A DNA stretch of 64,000 bases, taken from assembly GCA_947476475.1 (NCBI GenBank), contig CANJQT010000002.1, forward strand, positions 34,756 through 98,755, written 5' to 3'. The position numbers and the translations under genes are program-made. Below the pieces are notes generated by a model. That model was not told the origin of the DNA. It saw only the letters and a program-made list of their open reading frames with translations, and did no database searches. This DNA comes from Paracoccaceae bacterium (GTDB lineage: Bacteria > Pseudomonadota > Alphaproteobacteria > Rhodobacterales > Rhodobacteraceae). Below are positions 1 to 64,000 of this stretch, one piece after another. Numbering within the stretch: position 1 is the first letter of the stretch; each line of letters opens with the position of its first letter.

Positions 1-1154
1 AACCACAGGGATTTCGGGCCACCGCAGCGCCAACCGCTTCCGTTTCAGTGGTCACCCGCGATGGGGTATTGTCGCAGCCTCATGCCCGGGCGCTGCGGTT
101 CCTGTTGGCTTCGGCAGTGGCGGGCATGCGCCCCGACGATGTGTCGATCATCGACGGTCAAGGCAACCTGATCGGGGCCGACGATGCGAACGAATCTGGC
201 GCGGCGGATGATCGCGCGGCAGATTTGCGCGAAAAGGTGCTGCGCCTGCTTGAGGCGCGGGTCGGCCCCGGCAAGGCGGTTGTCGAGGTGGCGCGGGAAA
301 CCGTGACCGACAGCGAAACGGTGAGCGAACGCAAGATAGACCCGCAGGCGCGCGTTGCGATTTCGTCCGAGACCGAAGAGCAAACGACTTCGGCCAACGA
401 TCAAGGCGGAACCGGGGTGTCTGTGGCGTCGAACCTGCCCACGGGGGCGGCGGGCGGGTCGGGAAAGACGTCGCAAAAACAAGATAGCCGAACCCGCGAG
501 CGGATAAACTTTGAAGTGAGCGAAACCAGGCGCGATCTGGTGCGCGGCCCGGGCGCAACGCGGCGTTTGACGGTGGCTGTGCTTGTAGACGGGATTATGG
601 CCCCCCCTCTGGCAAGCGAAGGGGAAGCGCAGTGGCAGCCCCGTCCCGAAGACGAACTTACCGCGCTGCGCGATCTGGTGGCGGCGGCGGTCGGCTATGA
701 CGAGGCGCGCGGCGACGTTATCACCATCAGGACGCTGGCGTTCGAGCCTTTCAGTGCCAGCGGAACCGAGGCTGGCGCATCGCTCTTTCCGGCTTTTGCG
801 CTGGATGTCATGAGCCTTGTACAACTTGGCGTGTTGGCGATTGTGGCGCTGGTGTTGGGCCTCTTCGTTGTGCGCCCGATCCTGACGGCCCGGCCGGGCA
901 GGATGGTCGGGGCTCTGCCCGCGCCATCGCCGGTGATGGTGGCGCCTGCCCTATCGGGCGTGATCGAAGAGGGGGACTTCATGCCTCGAGATCTGTCGTT
1001 GCTGAATGGCGGCGCGCGGAATGCTATTACTGCCGCACAAGATGATCTGGCGGATCCGGTCGCCCGGCTGCGACGGCTGATTTCCGAGCGACAGGAAGAA
1101 ACCGTCGAGATCCTGAAAAGCTGGATGGATGACCCTGAAGCAGAGAAGGCATGA
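1..1154 (+). CDS. fliF: Flagellar M-ring protein FliF, C-terminal part (5' end outside window)
   Basis: ORF open from the window edge; FliF-like C-terminus (ERINFEVSETRRDLVRGPGATRRLTVAVLVDG, late TM segment) followed by other flagellar genes. Confidence 0.85.
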   Translation, partial: PQGFRATAAPTASVSVVTRDGVLSQPHARALRFLLASAVAGMRPDDVSIIDGQGNLIGADDANESGAADDRAADLREKVLRLLEARVGPGKAVVEVARETVTDSETVSERKIDPQARVAISSETEEQTTSANDQGGTGVSVASNLPTGAAGGSGKTSQKQDSRTRERINFEVSETRRDLVRGPGATRRLTVAVLVDGIMAPPLASEGEAQWQPRPEDELTALRDLVAAAVGYDEARGDVITIRTLAFEPFSASGTEAGASLFPAFALDVMSLVQLGVLAIVALVLGLFVVRPILTARPGRMVGALPAPSPVMVAPALSGVIEEGDFMPRDLSLLNGGARNAITAAQDDLADPVARLRRLISERQEETVEILKSWMDDPEAEKA

Positions 1155-1747
1155 TGGCGCGGCTTTTACAGCTTGAAGAGTTCGATGACGATGGAATGGG
1201 GTTGGGCGCAACCTCGCTATCGGCGGCTGAAAGCGAGGAGTTGCGGCTGGCTGCCTATGAGCAGGGTTATGCCGCCGGCTGGGAGGATGCCTTGACCGCG
1301 CAAAGCGCGGACATGGCGCGGCTACGCAGTGATCTGGGGCGCAGCCTGTCGGAAATGTCGGTCAGTTTTGCAGAGGCGCGCAGTCATGTTCTGGCATCGC
1401 TGGAACCTTTGCTGCGCGACATGGTGAACAAGGTGCTGCCGGTGACCGCACACAAGGCGCTTGGGCAGATGATTTTGCAGGAATTGCTACCGGCGGCGGA
1501 AGGACTGACCAATGTGCCGGTTCTGGTGCGCACCGCACCCGTGAATCGCGATCTGGTGGCTGAACTGCTTGCCCGTGAAACCCGTCTGCCCTTGCAGGTG
1601 GTGGCAGAGCCGACTTTGGGCGAGGGGCAGGCCTATTTGAAACTGGGCGCCACCGAGATGAACGTTGATCTGGATGGCGTCATTGACGCCATCGCAGCAG
1701 CGGTTGCCGCCTTTTTCCACATTGAGCGTCATGAGGCAGAGCGATGA
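1151..1747 (+). CDS. Flagellar assembly protein FliH-like
   Basis: ATGA-type overlap with fliF; FliH-like composition; position between fliF and fliN. Confidence 0.65.
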   Translation: MMARLLQLEEFDDDGMGLGATSLSAAESEELRLAAYEQGYAAGWEDALTAQSADMARLRSDLGRSLSEMSVSFAEARSHVLASLEPLLRDMVNKVLPVTAHKALGQMILQELLPAAEGLTNVPVLVRTAPVNRDLVAELLARETRLPLQVVAEPTLGEGQAYLKLGATEMNVDLDGVIDAIAAAVAAFFHIERHEAER

Positions 1748-2019
1748 CAGACGGGTTTTCGACCGACAAAAATCCTTTTACCCAGGTGCCGATCACCATC
1801 ACCATCTCGGTCGGTCGGGCGCACCCTGCGGTGCGTGATCTGTTGCGGCTAAAGCAGGATGCGATCCTGACGCTGGACAGCCGCGTCGACGACCCGGTCG
1901 AACTTTATGTTGGCGACAAGTTGATCGGGCGCGGGGCACTGACTGAACTTGACGGTGATCGTGCCGGACAACTCGCCGTGAGGCTGACAGAGGTGGCCGA
2001 TCTGAAAGGCGGTCTGTGA
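1744..2019 (+). CDS. fliN: Flagellar motor switch protein FliN
   Basis: 91 aa SpoA-like domain (ILTLDSRVDDPVELYVGDKLIGRGAL). Confidence 0.85.
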   Translation: MTDGFSTDKNPFTQVPITITISVGRAHPAVRDLLRLKQDAILTLDSRVDDPVELYVGDKLIGRGALTELDGDRAGQLAVRLTEVADLKGGL

Positions 2020-2766
2020 ATGACCCGCGCAGGCCTGCAGAATGCGGGCTTATGTCTGCTGCTGCTGATCCTACCGGTCCGCGCTTGCGCTCAGGACGGC
2101 GTGGCGTTTTTGAACGGACTGGCCGGTGGCAGCACGCTGACCGGCCAGTCTATGCTGATCATTGCCGCAGTCACAGTTCTGAGCCTGGCGCCCGGGCTTG
2201 CGGTGATGGTGACTTGTTTTCCCTTCATCGTCACGGTCCTGTCGATCCTGCGGCAGGCAATCGGCTTGCAGCAATTGCCGCCCAACATGTTGATCGTTTC
2301 GCTGTCGCTGTTCCTGACCTGGTTCATCATGGAACCCACCTTTCAGCAGGCCTGGACAACTGCAGGCAAGCCGCTTCTGGACGGAACCATCGACCTTCAA
2401 GCGGCGCTTGTGGCAGGGATCAAGCCCTTTCACGTCTTCATGTCCGCCCGGGTGGACCCTCAAACGCTTGCCTCTCTAGCCGCGCTGCGCCCGGAAACCG
2501 CCGCAATCACCAGCAACGCCGAGGCGCCCCTGTCGCTTCTGGTGCCTGCGTTCATGCTGTCGGAAGTGGCCCGCGCCTTCGAGATCGGATTTCTGGTCTT
2601 TCTGCCCTTTCTGATCATTGATCTGGTCGTCTCGGCACTGCTGATGTCGATGGGGATGATGATGGTGCCGCCTGCCATCGTGTCCTTGCCCTTCAAGCTG
2701 GCATTCTTCGTCGTCGCCGACGGATGGGCGCTGATTTCCGGCGCGCTGGTGCGCAGCTACTTCTGA
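2020..2766 (+). CDS. fliP: Flagellar type III export protein FliP
   Basis: FliP motifs (TCFPFIVTVLSILRQAIGLQQLPPNMLIVSLSLFLTWFIM; LSEVARAFEIGFLVFLPFLIIDLVVSALLMSMGMMMVPP). Confidence 0.95.
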   Translation: MTRAGLQNAGLCLLLLILPVRACAQDGVAFLNGLAGGSTLTGQSMLIIAAVTVLSLAPGLAVMVTCFPFIVTVLSILRQAIGLQQLPPNMLIVSLSLFLTWFIMEPTFQQAWTTAGKPLLDGTIDLQAALVAGIKPFHVFMSARVDPQTLASLAALRPETAAITSNAEAPLSLLVPAFMLSEVARAFEIGFLVFLPFLIIDLVVSALLMSMGMMMVPPAIVSLPFKLAFFVVADGWALISGALVRSYF

Positions 2767-3209
2767 AGGTGACGACGGTCTTCATGTGCAATCTGCGCAA
2801 TGCGCACCACCCGCAGGGCTTCGGTCAAGCTGGCTATGAGGATGCCAAAATTGATGAAACCGTTCGCGGCCGCCATGCCGCCCAGCAGCCTCCATTCGTG
2901 CGGCAACAGCACATCGCCGTAACCCAGCGTAGTGAAAGAGACGAGCGCGAAATAGACGCAAGGCTCCAGCCCGGAAAAAAGCTGCAAGGCCCAGAAGGTC
3001 AGTGCCCAAAGCCAGACGCCGAAGGTGACAACGCCAAGCACCCAGACCGCCGCCGCGCACAACAGTAAAAGGAGTTTCGGCGCGTGTGGCGGACGGGCGA
3101 GCCAGTCGTGATGACGCCGCAGCAATGTTTCGACCCACCAAAGGCTGATCCCCGCCACGGCAATTGTAATCAGCATCAGGGCTGAGCCCAAGGCGATCTG
3201 CAAGACCAT
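2757..3209 (-). CDS. Two-TM potassium/ion channel family protein
   Basis: Pore-like motif [18 protein letters not shown] between hydrophobic helices. Confidence 0.8.
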
Positions 3210-3315
3210 GGCGTGTTTCCTTTTCTGCTGCCCGATAAACTTATGTACCGAACACGGCGCTGCAAAGGGCCAGTGTCTGGACTTGAGGGTGTTGGTGCCC
3301 TATCTCAGCCGCATC

Positions 3316-3786
3316 ATGGTGCAAAAGTCTGACCCCAATTCGAAACTTATCGCTGAGAACCGCCGCGCGCGGTTCGATTATTTTATCGAAAGTGACCTTG
3401 AAGCCGGGATCATGCTGACCGGATCAGAGGTGAAGTCCTTGCGTACCGGCCAGTCTAACATCGCGGAAAGCTACGCATCGGTGGAGAATGGCGAGCTTTG
3501 GCTGATCAACAGCTATATTGCTGCCTACAAGCAGGCCGGGATTTTTGGCCACGAGGAGCGCCGCCGCCGGAAGCTTTTGGTGTCGAAGAAGGAATTGTCG
3601 CGCTTGTGGCAAGCCATCGGGCGTGAGGGCATGACATTGGTGCCCCTGGCCATGTATTTCAACGACCGCGGCCGGGTGAAGCTCAAGATCGGCATTGCCA
3701 AAGGCAAGAAGGCTGCGGACAAGCGAGAGACTGAAGCTAAGCGCGATTGGGGCCGCCAGAAGCAGCGGTTGCTTAAGCAAGGCTGA
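3316..3786 (+). CDS. smpB: SsrA-binding protein SmpB
   Basis: SmpB sequence ([11 protein letters not shown]...[24 protein letters not shown]...[13 protein letters not shown]); start moved to the internal ATG at 3316. Confidence 0.95.
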
Positions 3787-3946
3787 GCAGAGCTCCGTCA
3801 ATTTGACGGTGCAGGCGACATCAAATCCGCCTTGGCCCGGTGAAAGACCTGCATGGGTATGCCGCGAGCGTGCTCACCTGACGAAGTCGGGCTTGCTTCG
3901 ACCCACTGCTCCCGGCTAATCCAGAAGCGCACAAGGAGAGGCAGAT

Positions 3947-4795
3947 ATGGCAGACGATCCCAAAACCGTTGTTTCCACCGACTGGCTTGGGGCACACCTG
4001 AAGGATCCCGATCTGCGGATCCTGGATGCAAGCTGGTATCTGCCCGACGCTGGCCGCGATGCGAAGGCCGAATATCAGGCCGCCCATATTCCCGGCGCGC
4101 GCTTCTTCGACATCGACGAAATTTCCGACAAAAGGTCGGGCCTGCCGCACATGGCCCCACCACCCGAGATGTTCATCAGCCGCATGCGGGCGATGGGGGT
4201 AGGCGATGGCCATCAGGTCGTTGTTTATGATGGATCGGGTCTGTTTTCAGCAGCGCGTGTCTGGTGGACATTCCGGTTGATGGGCAAGGTCGATGTCGCG
4301 GTTCTGGACGGCGGATTTCCGAAGTGGCAAGCCGAAGGCCGCCCAACTGAAGACATGCCCCCCATGGTGCGCGACCGCCATATCACCGTTCAGCGCCAGG
4401 CTCATCTGGTCCGGGATGTTACCCAGGTGGCTGCTGCCGCCAAACTGGGCGATCACGCGATCATCGATGCCCGCGCCCCGGGCCGGTTCCGGGGCGAAGA
4501 GCCAGAGCCGCGCCCCGGCCTGCGCGGGGGTCATATCCCCGGGTCCATCAACGTGCCCTTCAAGACGCTTCTGAACCCCGACAATACGATGAAAGACCCC
4601 GGGACACTGCGGGCGGTTTTCATGGCGGCCGGGGTTGATCTGAAGAAACCGGCGATCACCTCTTGCGGCTCGGGCATCACGGCCGCGGTTCTAAGTCTGG
4701 CACTGGAACGGATCGGCAAGCGGGATCATTCGCTGTACGACGGGTCTTGGGCCGAATGGGGCATGTATGGCGATCTGAAGGTTGTCAAAGGCTGA
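3947..4795 (+). CDS. sseA: 3-mercaptopyruvate/thiosulfate sulfurtransferase
   Basis: Two rhodanese domains, active-site loop SCGSGITA. Confidence 0.9.
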   Translation: MADDPKTVVSTDWLGAHLKDPDLRILDASWYLPDAGRDAKAEYQAAHIPGARFFDIDEISDKRSGLPHMAPPPEMFISRMRAMGVGDGHQVVVYDGSGLFSAARVWWTFRLMGKVDVAVLDGGFPKWQAEGRPTEDMPPMVRDRHITVQRQAHLVRDVTQVAAAAKLGDHAIIDARAPGRFRGEEPEPRPGLRGGHIPGSINVPFKTLLNPDNTMKDPGTLRAVFMAAGVDLKKPAITSCGSGITAAVLSLALERIGKRDHSLYDGSWAEWGMYGDLKVVKG

Positions 4796-4806
4796 AAGGA
4801 AGATCC

Positions 4807-5988
4807 ATGCTGAACGCTTTGAAACCACAGCCAGCCGACAAGATCCTGCAACTGATAGGCCAGTTCCGCGCCGATCCGCGGAATGACAAGATCGACCTCG
4901 GCGTTGGGGTTTACAAAGACGCAACCGGGCTGACACCTGTGATGCGCGCGGTGAAGGCGGCCGAATACCGACTGTGGCAAAGCCAGATGACCAAGTCCTA
5001 CACTGGTCTTGCGGGAGAACCAGAATTCAACTCTGCGATGGCTGCGATGATCCTTGGGCCGTCACCCGACAACGGCCGCATCGCATCGGTGGCTACGCCG
5101 GGCGGGACCGGGGCCATCCGGCAGGCGTTCGAGTTGATCCGCATGGCGGCCCCCGATGCCACGGTTTGGGTGTCTGACCCGACCTGGCCCAACCACACGT
5201 CGATCCTGAATTATCTGGGCATGAAGCAGCGCACTTACCGCTATTTCGACACTGAAAGCCGTGGCGTGGATTTTGCCGGGCTCATAAGCGACCTGGCCGG
5301 GGCAAAAGCAGGCGATGTGGTCTTGTTGCACGGCTGTTGCCACAATCCGACAGGGGCCAACCTGACCTTGCCTGAATGGGACGAAGTCGCCGCCCTGCTG
5401 GAAAAGACAGGGGCAATACCGCTGATCGACCTTGCCTACCAAGGCTTCGGCGATGGGCTGGAGGAGGATGCAGGGGGCACACGTCTGATTGTGGCGCGTC
5501 TTCCCGAAGTGCTGATTGCCGCATCTTGCAGCAAGAATTTTGGGATTTACCGCGAACGGACTGGGGTGTTGATGACCCTGTCCGACCCGTCGCTGCGAGA
5601 GGTGTCGCAGGCCAACCTCGCGTTTCTGAACCGTCAGAACTATTCCTTCCCGCCCGATCATGGCGCGCGGGTCGTTACAACAATCCTGATGGATGAGGCG
5701 CTTAAAGCTGACTGGAAGGCCGAACTGGAAGCGATCCGCAATGGTATGCTGTCCTTGCGCGCCCAATTGGCGCAGGAGTTGCGCAACCTGTCGGGATCAG
5801 ACCGCTTTGGTTTCATCGCCCAGCATCGCGGCATGTTTTCGCGCCTGGGGGCCACGCCGGAGCAGGTGGAACGGCTGCGGGCGGAACATGGGATCTATAT
5901 GGTGGGCGATAGCCGCCTGAACATCGCCGGGCTGAATGTGAAAACCGTGCCAATCCTGGCACGGGCCATTCTGGCGGTCGGGATCTGA
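4807..5988 (+). CDS. Aromatic/aspartate aminotransferase (class I)
   Basis: PLP motifs (HGCCHNPTGANL; SCSKNFGIYRERTGVL); ATG at 4807 after the sseA stop. Confidence 0.9.
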   Translation: MLNALKPQPADKILQLIGQFRADPRNDKIDLGVGVYKDATGLTPVMRAVKAAEYRLWQSQMTKSYTGLAGEPEFNSAMAAMILGPSPDNGRIASVATPGGTGAIRQAFELIRMAAPDATVWVSDPTWPNHTSILNYLGMKQRTYRYFDTESRGVDFAGLISDLAGAKAGDVVLLHGCCHNPTGANLTLPEWDEVAALLEKTGAIPLIDLAYQGFGDGLEEDAGGTRLIVARLPEVLIAASCSKNFGIYRERTGVLMTLSDPSLREVSQANLAFLNRQNYSFPPDHGARVVTTILMDEALKADWKAELEAIRNGMLSLRAQLAQELRNLSGSDRFGFIAQHRGMFSRLGATPEQVERLRAEHGIYMVGDSRLNIAGLNVKTVPILARAILAVGI

Positions 5989-5994
5989 AACAGG

Positions 5995-6016
5995 GGGCGG
6001 GGCCGAAGCCCCGCCC
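5995..6016. terminator. Bidirectional intrinsic-type hairpin between convergent genes
   Basis: GGGCGGGGC-CGAA-GCCCCGCCC, perfect 9-bp stem. Confidence 0.7.
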
Positions 6017-6022
6017 TTTGAG

Positions 6023-7330
6023 CTATCCGTGATAGGCACTTTCGCCATGCGCGGTTTGGTCAAGACCCTGACGTTCGCTGTCGGCATCGACGCGCAGGCC
6101 GATGGTTGCGTCGATCAGCTTGAACAGGGCAAACGACACGATGCCCGTCCAGATCGCCGTGATCGCCGCTGCCTGAAACTGCACCCAGACCTGCGCCCCA
6201 ATCGCATAGCCTTCGCCCTTCACGCCGCCAAGGCTGGCTGCTGAAAACACGCCGGTCAGCAATGCGCCGACAATGCCGCCCACCCCGTGAATACCGAAGA
6301 CGTCAAGGCTGTCGTCGTAGCGGAAGATATTCTTCACCCGCGTCACGAAAATATAGCAGACTGCGGCCGCGATCATTGCCAGAACCATCGCACCGACCGG
6401 CCCTACGGTGCCACAGGCGGGCGTCACCGCAACCAACCCCGCCACCATGCCTGACGCAGCCCCCAGCATCGAGGCTTTGCCACGCTCTGCTGCCTCGATC
6501 AGCGACCAGACAAGGGTGGCAGCCGCGGTGGCAACGAACGTGTTGATCATCGCCAGAGTGGCGGCACCATTCGCTTCGAGGTTTGAGCCAACATTAAAGC
6601 CGAACCAGCCAACCCACAGCATCGAAGCGCCGATCATCGTCATCACCATTGAATGGGGCGCCATGTTTTCACGACCAAAGCCGATGCGCGGGCCAATGAC
6701 CAGGCAGCCGACCAGTGCCGCGATACCGGCGTTGATATGCACGACTGTGCCACCAGCAAAATCTATGGCACCCAACTTGAAGATCAGCCCAGACACATCC
6801 CAGACCATGTGCGCCACTGGAAAATAGGCCAACGTGACCCAGAGTGCCGAAAACAACAGCACCGCGCCGAATTTGACCCGCTCGGCAAAGGCCCCGATGA
6901 TCAGCGCGGGGGTGATGGCCGCGAATGTCATCTGAAAGACGATGAACAGATATTCCGGGATCACATAGCCGGCGCTGAACGTGGCTGACAGGCTATCTGG
7001 CGTCACGCCCTTCAAGAACAGCTTGGCTGTGCCGCCCCAAAACAGGCCGGTCCCGCCGCCGAAGGTGACAGAATAGCCATAGACGACCCAGATCACCATC
7101 ACCAGGCAGGCGATCAGCGTCGTTTGCATCAGGATTGAGAGCATGTTTTTCGTGCGCACCAGACCGCCGTAGAAAAGGGCGAGGCCCGGCAAAGTCATGA
7201 ACAACACCAGCACCGTGGCGATCATCATGAAGGACACATCGCCCTTGTCCATTACTGGCGCGACGTCTTGTCCAAAGGCGGGGCCGGCTGCGAACAGACC
7301 CAGCGCGGCAAGGGGGGATTTCTGCATCAT
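6023..7330 (-). CDS. amtB: Ammonium transporter AmtB
   Basis: Amt family sequence; signal-peptide-like start MMQKSPLAALGLFAAGPAFGQ; adjacent PII gene. Confidence 0.95.
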   Translation of the reverse strand: MMQKSPLAALGLFAAGPAFGQDVAPVMDKGDVSFMMIATVLVLFMTLPGLALFYGGLVRTKNMLSILMQTTLIACLVMVIWVVYGYSVTFGGGTGLFWGGTAKLFLKGVTPDSLSATFSAGYVIPEYLFIVFQMTFAAITPALIIGAFAERVKFGAVLLFSALWVTLAYFPVAHMVWDVSGLIFKLGAIDFAGGTVVHINAGIAALVGCLVIGPRIGFGRENMAPHSMVMTMIGASMLWVGWFGFNVGSNLEANGAATLAMINTFVATAAATLVWSLIEAAERGKASMLGAASGMVAGLVAVTPACGTVGPVGAMVLAMIAAAVCYIFVTRVKNIFRYDDSLDVFGIHGVGGIVGALLTGVFSAASLGGVKGEGYAIGAQVWVQFQAAAITAIWTGIVSFALFKLIDATIGLRVDADSERQGLDQTAHGESAYHG

Positions 7331-7355
7331 TGGAGGGTTCCTTTCGCGGGAAGGG

Positions 7356-7694
7356 TCAAAGGGCATCATCGCCGGTTTCGCCGGTGCGCACGCGCAGGGC
7401 CTGTTCAAGGTCGATCACAAAGATCTTGCCATCGCCGATCTTGTCTGTGCGGGCGGTGCGGGCGATTGTTTCGACCACTTCGTCCGCCTGACCGTCTGGT
7501 ACCGCGATCTCAAGCTTCATTTTGGGCACGAAACTCACGCTGTATTCCGCGCCGCGGTAGATTTCCGTATGGCCGGACTGGGTGCCGAAACCCTTGATTT
7601 CGGTCACCATCATGCCGCGCACGCCGATTGCTACCAAAGCCTCGCGCACCTCGTCCAACTTGTAAGGTTTGATCGCTGCCATGATCAGTTTCAT
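7356..7694 (-). CDS. glnK: PII nitrogen regulatory protein
   Basis: 112 aa PII sequence with T-loop tyrosine (GHTEIYRGAEY); upstream of amtB. Confidence 0.97.
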   Translation of the reverse strand: MKLIMAAIKPYKLDEVREALVAIGVRGMMVTEIKGFGTQSGHTEIYRGAEYSVSFVPKMKLEIAVPDGQADEVVETIARTARTDKIGDGKIFVIDLEQALRVRTGETGDDAL

Positions 7695-7851
7695 GCCGCC
7701 CTCTCGGTTTTACCTATCAAGGAAGATCAAGGATGCTGCGTTGCGGCATGGCAAGGCGCCAGGCCGCCGCAAGGACCCCCAGACGAAAGATTCCTGATTT
7801 TGCAGCATTCAGGGGGAAGCCTGCCTGTTTTTTCACCGTCCTGCGAAGAAT

Positions 7852-10182
7852 TTGCCGGGTCCGGCACTCTCCACATCGCTTTCCGAACAGGATAAGGTGG
7901 TGGCTAACGACAAAAGAGCAGCACCGGAACAGAGGCACATGGCAGGTTCGGGCGGGAAGAAGACCGGTTTGGTCGCAGACAAGCGCTATGCTGCAGAGCG
8001 TGCGCCGAAACCTGTGCCGAAGCCCAAGGCAGCAAAGACTGCGAAAGCTGCAAACAGGCGGCCTACGCGCACACGCCGAAGTGGCGGACCCGGCGGCGGG
8101 AATTTCATTTTTTCCTTTGTCGTTGGACTTCTGCGGCTTTTGCGGCGACTGATCTGGGGTTTGAGTTGGCGTGCCGGTCTGTTTGGTGGCCTGATCCTGT
8201 TTGGGTTCAGCTATTACTATTATGCTCAGCTACCTGATTACGATGCTCTGATCGACGCCCGGGCCCGAGGGTCGGTCACCTTGCTGGACCGGGATGGCAA
8301 GGTGTTCGCCTGGCGCGGAGAAACGTTCGGCGGGCAGGTTGATGTGGAAACCGTGTCGCCCTTCCTGCGCGATGCCGTAGTGGCGACCGAGGACAAGCGG
8401 TTCTACAGCCATTTCGGGATCAGCCCGCGCGGGATCGCCAGCGCGATCAGCATCAACATGTCCGAAGGGCGCGGCCCATTTGAAGGCAACGGCGGTTCGA
8501 CCATCACCCAGCAGCTGGCCAAGCTCCTCTGCCTTGGTGTGGACTATGATCCCAGGATCTGGAAAAGCGAGTCTGACTATGAAGATGATTGCCGAAGCGG
8601 CGGCCTGAAGCGCAAGCTGAAGGAAATCCCCTTCGCTTTCGCGCTTGAAGCGAAGTACGGAAAGAAAGGTGTTCTGTCGCTTTATCTCAACCGGGCTTAC
8701 CTGGGCGCGGGGGCGCGCGGATTCGAAGCGGCGGCGCAGCGCTATTTTGGCAAGTCGGCGGCCGACGTATCCCCTGCAGAAGCGGCCATGCTGGCGGGCC
8801 TGCTGAAAGCCCCGTCGAAATACGCGCCGACTTCGAACCTGCAACGCTCGCAGGACCGCGCCAGTGTCATCCTCGATCTGATGCATGAACAGGATTATCT
8901 GACGGACGCGCAATATCAGGAAGCCAAGGAAAACCCGGCGCGCCTATCCAAAGCTGCGCAGGCCCGTGCGGGCGGCTATTTTGCGGATTGGGTCATGGAA
9001 TCCGGCCCCGCCTTCCTGACCAACGACACGACCGAAGACGTGGTTATGCGCACGACACTTGACCAGAAGATCCAACGCGCCGCCGACGATGCGTTGAAGA
9101 CGGTTTTTTCCGCCAAGCTCAAGGAAGGCTCTAAGGCCGAAGCAGCGATTGTCGTCATGTCCCCCGATGGTGCTGTTCGGGCCATGGTGGGCGGGCGTCA
9201 GGCGCAGGCGACAGGGGCCTTCAACCGCGCAACCCAGGCGCTGCGCCAGGTCGGGTCCACCTTCAAACCCTTCGTCTACGCAGCAGCGCTGGATCTGGGG
9301 TATAATATGAATACGATAGTGGATGACGCGCCCGTCACCATCTATGTGCCCGGCTCCGGGGACTGGTCGCCCAAGAATTACGAACCTGAATTTCGTGGTC
9401 CGATCAGCCTGATCGAGGCACTGACCAATTCGATCAACACCGCAACCGTGCGCGTATCACAGTTGGCAGGGCTGGATGCCGTGCGGCAGGTGGCCAGCCA
9501 GTTTGGTTTTGCCCATGAATTGGCGCCGGGCCCCGCGGTAGTGCTGGGAGTGTCGGAGTCCACCTTGTTGGATATGACGGGGGCCTATGCCGGCATTCTC
9601 AATGGTGGATCGTCGGTCAAACCATATGGTCTGGTCGAACTGCGTATTCAGGGCGACGACGAAGCGCTTCTGGGTCAGGAGGGCGGCATTGGCGAACGGG
9701 TGATTTCGGAAGAAGCGGCCCATCAACTGACCTATATGATGACTCAGGTTGTTGAACGCGGCACCGGGCGGCGGGCCAGGCTGGACGGCTGGCAGGTGGC
9801 GGGCAAGACAGGCACCACGCAATCAGCGCGCGACGCCTGGTTCATCGGCTTTACCGCTGATTATGTGGTTGGGGTCTGGATGGGTTACGACAACAATGAG
9901 CCCCTGACCGGTGTGACGGGCGGCGGCATCCCTGCCGAAATCTGGCACCAGGTGATGGCCGACATCACCGCCGACATGGAGCCGAGCCCCCTACCTATGA
10001 TCCGCCCGGAAGAACTTCCAGCGTCCGCAGGGGCAGGGGCGGATGGATCGGTACCGACTGCTCCGTCCTTTCCCGGACAAATCTTCGATGCCACGGGCGG
10101 CGGCCAACCGCTGCCAGAGCAGCAACCGGCTGGCCAGACCTTGGGAGATGTGTTGATGAGCATCCTCAAAGGCGGCAACTGA
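7852..10182 (+). CDS. Class A penicillin-binding protein (PBP1A family)
   Basis: Transglycosylase (EDKRFYSHFG...GGSTITQQLAKL) and transpeptidase (GSTFKPF, SIN, KTGTT) motifs; exact start uncertain. Confidence 0.93.
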   Translation: MPGPALSTSLSEQDKVVANDKRAAPEQRHMAGSGGKKTGLVADKRYAAERAPKPVPKPKAAKTAKAANRRPTRTRRSGGPGGGNFIFSFVVGLLRLLRRLIWGLSWRAGLFGGLILFGFSYYYYAQLPDYDALIDARARGSVTLLDRDGKVFAWRGETFGGQVDVETVSPFLRDAVVATEDKRFYSHFGISPRGIASAISINMSEGRGPFEGNGGSTITQQLAKLLCLGVDYDPRIWKSESDYEDDCRSGGLKRKLKEIPFAFALEAKYGKKGVLSLYLNRAYLGAGARGFEAAAQRYFGKSAADVSPAEAAMLAGLLKAPSKYAPTSNLQRSQDRASVILDLMHEQDYLTDAQYQEAKENPARLSKAAQARAGGYFADWVMESGPAFLTNDTTEDVVMRTTLDQKIQRAADDALKTVFSAKLKEGSKAEAAIVVMSPDGAVRAMVGGRQAQATGAFNRATQALRQVGSTFKPFVYAAALDLGYNMNTIVDDAPVTIYVPGSGDWSPKNYEPEFRGPISLIEALTNSINTATVRVSQLAGLDAVRQVASQFGFAHELAPGPAVVLGVSESTLLDMTGAYAGILNGGSSVKPYGLVELRIQGDDEALLGQEGGIGERVISEEAAHQLTYMMTQVVERGTGRRARLDGWQVAGKTGTTQSARDAWFIGFTADYVVGVWMGYDNNEPLTGVTGGGIPAEIWHQVMADITADMEPSPLPMIRPEELPASAGAGADGSVPTAPSFPGQIFDATGGGQPLPEQQPAGQTLGDVLMSILKGGN

Positions 10183-10189
10183 AACGAAA

Positions 10190-10214
10190 ACAGGCAGGGA
10201 TCGCGCCTGCCTGT
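10190..10214. terminator. Intrinsic-type hairpin between convergent genes
   Basis: ACAGGCAGG-N7-CCTGCCTGT. Confidence 0.6.
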
Positions 10215-10240
10215 CTTGCTTTGTCGCGCCGAAATCCCGG

Positions 10241-10846
10241 TTAGCTTTGCGCCTTTAGCGCCGCTATCAGCTTGTTGATGTCCCCACGGTTCTTGTCCAG
10301 GATCGAACCTATCTCCGTCCGCTCTGCGGCCAACATGTTCACCCCTTCGATGATGATATTGAAGAACCGGTCCTGACCCGACTTGTCGAAAACATGCCAG
10401 CGCACCTCGAACGAGTTTTGCCCTTTCAACTTTGCGGTCGACACGACCTCGTAGAAGGTTTTCAAAGGATGCGCGTCTTGCACCTCGATCACGCCGCCGA
10501 TGAATTCCCGGAACCGGCGGCCATACTTCACCGCGATGTAGCGCTTGAACGCCTTGGTGAAGGCCGCCTTTTGTTCGGCGCTTGCCTTTTTGCCCTTTGG
10601 CCCAAGGGCGGACAGGGCAATATAATTCTCGTCGGCATAATGCGAAAAAATACCCTCGAAGTCGCGGAACATCTCGTTTTCCGAGCGTCCGGAATTGATA
10701 ACGCGGTTGATTTCGGCAATGAGTTTGTCGATCAGCGCGCGCGCCTCGTCAACATTCAGGGCCAACGACAGCTGGGGCATCAGGGTGACGGCAAGGGTCG
10801 CGGCGCCTAACGCACCAAAGCCACGACGGGACAGGTCACGGGGCAT
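10241..10846 (-). CDS. MlaC/Ttg2D family phospholipid-binding protein
   Basis: MlaC-like sequence with RRGFGALG signal region; downstream of an MlaA-like gene. Confidence 0.85.
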   Translation of the reverse strand: MPRDLSRRGFGALGAATLAVTLMPQLSLALNVDEARALIDKLIAEINRVINSGRSENEMFRDFEGIFSHYADENYIALSALGPKGKKASAEQKAAFTKAFKRYIAVKYGRRFREFIGGVIEVQDAHPLKTFYEVVSTAKLKGQNSFEVRWHVFDKSGQDRFFNIIIEGVNMLAAERTEIGSILDKNRGDINKLIAALKAQS

Positions 10847-11609
10847 AGGGGTCCTCATAGGGATCGGCCACATCTTCCTCTATGCCCAGTTCGTAGTGGC
10901 GGCTCTGAAGGAACAGAAGCCGCGCCTGAGCATAGCTGTCGGCGCTTTCATACAGGATGGATTCGTACGTGTCTGCGAACTGCTGACGATCACCCACCTT
11001 GGCGGTCAACCGTGCGAACGTGATATAGTTGGCCTCGCGCGGCGGGAAAAGGTTGTTCATCGGGTCGATGGCAATATCAACGATGGTACCGGCGAGATCC
11101 CGCTCGGTCGTGGGCCCTAGGAAAGGTGCCTCCAGATATGCCCCCTCGCCGACACCCCAGGTGTGCAGCGTTTCTCCAAAGTCTGCGCCCTCAGCCGGGA
11201 TTCCGATGGCGGTTGCAGGGTCAAATAGGCCGCCGATACCGACGGTCGTGTTGACCGCAAGACGAAGTGTATCCTGCAGTGCAGGCCCGGGTTTCAATTG
11301 CAACAGGTTGTTCACAATGGCGCTGGGCATGCCGACATTGTGGGAAAAGTTGCTGAAGCCCACAGCGACCGGTTTGGGGATCGTCGGCAGGATCCCCTTC
11401 GTTTCGTTATTGCCAAAAAAGAAGCGGTCAATCGCCAGGTTGAAGCGATGGACCTTGCGGTTGCCCGCCTCATAGGGATCGTTGAATTCCGAGTCGGCTT
11501 GCGGGCGGCTGCAACCGCTCAGACTGACTGCAACTGCCAGAACGGCAGCCAGCCCCGAAAGCGGTCTTTTGAAGGGCTTGCACAAAGGTTTCTTAAACAT
11601 ATCGCGCAT
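10836..11609 (-). CDS. MlaA (VacJ) family lipoprotein
   Basis: Lipobox VSLSGCS then NDPYEAGNRKVHRFNLAID...; start reset to ATG at 11609 (MRDMFKK). Confidence 0.9.
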   Translation of the reverse strand: MRDMFKKPLCKPFKRPLSGLAAVLAVAVSLSGCSRPQADSEFNDPYEAGNRKVHRFNLAIDRFFFGNNETKGILPTIPKPVAVGFSNFSHNVGMPSAIVNNLLQLKPGPALQDTLRLAVNTTVGIGGLFDPATAIGIPAEGADFGETLHTWGVGEGAYLEAPFLGPTTERDLAGTIVDIAIDPMNNLFPPREANYITFARLTAKVGDRQQFADTYESILYESADSYAQARLLFLQSRHYELGIEEDVADPYEDPYAP

Positions 11610-11725
11610 AATTCCACGATGGACGACTTGGTGCAGCCTTAAGAGCCGCGCGCGCAGCATGCAAGACGCACTTGGTCGAAGCTTGGTAAAGTGATGGTTT
11701 TCCGCTTCAGAAGGAAGAAGGCGCG

Positions 11726-13450
11726 ATGATTCAGCGCAACAGTTCCAGCGTGCCAATACTTTATGACGTGTTCTGGCGCTGCCGTGCGGCGTTGGCCTCA
11801 GCCGGTATTTTCTCGGCCTTCGTGAATCTGCTGATGCTGACTGGACCGATGTTTTCGATACAGATCTACGACCGGGTTCTGGCAAGTCGGTCGCAAGAAA
11901 CCCTGTTCGCGCTGATCTTGCTGGCCTGTTTTTTGTACACGCTTCTTTTCCTTCTTGAGACAGCGCGTGCATGGCTTATGACCCGGGTTGCTGCGCGGGT
12001 TCAGTCCGGGCTGGATGGCAGGTTGTTCGAATTGGTGCAATCGCGTGCGGGGGCCGGGGATATTGGCCCCCTGCGCGATCTGGAGGCCGTGCAAAGGGCG
12101 CTTGGATCCCCGGTGGCCCTTGCCGCGATGGACCTGCCTTGGGCCCCCATATTCCTGCTGGCAATCTTTGCACTGCATCCCTTCCTTGGGGTGATGGCCA
12201 TTATCGGCGGCACTTTGTTGCTGGTTCTGTCCTGGGCGCAGGGCCGGCTGTTGAATCACAGCGCGACGGAAGCCGCGAGGCAAACGCATTGCGCGGATCT
12301 TTTCGCCCAGCAATGCGTTGCCGCCGATGGTGCGGTGCGGGCTTTGGGCATGGGCCCTGGCAGTCTGGCGCGCTGGGGCACCCTAAGGAACTGCGGGCTT
12401 GCAGCGTCGGTTGCCTTGGCAGACGGGATGGCCTTGGCGGGATCGGCGGGCCGGGTCTTGCGGCTTTTTTTGCAGTCAGCCCTGCTGGCCGCAGGTGCCT
12501 GGCTGGTCATGGGTGGTCAGATTTCGGGCGGCGCGATGTTCGCCGCGTCGATCCTCATGGGGCGGGCCCTGGCCCCTGTCGAAGGATTGATCGCCGGATG
12601 GCCATCGGCACGCCGTGCGATTGCAGGATGGTCAGCCCTGGCGGATCTACTTGGGCGTGAAGCACGGCCTGCCGTTCAACACCTCCTGCCTGCCCCATGC
12701 CGCGAAGTTTTGGTCGAGGGCCTGACAGTTACGCCGCCCGGCGCGACCAGTCCCGGTCTGCAGGGCTTGTCATTTCAGCTTCCGGCGGGGAAGGTTCTGG
12801 GGGTAGTCGGGCCGTCTGGTTCGGGAAAATCGACCCTTATACGGGCCCTTTCAGGGGTTTGGACCACGTCCGAAGGTTGCATCAGGTTCGACGGGGCATC
12901 CTTTGATCAGTATTCTTCCGCCATTCTGGGCCGGGCCTTGGGCTATCTGCCGCAAACCCTGCGCCTGTTCGATGGAACTATCGCCGAAAATATAGCGCGG
13001 CTGGATGAGAACCCGCCGCCTGAGGCCGTGCGAGCGGCGGCCCACGCCGCAGGGCTGCATGAGCTGATCCTGTCCCTGCCGAATGGCTATGATACGCCGC
13101 TTTCCCGGGGTGGCGCTTCCTTGTCTGGAGGGCAAGTCCAGCGTATCGGTTTGGCTCGGGCCTTCTACGGCGCGCCATGGCTGTTGTTGCTGGATGAGCC
13201 GGAGACCGGTCTTGATGCTGAAGGTCAGGCCGCATTGATCCGCTCGATCCGTATCCATAAGGCACGTGGCGGTTCGGTCGTTCTGTCCGCACATCGCATG
13301 CAGATCTTGCGGGACTGCGACCTGATTCTTGCGCTGGATGGCGGTTTCTGCCGCGCATTCGGGCCACGCGAAAAGGTACTGACTGACCTGGGTACCCTGT
13401 CAGCCGGCTCATCACACCGCGCGAAGTTTATCGCCGGAGGCGCGGCATGA
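11726..13450 (+). CDS. Type I secretion ABC transporter (permease/ATPase, PrsD-type)
   Basis: TM domain plus Walker A GPSGSGKST, signature LSGGQVQRIGLARA, Walker B LLLLDEPETGLD. Confidence 0.93.
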   Translation: MIQRNSSSVPILYDVFWRCRAALASAGIFSAFVNLLMLTGPMFSIQIYDRVLASRSQETLFALILLACFLYTLLFLLETARAWLMTRVAARVQSGLDGRLFELVQSRAGAGDIGPLRDLEAVQRALGSPVALAAMDLPWAPIFLLAIFALHPFLGVMAIIGGTLLLVLSWAQGRLLNHSATEAARQTHCADLFAQQCVAADGAVRALGMGPGSLARWGTLRNCGLAASVALADGMALAGSAGRVLRLFLQSALLAAGAWLVMGGQISGGAMFAASILMGRALAPVEGLIAGWPSARRAIAGWSALADLLGREARPAVQHLLPAPCREVLVEGLTVTPPGATSPGLQGLSFQLPAGKVLGVVGPSGSGKSTLIRALSGVWTTSEGCIRFDGASFDQYSSAILGRALGYLPQTLRLFDGTIAENIARLDENPPPEAVRAAAHAAGLHELILSLPNGYDTPLSRGGASLSGGQVQRIGLARAFYGAPWLLLLDEPETGLDAEGQAALIRSIRIHKARGGSVVLSAHRMQILRDCDLILALDGGFCRAFGPREKVLTDLGTLSAGSSHRAKFIAGGAA

Positions 13451-14733
13451 CTAACCCGCCGCTCTGGTCAGCGCGCTTGCCGTTGGTCCTTGGTTTCACC
13501 ACGCTTTTGGCCCTTTTTGTGGGTTGCTTTACCTGGTCGTCACTCATGCCGATTTCCGGCGCAGTCATTGCGGCTGGTAGCGTCGAAATGGCAGAAGGCC
13601 TACAGTCGGTCCAGCACCCCGACGGTGGCCGCGTCGCCGAGATATTCGTGACCGAGGGTGCGCGGGTAAATGCAGGACAGCTTTTGCTGCGCCTAGACGG
13701 CACAGCCACCCGCTCTGACCTTGTGGTGGTTGAAGCACGACTTGTCGAACGCCGTGCAGAACGCGCGCGCCTTGAGGCCGAACGTGACGGGCGAGACCGC
13801 ATCATTTTTCCGGAAACGCGCGCGGCCCAACTGGCGGCCCAACCGGACCTTGCCCGTCATGTCGCTGCACAAAACGCGCTGTTTGCGGCCAATGCCGCAG
13901 TTTCCCGTAGTCAACTGGGCCAAATCACCCGCCTTGTTGACCAAATCAACGAACAGGTGCGAGGGATTGACGCGCAGATCGGGGCCACCCAAGCCCAGAT
14001 CCGGCTTTTGCGGGCGGAACGTGGCCGCATGGCGCAGCTGGTCAGCAAAGACCTGATCCCGAAGGCGCGCCTGTTCGAACTTGACCGGGAACTTACCCGC
14101 GAAGTGGGGGCGCTCGGCAGCCTGCGCGCCAACCGCGCCGAAGTGTTGGCGCGCCGGGCCGAAGTAAATCTGGAGAGCCTGAGGCTGACATCGGCGCGCA
14201 GCGCCACAGCAAGCAGTGCGCTGAAAGTGCTGCTGGGTGAAGAGGAGGAGCTGTTAGAACGCCGACGGGCACTGATCCGCCAACTGGCGGCGTATGATCT
14301 GCGTGCGCCTTTGTCGGGGGTGGTTCTGGGTCTGCAGACGACATCGCCAGCTTCTGTTCTGCGCCCGGCTGAACCCGCCATGTACATTGTCCCGGACGAC
14401 GGCGCCTTTGTGGTGGAAGCCCGGATTTCCGCCACCGATATCGACCAGATCCGCCTCGGACAGCCCGCCCGCCTGCGCATTGGTGCTTTCGACGCCAATC
14501 TTATGCCTGACTTGGCCGGGACATTGGCATATGTCGCTGCGGATGCGCAGTCGGATCAGGCGGGAGGCGCACTCTCTTATCGGGTTAAGATTGAACTGAC
14601 GGGCCGACATACCACCCTCCTGCGATCCGGCATGCCGGTCGAGGTGTTCCTGACAACAGGTCCGCGCACCGCCCTCTCCTATCTTCTTGACCCGTTCACC
14701 CGTTCCTTCGGCCGCGTCTTCCGCGACGGCTGA
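13447..14733 (+). CDS. HlyD/PrsE family type I secretion periplasmic adaptor
   Basis: N-terminal TM, long coiled coil, HlyD domains; ATGA overlap with the ABC gene. Confidence 0.92.
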   Translation: MTNPPLWSARLPLVLGFTTLLALFVGCFTWSSLMPISGAVIAAGSVEMAEGLQSVQHPDGGRVAEIFVTEGARVNAGQLLLRLDGTATRSDLVVVEARLVERRAERARLEAERDGRDRIIFPETRAAQLAAQPDLARHVAAQNALFAANAAVSRSQLGQITRLVDQINEQVRGIDAQIGATQAQIRLLRAERGRMAQLVSKDLIPKARLFELDRELTREVGALGSLRANRAEVLARRAEVNLESLRLTSARSATASSALKVLLGEEEELLERRRALIRQLAAYDLRAPLSGVVLGLQTTSPASVLRPAEPAMYIVPDDGAFVVEARISATDIDQIRLGQPARLRIGAFDANLMPDLAGTLAYVAADAQSDQAGGALSYRVKIELTGRHTTLLRSGMPVEVFLTTGPRTALSYLLDPFTRSFGRVFRDG

Positions 14734-14798
14734 CCCCCCTTTTCCCGCCCCCGTCCAACGGTTAGGTTGCGCGCAAAATGACAGTCGGAGGAACGGAC

Positions 14799-15263
14799 AT
14801 GACCGGAAAGATCGAAGCGCGGCTTGCGGAACTTGGGGTGGTTCTGCCTGACGCCCCCGCACCCGCCGCCAATTATGTGCCCTTCGTGCAGGTTGGCGAT
14901 CTTGTCTTTGTGTCAGGCCAGATCAGCCAGGATGCAAATGGCCTGATCAAGGGTCGTCTGGGCGCAGAACTGGATGCCGCCGCAGGTGCCGCCGCCGCCC
15001 GCCGCTGCGGGATCAGCCTGCTGGCGCAGGCCCGCGCCGCTTGCGCCGGCGACCTTGACCGGCTGGTGCGGGTGGTCAAGCTGACCGGCTTTGTCAATTG
15101 CACAACCGATTTCAGCGATCAGCCGAAGGTGATTAACGGCTGCTCCGATTTTCTGGTCGAAGTGCTGGGGGATGCTGGCCGCCATTCCCGTTCGGCAGTG
15201 GGCGCGCCCGCCTTGCCACTGGGCGTAGCGGTCGAAATAGAGGCAATCTTTCAGGTAAAATAA
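14799..15263 (+). CDS. RidA family protein
   Basis: YjgF/RidA motifs (GDLVFVSGQISQD; RSAVGAPALPLGVAVEIEAIF). Confidence 0.9.
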   Translation: MTGKIEARLAELGVVLPDAPAPAANYVPFVQVGDLVFVSGQISQDANGLIKGRLGAELDAAAGAAAARRCGISLLAQARAACAGDLDRLVRVVKLTGFVNCTTDFSDQPKVINGCSDFLVEVLGDAGRHSRSAVGAPALPLGVAVEIEAIFQVK

Positions 15264-16039
15264 TGCCCCAGCCCGTAGCCCTGCCGGAGGCCTTCCTGAC
15301 CTTGCCCATCGCGCACCGCGCCTACCATGACCGTGCTGCGCGCCGCCCGGAAAACTCCAGCGCGGCGGTGCGGGCAGCGGTTGCCGCAGGCTATGCGATC
15401 GAGATTGATATACAACCTTCGGCCGAAGGCGTGCCGATGGTTTTTCACGATTACGACCTGCGCCGCCTGACGGGCGTTCCGGGGCGGGTTCGCGGGCGCA
15501 CGGCCGCCGAGCTTGGGGCGTTGACGCTGCTGGACGATGACGAGGGCATTCCCACGCTTGCCGAGGTTCTGGCGATCATCGCTGGCCAGGTACCGCTCTT
15601 GATCGAGATCAAGGATCAGGACGGTGCCATGGGCAGAGCTGTCGGAGACCTGGAAAATGCCGTGGCCGAGGTGTTGAAAGCGTATCACGGCCCGGTCGCG
15701 CTTATGTCCTTCAACCCGCATTCGGTTGCGGCCTTGGCAAAGGCCGCGCCGCATCTGCCCCGCGGCCTGACGACCGGCGCCTACAGGCCCGATGACTGGC
15801 CGCTGTTGCCTGCCGAAGTTCGTGATCGCCTGCGCACGATTCCCGATCTGCAGCGCACCGGGTCCAGCTTCATCTCGCACGAGGCATCTGACCTGGGCCG
15901 CCCGCTGGTGGCGGCGCTCAGGGCGCAGGGCACGGCGATCCTCTGCTGGACGATCCGCTCGCCCGAGGCAGAGGCAAAGGCGCGCGCCGTGGCCCAGAAC
16001 ATCACGTTCGAAGGCTACGCCGCCCCTTTCGCGCCATGA
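15263..16039 (+). CDS. Glycerophosphodiester phosphodiesterase family protein
   Basis: GDPD motifs (AHRAYHDRAARRPENSSAAVRAAVAAGYAIEIDIQPSAEGVPMVFHD). Confidence 0.92.
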   Translation: MPQPVALPEAFLTLPIAHRAYHDRAARRPENSSAAVRAAVAAGYAIEIDIQPSAEGVPMVFHDYDLRRLTGVPGRVRGRTAAELGALTLLDDDEGIPTLAEVLAIIAGQVPLLIEIKDQDGAMGRAVGDLENAVAEVLKAYHGPVALMSFNPHSVAALAKAAPHLPRGLTTGAYRPDDWPLLPAEVRDRLRTIPDLQRTGSSFISHEASDLGRPLVAALRAQGTAILCWTIRSPEAEAKARAVAQNITFEGYAAPFAP

Positions 16040-16082
16040 CCGTGACGGAGTCCCGGCTGGACTCTAGCTGCGTGGCGCGCCA

Positions 16083-17255
16083 ATGACCGCGCTGACGTTT
16101 CGCAACATACACGCGATATCTGATATTGCCGCCGCAGACTGGGACGCCTGCGCCAGCGACGATGCTGCCGACGGACGGCCCGAAAATCCTTTCACCACCC
16201 ACCGGTTCCTTGCCGCCCTTGAGTTGTCCGGATCGGTCGGCAAAGGCACCGGCTGGACGCCTTGCCACCTGATCGCCGACGTTGCGGGTCAGGTACTGGG
16301 GGTGATGCCGCTTTATGTGAAGACCCACAGCCAGGGCGAATACATTTTCGACCACAACTGGGCCGAGGCTTACCAGCGGGCGGGTGGGCGCTATTACCCG
16401 AAACTTCAGTGCGCCGTGCCCTTTACCCCGGTTACCGGCCGCCGGATACTGACGCGCCGCGACGCGCCCGAGGATCTGCCTTTGGCCCTGCTGAACGCTG
16501 CCGCTGACATGGCCGAAAGGGCGGGCCTTTCATCCCTGCATCTGACCTTTTGCACGAAAGAGGAATGCGCGATCGGGACGAAGGCAGGCCTTCTGCCACG
16601 CCTTACTCAGCAGTTCCACTGGCTCAACCAGGGTTACCGCAGCTTTGAAGATTTTCTCGCTCAGCTGGCCTCGCGCAAGCGCAAGGCAATTCGCAAGGAA
16701 CGTGCGCAGGCCCAGGCTTTCGGCGGCACGTTCCGGCGACTGACCGGCGACGATATCCGTGCAGATCATTGGGAGGCTTTCTGGGCTTTCTATCAGGATA
16801 CCGGTGCGCGCAAATGGGGCCACCCTTACCTGACCCGCAGGTTTTTCGACCTGATCCATCACACCATGCGCAATGATGTGCTTCTGGTTCTGGCCGAAAT
16901 CGATGGCCGCCCTATCGCCGGTGCCCTGAATTTCATCGGGAAAGACACGCTTTACGGCCGCTACTGGGGCTGCATCGAGGATCATCCCGGCCTGCATTTC
17001 GAATGCTGCTACTATCAGGCGATCGACCATGCGATCGACCAAGGCATGCTTCGCGTCGAAGCCGGGGCGCAGGGCGAACACAAACTGGCGCGCGGCTATC
17101 TGCCCGCCGAAACGCACTCGCTGCACTGGATCGCCGACGCAGGCTTCCGCAAGGCCATCGCCCGCTATCTTGATGCCGAACGCGCAGCCATCGGCGAGGA
17201 AATCACGTTGCTCACCGACTATGGCCCCTTCCGAAAGTCTGGCAATCCCGACTGA
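16083..17255 (+). CDS. FemAB-like/GNAT family protein (peptidogalycan biosynthesis family)
   Basis: Family-like sequence (RKRKAIRKERAQA; KWGHPYLTRRFFDLIH; GRYWGCIEDHPGLHFECCYYQAI). Confidence 0.85.
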   Translation: MTALTFRNIHAISDIAAADWDACASDDAADGRPENPFTTHRFLAALELSGSVGKGTGWTPCHLIADVAGQVLGVMPLYVKTHSQGEYIFDHNWAEAYQRAGGRYYPKLQCAVPFTPVTGRRILTRRDAPEDLPLALLNAAADMAERAGLSSLHLTFCTKEECAIGTKAGLLPRLTQQFHWLNQGYRSFEDFLAQLASRKRKAIRKERAQAQAFGGTFRRLTGDDIRADHWEAFWAFYQDTGARKWGHPYLTRRFFDLIHHTMRNDVLLVLAEIDGRPIAGALNFIGKDTLYGRYWGCIEDHPGLHFECCYYQAIDHAIDQGMLRVEAGAQGEHKLARGYLPAETHSLHWIADAGFRKAIARYLDAERAAIGEEITLLTDYGPFRKSGNPD

Positions 17256-17357
17256 TCTTTCATACTGACGCAAATATCCTTGCCGAGGCATTGAATCTTT
17301 TCGCCCCCGGCGGGAATATTTGGATAAAGAAGAAACCCACTGCTAAGGAATGCTAAG

Positions 17358-17720
17358 ATGCCCGCCCCATTGACAGACCAGGAACGCGATCGCGACCTGC
17401 CCGCTTTGGGCGACAGCGGTTGGGGCGCGGTCAGGGGCCGCGATGCGATCCGCAAGATATGGAAATTCAAAAGCTTTTCAGAAGCTTGGGGTTTCATGTC
17501 ACGCGCGGCGCTGCTGGCTGAAAAGCTGAACCACCACCCAGAATGGTCAAACGTCTACAACGTTGTCGATGTGACGCTGACCACCCACGACGCTCCGGGC
17601 CTGTCCGAACTGGACATCACTTTCGCCCAGAAGCTCGACCGGATGGCCGGAGTCGCTGCGGTGCAGCGCGACCATTCGGAGCCAATTCTGTGCCTTTGTC
17701 AGGCGCGTGCCCCGAAATAG
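17358..17720 (+). CDS. Pterin-4-alpha-carbinolamine dehydratase
   Basis: PCD motif HHPEWSNVYNVVDVTLTTHDAPGLSELD. Confidence 0.92.
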   Translation: MPAPLTDQERDRDLPALGDSGWGAVRGRDAIRKIWKFKSFSEAWGFMSRAALLAEKLNHHPEWSNVYNVVDVTLTTHDAPGLSELDITFAQKLDRMAGVAAVQRDHSEPILCLCQARAPK

Positions 17721-17738
17721 GGGGGCCCGAAAGCCCCC
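17721..17738. terminator. Hairpin between convergent genes
   Basis: GGGGGC-N6-GCCCCC. Confidence 0.5.
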
Positions 17739-17759
17739 TGACCCCATCCGTCTGGCAAC

Positions 17760-18245
17760 TCAGAGCGTGGCCAGCAGCGCCTCGCCGGTTGAAATGTTGC
17801 ACTCGCCCGGCTTGTCGAGATTGAGGCGCGTGATGATGCCGTCCTCAATCAGGGCCGCATAACGGTTTGAACGGCCGATCAGTCCAATATGTGGTGCGGT
17901 GAATTCCAACTTCAGCTCTTTGGTCATCGTTCCGTCTGCATCGCCCAAATGGGTAATTCCGGCCTTTGTGGCACCAGTCGCTTCGCCCCAGGCTTTCAGA
18001 ACAAACGGGTCATTCACGGAAATGCAGATGATTTCCTCAACGCCCTTGGCGCGGAACGCGTCGGCGGTGCGGATGAAGCTGGGGATGTGCGCGGTCGAAC
18101 AGGGTCCGGTGAATGCGCCGGGAAGTGCAAAAACCACAACCTTTCGGCCTTTCAGGCGGGCGCTCAGTTGTACCGTCTCGGGGCCTGACGCGCCCATCGT
18201 CACCAGATTGGTGTCGGGCAGTCTTCCACCTACTTTGATCTCCAT
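17760..18245 (-). CDS. Peroxiredoxin (Prx5/glutaredoxin-dependent type)
   Basis: VVVFALPGAFTGPCSTAHIPSF active site; start set at MEIKVGG. Confidence 0.93.
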   Translation of the reverse strand: MEIKVGGRLPDTNLVTMGASGPETVQLSARLKGRKVVVFALPGAFTGPCSTAHIPSFIRTADAFRAKGVEEIICISVNDPFVLKAWGEATGATKAGITHLGDADGTMTKELKLEFTAPHIGLIGRSNRYAALIEDGIITRLNLDKPGECNISTGEALLATL

Positions 18246-18324
18246 TGCGTGTTCCTCGCGCGTTGCATTTTGTTCATCCACGGATATAGGGTCGGCCGTG
18301 GAAAGTGCCAGAGGATATACGGAA

Positions 18325-19533
18325 ATGACAGCGATCATAATCATCGGCGCGGGTCAGGCGGGGGCAGCATTAGCCGCGAAGCTGCGGGCACTGGGCTATC
18401 AGGGCGCGCTGACCATGATCGGCGAGGAGACCGCCCCTCCCTATCAGCGGCCGCCCCTGTCAAAAGCGTATCTTCTGGGCGAAATGGAACTGGAGCGGCT
18501 TTACCTTCGGGCGCCTTCCTTCTGGGCCGACCAGAACGTTGAGCTGCGGCTTGGCGCCAAGGCGACAGCGATTGACCCGAAGGCAAAGACGGTCACGGTG
18601 GATGGTGAAACGATTTCCTATGATCAACTGGCGCTGACCACCGGTTCGCGCCCGCGCACCCTGCCTGCCGCGATCGGCGGCGATCTGGGCAATGTCTTCA
18701 CCGTCCGCACCTTGGCGGATGTCGACCGCATGGCCCCATCCTTTACCAAAGGCGCCCGCGCGCTGATCGTCGGCGGTGGCTATATCGGGCTCGAGGCCGC
18801 TGCGGTCGCTTCAAAACTCGGGCTGAAGGTTACGCTGATCGAGGCGGCGCCGCGCATCCTGCAGCGCGTTGCTGCACCTGAAACCAGCGACTATTTCCGC
18901 AAGCTGCATGCCGACCACGGGGTCGAAATCATCGAAGGCACCGGGCTGGAACGGTTGCTGGGTGAAGGCCGCGTGACGGGTGCGCGTTTGGCCGATGGGC
19001 GAGAAATTCAGGCAGATGTCGTCATCGTCGGCATCGGCATCATACCGAATGCCGAACTTGCAGAAGCATCAGGGCTGGCGCTTGAAAATGGAATCCGCAC
19101 CGACGAGACTGGCCGAACCTCGGACCCTGCGATCTGGTCGGCGGGCGATTGCGCTTCTTTCCCGTGGAAGGGCGGCCGCATCCGGCTGGAAAGCGTTGGC
19201 AACGCAATTGATCAGGCCGAATTGATAGCCGAAAACATGTTGGGCGCTGGAAAGGCCTACGAGGCGAGACCTTGGTTCTGGTCAGATCAGTATGACACAA
19301 AGCTGCAGATCGCCGGGCTGAATACCGGCTATGATCAGATCATTACCCGCAAGGGTGAAGAGGGGGCGGTTTCCTACTGGTATTATCGGGGCGACCAACT
19401 TTTGGCGGTCGATGCGATGAACGACAGCCGCGCATACATGATCGGCAAGCGGCTGATCGAAGCAGGCAAATCGCCTGCCCCCTCGGTGATCGCCGACCCA
19501 AAGACCGACCTCAAGGCGCTTTTGAAAGCGTGA
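18325..19533 (+). CDS. FAD-dependent ferredoxin reductase-type oxidoreductase
   Basis: Rossmann GAGQAGAALAAKLR, ALIVGGGYIGLEAAAVA; ATG at 18325, so the longer 17899 start is antisense to the peroxiredoxin. Confidence 0.92.
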   Translation: MTAIIIIGAGQAGAALAAKLRALGYQGALTMIGEETAPPYQRPPLSKAYLLGEMELERLYLRAPSFWADQNVELRLGAKATAIDPKAKTVTVDGETISYDQLALTTGSRPRTLPAAIGGDLGNVFTVRTLADVDRMAPSFTKGARALIVGGGYIGLEAAAVASKLGLKVTLIEAAPRILQRVAAPETSDYFRKLHADHGVEIIEGTGLERLLGEGRVTGARLADGREIQADVVIVGIGIIPNAELAEASGLALENGIRTDETGRTSDPAIWSAGDCASFPWKGGRIRLESVGNAIDQAELIAENMLGAGKAYEARPWFWSDQYDTKLQIAGLNTGYDQIITRKGEEGAVSYWYYRGDQLLAVDAMNDSRAYMIGKRLIEAGKSPAPSVIADPKTDLKALLKA

Positions 19534-20093
19534 GGATCATCGGCGGCGAACGGCGCGGGCTGAAACTGGCCGATGTTGGGGCTGGCGATGTGGCGGCACA
19601 TCTGCGCCCTACCTCGGACCGGGTGCGCGAAGCAATCTTCAACCTGCTCTTGAATGGCGGCTATGGCAATTCGGTTCAGGGCGCGCGGGTGCTTGATCTG
19701 TTCGCTGGTACCGGTGCCCTGGGTCTTGAGGCGCTGTCACGTGGTGCGGCCTGCGCGGCATTCGTCGATGACGGGGCCACATCCCGGGCACTTTTGCGCC
19801 GGAACATCGAACTCATGCGGGCGACGGGCACCACTGAAGTCTGGCGTCGCGATGCCACTGCCTTGGGGCCAAATCGTGGGCCGGGCTACAACCTGATTTT
19901 CCTTGATCCGCCCTACGGCAAGGCGCTGGGCGAAGCGGCGCTGGCCTCTTGCATCGCAGGCGGCTGGCTGGCGCCCGGTGCCTTGATCGTCTGGGAAGAA
20001 AACGTGCCGCCCGTGCCACCCGCCGGGCTGACGCTACTTGATCAGCGCAAGTATGGTGAGACGATCATAACCATTCTGAAGGCGGCGGATTAG
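19530..20093 (+). CDS. rsmD: 16S rRNA (guanine(966)-N(2))-methyltransferase
   Basis: MRIIGGERRGLKL; RPTSDRVREAIFNLL; DLFAGTGALGLEALSRGA; LDPPYGK. Confidence 0.95.
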   Translation: MRIIGGERRGLKLADVGAGDVAAHLRPTSDRVREAIFNLLLNGGYGNSVQGARVLDLFAGTGALGLEALSRGAACAAFVDDGATSRALLRRNIELMRATGTTEVWRRDATALGPNRGPGYNLIFLDPPYGKALGEAALASCIAGGWLAPGALIVWEENVPPVPPAGLTLLDQRKYGETIITILKAAD

Positions 20094-20113
20094 TCCCACG
20101 CACGGCTTAGTGC

Positions 20114-20653
20114 CTATTCCGCCGCTTCCCTCGCAGGTGTTTGCCGTTCGGTGCTTGGCAGATGCGCCGCCGCCCACGCGACTACGTCGCGCGGATCGTT
20201 CCCGCAGGGCATGGCAAGGCCCCCGGAAAATTGCTGAAATGCCGCTAGGTTCAGGCCATTGACACCCACCAGCACCGGTATCCCCAGCCCAAGCGCTTCC
20301 GCGATAAGCGCGCAAAAACCCCGACCTTCGGCTTCAAGCTTGCCGAATTTATTGACGATCAGCAGATCGGCTCCATCCAGCCGGGCTGTCGCGGCAGCCA
20401 CGGCCTGTTCCAGCGCGCCCGGATCAAGCCGACAGCCTTTCGCATGATTTCCCAGATCCTGACTGATGCGAAAGCTTGGGCCATCCGGCAAAACCTGCAC
20501 GTCCATGTCGCACTGCGCGCGGTCTGCCCGTTCCGCCGTTGATTGCACCGTGCCCGCCAGACGCAATCCCTGCGCCGTCAGCAAGGTGACGACATCTGCC
20601 AGAATGGCATCACTTGCGCCGCGTCCAGCCTGACTGACATAGCCGATGTGCAT
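20114..20653 (-). CDS. DUF2478 domain protein (NTPase-like)
   Basis: DUF2478-like pattern (LLIVNKFGKLEAEGRGF); adjacent to the nar cluster. Confidence 0.75.
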   Translation of the reverse strand: MHIGYVSQAGRGASDAILADVVTLLTAQGLRLAGTVQSTAERADRAQCDMDVQVLPDGPSFRISQDLGNHAKGCRLDPGALEQAVAAATARLDGADLLIVNKFGKLEAEGRGFCALIAEALGLGIPVLVGVNGLNLAAFQQFSGGLAMPCGNDPRDVVAWAAAHLPSTERQTPAREAAE

Positions 20654-20701
20654 GGGTTTACTCCTGAATGGGTGGGTTAGGTGGTCGCAGGCACGGCGGG
20701 T

Positions 20702-21484
20702 CTATGCCGCCTGCAGCGTGATGCCGCGGATTTCTGCCACCGCCGCAAGGGTTGCGATGAACTCTTTCGAGGTGCGCAGCCAATCGGCCTTTTCGCGCGC
20801 CGTCAGCAATGCCGCCTTCACCGCTGCAAAGGGCAGAACCTCGCCGCGCGCACGCGCATCCAGCCGGATGATATGCAGCCCATAGCGTGACTGCACCAGA
20901 TCAGGGTTGATCTGACCTTCATGCATCGTTGCAAGCGCTGCCTCGAACTCTGCGACGGTATCACCCGCCGAGATTTGTCCAAGCCGACCGCCATTAGCCT
21001 TTGACGAGCAGGCCGAATGATCGCGGGCAAGCTGATCGAACCGCTGCGGATTGGCCAGTAGCTCGGCCAGGACCGCCTGCGCGCGGTGATGGGCCTCATG
21101 GGCGTCCTCTGTTGGCGGGATCAGGATATGCGCTGCCTCATAAAGTGATGGCGCACGGAACCGGTCAGGATGCGCAAGGTAGAAGGCCTCCAGATCAGCC
21201 TCGCTGGGCGCCGTGGGCTGCACAGACAGATCAAGCAGTTGACGGATCAGCGCTTCGTCTTCGGTCTCCAACTGGCCCGGCAGGGTTTCGGTCGGAGCGG
21301 GGGTCAGTCCGCGCCGACGAGCCTCTTGCAGCAGCAAGGCCCGCACCGCCAGCGCCCGCGCTGCCGCTTTCCACGCCAAACCCGGTTTGCCTTGCGGCGC
21401 AGGATGGTTTTGCGCCTCGGCGGCGATTCGTTCGGCTGCGATGATTTCGCCATTCACACATACTTCGGGAAGCAGGGGGGTCAT
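20702..21484 (-). CDS. Parvulin-type peptidylprolyl isomerase in the nar cluster
   Basis: Rotamase-like segment (EAAHILIPPTEDAHEAHHRAQAVLAELLANPQRFDQLARDHSACSSKANGGRLGQISAGDTVAEFEAAL). Confidence 0.88.
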   Translation of the reverse strand: MTPLLPEVCVNGEIIAAERIAAEAQNHPAPQGKPGLAWKAAARALAVRALLLQEARRRGLTPAPTETLPGQLETEDEALIRQLLDLSVQPTAPSEADLEAFYLAHPDRFRAPSLYEAAHILIPPTEDAHEAHHRAQAVLAELLANPQRFDQLARDHSACSSKANGGRLGQISAGDTVAEFEAALATMHEGQINPDLVQSRYGLHIIRLDARARGEVLPFAAVKAALLTAREKADWLRTSKEFIATLAAVAEIRGITLQAA

Positions 21485-21487
21485 GAT

Positions 21488-22180
21488 CTACTCCGCCGGT
21501 GTGTTGCGTTTGCGGGTGCGCACGATCTGATAACCCGGGCGCCAAAGATAGCGCACTGGGGCCGAAACGATGTGAACAAGGCGCGTGAAGGGGAACAGAA
21601 GGAAGATCGTCAGGCCAAGGAAGATATGCGTCTTGAAGATCCAACTTGCGCCGGCGATCTGATCTGCGGCCCCCGCCTGAAAGGTAAGGATGCCCTGCGC
21701 CCAGGCCATGAATGTCGTCATCTCATGGCCGTCAAGGTGCTGAAGTGACACGTAAATCGTGCCCAACCCTAGCAATAGCTGCGCCATCAGCAGGGCCAGG
21801 ATACCCGTATCGGCAACCGTCGAATGCGCCCGGATGCGCGGATCGTTCAGCCGACGGTTCAGCAGGATGATACCGCCCAGCAGCGCCATAAGACCGGCAA
21901 TTCCGCCCGCCACCACGGCCAGGATCTGCTTTGCGCTATGGCTGATGCCCAGTGCATCGAACACCCAGATCGGCGTCAAAAGCCCCACGAAATGCCCGGC
22001 GAAAATCACCAGAACCCCAACATGGAACAGCACCGAGCCAATGACGAACTGCCGCTTTCGCAGAAGCTGGCTCGACTTTGATTTCCAAGTGAACGGGTCA
22101 CGGTCATAGCGGGCGATCGACGCGATGATCATCACCGAAATGGCGATATAGGGGTAAATCCCGAAGATGAAATTGTGCAT
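21488..22180 (-). CDS. narI: Respiratory nitrate reductase gamma subunit
   Basis: NarI sequence, conserved heme-ligand His region; start MHNFIFGIYPY. Confidence 0.95.
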   Translation of the reverse strand: MHNFIFGIYPYIAISVMIIASIARYDRDPFTWKSKSSQLLRKRQFVIGSVLFHVGVLVIFAGHFVGLLTPIWVFDALGISHSAKQILAVVAGGIAGLMALLGGIILLNRRLNDPRIRAHSTVADTGILALLMAQLLLGLGTIYVSLQHLDGHEMTTFMAWAQGILTFQAGAADQIAGASWIFKTHIFLGLTIFLLFPFTRLVHIVSAPVRYLWRPGYQIVRTRKRNTPAE

Positions 22181-22190
22181 GGCTGTCTCC

Positions 22191-22882
22191 TTATCGGGTC
22201 GCTGCGGCCGCGTGGGCGGGGATGTCCATCTTTGCCAGAATGTCGCGGCTGATGGGGCAACCGGCATTTGGGTCCGGGCCGAAGGTCACCATCGCTTCGT
22301 TCCAGACAGCGTCCAAGGCTTCAAGATCTTCGGGGTTGTCCACCGCCTCGGCCAACAGAACCAACGCTTCGGCGCTGTCTGCTGGGGCTTCGGCCAGAGC
22401 CACCAACGCCTCAAGGACGGCAGCGTAATGGCTTTCGCGGCGGGTCAGGCGGTCGGCCAACGCCACAAGAATCGGCCCCGCGTCCGACAGGATCGACTGC
22501 GCTTCGGCAAGGGCCTGCGTTGACAGATACTCCAGCAACACTGGCAGGTGATCGGGAAGTTCTGCCCCGGTCAGATCAAATCCCGCCTCACGGTAGGTTT
22601 CCAGAAGACTGACCATCGCGCCGCCACGGTCCCGGCTTTCGCCGTGCAGATGCTCGAAAAGGCACAGTGACAGGCTGCGGGAACGATCAAACAGCAGGAC
22701 ATAGTCCTCCTGCAGATCGTAGATGTCTTTCTCAGACAGAACGCGCAGCAGCGGTTCCAGCGCGGCCATCCGTCGGGGACCCAGCAGGCCCTCCTTCAAA
22801 AGGGCCTGCCGGATCTCTGGAATCGCGGCCTGCAAATCCGCGCTTGGGTAGGTCAGCAGGATCGAAAGGGCCTTGAAGCTGA

Positions 22883-22886
<4 letters not shown>
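22191..22886 (-). CDS. narJ: Nitrate reductase chaperone (delta subunit)
   Basis: NarJ sequence (LSLCLFEHLHGESRDRGGAMVSLLETYREAGF). Confidence 0.93.
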
Positions 22887-24402
<1,516 letters not shown>

Positions 24403-24406
<4 letters not shown>

Positions 24407-27400
24407 TCCGCTGCCTCCACTTTTGCTGGCTGATCCAGCCAGTCCACCTTGTTCATCTTGCGCACGATCACGAATTCATCGCGGTTCGACCCGACCGTGC
24501 CATAGTAGTTGAAGCCGTAGCTCAGCTGCGCATAGCCGCCGATCATATGCGTGGGCTTCAACGTGGTGCGGGTGACGGAATTGTGGATGCCGCCGCGATG
24601 GCCGGTGATCTGGCTTCCGGGGGTATTCACGATCTTTTCTTGCGCATGATACATGAAGAGGGTGCCCTCTTTCATCCGCTGGCTGACCACCGCACGAGCC
24701 GTGAGAACACCGTTCGAATTCCACACCTCGACCCAGTCGTTGTCGACCAGACCAGCCTTGCGGGCGTCGACCTCGGACAGCCAGACACAGGGGCCGCCGC
24801 GATTGAGCGTCAGCATGAGCAGGTTGTCGGAGTAGGTCGAATGGATGCCCCATTTCTGGTGCGGCGTGATGAAGTTAAGGATCACATGCTTTTCGCCCGC
24901 AGCCAGCGATTTCGTCGCATCCGCGCCAGTGGTTTTCAAGTCGACCGGCGGGCGCCAGGTCACAAACCCCTCGCCAAAGGCCAGCATCCATTTGTGATCC
25001 TGATAAAGCTGCTGGCGACCGGAAACCGTGCGCCACGGGATCAGCTCATGAACGTTGGTCCAGCCGGCGTTATAGCAGACATCCTCTGATTCAATTCCCG
25101 ACCATGTGGGCGAAGAAATGATCTTGCGCGGCTGGGCGGCGATATCGCGGAAGCGGATCTTTTCGTCTTCCTTCACTTCGGCCAGGTGCCGGTGGCTGAT
25201 GCCTGTGTTCTTCGACAATGCATCCCAGGCCCTTACCGCTACTTCACCGTTGGTTTCCGGTGCGAGCATCAGGATCACTTCGCAGGCGTCGATGGCGCTT
25301 TCGATCTTGGCCAGACCCTTGGATGCGCCGTCTTCGGTCACCACGCCATTCAGCGCCTTCAGGTGATGCACCTCGGTCTTGGTGTCCCAGGAGATACCCT
25401 TACCGCCGTTGCCGACCTTGTCCATCAGCGGTCCAAGCGACGTGAAGCGTTTGTAGATATTTGGATAATCTCGTTCCACGGCGATATAGGCCGGGGCGGT
25501 TTTGCCCGGGATCAGATCGCATTCCCCTGCCTTCCAATCCAGTACCTGTGCCTGCGCCAATTCCGAAGGCGTGTCGTGGTGCAGCGGCAATTGGACGATA
25601 TCGGTTTCCACACCCAGATAGCCCGGAACGATTTCGGAAACCTTCTTGGCGATGGATTTGAAAATCTCCCAATCGGTCTTGCTCTCGTATGCCGGGTCCA
25701 CCGCCGCTTGCAGCGGGTGAATGAACGGATGCATGTCTGACGTGTTCATGTCGTCCTTTTCATACCAACTGGCAGTTGGCAGAACGATGTCGGAATAGAC
25801 CGCAGTGGTGGACATGCGGAAGTCGATCGTGACCAGCAGGTCAAGTTTACCTTCCGGCGCCTTGTCGTGCCATTTGGCCTCGACCGGTTTGACGCGGCCC
25901 TCCTGACCCAGATCCTTGCCCTGAACCCCGTGATCGGTGCCTAGAAGGTGCTTCAGGAAATACTCATGCCCCTTGCCCGACGACCCCAGCAGGTTTGACC
26001 GCCACACAAACAGGTTGCGCGGCCAGTTTTCCGGCGCGTCCGGGTCTTCGCACGACATTTGCAGCGAACCGGATTTCAGGTTTTCTGCTACATAGGCCGG
26101 GATGTCCTTGCCCGCTGCCTTGGCGGCTTTGGCCACCTCCAGCGGGTTGGTCTTCAACTGCGGTGCAGAAGGCAGCCAGCCCATGCGCTCGGCCTGAATG
26201 TTGTAGTCGATCAGCGAAAGGTCTTTCCAGTTCCCCGCCGGTGCCGTGGGCGACAGGATTTCCGCCGCCGTCACGGTTTCATAACGCCACTGGTCGGTGT
26301 GGGCATACCATGCGCTGGTTGAATTCATGTGGCGCGGCGGGCGCGCCCAGTCCAGCGCGAAGGCCAAGGGCGCCCAACCGGTCTGGGGCCGCAGCTTTTC
26401 CTGACCGACATAGTGCGCCCAGCCGCCGCCCGACTGGCCGACGCAACCGCACATCACCAGCATGTTGATCACGGCGCGGTAGTTCATGTCCATGTGATAC
26501 CAGTGGTTCATCGCCGCCCCGATGATCACCATGGATTTGCCGTTGGTCTTTTCGGCGTTCGACGCAAACTCGCGGGCGACATGGATGATCTTGTCGCGCG
26601 CCACTCCGGTGATTTTTTCTGCCCAAGCCGGGGTGAAAGGCACATCGGCGTCATAGGATGTCGCCACATGTGCGCCACCAAGTCCGCGATCAAGCGAGTA
26701 GTTCGCGCACATCAGGTCGAACACGGTCGCGACATAGGCGGTTTCGCCATTGGCCAGAGTGATCTCTTTGACGGGCACATTGCGGGTCAGCACTTCGGGA
26801 TGGCTGCACAGCTCAAAGCCATTTGTGGCCTGACCGCCGAAGTATGGGAAATCAACGCCCACCACCGCATCGCGGTCTTCCTCAAGGATATGGCTAAGCC
26901 GCAGCTTGACGTCGGCCCCTTCGGCCTTCTGTTCAAGGTTCCACTTGCCGTGTTCGCCCCAGCGGAAACCGATGGATCCATTGGGAACCACAATCTTGCC
27001 CGAAGCCTCGTCAAAGCTGACGGTCTTCCATTCCGGGTTGTTGGCTTGCCCCAACCCGCCATCGAAGTCTGATGCGCGCAACTGGCGACCGGGAACGTAG
27101 CTTTCGCCCTTCTTCTCCAACTGCACCAGCATCGGCATGTCGGAATAGCGGCGAACGTAGTCTTCGAAATATTCGGCCTGCCGGTCCAGATGGAACTCGC
27201 GCAGGATCACATGGCCAAAGGCCATGCCCAGTGCCGCATCAGTGCCTTGCTTGGCGTTCAGCCAGATGTCGCCGAACTTGGCGGCTTCTGAATAATCCGG
27301 GCAGATCACGGCGGATTTGGTGCCGCGATAGCGGGCTTCGGTGTAGAAGTGCGCGTCGGGCGTACGGGTCTGCGGCACGTTCGATCCCCAAAGGATCAGG

Positions 27401-28146
27401 AAACCGGCATTGTACCAGTCAGCGCTTTCCGGCACGTCGGTCTGTTCGCCCCAGGTCTGGGGTGACGCGGGCGGCAGGTCGCAATACCAGTCGTAGAAGG
27501 ACATGCAGGTGCCACCCAAAAGGCTCAGATAGCGTGACCCGGCTGCGTAGCTGACCATCGACATGGCGGGAATGGGTGAAAAGCCGAAGACACGGTCAGG
27601 GCCATAGGTCTTGGCCGTGTAAGCGTTGGCAGCGGCGGTGATTTCAGTCGCTTCTTCCCAGGACGCGCGCACAAAGCCGCCTCTGCCGCGTTTCTTGACA
27701 TATTCCGCCCGCAAGATCGGATCGGCCTGAATTTTGGTCCAAGCCTCAATCGGCCCAAGGGTTTCGCGCATTTTGCGCCAGATCTTCATCAGTCGCGCGC
27801 GCACCAGCGGGGTTTTCACCCGGTTGGCCGAGTAAAGATACCAGCTGTAGCTTGCCCCACGCGCACAACCGCGCGGTTCATGGTTGGGCAGATCAGGCCG
27901 TGTGCGCGGATAGTCGGTTTGCTGGGTTTCCCAGGTCACGATCCCGGATTTGACATAGATCTTCCATGAACAGGATCCGGTACAGTTCACTCCATGTGTC
28001 GAGCGCACGATTTTGTCATGGCGCCAGCGGTTGCGGTATGTGTCTTCCCAATCACGGCTTTCCGTGGTGGTCTGTCCATGGCCGCCCGCGAAGGTGTCCT
28101 TGCGCTGCGTGGTGAAGAAGTTGAGACGATCAAGCAGGTGGCTCAT
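24403..28146 (-). CDS. narG: Respiratory nitrate reductase alpha subunit
   Basis: NarG sequence (HGVNCTGSCSWKIYVKSGIVTWETQQTDYP; NNWVEV-type C-terminus); start MSHLLDRLNFFTTQ. Confidence 0.97.
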
Positions 28147-28208
28147 CGCGGGCTCCGTGGGTTGGGTGTTGGTTCGGAGGCGGGGCCGCGACGGGCCCCG
28201 CCGCAATA

Positions 28209-29588
28209 TCAGCAGGGGTTGGCCGCGCCCTTGCGGGCGTACATCAGCCAGTTCAGCGCCACGTTGAAGGCGAAGAACACGGCCAGGCCGTAGAAGATCG
28301 GGCTCGCGCCTGTGGTTGCGACACCGTCGGCATTCTTGGCGAAGGCCCAGGCAAACATCATGCCGAACAGGAAGGGCCCATAGGCGGCGATGGCGGCGGT
28401 GAAACCGATCACGCCACTGGCCTGGCGGGGTTCAAACAGCATGGGCATTTGCTTGAATGTCGACGCATTGCCGACACCCGCAAAGAAGAACAGCCCCAGC
28501 ATCGCCCACACGAACATCGGGAAGGCGTCCAGCGAAGTCGGCGTCACGTTCATAGTTACCAGAATGGCGCAGGCAAGCATGCCGATCCCGGCATAATGCG
28601 TCACCCGGGCGCCACCCAGCTTGTCGGACAAGGGACCAGCGGCGACACGCGCGGCCGAACCGACCAGCGGGCCATAGAAGGCCCAGGCCAGCGGATCAGG
28701 CGCACCCTCAAAGCCGCCGAAGATGTTCTTGATCAGCAGCGGAAAGGTTGCCGACAGGCCCGAAAACGCGCCGAAAGTCATGATGTAGAGCGAAGTCATT
28801 GCCCAAGTGTGGCGTGACCCGAAGATGTCGAATTGCTGCGCGAAGTTCGCCTTGACCGGGATAGACTTAAGCAAAAGCCAGGCCGAAATGCCGAACACCA
28901 CAACGAAGGGGATCATCACCAGTGGCGCGTTTTGCAGAAAAACCTGGCTGACGACTTCGCCCTTGGTCAGGGTCTGCGATCCACCGATCCAGGTTGCCCC
29001 ACCCATCAGGCCAAAACCGATGATCCAGGGTGTGACGAATTGCACGATCGACACGCCGAAGTTGCCGATCCCGGCCTGAATGGCCAGTGCGGTGCCTTGC
29101 AGGCGCTTTGGAAAGAACATCGAGGTCGATGGCATGAAGCTGGAAAAGTTGCCGCCGCCCAGACCGGCAAGAAAGGCCCAGACCATCAACAGCCAGAATG
29201 GCGTCGCCGGGTTTTGTACCGCGTAGAACCAGCCAACCAGCGGGATCAGTAGCGAAAGCGTGGACAGGCTGACGACATGGCGGGTGCCATACATTGGCGT
29301 CAGGAACATGTGGATCAGTCGAAGCGAGCCACCGGCAAGGCCGGGCATTGCGGCCAGCCAGAACAGTTGCGAGGGCGTGAATTGAAAACCGATCTGCGGC
29401 AGGCGCACCACAAGTGCTGACACCATGAACCAGACGATAAATGCCATGGTCAGGTTCAGCGTGGTGATGGTCAGGGTGGTCCAGGCCCGGCCCGCGCCAC
29501 CACTTGCCCAGAAGGCTTGGTTCTCGGGCTCCCATTTTTGCAGCCAGGTGCCCGAGGGCGCGGTCGAGGAGGAGCTGTTCGTGCTCAT
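28209..29588 (-). CDS. narK: Nitrate/nitrite MFS transporter (NarK family)
   Basis: MFS with NarK motif (GLGGGNFSSFMPSTSMFFPKRLQGTALAIQAGIGNFGVSIVQ). Confidence 0.92.
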   Translation of the reverse strand: MSTNSSSSTAPSGTWLQKWEPENQAFWASGGAGRAWTTLTITTLNLTMAFIVWFMVSALVVRLPQIGFQFTPSQLFWLAAMPGLAGGSLRLIHMFLTPMYGTRHVVSLSTLSLLIPLVGWFYAVQNPATPFWLLMVWAFLAGLGGGNFSSFMPSTSMFFPKRLQGTALAIQAGIGNFGVSIVQFVTPWIIGFGLMGGATWIGGSQTLTKGEVVSQVFLQNAPLVMIPFVVVFGISAWLLLKSIPVKANFAQQFDIFGSRHTWAMTSLYIMTFGAFSGLSATFPLLIKNIFGGFEGAPDPLAWAFYGPLVGSAARVAAGPLSDKLGGARVTHYAGIGMLACAILVTMNVTPTSLDAFPMFVWAMLGLFFFAGVGNASTFKQMPMLFEPRQASGVIGFTAAIAAYGPFLFGMMFAWAFAKNADGVATTGASPIFYGLAVFFAFNVALNWLMYARKGAANPC

Positions 29589-29681
29589 GTCATTGCCTTT
29601 CCATACGGTTCGGACCTGCGGCATTTGGCCATGTCCGTTTGTGTCCGGCGGCGGGCGTGCCGCCGGAGTGAGGGCGTCAGG

Positions 29682-31019
29682 TCAGCCGCGCGGCATCGCG
29701 GTTGTGCGGGGGTCGTGGATCTCTTGCATCTCGGGCAGGTTCGGCAACTGATCGAGTGCCGCGCCATGGACTGCACGCTCCATCCTGCGGATCGAGACAT
29801 GCATCCAGACTATTGCGATGGCGACAAGCAGGAACAGCAGCATGAAACAGCTGGTGTAGATGCCGGTCATGTCCAGTACCTGGCCAAAGACGATGGGCAG
29901 GATGAAGCCGCCCAAGCCGCCGATCATTCCGACAAGGCCGCCCACCGAACCAACGTGATTGGGATAGTAGACAGGGATGTGCTTGAACACCGCCGCTTTG
30001 CCAAGGCTCATGAAAAAGCCCAAGGCGAACAATGTCACGACGAACGGCCATTGCCCCATCGATAGCGCGAAGGTGATCGGGCCACCTTTGGTGATGACGG
30101 TGTATTCGGTCGGGGGATAAGACAGAAGGAATAGAAGGATAAGTGACGCACCGAACGTCCAGTACATGACCGATCGTGCACCAAAGCGATCCGACAGGTG
30201 CCCGCCATAGGCGCGGAACAAACTCGCCGAAAGCGAAAAGGCAGCCGCAGACATGCCCGCCGTTTTCACATCAACGCCGTAAACGTCGATCAGATAATGC
30301 GGCATCCACAGCGCCAGCGCCACGAAGGCCCCGAAGACGAAGAAGTAATACAGCGAAAACCGCCAGACCTGCAGCTTCTTCAGCGGCGCGAACTGTTCGG
30401 CCAGGCTGGGCGACTTGACGCCAGAGGCACGGCGCGACACCAGTTCCGGGTCGTCTTTCGCAAAAAGATAGAAAAGTACACCCATCGCCATAAGCCCGAC
30501 AGCCCAAGTCTGTGCGACGGCATGCCAGCCATAGAGCACCATGACGTAGGGGGCTACGAACTTCGTCACTGCCGCACCCACATTGCCCGCGCCGAAAACC
30601 CCCAGTGCCGTGCCTTGCTTGCCTGCGCCATACCAGCGCGAAACATAAGCGACGCCAATGATGAAGGATCCACCCGCAAGCCCGACCCCAAGCGCGGCCA
30701 CTAGGTACATCTCGTATGTATGCGCCCAAGTCAGCGCCCAGGTCGCCATGCCCGCCAGGATCATCTGCGCGCCGAACACCAGTCGGCCGCCGTATTTTTC
30801 TGTCCAGACCCCCAGAAACAACCGAGTGAGAGAGCCGGTCAGGATCGGGGTGGCCACCAGAAGGCCAAACTGAAATTCGCTCAGCGACAGCTCTTTTTTG
30901 ATGGCCACGCCAATGATGGAAAAGATCGTCCAGACCGCAAAACAGGCCGTAAATGCGATGGTGGAAAGGGCAAGGGCGCGATTCTGATCGGCCTTTGTAA
31001 CCTGGGTGCCTTGTAGCAT
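29682..31019 (-). CDS. Nitrate/nitrite MFS transporter (NarK family, second copy)
   Basis: MFS with motif (GLAGGSFIIGVAYVSRWYGAGKQGTALGVFGAGNVGAAVTKFVAP). Confidence 0.92.
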   Translation of the reverse strand: MLQGTQVTKADQNRALALSTIAFTACFAVWTIFSIIGVAIKKELSLSEFQFGLLVATPILTGSLTRLFLGVWTEKYGGRLVFGAQMILAGMATWALTWAHTYEMYLVAALGVGLAGGSFIIGVAYVSRWYGAGKQGTALGVFGAGNVGAAVTKFVAPYVMVLYGWHAVAQTWAVGLMAMGVLFYLFAKDDPELVSRRASGVKSPSLAEQFAPLKKLQVWRFSLYYFFVFGAFVALALWMPHYLIDVYGVDVKTAGMSAAAFSLSASLFRAYGGHLSDRFGARSVMYWTFGASLILLFLLSYPPTEYTVITKGGPITFALSMGQWPFVVTLFALGFFMSLGKAAVFKHIPVYYPNHVGSVGGLVGMIGGLGGFILPIVFGQVLDMTGIYTSCFMLLFLLVAIAIVWMHVSIRRMERAVHGAALDQLPNLPEMQEIHDPRTTAMPRG

Positions 31020-31087
31020 CTCTATCTCCGCAAACGTCGGGATTTTCCCTCTTGCGGTGACCCAATCCTCTTGGTGATCACGCGGAG

Positions 31088-31101
31088 TTGATCCAGATCA
31101 A
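31088..31101. promoter_or_regulatory. FNR/NarR-type box for the nar operon
   Basis: Perfect TTGAT-CCAG-ATCAA upstream of the narK start at 31019. Confidence 0.85.
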
Positions 31102-31202
31102 ACCCTGCGTTTGCAGGCGCAGCATTCCGACGTGATTTGATTTGCGCCATTCATATGGTTGCCAAATGTCGGCAATTCGCTTGACAAATGCCACGGAATA
31201 AC

Positions 31203-31216
31203 TTGATGATTATCAA
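31203..31216. promoter_or_regulatory. FNR/NarR-type box at the regulator gene
   Basis: Perfect TTGAT-GATT-ATCAA lying inside the longest regulator ORF. Confidence 0.85.
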
Positions 31217-31262
31217 TCAAATGGGTGACATTTCGAACCTTGAATCAGAAGGAAGCGACACA

Positions 31263-32015
31263 GTGCCTAACCGGATTCAAGACGATGTTCGCGCACTCTA
31301 TCTGTTTCGCGACATTGCCGAAGTAACCTTCCAGAGCTTGATGCGAGCCAGTTACGACCAAAGCCTTCCACAGCAGGTAACGCTGATCCGCGAGGGCGCG
31401 CCGGCGGATTTTCTGCATATTGTCGTTGAAGGCATGGTTGAACTGTTTGCCACCTCCAGCGGGCGAGAGGTGACGATGGCTGTCGTGCGCCCGGTGTCCA
31501 CCTTCATTCTGGCTGCCAGTATTCGCGATGCCCCTTACCTGATGTCAGCCCGCACCCTGCAGCGGTCACGGATTCTGCTGATACCGTCGGCCGACCTGCG
31601 TGCAGCTGTGGCAAGCGACTCGCAATTTGCAATGAACGCGATGCAGGAACTGGCGGGGTGCTACCGCAGCATGGTGCGCCACACCAAGAATCTAAAACTG
31701 CGCAATACGCGTGAAAGGATTGCTGCCTATTTGCTGCGGCAATCGCGGCTGTTGGGCGGTGCTGCGGGCTTTAGTCTGCCCGTCGAAAAACGCCTGCTTG
31801 CCTCTTATATGGGGATGACCCCTGAGAACCTGTCACGGGCCCTGAAATCATTGGCGGCTGATGGCTGCAAGATCGACGGCCAAAGGGTGATCATCACCGA
31901 CCGCGCGCGGTTCGAGTCTCTGGCTGAACTCTCGCCAATGCTCGACGGTCCTGATCCGGTTGCAGAACAGGCGGGGGTAAGCCTGCCGCCGCCGATCGCC
32001 GAATTGCAGATCTGA
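31263..32015 (+). CDS. narR: Crp/Fnr family regulator of nitrate respiration (NarR-like)
   Basis: cNMP-binding domain plus HTH (MTPENLSRALKSLAADG); diverges from the nar operon; proposed GTG start at 31263 behind AAGGAAG. Confidence 0.75.
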   Translation: MPNRIQDDVRALYLFRDIAEVTFQSLMRASYDQSLPQQVTLIREGAPADFLHIVVEGMVELFATSSGREVTMAVVRPVSTFILAASIRDAPYLMSARTLQRSRILLIPSADLRAAVASDSQFAMNAMQELAGCYRSMVRHTKNLKLRNTRERIAAYLLRQSRLLGGAAGFSLPVEKRLLASYMGMTPENLSRALKSLAADGCKIDGQRVIITDRARFESLAELSPMLDGPDPVAEQAGVSLPPPIAELQI

Positions 32016-32456
32016 CGTTACCCGTCGCAGATCCGCGCTCGGTCTCGCGCAGATAGGCCCTTGCTTTGCCTATTCGCGCATCCGAACCGACGGGGCGCGG
32101 CGCTCGCGGCGTTCACAGGAAGGGCCTATCGCTGCGGGTATTTGGAGACCGATGTGGGCGACTGTTCAGAAGGCGGATAACCCTGATAAGGACTTAACTT
32201 GTAGTAAGAGGGACAAATTCGGTTATGGGCGTTGAGGGCGGACACCAGACCGCCAAACCGCCTAAATCCAGATCCGAGGCGCCCTCATGAACCGCTTCCC
32301 GGCCCTCGGCACAACCGAGATTGACCGCGTGGCCTGAAGCCAAGGTGAAAGGGAGAGGTCACACCGCAGACGTCAGTTGCTCAACAATGACATGTCACCA
32401 GTGAAAACGGCGCTTCCTTGGACTCCATATGTTTTATTATAGCGGAATCGCATCAA

Positions 32457-32506
32457 TTTATGTGAAATCATCATTTGTTTTGAGTTAATGGCTGTTGGAA
32501 GCTTTT
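32457..32506 (+). promoter_or_regulatory. Conserved promoter element, copy 1 (ABC importer)
   Basis: tttatgtgaaatcatcATTTGTTTTGAGTTAAT-N7-GGAAGCTTTT; aligned without gaps to copies 2 and 3. Confidence 0.75.
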
Positions 32507-32574
32507 CCCATGTCGCAGCCTTGCACGACTTTCACCATGCCGTGCTCGACGCTGTTTTCAAGGGAGCAGATTGC

Positions 32575-34173
32575 ATGACCAACAAGACCACTACGGAAGC
32601 CCTCCTTCCTGCCGCCAAGTCGTCGCGTTCTGGTTTCTCGCGCCGCGGCTTCCTCCAAGGCGTTCTGCTGGCAGGTGCCGGCCTCGCAGCGCCGAACCTG
32701 TTGCCCCGAGGCGCCTGGGCGCAGGGCAAGCCTGGCGGAAAGCTGATTGCCGCGCTAAGCGACGGTGCCTCCACCGACTCGCTTGACCCCACGACCTGGG
32801 GCGGCAATTACTTCTCGTCGGAGTTCGGCTCGATCATCGGCGACACTCTGACGGTCGTGGATCAGAAGAATTCCGTCGTGCCCTGGCTGGCAGAATCCTT
32901 TGAGGCGCAAGATGGCGCCAAGACTTGGGTGTTCAAACTGCGTCAGGGTGTCAGATTCCAAAGTGGTGGAACCATGACGGCAGCGGATGTCGTCGCCTCT
33001 TATAACCTGCACCGCGGCCCAGATTCGAAATCCGGCTCTAAGGCCGGGTTGGACATAGTTGATGATATCCTAGCTGAGGATGACAGCACCGTGGTGTTCA
33101 AGCTGAAGACCGGCGCGGCTGATTTCCCCTATGAAACTGCCAGCTACCGCGTCGCTATCTTCCCCTCAAAGGACGGCGTGGCGGACTGGTCCAATGGAGG
33201 CACCGGGCCGTTTAAGATCACAAATTTCGAACCAGGCATCAAACTGCAGGCGACCCGTAACCCCGACTACTGGAACGCCGAGACCGTCTTTTTCGATGAA
33301 ATCGAGCTTCTGCTAGTGGCCGACGCTGCAGCCCGCACAAATGCACTGTTGACCGGCGAAGTGCAGTATATAGATCGGGCTGATCTGAAGACCATCGACA
33401 TGCTCAAGTCGAACTCCGATATCGAAATCGACAATGTCACGGGCTTCTCGCATATCGTGGCCACCATGAACGTGACCATGGCACCCTTCGATAACTTGGC
33501 CGTGCGCGAGGCGTTGAAATATGCCTTCGACCGGCAAGAGATTCTCGACAAGGTCCTGTTCGGCTATGGCACCGTGGGTAATGACAACCCCTTTGCCCCC
33601 ACGCTGAAATTCGCCACAAATCCCGAACCGGTGCATGGCTTTGACCCCGAAAAGGCCAGGAGCATTCTGGACACCGCCGGAATCAAGGATCTGACCATCG
33701 ACTTGTCCACTTCGTCGGCAGCCTTTGGTGGTGCCGTGGATGCAGCGCAGTTGATGCAGGCAACAGCAGCCAAAGCCGGTATCACCATCAACATCGTCAA
33801 TGAGCCCGCCGACAGCTACTGGGACGCGGTCTGGATGAAGAAGCCCTTCATGCTGTCCTACTGGGGTGGCCGCCCCACAATTGATCAGCACGCGACCCAA
33901 GCCTATGCTGCCGATGCAGTCTGGAACGACACTTTCTGGAAGGTACCGCGTTTCGACGAGCTGCTAGTTGCCGCCCGTGCCGAGACCGACGAGACCAAGC
34001 GTGCCGCGATGTATGCCGAAATGCAGCAACTGCTGCACGACGATGGCGGTCAGATCGTGCTGGCCTTCAACAACTACGTCACGGCCCACTCCAAGACAGT
34101 GGCTCACGGCGATCTGAACTCGAATCTGGATCACGACGGCACATACATGTGGCGCCGCTGGTGGAACGTCTGA
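32575..34173 (+). CDS. Peptide-type ABC transporter solute-binding protein (SBP family 5), Tat-like signal
   Basis: SRRGFLQGVLLAGAG signal; SBP5 motifs (FDNLAVREALKYAFDRQEILDKVLFGYGTVGNDNPFAP); start at ATG 32575 rather than 32488. Confidence 0.92.
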   Translation: MTNKTTTEALLPAAKSSRSGFSRRGFLQGVLLAGAGLAAPNLLPRGAWAQGKPGGKLIAALSDGASTDSLDPTTWGGNYFSSEFGSIIGDTLTVVDQKNSVVPWLAESFEAQDGAKTWVFKLRQGVRFQSGGTMTAADVVASYNLHRGPDSKSGSKAGLDIVDDILAEDDSTVVFKLKTGAADFPYETASYRVAIFPSKDGVADWSNGGTGPFKITNFEPGIKLQATRNPDYWNAETVFFDEIELLLVADAAARTNALLTGEVQYIDRADLKTIDMLKSNSDIEIDNVTGFSHIVATMNVTMAPFDNLAVREALKYAFDRQEILDKVLFGYGTVGNDNPFAPTLKFATNPEPVHGFDPEKARSILDTAGIKDLTIDLSTSSAAFGGAVDAAQLMQATAAKAGITINIVNEPADSYWDAVWMKKPFMLSYWGGRPTIDQHATQAYAADAVWNDTFWKVPRFDELLVAARAETDETKRAAMYAEMQQLLHDDGGQIVLAFNNYVTAHSKTVAHGDLNSNLDHDGTYMWRRWWNV

Positions 34174-34244
34174 AACAAGTTTAGATTCGCATAAGCAGGC
34201 GCGCGGCATCACGCCGCGCGCCTGTTTCACAGGCGTAGGGCCCA

Positions 34245-35255
34245 ATGTCACAAAGCGAAGCAACATCTCGTCGCCCACGTTCGGCCGCAGGGCTGATTGC
34301 GGCCACCGTGGCCCGCCGACTGGGACATGGTGCCTTCACGCTTTTCGTGGTCTCGCTGGTTATTTTCTCGCTGATGAGCCTGATGCCCGGCGATTTTGCC
34401 AAATCCATTCTGGGTCAGGCGGCAACCCCCGAAACCGTCGCGGCCTTTCAACGCGAGGTCGGTCTGGATGTGCCACCGGTGCAGCGTTATGTTGCTTGGG
34501 TCGGCAATGTGGCGCATGGCGACTTCGGCAATTCCTTCGTGACCAGCGGAGCCAAAAAACGCGCCGTGGCCGATATCATTGCACCTCGGCTCAAGAACAC
34601 CATGTTCCTAGCTCTGATCACTGCAGCTCTGGCAGTACCCTTGGCGCTCGGTCTGGGAATACTGACGGCGCTGAAGCGCAATTCCTTCTTTGACCGGGCG
34701 GTGAATGCCTTGACCCTGACTACGATCTCGATGCCCGAGTTCTTCATGGCCTATCTTCTGCTGATGCTGTTCTCGACCAAACTGCACTGGTTGCCGGGCT
34801 TGGCCACCGTGGACGCGGGCGATCCCTTTTTGGAGAAGCTGCGCCGCTGCACGCTGCCTGCCCTAACCCTGACGCTGGTGATCGTGGCGCACATTATGCG
34901 GATGACCCGGGCAGCGATCCTGAATGTGTTGGATGACCCTTATATGGAGATGGCCCGCTTCAAGGGAATCACCCGCGCCCGCATGGTCCTGCGCCACGCT
35001 CTGCCCAATGCTTGGGCCCCCATTGCCAATGTGGTGGCCTTCAACCTGGCTTATCTAATCGTGGGGGTGGTGATCGTTGAAGTGGTTTTTGCCTATCCCG
35101 GCATCGGGCAATTGATGGTAGACGCCGTGTCGACTCGAGACATACCGGTCGTGCAGGCCTGTTCGCTGATCTTCGCCGGGGTCTATGTGCTGCTGAACCT
35201 AGCCGCCGACATCGCCTCGATCTTGTCCAACCCACGCCTATTGTTCCCGAGATGA
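34245..35255 (+). CDS. Peptide-type ABC transporter permease (DppB-like)
   Basis: DppB-type TM protein. Confidence 0.93.
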   Translation: MSQSEATSRRPRSAAGLIAATVARRLGHGAFTLFVVSLVIFSLMSLMPGDFAKSILGQAATPETVAAFQREVGLDVPPVQRYVAWVGNVAHGDFGNSFVTSGAKKRAVADIIAPRLKNTMFLALITAALAVPLALGLGILTALKRNSFFDRAVNALTLTTISMPEFFMAYLLLMLFSTKLHWLPGLATVDAGDPFLEKLRRCTLPALTLTLVIVAHIMRMTRAAILNVLDDPYMEMARFKGITRARMVLRHALPNAWAPIANVVAFNLAYLIVGVVIVEVVFAYPGIGQLMVDAVSTRDIPVVQACSLIFAGVYVLLNLAADIASILSNPRLLFPR

Positions 35256-36121
35256 CCGACCTTCCCGCCCCTCACCGCCGCAGCCGTGGTGAAAGACTGC
35301 GCGCGAAGTTTGCCAAGGCGCCCTATTCCGCGCGCTTTGGCATGGTGATGCTGTCCCTTTACATTATAACCGCACTTTTCGCCCCGGTGCTGGCCCCCTA
35401 TGGCGAAGCCGAAGTTATTGGTAAGGCCTTTGAACCCTGGTCCGCGACACATCTGCTGGGCACCGATCAGCTGGGTCGCGACATGGCGGCGCGGATAATC
35501 TATGCTGCGCGCAATTCCATGGGCATCGCCTTTCTGGCCACTGTCCTGTCCTTTGTGACAGGCGGCCTTTTTGGGATCGTTTCGGCCCTGCTGGGTGGCT
35601 GGGCGGATCAGGTTCTGAGTCGACTTGTTGATGCGCTGATGGCCATTCCCGGTCTGATCTTTGCCTTGATGGCCCTATCCCTGTTTGGTCCTACCGTCGT
35701 GAACCTTATTATAATCATTGCCGCCATCGACGCCACCCGCGTTTTCCGCCTTACCCGCGCCGTAGCCCTCGGCGTTGTCTCGCAGGATTTCGTCGAGGCA
35801 GCGCGTCTGCGCGGAGAAGGCACGCTTTGGATCGTCACGCGCGAGATATTGCCGCACACCCTGCCCCCGCTGATCACAGAATTTGGCCTGCGCTATTGCT
35901 TTGTCTTCCTGACTATTTCGGCCCTGTCCTTCTTGGGTGTCGGCCTTCAGCCGCCCATGGCTGACTGGGGCTCGATGGTGCGGCAGAATGCGACTCTGAT
36001 CACCTATGGAAATGTGACGCCCCTATTGCCCGCCGCAGCCATCGCCCTTTTGACCGTCTCGGTCAATTTCGTGGTCGACTGGCTATTGCAGATCACTGGC
36101 GGAGGTCGCGATGGGCGCTGA
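35252..36121 (+). CDS. Peptide-type ABC transporter permease (DppC-like)
   Basis: LLGTDQLGRDMAARIIYAARNSMGIA motif; ATGA overlap with previous gene. Confidence 0.93.
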   Translation: MTDLPAPHRRSRGERLRAKFAKAPYSARFGMVMLSLYIITALFAPVLAPYGEAEVIGKAFEPWSATHLLGTDQLGRDMAARIIYAARNSMGIAFLATVLSFVTGGLFGIVSALLGGWADQVLSRLVDALMAIPGLIFALMALSLFGPTVVNLIIIIAAIDATRVFRLTRAVALGVVSQDFVEAARLRGEGTLWIVTREILPHTLPPLITEFGLRYCFVFLTISALSFLGVGLQPPMADWGSMVRQNATLITYGNVTPLLPAAAIALLTVSVNFVVDWLLQITGGGRDGR

Positions 36122-37718
36122 TCCCCTTTTGCACATCAAGGGCCTGCGGATCGAAGGTCTCAGCGACGGCAGCTGGCGTCCCATCCTGCGCGGCATCGAC
36201 TTGCATCTTGCGCGGGGAGAGGTTTTGGGGCTGATCGGCGAGTCTGGGGCTGGCAAATCCACTTTGGGTATTTCCGCCATGGGCGCCGTTCGCGAGGGTT
36301 GCCGCTTTGCCGACGGCGAAATCCGCTTTGACGGTCAGGACCTGATTGCGCTTGGCGACGAGGGTTGCCGCCCCTTGCGCGGGGCGCGCATCGCCTATGT
36401 CGCGCAAAGTGCTGCCGCCTCTTTCAACCCCGCTCACCGGCTTATCGACCAGACGATCGAGGCCAGCATCCAGCACGGCCTTCTGACCGATGGCGCCGCC
36501 CGAGCCGAGGCGGTGGCGCTCTACCGCCAGATGCAACTGCCAGCGCCCGAGGAAATTGGTTTCCGCTATCCCCATCAGGTGTCCGGGGGGCAGCTGCAGC
36601 GGGTGATGACCGCCATGGCGATGCTCTGCCGTCCCGACCTGATCATCTTCGATGAACCGACGACAGCCCTAGATGTGACAACGCAAGTCGAGGTTCTGGC
36701 CGCCATCAGGAGCGCTGTAAAAACCAATGGCACCGCCGCTATCTATGTGACCCATGACCTTGCCGTCGTGTCGCAGATGGCTGATCGCATCATGGTGTTG
36801 CGACATGGTCAGGTGGTGGAAGAAGCCCAGACGCGGGCCATGCTGGCAGCACCAACACAAGAATACACCCGCTCGCTCTGGGCCGTCCGCAAGCTAAACC
36901 GGCCCAACCAGCCGGATGCGCAAGCACTGTTGACCGTCGTGGGTGCATCCGCAGCATATCCTGCCGGGCCGGAGGTCCTGCGAGATGTGTCGGTGACCGT
37001 GCCACGCGGGCGCACCGTGGCCGTGGTGGGCGAAAGCGGCTCGGGCAAATCAACGCTGGCCCGGGTCATCACCGGCCTCTTGCCCCCCGTGGCCGGGACT
37101 ATCACCTTCGACGGCACCGCCCTGTCGCCAACCCTTGCCGGCCGTTCGCACGACATGCGGCGCCGCATTCAGATGATCTACCAGTCCGCTGACACAGCGC
37201 TCAACTCGCGCCAAAGACTGTCCGAAATCATTGGTCGCCCCCTGTCCTTCTACCACGGGCTCAGTGGTGCAGCTCGCGACCGTCGCGTGGCCGAGCTTCT
37301 CGAGCAGATCGAGCTGCCCCCCGACTTTGCCGACCGCTTTCCGCAAGAGTTGTCGGGCGGCCAAAAGCAGCGCGTCTCCATCGCCCGCGCCCTGGCTGCC
37401 GAACCCGATCTGATCCTGTGCGACGAGGTGACCTCGGCGCTCGACCAGATTGTGCAAGAGGAAATCCTGCGCCTGCTTATGCGGTTGCAGGATGAAAAGG
37501 GTATTTCCTATTTGTTCATAACCCATGACATCGCCACGGTCCGTGCCATTGCCGACCGGGTCGTCGTCATGCATCGCGGGGCCGTCGTGGAGCAGGGTCC
37601 CAAGGCGCAGATCCTCTCGCCGCCCCATGCGCCCTATACCAGACTGCTGCTTTCCTCGGTTCCCGAGATGGACCCGGACTGGCTGGGCAGGCTGTTGGAA
37701 CTTCGCTCCAGAGGCTGA
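36111..37718 (+). CDS. Peptide-type ABC transporter, fused DppD-DppF ATP-binding protein
   Basis: Two complete ATPase cassettes (GESGAGKST, VSGGQLQRVMTAMA; GESGSGKST, LSGGQKQRVSIARA). Confidence 0.93.
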   Translation: MGADPLLHIKGLRIEGLSDGSWRPILRGIDLHLARGEVLGLIGESGAGKSTLGISAMGAVREGCRFADGEIRFDGQDLIALGDEGCRPLRGARIAYVAQSAAASFNPAHRLIDQTIEASIQHGLLTDGAARAEAVALYRQMQLPAPEEIGFRYPHQVSGGQLQRVMTAMAMLCRPDLIIFDEPTTALDVTTQVEVLAAIRSAVKTNGTAAIYVTHDLAVVSQMADRIMVLRHGQVVEEAQTRAMLAAPTQEYTRSLWAVRKLNRPNQPDAQALLTVVGASAAYPAGPEVLRDVSVTVPRGRTVAVVGESGSGKSTLARVITGLLPPVAGTITFDGTALSPTLAGRSHDMRRRIQMIYQSADTALNSRQRLSEIIGRPLSFYHGLSGAARDRRVAELLEQIELPPDFADRFPQELSGGQKQRVSIARALAAEPDLILCDEVTSALDQIVQEEILRLLMRLQDEKGISYLFITHDIATVRAIADRVVVMHRGAVVEQGPKAQILSPPHAPYTRLLLSSVPEMDPDWLGRLLELRSRG

Positions 37719-37868
37719 TCTGGTCGCCCGTGAACAAGGCTACAGATTCTTGTTGCCATGCGGCAGGTTCGTGTGCGGAGTTATTATTACCAATCAATTA
37801 ACGATAATAATGTAGATGTCATGAACGACGATCTATCATGTTTCATCGGCTTCGTTGACGGCGCAAGG

Positions 37869-39354
37869 ATGCGGCGCCGGTCCTTCCTGTCAGGCACAGC
37901 TGCCATCGCCGCCGCCAGCCTGACGCTGGGCCAAGGGCCTTTGCCGATACGCCGAAAAGCGGTGGCACGCTGAAGATCGGTCTGGGCGGCGGGGCCACCT
38001 CGGATTCGCTCGATCCCGGTCTGGTGGCAAACTCGGTTCCGCTGACGATCAACTATCAATGGGGCGACACGCTGGTCGCCATCTCGCCTGAAGGCGTGGT
38101 CGTCCCGCGGCTGGCCGAATCCATCGGCTCCAATGCCGATGCCACCGAAGGGACCTTCAAGATCCGCGAAGGCGTTGCCTTCCATTACGGCTCGCTGCTG
38201 ACGGCCGAGGATGTCGCGGCCACCTATCCGCCATTCCGATGAAAAAGGCCAGCTCGGGTGCCCTGGGCATCATTAAGGGCCTGAAAGAGATCACCGCCGA
38301 TGGCATGACCCTGATCATCAAGACCGATGGCGGCAATGCCGACCTGCCCTTCCTTCTTTCGGATTACCACCTGATGATCCAGCTTAAGGGTGGCGTGGAC
38401 AATCCCACCAAGGCCATCGGTACTGGCCATTACAAGCTGGTTTCCAATGACCCCGGCGTGCGGGTGGTGTTTGGAAAGAACAGGCCCGACTGGGACGCCA
38501 ACCGCCGCTTTTGTGACAGCGTAGAAATCCTGATCATCAACGACCCCACGGCCCGCAACGCGGCCTTCAAATCGGGCCAGGTCCATATGATCAACCGAGT
38601 CAATCTCAAGATCGCCAATGTATCGGGCCGCGAGCATTATGTGTTTGTCATGCATTACGACACGGCACCCTTTGACAACAAGGATCTGCGTCTGGCGTTG
38701 AAATACTCGATCAACCGTCAGAAAATGGCGGACAAGATCCTGAACGGCTTTGGTTCAGTCGGCAATGATGTTCCGATCAGCGCCGCCTATCCGATGTTCG
38801 ATGCCAAGCTCGAACAGCGCCCCTTCGATCCGGCCAAGGCCGCCGAACATTACAAGGCCTCCGGACATGACGGTAGCCCGATCGAGCTTTTGGTCGCCAA
38901 TGCCGCCTTTCCGGACGCCGTCGGGGGGGCCGAGCTGTGGCGGGCCTCGGCCAATGCGGCCGGCATCCCTCTGGCTGTGACGCGCGTAAGTGATGACGGC
39001 TATTGGTCCGATGTCTGGAACGTCAGGCCCTTCGAGGCCAGCTAATGGGACGGCCGCCCGGTCTAGGACCAGATGCATTCCACGGCCTATATGTCCACTG
39101 CCGAATGGAACAACACCCGATTCAAGAACGCCGATTTCGACGCCCTGATCCTGCAAGGCCGCGCCGAGCTGGACCCCGCCAACCGCGCTGAAATCTAAAG
39201 AAAACTTGCCCATATCCTGTCAGGGGGTGGCGTAATTGTGCAGATGTTCAACGACTTTGTCGATGGCTACAGCGAGACCGTGGCCAGCTGGACGAACGAC
39301 CCCAACCACGATTTGATGGGCGGTCTGACCTTACAATTGACCTGGTTCACCTGA
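37869..39354 (+). pseudogene. Second SBP family 5 solute-binding protein, inactivated
   Basis: Continuous homology to SBP5 across frames 0, 2, 0 and 1 with at least three single-nt frameshifts and three in-frame stops. Confidence 0.88.
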
Positions 39355-39424
39355 GCCTTCGCACCTGAACGAAAGAAGCCCCGCCATCGTGCCGGAGCTT
39401 CTCCTTGTCATTGCGGTGTCTGGA

Positions 39425-40567
39425 TCAGGCGGCCGAAATCTCTTCGAACATGCGGATGATGCGCACAAAATAGGGCGGGTCATAGGCTGCATCGTTTTCC
39501 AGAACGGACAGGAAAACACAGACCGTCTCAGTCTTTGGGTTCACCAGCAAGTACTGCCCACCATAGCCGCCATGACCGAGCCAAGTGCCATCAGTATTGG
39601 TCTGGTTGGAATAGCGCAGCCAGCCGCGCGGAGCAGGCATGGGCACACCTGTGGCCAAGCTCTTCGTGATAAAGCCAGCATCCCCAACCACCTCTCTATT
39701 CACCCCTTTGCCGCCCCGGGCAAAAATCAAGCCATAGCGCGCCAAATCCCGGGCCGTCAGACAGATTCCGCCATCCGCCATGGCAAAGCCCGTGCGGTCG
39801 CACGCGACGTTGAACACGCCCTCTATCCCCGCAGCATCCGCGATATCGGCCAGCAGCGCAGAAAAGCGACGGCCTGATACCTCTTCTACCACATGGGCCA
39901 ATACATCAGTATTGGCCGAACGGTACTGTGCAAAGCCCGACCGGTTCACACAATCTGTGGCGCCTGCAGCAAAGCCAATGGTGGCCAGAAAGCCCTTCAT
40001 CGTGCCTTCGGGCGCGCCCTCCGGCGGCAGACGAAACCCGGTCGCGGCCTCATGGTCAAAACAACGGCTTTTGGGGTCTGTGTAATCCTCGGTGTAGTCA
40101 TTGGTTACATCCATGTTCAGCACTTGCTGCAACGTGGCCTTGGCATAGCCGGGTCCGATCCAAGGCAGGTAGAAGTCCACCGGTCGCTCCAGATCCAGCT
40201 TGCCATCCGCGACCATGCGGCCAATGATCAGGTTCAGCGTGGTTTTCGAGACCGACATGATGGAATGGGCGCGGTCAGGCCCGAAATCTGGGGCATAGCG
40301 TTCAAAGGCCACCTCGGCTCCCCGCAGCACGACCATGGCAGAAAACCAAGGGAGGGCAGTCAGCGCTGCCACATCGGCGCGCTCGGCAATGGTAGGGTCC
40401 ATGTTCTTGTGCAGCGTCAATACATTGCCCGCGCGAAAACTTTGGGCATAGCGCACCGTCTGATGCAAATTGTGAAAGCTGCGGCGGCGGTTTTCCGGCT
40501 GGTTCCAACCCGGTTTTTCACCAAAACCGACGAGAAGGCCAGGATTGGGATGGGTTTTAAGGGCCAT
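39425..40567 (-). CDS. Serine beta-lactamase-fold hydrolase (class C/NylB/EstB-like)
   Basis: SxxK motif (SIMSVSKTTLNLIIG); family-like C-terminus (GWLRYSNQTNTDGTWLGHGGYGGQYLLVNP). Confidence 0.85.
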   Translation of the reverse strand: MALKTHPNPGLLVGFGEKPGWNQPENRRRSFHNLHQTVRYAQSFRAGNVLTLHKNMDPTIAERADVAALTALPWFSAMVVLRGAEVAFERYAPDFGPDRAHSIMSVSKTTLNLIIGRMVADGKLDLERPVDFYLPWIGPGYAKATLQQVLNMDVTNDYTEDYTDPKSRCFDHEAATGFRLPPEGAPEGTMKGFLATIGFAAGATDCVNRSGFAQYRSANTDVLAHVVEEVSGRRFSALLADIADAAGIEGVFNVACDRTGFAMADGGICLTARDLARYGLIFARGGKGVNREVVGDAGFITKSLATGVPMPAPRGWLRYSNQTNTDGTWLGHGGYGGQYLLVNPKTETVCVFLSVLENDAAYDPPYFVRIIRMFEEISAA

Positions 40568-41978
40568 AGTATTCGTCCTTTGTCTCAGCGATTTTCATGG
40601 AGGCACCACTCAGCCCACCCTCGGACCCGGCGGCGGGCACCAGCCCGATACATTTTTCAATGTCCATGCGCAGTCGAAAGGCGTTCGTGGTGGTGTCCAC
40701 TGCCACATCGGACCAGGTTAGTGCGGTGTCTGCCGCCACCGGACGCAAAAGACGGACATTCTGGGCAAGACCCAACGGCAGATAGCCATGCCTAACCGAC
40801 AGCGAAGCCGGACGGAGGCCCCCGGTGACGGTAAAACCTCCCTCGCCGTCCAGAATCTCGCCGACTTTCAGGCTGCGCTTGGCGATGGCCGCGACGTCGG
40901 CGCGGAACTCACGGGCTACTCCAGTCGCTTCTCGGCGAAGGCCGACGGAGGCGATGGAAATTCCAAGCTCCAGCCCAATCAGGTGCCAGCGCTTATAATT
41001 GACCGAATAGCGCCCGGTCGTGTCGGTCATCACCTTGTATTCGGCAAAGCAGTTGCGAAGATATTCCGTGTCGCCTTCGAAACAGACCCAGACGCCGTTC
41101 CTGATGTCATAGGGGATCATGCTGCCGTCGTGACGCAGACAGGAGATGACCTCGACCGTGCCTTTGCGCGGCAGAATGCCACCTTCGGCGACGGGGCGCA
41201 TCAGGTTAGGAAGGTCGTCAACCGATCCTGGCGGGAACGAGAGACCTTCATCGGGTGCGTCCAGTCCACAGGCATTGCAGATCGCCGCACTTTCGATTGC
41301 GGGTTTCGATCCATCAAGGAACGAATTGAACATCTTCGGGTTCAGCCGTCCGCGCTCGGCCTGTTCGCGGCTAATGCCCCAGTTCTCCCAAACAGTTTCA
41401 GGGGTGGACTGGCGGTAATGGGGCAGCCATTTATGCCCACGCCCCGCCGCTACCACCGGAAAACCACAGGCCCGCGCCCAGTCGACCAGATCACAGACCA
41501 AGGCTGGCTGATCGCCGTAAGCCATCGAATAGACGACGCCAGCGCGGTCGGCGGCCTGGGACAGACCAAGGCCCACGAAGGCATCAGCCTCGACTGTGAC
41601 GTTGACGACATGCTTGCCCTGCTCGAATGCGTAAAGGCAATGATCGACAGCCGCCACCGGATGGCCGGTGCATTCGATCACGATGTCAATGGCAGGATGA
41701 CGAACCATGGCGCGGTAATCGTCACCCACATGGGTGGCACCTGTAATTGCAGCCTCGTCAAGTGAGTGAGCGGAATATTGTTCGGGCATCCAGCCGACAA
41801 AGGCCATGTTGGACTTTGCCACCTCGGGCCGTAGATCGACGACACCCACCAGATGGACCCCAGGTAGCCTGCGCGCCTGATGCAGGAACATGGTGGCAAA
41901 CTTGCCCGCCCCAATCAGCCCGATCCGTAGCGGTTTGCCCTGCGCATCGCGCTCCGCCAGCTTTGCAAACAGGTTCAT
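40557..41978 (-). CDS. NAD(P)-dependent oxidoreductase with SAF domain (homoserine-dehydrogenase-like)
   Basis: Rossmann RIGLIGAGKFATMFLHQARRLPGVHLVGVVDLRPE; C-terminal SAF-like region (RHGYLPLGLAQNVRLLRPVAADTALTWSDV). Confidence 0.82.
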   Translation of the reverse strand: MNLFAKLAERDAQGKPLRIGLIGAGKFATMFLHQARRLPGVHLVGVVDLRPEVAKSNMAFVGWMPEQYSAHSLDEAAITGATHVGDDYRAMVRHPAIDIVIECTGHPVAAVDHCLYAFEQGKHVVNVTVEADAFVGLGLSQAADRAGVVYSMAYGDQPALVCDLVDWARACGFPVVAAGRGHKWLPHYRQSTPETVWENWGISREQAERGRLNPKMFNSFLDGSKPAIESAAICNACGLDAPDEGLSFPPGSVDDLPNLMRPVAEGGILPRKGTVEVISCLRHDGSMIPYDIRNGVWVCFEGDTEYLRNCFAEYKVMTDTTGRYSVNYKRWHLIGLELGISIASVGLRREATGVAREFRADVAAIAKRSLKVGEILDGEGGFTVTGGLRPASLSVRHGYLPLGLAQNVRLLRPVAADTALTWSDVAVDTTTNAFRLRMDIEKCIGLVPAAGSEGGLSGASMKIAETKDEYYGP

Positions 41979-41982
41979 TGCC

Positions 41983-44448
41983 TCAGACTTTCATTCTGGC
42001 GCTCGTGGGGTCATACATTGGCTTCAGGCTGGCCTTTGCGGGATAACGCTTCAGCCCAATCTCAATTTCCCAGACACCCTCGTCCACATAATCTGAGGTA
42101 ATCCCGGCCGCGTTCACCACATAGCCAAGCGCCACAGCACCGCCCAGATGATAGCCATAGCTGGCCGAAGAGGTGGTGCCGACCATCGTGCCGTCCCGGA
42201 AAATCGCCTCGTTGTGATACATCAAGGGCTCGGGATCGGTCAGTAAGAATTGCAGCAGTCGCTTCTTCAGCACCGGCGCGGCCTTTTGCTTCAGCAAAGC
42301 CTCGCGCCCGATGAAGGGCACCTTCTTGTCAAATGCCACCGCGAAGGCAAGGCCCGCCTCGATCGGCGTATCCTCGCCGGTGATGTCATGGCCCCAGTGG
42401 CGATAGGCTTTTTCGATGCGCAGCGCGTCCATCGCATGCATGCCGCACAGCTTCATGCCATGGGGCTTGCCTGCCTGAACCAGCATGTCGAACAGGGCTA
42501 TCGCCCATTCGGTGGGCACGTAAAGCTCCCACCCGAGTTCGCCCATATAGCTGATGCGGGTGGCGCGCACGCTGACGGCGCCCAGCGTGATTTCCTTCGA
42601 GGCCCCGAACGGAAAGCCCGCGTTGGTCAGATCGTCGGGGGTAAGGCTGGCCAGCACATCGCGCGACTTCGGCCCCATCACGCCTAGCACCGCCCAGGCG
42701 GAGGTCACATCATCGACATAGACCTTTGCCCCCGCCGTCATGTTGTTCTTGAGCCAGGCCATGTCATGGGAGGCGGTGGCCGCCGCGGTGATGACCATGA
42801 ACTTCTCGTCAGCAATGCGCAGCACCGTGAGGTCGGCCTCGATCCCGCCTCGATCATTGAGCCACTGAGTATAGACCGAGCGGCCATTGGCCACATCCAT
42901 GTCGGCCGCACAGATGCGCTGCATTTCGTGCTGCGCGTCGGGGCCCTGGACGAAGAACTTGGCCATGGTCGACTGTTCGAAAAGGCCCACGGCCTCGCGG
43001 GTGGCTTTCACTTCGGCTGCGGCATTCGCGAACCAGTTTTGACGGCCAAAGCCATGTTCGTATTTCGCCTCCTGCCCCGGGTTCGCGAACCAGTTCGGGC
43101 GCTCCCATCCCGCGACTTCGCCAAAGCAGGCACCGGCCTCTTTCAGGCGCGAATAGAGTGCAGTATGGCGCAGATTGCGCGCGGTTTCGAACTGCCGGTA
43201 GGGCCAGTGCATCGCATAGGTCAGGCCAAGCGCTTCGGACACGCGGGTCTTGAGGTATGGCTTGTGGTTCTGGTGCGGCATCATCCGGCTGATATCGACA
43301 TCATACAGGTCCATCGGGGGATGACCCTCGACGATCCAATGGGCAAGCGCCATACCGACGCCCCCGCCCGACTGGATCCCGATGGAGTTGAAACCGGCGG
43401 CCACATAGAAATTCTTCAGGTTCGGTGCCGGCCCCAGCAGGTAGCGCTGATCGGGGGTGAAGCTTTCCGGCCCGTTGAAGAACTTGCGGATGCCGGTTTC
43501 GGCCAGGCGCGGCACGCGGGCCATGGCGGCCTCAATCACCGGCATGAAATGGTCCATGTCGCCTGCGATTTCGTCAAAGCAGAAATCCTCGGGGATGCCG
43601 TCCAGCGCCCAGGGCTTGGCGTTCAGCTCAAAGCCCCCGACCAGAAGCTTGCCCGCATCTTCCTTGAAATAGGCACCAGCATCCATGTTGCGCAGCACCG
43701 GCAGGTTCTTGGGCAGATCATCCATCGCCTCGGTGACGATATAGAAATGTTCCGCCGCCTGAAGCGGCACATCGACGCCCGCCCATTTTCCGACTTCCCG
43801 CGCCCACATGCCCGCGCAGTTGACGACCATCTGGGCGGTGACGTCACCCTGATCGGTGCGCACGCCCACGGCGTGGCCATCTTTGGTTATCACATCGTTG
43901 ACCTTGATCCCCTCCAGAATCGTGGCCCCGCCCATCCGAGCGCCCTTGGCCAGCGCCATGGTGGTGTCGGCAGGATTGACCTGGCCATCCTGCGGGAAGT
44001 GGATCGCCCCCACCACATCCTCGATCTGCATCAAGGGCCACATTTCCTGGGCCTTCTTGGGGGTGATCTCCTCCATCTCGGCGCCAAAGGCCCGCGCAGC
44101 CGAGGCCGAGCGGCGGATTTCTTCCCAGCGTTCGGCATTGGTGGCGATCGAGATCGATCCCACCTGCTTCAGCCCCGTCGCTTGCCCGGTTTCCTTTTCC
44201 AACTGTGGGTAAAGCCCAAGACTGTATTGCGCCAGTTGGGTGAGGTTCTTGGTGTAAAGCACACCCCGGATTAGGCCCGCTGCATGCCAGGTCGTGCCAC
44301 TGGTCAGCTGCTTGCGCTCCAGCAAAAGCACGTCTTTCTTGCCCATCTTGGTCAGATGGTAGGCCAGCGAACAGCCAATGATACCGCCGCCGATGATGAC
44401 GATTTCTGCCTGAGTGGGAAGTTTACTCATCTTCTTGTCCAGATCCAA
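41983..44448 (-). CDS. FAD-dependent dehydrogenase with GcvT-like C-terminus (dimethylglycine/sarcosine dehydrogenase family), copy B
   Basis: GGGIIGCSLAYHLTKMG; TSGTTWHAAGL; aminomethyltransferase-like C-terminal half. Confidence 0.88.
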   Translation of the reverse strand: MDLDKKMSKLPTQAEIVIIGGGIIGCSLAYHLTKMGKKDVLLLERKQLTSGTTWHAAGLIRGVLYTKNLTQLAQYSLGLYPQLEKETGQATGLKQVGSISIATNAERWEEIRRSASAARAFGAEMEEITPKKAQEMWPLMQIEDVVGAIHFPQDGQVNPADTTMALAKGARMGGATILEGIKVNDVITKDGHAVGVRTDQGDVTAQMVVNCAGMWAREVGKWAGVDVPLQAAEHFYIVTEAMDDLPKNLPVLRNMDAGAYFKEDAGKLLVGGFELNAKPWALDGIPEDFCFDEIAGDMDHFMPVIEAAMARVPRLAETGIRKFFNGPESFTPDQRYLLGPAPNLKNFYVAAGFNSIGIQSGGGVGMALAHWIVEGHPPMDLYDVDISRMMPHQNHKPYLKTRVSEALGLTYAMHWPYRQFETARNLRHTALYSRLKEAGACFGEVAGWERPNWFANPGQEAKYEHGFGRQNWFANAAAEVKATREAVGLFEQSTMAKFFVQGPDAQHEMQRICAADMDVANGRSVYTQWLNDRGGIEADLTVLRIADEKFMVITAAATASHDMAWLKNNMTAGAKVYVDDVTSAWAVLGVMGPKSRDVLASLTPDDLTNAGFPFGASKEITLGAVSVRATRISYMGELGWELYVPTEWAIALFDMLVQAGKPHGMKLCGMHAMDALRIEKAYRHWGHDITGEDTPIEAGLAFAVAFDKKVPFIGREALLKQKAAPVLKKRLLQFLLTDPEPLMYHNEAIFRDGTMVGTTSSASYGYHLGGAVALGYVVNAAGITSDYVDEGVWEIEIGLKRYPAKASLKPMYDPTSARMKV

Positions 44449-44511
44449 AGGGCCGGGTCAGCGGCCGAAAGGGGAAATGCCCGCATCGGTCAGGATGCGG
44501 GCCGGTTAGGG

Positions 44512-46938
44512 TCAGGCGCGGGCGCGTTCGCTCGCGGGGTCGAAGATCGGCTCGGCCAGCACTTCGGCGGGGCGGCGTTCGTCCAAGAGCTCCACCTCGA
44601 ACCTTGTGCCGGGGGCGGCAAGGTCAGGGCGGACATAACCGAAGGCAAGACCGGTCTTGACCGTATGGCCATAACCGCCCGAGGTGATAACCCCCACCGC
44701 CTGGCCATCGACCAGGATCGGCTCGCCGCCGCGCACGTCATTGTCGCTGACATTGACCTTCAGATAGACAAGCTTGGTCTTGATCCCCTCCGCCCGCCGC
44801 TTCAGCGTCGCCTCGCGGCCGCGGAAGGCGCCCTTGTCAGGGGCGAAGAACCGTTCCATGTCTGCCTCGATCATGGTGATCTCGTTCGTCAGTTCCGCAC
44901 CCCAGCCGCGATAGGCCTTTTCCATGCGCAGGCTGTTGACGGCGTAAAGGCCGAAGTTGGCGATACCGTGTGGCTGACCCGCCGCCCAGACCTTTTGGTA
45001 AAGTGCCACCATCTGGTCGCGGGGGGTATGAAGCTCCCAGCCCAACTCGCCCACATAGTTGACCCGCATCGCCCGCAACGGTACGCTCGCCACGCTCATT
45101 TCCTGCGCGGTAAGCCAGCGGAAGTTGCTGTTGCCAAGGTCTGCCTGAGTCAGCCCCTGCAGGACGTCGCGCGCCCGCGGACCGGCTACCACTAGAACGC
45201 CCATCTTGTCGGTCATGTTGGTGATTGTGACCTGTTCGCCCGCAGCCTTCAGGCTGGTCAGGTGATCCAGATCGCGCATCTCGGCCCCGATCGAGGAGAG
45301 CAGATAGAACAGGTCGTCAGCCAGTTTGGTGACGGTGAATTCCGTCTCGATCATGCCGTTTTCGGTCAGAAGATGGGTCAGCATGATGCCCCCCACCTTT
45401 TTCGGCAGCTTGTTGGCCAGAATCCGGTCAAGGAAGGCCGCCGCATCTGGCCCGGTCACATCATACTTGGCAAAGCTCGTAAGGTCGGCCACCCCCACCC
45501 GTTCCCGCACCGCGCGACATTCCTCGGCCACAAGCGGGAAAGCATTGTTGCGGCGGTAGCCCGGGGCTTCGGGCTTGCCTTCTGGGTGGAAGAATTTCGG
45601 GCGCTCATAGCCCGCCCCCTCCATGAAGGCGCAGCCCTGATCCTTCAGCACCTCATGTAGCGGCGACTGGCGTACAGGGCGGCCGGCCTCGCGTTCCTCG
45701 CCCGGCAGGTGGGCGACGAACATGTGATGGTAATCCTCGAAACTCTTGGCCCGCGTATAGGTCTGATCGGCCCAAGCGCCGAAACGACGCGGGTCGAAAT
45801 CCTTCATGTTGATCTCGGCCTCGCCATTCACGATCCACTCGGCCAGATACTTGCCGCAACCCGCCCCCTGCGCGATGCCGATGGAGGCACCACAGCATTG
45901 CCAGAAGTTCTTCTGCCCCGAGGGGCCGAGCAGCGGCAGCCCATCTGGCGTATGCGGGATGGCACCGTTGACGATTCGCTTGATTCCGGCCTTTGCGAAA
46001 ATCGGCATCCGTTCCAGCGCGTTTGCCAGCCAGGGCGAAATGCGGTCGAGGTCGCCCTCGAACAGCTCATTCTCCGCCGACCATTCCGGCCAGCCGCCTC
46101 GATGGACCCAGGCCTCGCGCGCGGCGGTATGCTCATAGATGCCGATCAGGCCCGCCTTCTGTTCCTGACGGTAGTAACCGGCGGTGTAGCTGTCGCGGAA
46201 GACCGGCAGTTCGACATCCCGCCCACGGAATTCGGGCAACGATTCCGTAACAAGATACTGATGTTCCATATTGGTGATTGGCACGTCGAGGTCGACCCAC
46301 TTGCCCACTTCACGCGCATAGCAGCCACCAGCGTTAACCACATGTTCGCAGCTGAACTCGCCCGCATTCTCAGTCTTCACCAGCCATTCGCCAGTAGGCA
46401 GGCGTTCGATCCCGGTCACCAGCGTGCGCTTCATGATCTCGCCGCCCATGTTCTTGGCGGCGATCGCCATGGCGTTGCAGGCGCCTGCCGGATCGACGTG
46501 ACCGTCATCGAGCGTATGGGCCCCAAGGATCACGCCGGTCGTATCCATGAACGGGTTAATTCTTTTGATCTCGTCCGGCCCGATTAACTCCATACGGTAG
46601 CCGATATTACGCGAAATCCCAAGGACATAGCGGAACCAGTCAGCTTCTTCCTGGCTGGTTGCAATGCGGATGCCGCCGCAACCATGCCAACTGACATATT
46701 GGCCCGTCATCGATTCCAGCTTAGGATACAGGAGGTTCCCGTAATGGTGGATCTTTGAGATGTTGTAATGGCCCTGGAAGCTGGCGCACTGGCCTGCCGC
46801 GTGCCAGGTGGAGCCCGAGGTCAGTTCTCCTTTTTCGATCAGTAGGCATTCTTTCCAACCCATTTCGGCTAGGTGATACAGCAGCCCCACCCCCATCATG
46901 CCACCGCCGACAATGGCCACCCGCTTGTGCTGACGCAT
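44512..46938 (-). CDS. FAD-dependent dehydrogenase with GcvT-like C-terminus (dimethylglycine/sarcosine dehydrogenase family), copy A
   Basis: GGGMMGVGLLYHLAEMG; TSGSTWHAAGQ; tandem paralogue of 41983..44448. Confidence 0.88.
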   Translation of the reverse strand: MRQHKRVAIVGGGMMGVGLLYHLAEMGWKECLLIEKGELTSGSTWHAAGQCASFQGHYNISKIHHYGNLLYPKLESMTGQYVSWHGCGGIRIATSQEEADWFRYVLGISRNIGYRMELIGPDEIKRINPFMDTTGVILGAHTLDDGHVDPAGACNAMAIAAKNMGGEIMKRTLVTGIERLPTGEWLVKTENAGEFSCEHVVNAGGCYAREVGKWVDLDVPITNMEHQYLVTESLPEFRGRDVELPVFRDSYTAGYYRQEQKAGLIGIYEHTAAREAWVHRGGWPEWSAENELFEGDLDRISPWLANALERMPIFAKAGIKRIVNGAIPHTPDGLPLLGPSGQKNFWQCCGASIGIAQGAGCGKYLAEWIVNGEAEINMKDFDPRRFGAWADQTYTRAKSFEDYHHMFVAHLPGEEREAGRPVRQSPLHEVLKDQGCAFMEGAGYERPKFFHPEGKPEAPGYRRNNAFPLVAEECRAVRERVGVADLTSFAKYDVTGPDAAAFLDRILANKLPKKVGGIMLTHLLTENGMIETEFTVTKLADDLFYLLSSIGAEMRDLDHLTSLKAAGEQVTITNMTDKMGVLVVAGPRARDVLQGLTQADLGNSNFRWLTAQEMSVASVPLRAMRVNYVGELGWELHTPRDQMVALYQKVWAAGQPHGIANFGLYAVNSLRMEKAYRGWGAELTNEITMIEADMERFFAPDKGAFRGREATLKRRAEGIKTKLVYLKVNVSDNDVRGGEPILVDGQAVGVITSGGYGHTVKTGLAFGYVRPDLAAPGTRFEVELLDERRPAEVLAEPIFDPASERARA

Positions 46939-47006
46939 CCTCTAAGTCCCCTGATCTCCCGCCACTGCGGGCCCTGACGTACCAGAGGCCGCGCTCTGTC
47001 TTCTCT

Positions 47007-47056
47007 GAAAGTTTCCGCCCGGAATTAATCTAAGACAAATGATGCTTTCTTATATA
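47007..47056 (-). promoter_or_regulatory. Conserved promoter element, copy 3 (flavoprotein operon)
   Basis: minus strand tatataagaaagcatcATTTGTCTTAGATTAAT-N7-GGAAACTTTC. Confidence 0.75.
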
Positions 47057-47104
47057 TTTATGCGTAGTTGCTATCTGTCGCCCCGGTAAAGAGGCGACCG
47101 GCGC

Positions 47105-48472
47105 TCATTCTGCTGCTTCACGGGTCATCAGCCAAGTCGGCACCACTTCGCGCGACAGAACGTCCGCCACTGTCTCGCGCCGCCGCACAACTGTAGAGCG
47201 GCCATTGGACACCATCACAGTGGCAGAGCGCGGGATGACATTAGACTGGCAGGCAAAGCTCTCATTATAGGCTCCCATGTCCAGGAAGGCTAAAGTGTCG
47301 CCGATCTTCAACGGCGGCAGTTCGCGCGCTTTGGCCAGAATGTCGCCTGCATTACAGGTCTGACCGCAGACATCGACGACCTCTGCACCCTTGCGCTCTA
47401 CATCATTGGCAACCACAATATGGTGGACCGAGCAGCGCGGATCGAACGGGTCGCGCATTTCGTTTGAGTTGCCATCCACATAGACCCAAGTCTTGTTGGC
47501 CAGCGTATGGTCTTCCTTGCGGGCATTAACCTGCACCACCCATAGGCCAGCGCTTTCCCAGCAATAACGCCCCGGCTCCAGCATCAAGACCGGCACCGGC
47601 ATGCCATGCTTGGCGCAGGTTTCGGTAATTGCCTTGCTGATCACGCGGCCATATTCCTCGACCGAGGGGGGCGCATCGGCGCCGTAGCGTTCCGACACGA
47701 AGCCGCCACCAATGTTCAGGTAGGCGGGCGCCCAGCCGGTCTGCGCCTTGATGTCGCCGAGGATTTCAACCAGTTCCTCGGTTTCCTCGCGGTAGAATCC
47801 AGCGCGGCGCGGGATGCCGCCGTGGTAATGGCAACCTTCCAGCGAGACATTCTTCATGCCTTGGGCGATCTTGACCGCTTCGGCATAGGCGTCAGGCGCC
47901 AAGCCAAACTTGAAAGTGCGTTCCCAGTAACTGGGGCTGATGCCTTCTGGATAGCGGGCATCGACATACTTCACCTCTGCCAGCGACCGCAGCGGCAGGC
48001 GGATGCGCAGGGAAATCCGCGCGACCTTGCCCATTTGGGTGGCCACTTCGCCGACAAGTCTCAACTCGTCAGGATTGTCGACCTGGTTCAACACCCCCAT
48101 GTCGATGGCAGCTTCGATGGTTTCGCGCGATTTGTTGGCGCCGTTCATGACGATCTTGCGCGGGTCGGACCCGGCCATCATCGCCACAGTTAGCTCGCCC
48201 AGACCAAAGGCATCGCCACCGCCGCCCTCTTCCACGATCACGCGGCGTGCGGCCAGGCCCCAGTTACCCTTCATGCCCGCGCAGACGATCACCTCGGCCG
48301 GATAGACATCGGCAAAGGCGCGGTGGATGCGGCGGAAGTTCTGACGGATGGTATTTTCCGATAACACGAACAGCGGAGTGCCATATTGTGCCGCCAGGTC
48401 CGGGACCTTGATCCCTTCGAATGCCAGCTGGTTGTCGGAACCGGAGTCTAGATAGTTCCCGAATTTTGTCAT
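47105..48472 (-). CDS. Fold-type III PLP-dependent decarboxylase (diaminopimelate/ornithine decarboxylase family)
   Basis: CAGMKGNWGLAARR (PLP Lys region), CHYHGGIPR, GGGF, EPGRYCWESAG, CGQTCNAGDILA. Confidence 0.88.
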   Translation of the reverse strand: MTKFGNYLDSGSDNQLAFEGIKVPDLAAQYGTPLFVLSENTIRQNFRRIHRAFADVYPAEVIVCAGMKGNWGLAARRVIVEEGGGGDAFGLGELTVAMMAGSDPRKIVMNGANKSRETIEAAIDMGVLNQVDNPDELRLVGEVATQMGKVARISLRIRLPLRSLAEVKYVDARYPEGISPSYWERTFKFGLAPDAYAEAVKIAQGMKNVSLEGCHYHGGIPRRAGFYREETEELVEILGDIKAQTGWAPAYLNIGGGFVSERYGADAPPSVEEYGRVISKAITETCAKHGMPVPVLMLEPGRYCWESAGLWVVQVNARKEDHTLANKTWVYVDGNSNEMRDPFDPRCSVHHIVVANDVERKGAEVVDVCGQTCNAGDILAKARELPPLKIGDTLAFLDMGAYNESFACQSNVIPRSATVMVSNGRSTVVRRRETVADVLSREVVPTWLMTREAAE

Positions 48473-48524
48473 AGCGATCGCCTCCACTGCAGCTTGCCTT
48501 TTTAGTCTGCAACGGGGCGCATGT

Positions 48525-48562
48525 GTGGTCAATATTAATTATTAATAATTATTATTGACCAC
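48525..48562. repeat. 38-bp near-perfect palindrome (putative operator)
   Basis: GTGGTCAATATTAATTATT|AATAATTATTATTGACCAC; 18 of 19 pairs match. Confidence 0.85.
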
Positions 48563-49124
48563 GTCGATCCGAAACCCGGCGGCGAGTGCAGGATACCATG
48601 ATGTCAGGCTCCGAACCGATTACGCGCAGCCAGTGCGGCATCAGTGCGCTGAAGTAATAGGGCTCACCCCGCTCCATAATCCGCCGCTCCTCCCCAACTG
48701 TCACTTCGATCCGGCCAGAGATCAGAAAACCTGATTCCCGTGCCTCCTCGCGCAACTGCCTCATCCCCGAATCGGCACCCGGCTTGAAAAGTTCGTATTG
48801 AAAGATCATCAGTCCATCGGTCACGCCGCCGCACACCTGCCAAAAGGCTATCTTGCCCCTGCTCACGCGCTTTAGAGCCTCGACCCGACAGAACGCCTTC
48901 TGGGGCGAGGTACCGGGGAGTTGCCAGGACTCGGCCATGCTCAGCCGAAAGGCGCTCAGAAGCTTCAACAGCTACGAAATTAATGGGTTCAACCGGTTCT
49001 GCTCGATCAGCGCGATGGTGGCATTGCTGACGCCCCTCATCTTGCTCAGTTTGCGTTGCGACAGCCCGAACTTCGCGCGCACCGCACTCAGCCTCGGGCC
49101 GATGCGCCCCTCTCGGGAGTCGAG
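48552..49124 (-). pseudogene. XRE-family regulator with cupin domain, interrupted by an in-frame TAG
   Basis: HTH part IGPRLSAVRAKFGLSQRKLSKMRGVSNATIALIEQNRLNPLIS*, same frame continues LLKLLSAFRLSMAES...cupin; stop at 48972-48974; 5' limit uncertain. Confidence 0.8.
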
Positions 49125-50437
49125 GTGATGACCCGCACTGGAGCAATTCTCAATTCCAACGGTCGCTTGACCTTTCCCCGCGCATTGATCGAGGACACCA
49201 TTGCTAAGGCTGGCCGACGCCTTGTGCTGCATGGTCAGGATCCCAAACACGATATGGCACCTTGGACGATAAGGTCTATTTTAGCAACGCCCCGCTCTCG
49301 ACATGGTTGATGCCCGCTCAGGCGCATACCGCGATCGACGGTGAAGGATCTTTTTGACTGTGCACGCGTCTTGGACGCGATGAGAAATGTGTATTTTTTC
49401 CAACGAACAGTGGTCTGCTGCGACCTAACCAATCCGTTCGAGATGGACTTCAACACCTGCTATGCGTCGACCTTGGGCACCAGCACGCATCTGGGCACCA
49501 GCAGGACTGATCCTGCCTAAATGATGACCTCAATCAGGCTTCTGCACGAAGTATCAGGGGGTGAGGACAAATGGCGCGTCCAGCCTTTCGTCAGCCAACC
49601 CAACTGCTTCGTTGCGCCTCCGTTGCGCTTTGCCGCCGAGGCCTGCCTGTGTCTTGAGGTCGCTGTGCGCGAAGGCATGCCGGTGTTTCTGGTGCCAGCA
49701 GTCAGGCCGGAGGCACATCTCTTGCAGCACTTGCGGCTGCACTCGCGCTCGAAGAGGCTGAATGTCTGGCCGAAATGTTCTATGCCAACGCTATCAAGGC
49801 CGGCACGCCTACTATCTTTGGCACCTATTGCTTTGTCTCCGACCTGCGCACCGGTGCGATGTCTGGCGGCAGCCCCGAACAAGCGCTGCTGTCAGCCGCT
49901 TCGGCCCAGTTGGAGCAGTTCTATGAACTGAACTGTGGCACCGACTTGGGAATGACCGATTCCAAGATCTTCGACGAGCAATCTGGCTACGAAAAAGCCC
50001 ATAAACAAGTCCTTGTCGGCAATGCTGAGGCCAGTCAGACATACAAAGCTGCTGGGCTGCAGCCAAAACAGATCGTGATCGACAATGAAATCATCGGCTC
50101 TACGCAACGCACCATCTGCGGCATCGAGGTGATGCCCGACAGCCTGTCTTTCGAAACCATACGAGAGGTCTGCATTGGCGGCCCGGGGCATTTCTTGGGC
50201 TCGGAGCAAACATTTCAGCTGATGCGCAAGGAAAATATCTCTCCTGACATCGGAGACCGCCGGAAGGTAAAGGACTTGAACCAGCGTGGTCGGCTCTCCA
50301 TCATCGAGCATGCCGAAACGTGTGTGAAGCAAATCCTGACCGGTCACTTACCAGCCCAAATCTATCTAAGTTTTGATGATGACGTGCGCCGCCACAATCC
50401 TGTGCGCCTGCCTGCGGCCCAGACACGGGCGGTTTGA
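49116..50437 (+). pseudogene. MttB (trimethylamine:corrinoid methyltransferase) family remnant
   Basis: HGQDPKHDM, DLFDCARVLDAM, FVSDLRTGAMSGGSPEQALL, SGYEKAH, IEV...IREVCIGGPGHFLG spread over frames with a stop (TAA near 49518) and a 1-nt deletion near 49700. Confidence 0.85.
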
Positions 50438-50499
50438 TCCGCTGCGCCCTTGACGGGCAAGGACCGGGCGCTATAGCGTCTGGTCCTCGGTTTACCCGG

Positions 50500-51240
50500 A
50501 TGGATTTGGACGTACCTATGGCGCGCAAGACAGCGGCCCTAAAGGCCCTTGGGGGCGGAGACCTTGGACGACGCGGTTTGGACGATGACATCGCCAACCG
50601 CCTGAGCGAGGCTATTCTTCAGGGCGAATTGCGTCAGGGTGAACGGCTGACCGAACTGGACCTGGCCGATCACTGGGGCGTCAGCCAAGGCACGATCCGT
50701 GCCGCTCTTAAGACGCTACAGCATCAGGGTCTAGTCGAATACCGGCCCCGCCGCGGCACTTTTGTTACTCAGATCACCGAGGCCGATGTGTTGGAAATCT
50801 ATACCCTCCGCGACGCGCTTGAGGCTCTGGCCGCCCGTAGCGCCGCCGTCCAAGGCGACGCCGCAGGGCGCGAGGCGCTGAAGTCAGTTCTCGACCAGAT
50901 GCGTCAGGCCGTCCATGATGGTAACCGCAGCCAGATGCTGGAGCTAGATTTCGAATTTCACCGTCGCGTTCTAAGCATGTCCGGCCACAAACGCCTGATC
51001 GAGATGTACCGCCAGATCGAGGCGCAGACCAAGCTGTTCCTGTCGATGACCGACCGCTTCCACCATGATCTGGATGGGCTTTTGGCCATCCATGAACCCC
51101 TTGCCACGGCCATTCTGGAGGGTGAGGCCGACCGCGCGTTTGATCTGGCCAGCCGGCACAGTGAAAAGGACGGCATGGCCCTTGTGGCCGCTATGTTTGC
51201 CCGGGATGTGGGCGTCACCACGTCACCTGTTCCGGCCTGA
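50500..51240 (+). CDS. GntR family regulator (FCD domain)
   Basis: wHTH (LTELDLADHWGVSQGTIRAALKTLQHQGLVEYRPRRGTFVTQIT) plus FCD domain. Confidence 0.92.
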   Translation: MDLDVPMARKTAALKALGGGDLGRRGLDDDIANRLSEAILQGELRQGERLTELDLADHWGVSQGTIRAALKTLQHQGLVEYRPRRGTFVTQITEADVLEIYTLRDALEALAARSAAVQGDAAGREALKSVLDQMRQAVHDGNRSQMLELDFEFHRRVLSMSGHKRLIEMYRQIEAQTKLFLSMTDRFHHDLDGLLAIHEPLATAILEGEADRAFDLASRHSEKDGMALVAAMFARDVGVTTSPVPA

Positions 51241-51259
51241 AAGGCAAGAGGGGGCCGCC

Positions 51260-52171
51260 ATGCATTGGGATCTGCGTCAGGCCCGTACCTTCGTTGCCGT
51301 GGCCGAATTACTCAGCTTTTCCATGGCCGCCCAGCGTTTGAATACCACGCAATCCGCCGTCAGCCGCACGGTGGCCCAGATGGAGGCTGACCTGAACGTA
51401 GCCCTTCTGGCTCGCACCACCCGCAACGTCGCCCTGACCCCTGAAGGCAGCCTTTTGCTCGAGGAGTGCCGCGAGGTCGTGGCCCATTTTGACCGCTGGA
51501 TACAGCGCGCCCGCCGCGTCGCCGATGGTCTGGCGGGCGAGGTGTCAATCGGCGTCAACGATTTTGCCGTGCAGGCCGAGGTGCCGGTTCTGATCAATCG
51601 CTTTCGTGCGCTCTATCCCGAAATTTCCTTCCGCTACCACTCGGCTACCCGCCAAGGTCAGTTGGCGGCCCTTGAGAGCGGCGACATAGACCTTGGTTTT
51701 GCCATGGGCCCCCTGACTCATCCTCAGTATCGCTCGGTCCGCACCGGACTGTACGGCCTGAACGCCCTGATGCCCAAGACGCACCGCCTAGCGCAGCACC
51801 GCAGCTTGCGTATCTCGGATCTTGCGGGCGAGGCGCTGATCCTTGGCGGCCCCAATCTCTGGGTCACCTATTTCGATTATCTCAAGCGGGTCTTCGGGGC
51901 GGCTGGCGTGGCCCTGACTGTGGCGCAAGATGTCGATGAAAGCGTGGCCATCTTTGGTCTTGTGGCTGCGGGTGTGGGGCTTACGATCTATCCCGACTGC
52001 CAAAAGCACATGACCTTGCACAATGTTGCCTCGCGCCCGATTCGCGGTTTGACCGAACAGGTTGAAACCGTCGCCGTGTGGTCGCCTCGGCACCTGTCCA
52101 AAGTGGCACGCGTCTTTGTCGACTTCATCTTGGCCGAACATGCGCCACATTCACCCAACTCGCCGGATTAA
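51260..52171 (+). CDS. LysR family regulator
   Basis: LTTR HTH (LRQARTFVAVAELLSFSMAAQRLNTTQSAVSRTVAQMEADLNVALLARTTRNVALTPEG). Confidence 0.94.
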   Translation: MHWDLRQARTFVAVAELLSFSMAAQRLNTTQSAVSRTVAQMEADLNVALLARTTRNVALTPEGSLLLEECREVVAHFDRWIQRARRVADGLAGEVSIGVNDFAVQAEVPVLINRFRALYPEISFRYHSATRQGQLAALESGDIDLGFAMGPLTHPQYRSVRTGLYGLNALMPKTHRLAQHRSLRISDLAGEALILGGPNLWVTYFDYLKRVFGAAGVALTVAQDVDESVAIFGLVAAGVGLTIYPDCQKHMTLHNVASRPIRGLTEQVETVAVWSPRHLSKVARVFVDFILAEHAPHSPNSPD

Positions 52172-52188
52172 TGCCAAAATCACATATA

Positions 52189-52238
52189 TTTATAGAAAAT
52201 CACCATTTGTCTTGTCTTAATCCCTGGCTGAAATTTGC
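52189..52238 (+). promoter_or_regulatory. Conserved promoter element, copy 2 (amidase)
   Basis: tttatagaaaatcaccATTTGTCTTGTCTTAAT-N7-TGAAATTTGC. Confidence 0.75.
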
Positions 52239-52285
52239 CTGAGGCCAGCCAAATCTTATGGCTGCCACAGACTGGGAAGCCCCTC

Positions 52286-53752
52286 ATGACAGCAGTGCAG
52301 ATACCAGCATCCCTTTCCTTGGCGGAATATGCGGGGCTTGACGCAACCGCCCTTGCCGCCCTGATAGCGAAGGGCGAGGTCAGCATCGCCGAGGTCGCCG
52401 CCTCTGCTCATGCAGCGATCGCCCGGGCCAATCCTACGGTCAAGGCAGTGGTTGAGGTCTATCCCGATAGCTTGTCTAACCGCCTGCCCAACCGTGCGGA
52501 AGGCCCCTTCAAAGGTGTACCCTTTCTGATTAAGGACGTGGGCGAACATTTCGCCGGGCACAAACTCGAGAACTGTTCGCGTCTTTGCCAGGGTTTTGTG
52601 GTGGCGGCGGACAGTAACTTTGGCATGCTCGTTAAAGCCAGCGGCATCAATCTGGTCGGCCGCAGTGCAACGCCTGAGTTCTCAATGGCGCTTTGCGCCG
52701 ATACGTTGCTTTACGGTGCTACCTCTAATCCGTGGAAAGCGGGCTATTCAACCTCAGGCTCTTCTGGCGGTGCGGCGGCAGCTGTGGTCTCCGGTATGGT
52801 GCCAATTGCGCACGCTTCCGACCTCGGCGGCTCCACTCGCGGGCCAGCGGCCTGGTGTGGCGGCGTGGGCCTTCACCCGTCGCGCGGGCGAGTATCATCT
52901 GGACCAGCCCGAGATGAAAGTCGTCTGGGCATGTCCCAGTCCTCGGTCATCACCCGCACAATGCGCGATACCGCCGCAATGCTCCAGGCCCTGTCTCACC
53001 CCTTTCCCGGCGATCCCTTCATAATCCGCCAGGCCGAGCGCCCCTATGCCGACTACCTGAACGGCCCGGGGCGAAGGCTGCGCATCGGCTGGTCTGCCGA
53101 CCCCATGATGGATGCCCCCGTCGATCCCGAAATCGCGGCTACCGTCCAAGCCACGGCTGAAGTGCTCTCAGAGCTCGGCCATATTGTCGAAAAATCCGCC
53201 CCCGATTTCGATCTGGTCGCAATGGACCGAATGCTGACCGCCCTGTGGTTCTTCCAGTTCGACCGCTATCTCGATGCACTGGGCGAACGTTCGGGCCGCA
53301 AGGTTGGCGCCGCTACGGTCGAGGCAGCGACCCTGCGTTTTTACGACTATGCTAAGAGTTTGACGCCCGAGGACTACCTGCAAGCGACCGAGCAACTGAA
53401 CGGCTTTCGCCGCAAGATCGGCCAATGGTTTGACCGTTATGACATATGGCTCTCGCCTACATGCGCCCAGGTCGCCAAGCCCAATGGAATCTATGGCATG
53501 AACATTGATGTGCCTCCATTGCAGTTTCTTCAACATGAACAGGCCCCTTGCCAGTTCATGACCTGGGCCAATGTCTGCGGAGCGCCAGCAATTTCATTAC
53601 CTCTGGGGATGCATTCCACCGACCTGCCCATCGGCATTCAACTTTCGGCCCGTCCGGGCCATGAGGAACATCTCATCGGTCTTGGCGCAGAACTGGAACT
53701 GGCAATGCCCTGGGCGGGGCGCACTCCGCCGTTGCATGTCACTCGCCTCTGA
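52286..53752 (+). CDS. Amidase-signature hydrolase (NylA-like)
   Basis: GVPFLIKDV, TSGSSGGAAAAV, GGSTRGPAAWCGGVGLHPSRGR; start ATG 52286. Confidence 0.88.
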   Translation: MTAVQIPASLSLAEYAGLDATALAALIAKGEVSIAEVAASAHAAIARANPTVKAVVEVYPDSLSNRLPNRAEGPFKGVPFLIKDVGEHFAGHKLENCSRLCQGFVVAADSNFGMLVKASGINLVGRSATPEFSMALCADTLLYGATSNPWKAGYSTSGSSGGAAAAVVSGMVPIAHASDLGGSTRGPAAWCGGVGLHPSRGRVSSGPARDESRLGMSQSSVITRTMRDTAAMLQALSHPFPGDPFIIRQAERPYADYLNGPGRRLRIGWSADPMMDAPVDPEIAATVQATAEVLSELGHIVEKSAPDFDLVAMDRMLTALWFFQFDRYLDALGERSGRKVGAATVEAATLRFYDYAKSLTPEDYLQATEQLNGFRRKIGQWFDRYDIWLSPTCAQVAKPNGIYGMNIDVPPLQFLQHEQAPCQFMTWANVCGAPAISLPLGMHSTDLPIGIQLSARPGHEEHLIGLGAELELAMPWAGRTPPLHVTRL

Positions 53753-54096
53753 CTGGACCTATTCGACCCAGCCGCCTACGTCTTTCCGTTTGCCGCGTTG
53801 CCTCTAGGTATTGCTTTGCGGGGCACTGTGAGACGAATCCGAACCAGTCTGAGTTTTCTATGAACGACAGTCTGCTACACCGCAAAGTCCACCAAGATAC
53901 TTTCGGAACATTCTGGTGAGTTACCCGCCAAGCTCTAAAGCGAGTCTGGCGAGAATGCCGTCAGATCCAACAGCGCAGCCTTCATGAGTTACGGCGGTTG
54001 CGTGCCGCGCAACCATAATATTACAGCGATATCAAACGCCTAGAGCGCAAATTAAACAGTCATTTGTTTGCTTGTGCATTTATTGTCAACGCCATG

Positions 54097-54306
54097 TCAA
54101 CGTTTGCGGAATAGCTGCCCAAAAGCAGGGCTTGCTACCCACCGGTTGATCCGATCCCCATGCGCCGCGGGGAGCGGAAAACTCCCATGCATAACGTGCC
54201 ATTGACTCAACTGCACGGGGCTGAGAAAAGTACCGGACTTCACCTGCTCATAAAGGTTCGTCCGCCGGATACTGAGCATTTCGCACACTTGTTTTGCGCG
54301 CAGGAT
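54097..54306 (-). pseudogene. AlpA-type excisionase/phage regulator remnant
   Basis: VCEMLSIRRTNLYEQVKSGTFLSPVQLSQ...DRINRWVAS resembles AlpA-family HTH; short, next to tRNA-Lys. Confidence 0.5.
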
Positions 54307-54508
54307 GCGGTCTTACTGGGTGCAGTTATGTTGGGCTTGTATTACGGTTTTCTCCTCGTGCTTCCGTTAGGGGCAGAAGGAAAAGGCGGATATACACAAT
54401 TCTATCGCACATCGCTGGGTTGATCGAATCGGCACCTCCTGCTCGGTATCTCAGCGACTTACAGTGGATATTGGCGGCTTGTGTCCATATGCAGTAGTTA
54501 TTTTCTTC

Positions 54509-54530
54509 TAAAAATCAATATATTGATTTT
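54509..54530. repeat. Perfect 22-bp AT-rich palindrome
   Basis: AAAAATCAATATATTGATTTTT. Confidence 0.85.
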
Positions 54531-54970
54531 TTCCCAACCTAATATCCACTTACTCGACCACTTAGCACGATTGGCATGATTAGCGCGGTCTGCGACGCGA
54601 GGAGCGAAGGCCAAGGGGAGGGCATTGCTGGCAACGTCGAGGCATTCTTCTGCTACCGGTTATGGATTTGCCCGGCTAAGTAGGTTTTCATGAAATTGGC
54701 ACAAGCCGATGGCGCTTGGAGTGGACATACGTGCCAGCAACAGAGCCTGTCGCAGGCACCGCGCCGCAGGTCGGTCCTGCTAGTTCTAATCATGGTAGGC
54801 TGTGTTTGTCGTGGGTAAAGGGCAGCAAGAACTGATGTGCGGCAGCCGACAAAACTAAGTCAACATACGCTGAATGTTTGCAGAGATCCGGCTTCATCCA
54901 ATAGCTTCCGACGTGTATCGAGGATAACTGCGCAACCCGGGCGCAACCCCGCGCCACCCAGAAAAACAAA

Positions 54971-54996
54971 GGGCTCAGGTTTTTCAACCTAAGCCC
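54971..54996 (-). terminator. Intrinsic terminator of tRNA-Lys
   Basis: minus strand GGGCTTAGGTT-GAAA-AACCTGAGCCC followed by TTTGTTTTT. Confidence 0.85.
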
Positions 54997-55006
54997 CTGT
55001 TATGAT

Positions 55007-55082
55007 TGGTGAGCCGGTCGGGATCCGAACCCGAGACCTACTGATTAAAAGTCAGTTGCTCTACCAGCTGAGCTACCGGCCC
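55007..55082 (-). tRNA. tRNA-Lys (anticodon TTT), CCA encoded
   Basis: GGGCCGGTAGCTCAGCTGGTAGAGCAACTGACTTTTAATCAGTAGGTCTCGGGTTCGGATCCCGACCGGCTCACCA folds as a cloverleaf. Confidence 0.97.
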
Positions 55083-55178
55083 ATCACAGGCCGCTCTTTA
55101 TGAACCCAGCCGGGGGTGGTCAAGTGCAAAAGCGGCGGCCACTGGCAAAAAGCTTCGGGCGAGCGTATATCCGGCCAC

Positions 55179-56018
55179 ATGAAAGAACCATGCGCACAGG
55201 GCGGCCTTGCATTCTTGAAAATGCACGGCGCAGGGAATGACTTCGTGATCATCGATTCACGAGGCCGCCAAGCCGTGACTACCCCGTCCCTTGCCCGCGC
55301 GCTGGGCGATCGCAACCGCGGCGTCGGCTTTGATCAACTGGCCGAGATTCGCAGTTCCGCCGACGCCGACTTCGCACTCGATTTCTGGAACTCCGATGGC
55401 AGCCGCGCCGGTGCCTGCGGCAATGCAAGCCGCTGCGTCGCCGATCTGGTCATGGGACAGACCGGGCAGCGGCGTGTAACCTTCACCACCGCCCGGGGTA
55501 CACTTGAGGCCGAACGCACCGCCGATGGCCGTGTGAGTGTCAACATGGGCAAGCCGCAGCTTGACTGGGATCAGGTGCCCCTTGCCCAGCCCAGCGACAC
55601 CGTCCATTTGCCGCTTCCCGGCGATCCCTCGGCTGTCGGGATGGGTAACCCGCATTGCGTGTTCTTCGTGCCGGACGCTGGCGCCGTTGATTTGCCCCGC
55701 GACGGTGCCGCGATGGAACGCCACCCCTTTTTCCCGCAAGCCACCAATGTCGAATTTGCCAGCGTGATCGGCCCCGACCATCTGCGCATGCGCGTCTGGG
55801 AACGCGGCGCGGGTATCACGCTGGCCTGCGGGTCTGGCGCCTGCGCCACCGCAGTTGCAGCACACCGCCGTGGCCTGACCGGACGGCAGGTCACGCTGGA
55901 CCTTGACGGTGGCCAGCTTTTAATCGACTGGCGCGACGATGGTGTCTGGATGACCGGCCCCACTGCGCTCGTGTTCGAAGGCATCCTTTCGCATGACTTT
56001 GTGAAAATGCACGCATGA
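55179..56018 (+). CDS. dapF: Diaminopimelate epimerase
   Basis: [35 protein letters not shown]. Confidence 0.95.
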
Positions 56019-57271
56019 CCGCCGCCCCAATCTTTGCCACGCTTGGCTGTCGGCTGAACGCCTATGAAACCGAAGCGATGAAGGAATTGGCCGCCGCTGC
56101 CGGCGTAGAAGGCGCGGTCGTCGTCAATACCTGCGCCGTGACTGCCGAGGCGGTTCGGAAGGCCAAACAGGAAATCCGCCGCCTCGCCCGCGAAAACCCT
56201 GGCGCACCACTGATCGTTACCGGCTGCGCCGCGCAGACAGAACCCGAAACCTTTGCCGCCATGCCCGAAGTGACCCGTGTCATCGGTAATACCGAAAAGA
56301 TGCAGGCTGAAACCTGGGCGGGCCTCAAGGCCCCGGACCTGATCGGCAGCACTGAACGCATCCAGGTGGACGACATCATGTCGGTGAAGGAAACCGCCGG
56401 TCACCTGATTGACGGCTTCGGTCGCCACCGCGCCTATGTGCAGGTGCAAAACGGTTGCGACCATCGCTGCACCTTCTGCATCATCCCCTATGGGCGCGGC
56501 AATTCCCGGTCCGTCCCCGCAGGCGTGGTGATCGACCAGATAAGGCGGCTGGTGGACAAGGGCTTCCTCGAGGTCGTTCTGACCGGCGTTGACCTTACCT
56601 CCTGGGGGGGCGACCTGCCCGGTGCGCCCCGCCTTGGCGATCTGGTCATGCGTATCCTGCGCCTCATCCCCGACCTGCCCCGCCTGCGCATCTCCTCGAT
56701 CGATTCAATCGAGGCTGACGAAAACCTCATGCTGGCCATTGCCACCGAGCCGCGCCTGATGCCGCACCTCCACCTCAGCCTTCAGGCAGGGGATGACATG
56801 ATCCTCAAACGTATGAAGCGGCGCCATCTGCGGGATGACGCAATCCGCTTTTGCGAAGAGGCCCGCAAACTTCGTCCCGACCTGATTTTCGGGGCAGACA
56901 TCATTGCCGGTTTCCCGACTGAGACGGATGCCATGTTCGAGAATTCGCTGAAGCTTGTCACCGACTGCGGCCTGACTTTCCTGCACGTCTTTCCCTACAG
57001 CCCGCGCAAAGGCACCCCTGCCGCCCGCATGCCACAGGTAAGGGGCCCTATCATCCGCGAACGCGCCGCTGAACTGCGCAGGCTGGGCGCCGAGCAGCTG
57101 CAACGGCACCTTGTCGCGCAAGATGGCCAAACCCACCGGATCCTTACTGAAAGCCCACGCATGGGCCGCACCGAACAGTTCACCGAAGTGATATTCGCCA
57201 GCGACCAACCCGAAGGTCAGATCGTGAGCCGGTCCATTGCTGGTCACCTAGGACACACGCTTTTGGCCTAG
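56015..57271 (+). CDS. mtaB: tRNA t6A37 methylthiotransferase
   Basis: MTTase N-terminal Cys and radical-SAM motif [19 protein letters not shown]. Confidence 0.94.
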
Positions 57272-57493
57272 GCGGCGAAGGCACGGTACCTAGGCAGTCT
57301 TGTCGAACCACGGGGCATTTCAAGCGGCGCCGAATGCGATCTGGCCCCGTCAGCCCCAAAAAACCTATGCTGTCGGCAAGCAAATCAGGCAAGTATCAAG
57401 CGCCGCCCACACCGTTGATGCGCGTCAATGGCTGTTTGGACGATCTTTGTATTCTGAAAGGTGGACGTGTGCCTTTTATGATCGGAGGATGCA

Positions 57494-57895
57494 ATGAAAT
57501 ATGCTGCAATTGCACTGGTGATAGCGTCGGCTGGCCTTTGGCTATCACCCGCGAATGCCGAGGACGAGGATGTTGGCAAGGTGCTTTACACGCAGTTTTG
57601 CGCCGCCTGCCACGGTGCCGAAGGCAAGGGCGGCGGGGAACTTGCCGATTTGCTGACAGTGCCGGTACCCCAGCTGACCGGGCTGTCCGCCGCCAATGAC
57701 GGCGAATTTCCGATGTTGCGTGTGATTCATGTCATTGACGGGCGCTCTGGCCTAAGGGCACACAGCGGGCCGATGCCTGTTTTTGGCTCGATGTTCGACT
57801 CTCACGCTGCCGAACGTGGCTATGGCGCAATTGTCGAAACACGCGGGCGCATCCTGTCCGTCGCAACCTATCTGGAATCCATCCAGACGAAATAA
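57494..57895 (+). CDS. Class I cytochrome c, periplasmic
   Basis: Signal peptide (…LSPANAED) and CAACH heme motif. Confidence 0.88.
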   Translation: MKYAAIALVIASAGLWLSPANAEDEDVGKVLYTQFCAACHGAEGKGGGELADLLTVPVPQLTGLSAANDGEFPMLRVIHVIDGRSGLRAHSGPMPVFGSMFDSHAAERGYGAIVETRGRILSVATYLESIQTK

Positions 57896-57947
57896 ATTGG
57901 TCGGGGGGCGCGCAAGGGCGGCGTTGCGTCAGCCACGCTGCGGCGTG

Positions 57948-58742
57948 TCACGCCTTGTCGCGGACCTGAAGATGGTTGCCAGCGCCGGGTTTGACCTCGA
58001 ACCGGGGGAGTGACCGTAAAAGGTCAGACAGTTTTGGTTTGCCAAAGCTGCGCGAATCGAAATCGGGGTAAAGCTGGGTGATGAATTGCCCCAACTGGCC
58101 CAGCGCATACCAGTCCTGATCGGCATTGATCTTGCGCATCGCCTCAAGAATCATCGGGATGGCCTCAGCCGCCGGACGCTTGGCCAGTGTCACCTCAGCG
58201 GGTTTGTCGGCGCGGGCGGGCGGCTTTGCCATCGCAACAATGGCCTCGGGGGATTTCACTGCCGGCGCGGGCGGTGGCGGAGCGGGTTGTTCGACATTGC
58301 TCACGATATTCTCGATCAGCACAAATCGGTTGCAGACCTTGCGCAAACTCTCCGGCGTCTTGGCCTCGCCGATGCCGATCACCTGTTGGCCATCTTCGCG
58401 GATACGGCTGGCCAGACGGGTGAAGTCGCTGTCAGACGAGACGAGAACAAACCCGTCCACCTTGCCTGCATGCAGGATGTCCATCGCGTCGATCACCAGC
58501 CCAATGTCAGAGGCATTCTTGCCCTTTGTGTTGGCCGATTGCTGGTGCATTACCAGCCCAAGGTTGCGGGCCTGCTCTTTCCACGGTGCAAGCGCGCTGC
58601 TGGACCAGTCCCCATAGACACGCCTGACCGAAGGTTCACCGAACGAGGCAATTTCGTCCAGGATTGCGGCCGCATGGCGTGCCGGAATATTGTCTGCGTC
58701 GATCAGGACGGCAAGAAGGGGGGCGGCGCGCTGACTCTGCAT
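57948..58742 (-). CDS. NYN-domain protein with C-terminal OST-HTH/LOTUS domain
   Basis: AVLIDADNIP; SDIGLVIDAMDIL; FVLVSSDSDFTRLASRIREDG; C-terminal LOTUS-like module. Confidence 0.88.
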   Translation of the reverse strand: MQSQRAAPLLAVLIDADNIPARHAAAILDEIASFGEPSVRRVYGDWSSSALAPWKEQARNLGLVMHQQSANTKGKNASDIGLVIDAMDILHAGKVDGFVLVSSDSDFTRLASRIREDGQQVIGIGEAKTPESLRKVCNRFVLIENIVSNVEQPAPPPPAPAVKSPEAIVAMAKPPARADKPAEVTLAKRPAAEAIPMILEAMRKINADQDWYALGQLGQFITQLYPDFDSRSFGKPKLSDLLRSLPRFEVKPGAGNHLQVRDKA

Positions 58743-58910
58743 CGGGACTCCTGGCAATTTGCGATGTCTGTGTGGCCAGACCATGTAGCGTGCCGTTGGC
58801 TGGCGCAATGTACAACAGCGATGCTCCAGCTTTGATTGCTTAAGTCAACCCGGATGGGCTTGAGAGTGTTTCCGGGCCGACATCCTTGAGGTATGCGCGA
58901 ACGGCTCCTG

Positions 58911-59972
58911 CTACAATCGCGATGTCGTCGGGAAGCGGCTCTTCAGCCGCTCCACCGGCTTTTCCACCAGAAACCATGAAGCGATGGCGACAAAAATGGT
59001 CACCGCCGTGACGACCAGAAACGTCTGCAGACCCCTTTCGGAAAGTGAGGGAAACACTCTTCTTAATGCCCACCAGACCAACAGGTGGTACATGAACACC
59101 GCGTAGCTGATCTGGCTGACGTAGCGCGACAGTCTCGAGCCGAGTGCCCAGCCGACCGGTCCGCCATAACCCTGATAGGCTCCGACGACGATCACCCCAA
59201 GGGCCGGCATGCTCAGGATCCGGTAGCTGGAGCTGAGGTGGAAGCCCTCCCACAGAAAGAGTGGCGCGAAGATGACAGCGACGCTTGCCGCCAGCGACCA
59301 GCGCGAACGAAGAACCGGGCAAACGGGTTCGTGGCGCTGCAGCAGATAGGCAAATGCGCCAAAGGCGATAGGGGTTCCGCTCAACAGAAGTTCAATCGAC
59401 CAGCCATCCAGGCCCATTGCCCGACCATTGGTCCGAATAAAGCTCAGGGCGACGATCAGTGCCAATGTAACGACGTAGATGCCCGGCAACGGTAGTAGCA
59501 GGATCACCAGAGGCCAGAGCAGATAGAACTGTTCGAGGATATTGAGGCTCCAAAGGTGACCGGCCACCCAGGGCGTGAATCCCTCGATCATCGCAAAGCG
59601 GACATTTGAAAGCTGCAACAGGTGCCATCCTGCCTCGGCCCGAAACCCGTCAATGTCAAAGATCGAGCTGACCAGAACCAGAATGGCCAGCGCTGGAAAC
59701 AACCTGAGTGCCCGCCGGACATAGAAATTCAGGATGTTGATTTGCCCGCCCCGTTCTTTGGCGGAATAAAGGATATGGGTAATCAGAAACCCACTGACGG
59801 TGAAGAAAAGCGCGACCCGCAACCCTTCGGTCATCGTGTTTTCGTCGAACAGGTGGACATAAAGGACACCAAGCATCGCAAGCGCCCGCAAACCGTCGAT
59901 CTGCGGGCGCCGCGCTGCCTTGTCCGGCAAGTCAGCTGAGGCGTTTGCCAATTGGCCGTTGGCGGTCGTCAA
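58911..59972 (-). CDS. Acyltransferase 3 family protein
   Basis: QIDGLRALAMLGVLYVHLF; FFTVSGFLITHIL; FYVRRALRLFPAL. Confidence 0.92.
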   Translation of the reverse strand: MTTANGQLANASADLPDKAARRPQIDGLRALAMLGVLYVHLFDENTMTEGLRVALFFTVSGFLITHILYSAKERGGQINILNFYVRRALRLFPALAILVLVSSIFDIDGFRAEAGWHLLQLSNVRFAMIEGFTPWVAGHLWSLNILEQFYLLWPLVILLLPLPGIYVVTLALIVALSFIRTNGRAMGLDGWSIELLLSGTPIAFGAFAYLLQRHEPVCPVLRSRWSLAASVAVIFAPLFLWEGFHLSSSYRILSMPALGVIVVGAYQGYGGPVGWALGSRLSRYVSQISYAVFMYHLLVWWALRRVFPSLSERGLQTFLVVTAVTIFVAIASWFLVEKPVERLKSRFPTTSRL

Positions 59973-61099
59973 AAAACGACGACCGACCTGATGGATTCGC
60001 CGGCATGCATCAAATCAAAGCCCTTGTTGATATCTTCCAACTTTAGAATGTGGGTGATCATCGGGTCGATCTCGATCTTGCCGTCCATATACCAATCAAC
60101 AATCTTCGGCACATCGGTGCGGCCGCGCGCGCCACCAAAGGCGGTGCCTTTCCAGACGCGGCCCGTGACCAATTGGAAGGGCCGGGTTTCGATGACCGCC
60201 CCGGCAGGTGCGACGCCGATGATGATTGACTGACCCCAGCCACGGTGGGTGCATTCCAGCGCGTCGCGCATCACCTTGACGTTGCCGGTGCAGTCGAACG
60301 AGTAATCCGCGCCGCCGATTTTGTCGAAGGGCGTCTTGGTCAGATCGACGATGGCCTGAACGACCGAGCCGTCAATCTTCTTGGGGTTCACGAAATGGGT
60401 CATACCGAAGCGCCGGCCCCATTCTTCCTTGTCATCATTGATATCGACGCCGATGATCATGTCGGCCCCGGCCATCTTCAAGCCTTGGATCACGTTCAGC
60501 CCGATCCCGCCAAGGCCAAAAACCACGGCCTTCGCGCCGGCCTCGACATTTGCGGTGTTCAAAACCGCGCCAATCCCGGTTGTGACCCCGCAGCCGATGT
60601 AGCAGATCTTGTCAAAGGGCGCGTCTTCGCGAACCTTGGCAAGCGCGATCTCGGGCACCACCGTGTGGTTGGCGAAGGTCGAACAGCCCATATAGTGATG
60701 GATCGGCGTGCCATCCAGCATCGAAAACCTGCTGGTTCCATCGGGCATCAGCCCCTGGCCCTGGGTTGCACGAATCGCAGTGCAGAGGTTGGTCTTGCGT
60801 GACAGGCAGGAGGGGCATTCGCGGCATTCGGGCGTGTAAAGCGGGATGACGTGGTCGCCCGGCTTCAAGGTCTTGACCCCTGGCCCGCAGGCGATGACCA
60901 CACCCGCGCCCTCATGGCCCAAAATGGCTGGAAACAGCCCCTCGGGGTCGGCGCCCGAAAGGGTGAACTCATCGGTATGACAAATGCCGGTGGCCTTGAT
61001 CTCGACCAAAACCTCGCCTTCCTTGGGGTCGGCCAGATTCACTTCCATGATCTCAAGCGGCTTACCGGCGGCAACGGCTACAGCGGCACGGGTTCTCAT
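59969..61099 (-). CDS. S-(hydroxymethyl)glutathione dehydrogenase / class III alcohol dehydrogenase
   Basis: Zn-ADH motifs (GHEGAGVVIACGPGVKTLKPGDHVIPLYTPECRECPSCLSRKTNLC). Confidence 0.94.
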   Translation of the reverse strand: MRTRAAVAVAAGKPLEIMEVNLADPKEGEVLVEIKATGICHTDEFTLSGADPEGLFPAILGHEGAGVVIACGPGVKTLKPGDHVIPLYTPECRECPSCLSRKTNLCTAIRATQGQGLMPDGTSRFSMLDGTPIHHYMGCSTFANHTVVPEIALAKVREDAPFDKICYIGCGVTTGIGAVLNTANVEAGAKAVVFGLGGIGLNVIQGLKMAGADMIIGVDINDDKEEWGRRFGMTHFVNPKKIDGSVVQAIVDLTKTPFDKIGGADYSFDCTGNVKVMRDALECTHRGWGQSIIIGVAPAGAVIETRPFQLVTGRVWKGTAFGGARGRTDVPKIVDWYMDGKIEIDPMITHILKLEDINKGFDLMHAGESIRSVVVF

Positions 61100-61174
61100 C
61101 GCAGTTCTCCCTGTTATTCTGGTCGCGCAGACTTTCTGCGATAGGGACCATTTACGCAAGGAAAGGAACAATCC

Positions 61175-61450
61175 ATGCGCCATTTTTTTATGGCGGCAAC
61201 CCTGCCGCTGATGGGCTGTCTGGCGGGGGCAGGCAACAGTGCGGCAGACCAACCGGCTGGAGGCATTTGTGCAGCTGCCGACCTGCAATACCTGATTGGA
61301 ATGCCCGAGTCCGCGCTATCTGAAATGAACCTGCCGTCGCCGCTGCGCGTCATTCATCCAAATCAACCAGTGACAATGGATCTGAGTCCTTCGCGGCTGA
61401 ATATCGAGATAGACGCCAATGGGATGATCAAAGAAGTTCGCTGCGGCTAG
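61175..61450 (+). CDS. Inhibitor I78 family lipoprotein-like protein
   Basis: Short secreted protein; RVIHPNQPVTMDLSPSRLNIEIDANGMIKEVRCG. Confidence 0.82.
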   Translation: MRHFFMAATLPLMGCLAGAGNSAADQPAGGICAAADLQYLIGMPESALSEMNLPSPLRVIHPNQPVTMDLSPSRLNIEIDANGMIKEVRCG

Positions 61451-61483
61451 GGCCTTGCTCGCAGGGAGTTGACGCGAAATGGC

Positions 61484-61508
61484 AAAGGCCCCGCTGTGCG
61501 GGGCCTTT
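61484..61508. terminator. Strong hairpin downstream of the I78 gene
   Basis: AAAGGCCCCG-CTGTG-CGGGGCCTTT, perfect 10-bp stem. Confidence 0.7.
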
Positions 61509-61710
61509 GGAAAAACTGCGAAAAACGGTTCCGGTGGCACGATCTGGGTGGGGGCTGTCGGCCGCACCACCGGAACCTAGCGTTTCTCGCTGGCATTGAA
61601 CCTCGTCTTCGAAGGCGGCGATTTGCAGGACGAAAAGCGCCTGACACAAGGTCATTTTGCGGCGAATTTCAGGCGCTTGATTTGCAGCGAAAGCGGCGTA
61701 ACATCAAAAC

Positions 61711-62058
61711 ATGACGGTTCAGTCGCCGACGCCTTTCCCTTTCGCTTCGCCCTTGCCCGCGCAAGTCGCATTTGATCGCGCCGAGTTGGGGCTGATTCTG
61801 GGGCTTTATGGGCGAATGGTGGCAGCTGGCGAATGGCGGGATTACGCAATGTCGTTTCTGCGTGACCACGCCGTGTTTTCTGTCTTTCGCCATACGGCGG
61901 AACATCCGCTTTACCGGATCGAAAAACACCCCCGACTGCATGCCCGCCAAGGCATCTATGCGTTGGTAGGATCGGGTGGGCTGGTGTTGAAGCGCGGGCA
62001 TGATCTGCCAACGGTTCTGCGAACGCTGGAACGCAAGCTGATCCGCCCAATCAGCTAG
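61711..62058 (+). CDS. DUF2794 domain protein
   Basis: Family-like sequence (RAELGLILGLYGRMVAAGEWRDYAM...YRIEKHPRL). Confidence 0.85.
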   Translation: MTVQSPTPFPFASPLPAQVAFDRAELGLILGLYGRMVAAGEWRDYAMSFLRDHAVFSVFRHTAEHPLYRIEKHPRLHARQGIYALVGSGGLVLKRGHDLPTVLRTLERKLIRPIS

Positions 62059-62064
62059 GGCAGG

Positions 62065-62889
62065 CTACCCAGTGCAGCCGATAAGCTCGATGACATCACC
62101 CGATCCGGTGAACAAGGTCATGCGAAGACTTGACCGGTCCAGTACAAAGGGTTTGGCATCTGCGGGCACCAGATCAGATGTCTGTATCAAGTGGCCGCCC
62201 TCGGCCTGCACTTTGACGGGCGAAACCCAAATGGAATCGGCTGCGGGTTCAATTATCGCGAAGTCGCCGTCTGCAGCTTCGGGCAGGGCGATATCAGCGG
62301 TCAGTCGCAGCCCGTCGCGGATTGGTTCTACGCTGCAGCGTGGTTTTTCCAGGCCGCGGGCGTGCCCGTCTGTCGGACCATCGGCCAGTGCTGCGGCAAT
62401 GACAGGGTCAGGCTGGCGTTCAGCAGGCAGGTCTGCGCTGATCGTGAAAGAGGCTGGAACGCAGACGTCTTCGCAAACGCCAATATCCACCCTTGCCGTC
62501 ACGCGCATGGTATGCCCGGCCTTGGCGGGCGTGAATTCGATCGGCAAGATCAGACCGCCCGGATAGGCCAGCATGCGCATGCCGTTCAGGTCAAACACCT
62601 GTGGCCGGGGCCAGTGATAGGCAACAGATTGCAGGTTGTCCGATCCGGTCCAATCAAAGCTGGGTGGAATGCCGGCATCGCCCGGCGCCCGCCAGTAGGT
62701 TTTCCAACCCGGTGCCAGCGTCAGCCTAAGCGCGGCAATCTGGGTGCCATCCCTTGTGCGCCAGCCCGGAAGTATCTCGGCCTGAACAAGGTCGGTAGGC
62801 ACTGTCTGCGCCGAAGTGGCACTACCTGCGACAGTAAGGAGGGTGGCGGTCAAAAGCTGGGCGACGCGATTGTTCATAAGTAGAAACAT
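62065..62889 (-). CDS. Periplasmic protein with DsbD N-terminal-like domain
   Basis: LAPGWKTYWRAPGDAGIPPSFDW; VCEDVCVPA. Confidence 0.82.
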   Translation of the reverse strand: MFLLMNNRVAQLLTATLLTVAGSATSAQTVPTDLVQAEILPGWRTRDGTQIAALRLTLAPGWKTYWRAPGDAGIPPSFDWTGSDNLQSVAYHWPRPQVFDLNGMRMLAYPGGLILPIEFTPAKAGHTMRVTARVDIGVCEDVCVPASFTISADLPAERQPDPVIAAALADGPTDGHARGLEKPRCSVEPIRDGLRLTADIALPEAADGDFAIIEPAADSIWVSPVKVQAEGGHLIQTSDLVPADAKPFVLDRSSLRMTLFTGSGDVIELIGCTG

Positions 62890-62998
62890 AGGCGCAGTCT
62901 TGCCGATTGGGAATCACTTCCGCGTCATTCAAATCCGCTGCCCTGCACTGCAGACTTGAACTTGCGTTGCGGCGGCGCAATCTATGGGCAAGGAGGCT

Positions 62999-63556
62999 AT
63001 GATGAACCTGTCCGGCAAACTTCTGATCGCCATGCCCGGCATGGGAGATCCTCGCTTTCAGCATAGCGTCATTTTCGTATGTGCCCATACTGAGGACGGG
63101 GCGATGGGGCTGATCGTCAACAAGCCCGCAGACGACCTGAAATTTGGCCAGTTGCTGGATCAGCTGAAAATAAGAAGAAGCGACAAGGCGCAGGACATCC
63201 GCATCCATTTTGGCGGCCCGGTAGAACATGCGCGCGGTTTTGTTCTGCATGGCACCGATTATGACGGTGAGGGTTCCACCCTGCGGGTTGATCACCACTT
63301 TGCAATGACAGCGACGGTTGACGTGTTGCAGGCGCTGGCCAATGGCGAGGGGCCGGGCCAGTCGATCCTTGCACTTGGTTATGCCGGATGGGGGCCGCAG
63401 CAGCTTGAGCGGGAAATCCTTGCAAACGGTTGGCTGACCTGCGACGCGTCCGAACATCTGGTCTTTGAACTTGGCGACACCGCCAAGTGGGAAGCCGCGC
63501 TGCAAAGCATCGGGGTGAACCCGCTATCTTTGTCTGCAAGCGCCGGGCGTGCCTGA
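62999..63556 (+). CDS. YqgE/AlgH family protein
   Basis: LSGKLLIAMPGMGDPRF; GPVEHARGFVLH; LALGYAGWGPQQLE. Confidence 0.93.
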   Translation: MMNLSGKLLIAMPGMGDPRFQHSVIFVCAHTEDGAMGLIVNKPADDLKFGQLLDQLKIRRSDKAQDIRIHFGGPVEHARGFVLHGTDYDGEGSTLRVDHHFAMTATVDVLQALANGEGPGQSILALGYAGWGPQQLEREILANGWLTCDASEHLVFELGDTAKWEAALQSIGVNPLSLSASAGRA

Positions 63557-63558
63557 TT

Positions 63559-64000
63559 CTACAGCTTTGACCAGCTGGACGAGGCATGTTTGCGGGTGAA
63601 GAATTCGCCCATCAGCCCAATTGCCATCAGCGCAACAGACACCCAGACCGCATACCAGATATCCGAATTTCGTGGCGAATAATTGATGAAATAGGCGCCA
63701 CGCGTCTGGTCGATGATGTGGAACAAAGGGTTCCAGTCAAACAGCTTCAGCTTGGTGAACCCAAGCGTATTTCCCAAGACGGTTTTGCCCGATGCGAAGA
63801 TATTTGCTCGCGCAATAACCGTCAGCAGAATGGGTGCGAGTTGCGGTACCCACGGTCGGATCGCCATAAGCACCATTCCAGTGGCGATGCCAAAATACCA
63901 AGACAGAAGCATGTTGAAAAAGATATAGGCCGGATCGTTCAGGGACAGCGGCAAATACCCCAGATGATAAGCGAACAGGACGACCGCCGTGGTCAGCGAC
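63559..64000 (-). CDS. ABC-2 type (polysaccharide export) permease, C-terminal part
   Basis: Hydrophobic protein with GLMGEFFTRKHASSSWSKL end; runs off the window. Confidence 0.7.
   Translation of the reverse strand, partial: SLTTAVVLFAYHLGYLPLSLNDPAYIFFNMLLSWYFGIATGMVLMAIRPWVPQLAPILLTVIARANIFASGKTVLGNTLGFTKLKLFDWNPLFHIIDQTRGAYFINYSPRNSDIWYAVWVSVALMAIGLMGEFFTRKHASSSWSKL

Follow-up and report, generated by a model that had tools for sequence, protein, structure and literature searches.

In Pseudomonas, XRE-cupin regulators act as local inhibitors, binding as dimers to palindromes at metabolic promoters (PMC7901475; PMC10965056). PsdR, one of these regulators, has two sites around its own gene with the pattern TTAAG-N5-CTTAA (PMC7901475). 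Here we describe a 38-bp palindrome in a 64,000-nucleotide stretch of DNA from a Paracoccaceae bacterium, referred to below as the window. Like the operators of PsdR, PauR and ErfA in Pseudomonas (PMC7901475, PMC10965056), it is palindromic, adjoins an XRE-cupin gene and lies at the putative promoter of a metabolic target. The sites known from Pseudomonas, however, are short and suited to a dimer (PsdR: 15 bp), whereas in the window an A/T centre separates half-sites spaced by 28 bp, and the window regulator, unlike those of Pseudomonas, is broken. Sequence comparisons point, with a probability of about 0.55, to an extended and now orphaned operator of the XRE-cupin type that overlaps the -35 region of the adjacent decarboxylase gene.

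Results

The palindrome occupies positions 48525-48562 and consists of two halves of 19 nucleotides (GTGGTCAATATTAATTATT|AATAATTATTATTGACCAC) that pair at 18 of 19 positions. The decarboxylase ATG at 48472 follows 52 bp downstream. The pairing, the coordinates and this distance had all been given in the initial annotation and were confirmed on the sequence. No other 19+19 dyad in the window exceeded 15 of 19 pairs, the maximum in order-5 Markov simulations of the window was 16 of 19, and the palindrome was the strongest short inverted repeat found there. The highest A/T content among all 28-mers of the window also falls within it. When the inner 28 nucleotides were shuffled, at least 13 of 14 pairs were reached at a P of about 2e-4; the symmetry is thus not accounted for by A/T richness alone. 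At its centre is an all-A/T symmetrical spacer of 18 bp (48535-48552).

The minus-strand order is XRE-cupin pseudogene, palindrome, decarboxylase and two DMGDH-like genes. The decarboxylase (47105-48472, minus strand) is a PLP enzyme of the Orn/DAP/Arg type (Pfam PF02784/PF00278); its ATG at 48472 is preceded by GGAGG, and this start agrees with that of its closest relative, found in a Rhodobacteraceae MAG (L031). A candidate decarboxylase promoter (48504-48532, minus strand) was picked out by eye and is missing from the consensus-scan list. Its putative -35 box, TTGACC (48532-48527), lies inside a palindrome arm and is separated by a 17-bp spacer from a possible -10 box, CAGACT (48509-48504), which is weak (3/6) and was likewise placed by eye. 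Past the XRE-cupin pseudogene, the plus strand carries an mttB-like methyltransferase pseudogene (49128-50437), which is 5'-truncated and frame-broken and has an intact relative in L031, followed by a GntR/FCD regulator, a LysR regulator and an amidase. A second palindrome of 28 bp, AGGACCGGGCGCTATAGCGTCTGGTCCT, was observed at window positions 50460-50487, 12 bp upstream of the likely GntR/FCD ATG (50500), and is a candidate operator of that regulator.

The XRE-cupin regulator pseudogene (48571-49127, minus strand) retains a helix-turn-helix and a Cupin_2 domain (Cupin_2 E 2.3e-10; HTH_3 E 2.4e-4, just short of the curated cut-off), and XRE-cupin relatives align with it across the whole protein. 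Its DNA-reading helix, SNATIALIEQNR, is near those of relatives (SNATISLIEQNR in L202, SNASVSLIEQNR in L191). The 5' end is fused to the truncated mttB and the 3' end is out of frame. Because the upstream end runs into the antisense mttB, the start and promoter of the gene have been lost. The reading frame runs ...GPRLSAVRAKFGLSQRKLSKMRGVSNATIALIEQNRLNPLIS*LLKLLSAF..., with a lone in-frame TAG at 48972-48974. A frameshift was rejected as the chief lesion, as one frame holds both the helix-turn-helix and the cupin domain with this single TAG. With the in-frame TAG, the lost start and the shifted 3' end, an intact cognate regulator was not found.

Relatives end in SACTPPSF or TPPTF followed by a stop. 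The window counterpart of this C-terminal signature is PPGF, which stands in the next frame and ends at 48571. The palindrome starts 8 bp beyond this conserved coding part and is therefore essentially intergenic. The overlap with the XRE-cupin stop recorded in the initial annotation is present, but as a by-product of pseudogene decay, the 3' end having slipped out of frame. The place of the palindrome directly after a coding region is also that of an intrinsic (rho-independent) terminator, and the element might act as RNA, forming a hairpin between the XRE-cupin gene and the decarboxylase gene that marks a transcription end or stabilises the mRNA. The predicted RNA fold (-15.7 kcal/mol, z -6.7) is in keeping with this; the z-score adds nothing, however, because RNA copied from any perfect DNA dyad would fold. 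Unlike an intrinsic terminator, the element has an inner stem of A/T only, all A-U near the loop, and neither strand carries a T-tract. We consider an RNA element quite improbable, and an intrinsic terminator in particular was ruled out by the missing T-tract and the empty terminator scan.

The 38-mer occurs once in the source genome. It was absent from 396 other genomes of the family with up to three mismatches allowed, and from viral contigs; plasmids gave no match to a 161-bp query. A looser pattern, TGGTCAAT-N10-30-ATTGACCA, gave too many unrelated matches in viral contigs to be meaningful. A repeated or mobile element was thus ruled out, the sequence being single-copy in genome and family and missing from viral contigs and plasmids. 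The decarboxylase itself is rare. Among 397 genomes of the family no strong match other than that in L031 (87%) was seen, the only further orthologue found was one at 56% in L032, and a class-wide sample contained just one relative at 37%. The conservation upstream of orthologous decarboxylases that the initial annotation had proposed as a check did not hold, neither in the 396 other family genomes nor before the L031 gene, the one close relative on which the orthologue comparison rests. No comparable palindrome was seen with more distant decarboxylases (about 30-37%), and neither L031 nor L032 is informative for the operator.

In L031 an apparently intact operon was observed at positions 1-6870, with the order cupin, mttB-like gene, amidase, decarboxylase and DMGDH-like gene. 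XRE-cupin is absent from it, and the gap of 3 bp between amidase and decarboxylase leaves no room for the palindrome. As this operon is apparently intact and differently arranged, the window represents a rearranged and partly decayed form. The L031 operon seems to encode the catabolism of a methylated amine, and the window looks like its broken, rearranged version. In such a region, with mttB truncated and XRE-cupin broken, a palindrome that is unique and unconserved could be a non-functional inverted duplication left by the rearrangement. We regard this origin as very improbable: no flanking direct repeat was seen by eye, there is no second copy, the near-perfect symmetry persists, and the arms match, in register, the half-site of the neighbouring regulator's relatives, as described below.

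XRE-cupin relatives were gathered from the family and the class (Alphaproteobacteria). A 20-bp dyad, RTGTTYAATA|TATTRAACAY, was found to precede their own genes (L043-L061, L185-L207). It was first noticed in L055-L060 and then in the closer subfamily, for example as CTGTTCAATATATTGAACAG in L191. A symmetrical matrix was fitted to 32 upstream regions, with the window left out, and 30 of the 32, themselves the sequences used for the fit, exceeded the 95th percentile obtained with shuffled sequence. In 7 cases a further half-site, oriented in the same way, lay 9 bp outside the dyad, compared to 1.16 expected; in 200 shuffles at most 5 were reached at any distance. In L193 the canonical core is flanked by weak outer half-sites at the 9-bp pitch, and the arms in L196 are GTGGTTA and TAACCAC. 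None of the relatives had outer arms without a core. No paper came up in a literature search with three core strings from the consensus. A PuuR-like XRE-cupin subfamily (L055, L056, L057, L060 and L061; recognition helix PHGQISMIE) was observed to have a related yet distinct upstream dyad, TTGCTCAATATATTGAGCAA.

Scored against this motif, the palindrome arms ranked high. The outer half-site GTGGTCAATA at 48525-48534 on the plus strand scores 10.46 bits (rank 7 of 127,982) and departs from RTGTTYAATA only once, by a T to G mismatch at motif position 4 that costs 1.8 bits. The same half-site lies on the minus strand at 48553-48562 (TATTGACCAC on the plus strand; 10.46 bits). Both arms belong to the top 7 of the 127,982 half-site positions, lie exactly in register with the palindrome edges, and form the best facing half-site pair in the window, a register and spacing that were noticed after the fact. 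In a composition control, random palindromes of the same letters reached the arm score in about 2% of cases (p about 0.02). The best full 20-mer matrix match in the window is ATGGTCAGGATCCCAAACAC at 49231-49250 (16.9 bits); it may be a chance match, since these positions encode the conserved HGQDP in the mttB pseudogene.

The half-sites of the palindrome are 28 bp apart, 18 bp wider than in the abutting 20-bp dyad, and abutting half-sites were not found in it. Where the 9-bp pitch would place the inner half-sites (48534 forward and 48544 reverse), the motif was not recognisable, with scores of -9.6 and -13.6 bits. The palindrome is therefore no canonical XRE-cupin operator and would act, if at all, as a split one. 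With a length of 38 bp (20+9+9) it corresponds to the outer pair in an operator of four half-sites, but the core is absent. The element resembles the predicted autoregulatory dyads of the alphaproteobacterial relatives in its half-site and in the 38-bp outer span given by the 9-bp pitch (L193). The relatives, however, have retained the 20-bp central pair that is missing from the window element, and their dyads lie before the XRE-cupin gene whereas the window element lies after it.

Symmetry, an A/T-rich centre and a promoter-proximal place would suit any operator, and the GntR/FCD and LysR genes nearby (50.5-52.2 kb) are intact while XRE-cupin is broken. The palindrome could accordingly serve another dimeric or tetrameric regulator, either one of these two or one encoded elsewhere. 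We judge this rather unlikely, given that the arms fit the XRE-cupin half-site, that a different palindrome (50460-50487) stands just upstream of the GntR gene, and that neither the 38-mer nor its TGGTC-A/T26-GACCA architecture (up to three mismatches) has a second copy in the genome. A GntR dimer site was ruled out, as the arms are too widely spaced and a separate palindrome stands before the GntR gene.

Discussion

Under our preferred reading, an XRE-cupin-type operator, the outer arms GTGGTCAATA would be half-sites contacted by the helix-turn-helix of the XRE-cupin protein encoded alongside. At 28 bp apart, they would take the outer positions of a four-half-site operator, in which a 20-bp dyad is flanked on either side by a further half-site, shifted outward by 9 bp. 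A pair of XRE-cupin dimers, or a single tetramer, might then bind symmetrically across the A/T-rich centre. The bound regulator would cover the putative -35 region (TTGACC) of the decarboxylase promoter, and the decarboxylase and the two DMGDH-like genes would be repressed until a ligand binds the cupin domain. By analogy, an intact ancestor of the regulator may have bound the palindrome and, when no inducer was present, silenced the decarboxylase-DMGDH genes. The initial annotation had favoured an operator of a dimeric or tetrameric regulator over a terminator. The first part is largely supported by the absence of a T-tract, the match of the arms to the XRE-cupin half-site and a length suited to a multi-half-site operator, and the guess about the regulator fits an extended operator.

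Because the regulator is broken, and no close XRE-cupin paralogue and no canonical XRE-cupin operator were found elsewhere in the source genome, the site has probably been orphaned and the operon is probably free of XRE-cupin control. The missing 20-bp core, a p of only about 0.02, the lack of conservation and the lack of a canonical operator elsewhere in the genome count against the reading as a whole. That XRE-cupin regulators of Alphaproteobacteria use 9-bp-phased extended operators, of which the outer pair alone can serve over an A/T-only centre, as a split operator for two dimers or a tetramer, is a wider proposal that we hold to be unlikely.

The palindrome, most likely a binding site for a local XRE-cupin repressor, resembles a switch left orphaned, not a new kind of element. 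By sequence comparison, an unexplained palindrome can now be tied to a specific class of local metabolic repressors. The operator motif and its 9-bp pitch in the relatives are a more useful product than the window site: for XRE-cupin regulators throughout the Alphaproteobacteria they provide an operator consensus that can be tested and whose extension, phased by 9 bp, is unusual. At the window site, an operator has likely outlived its repressor.
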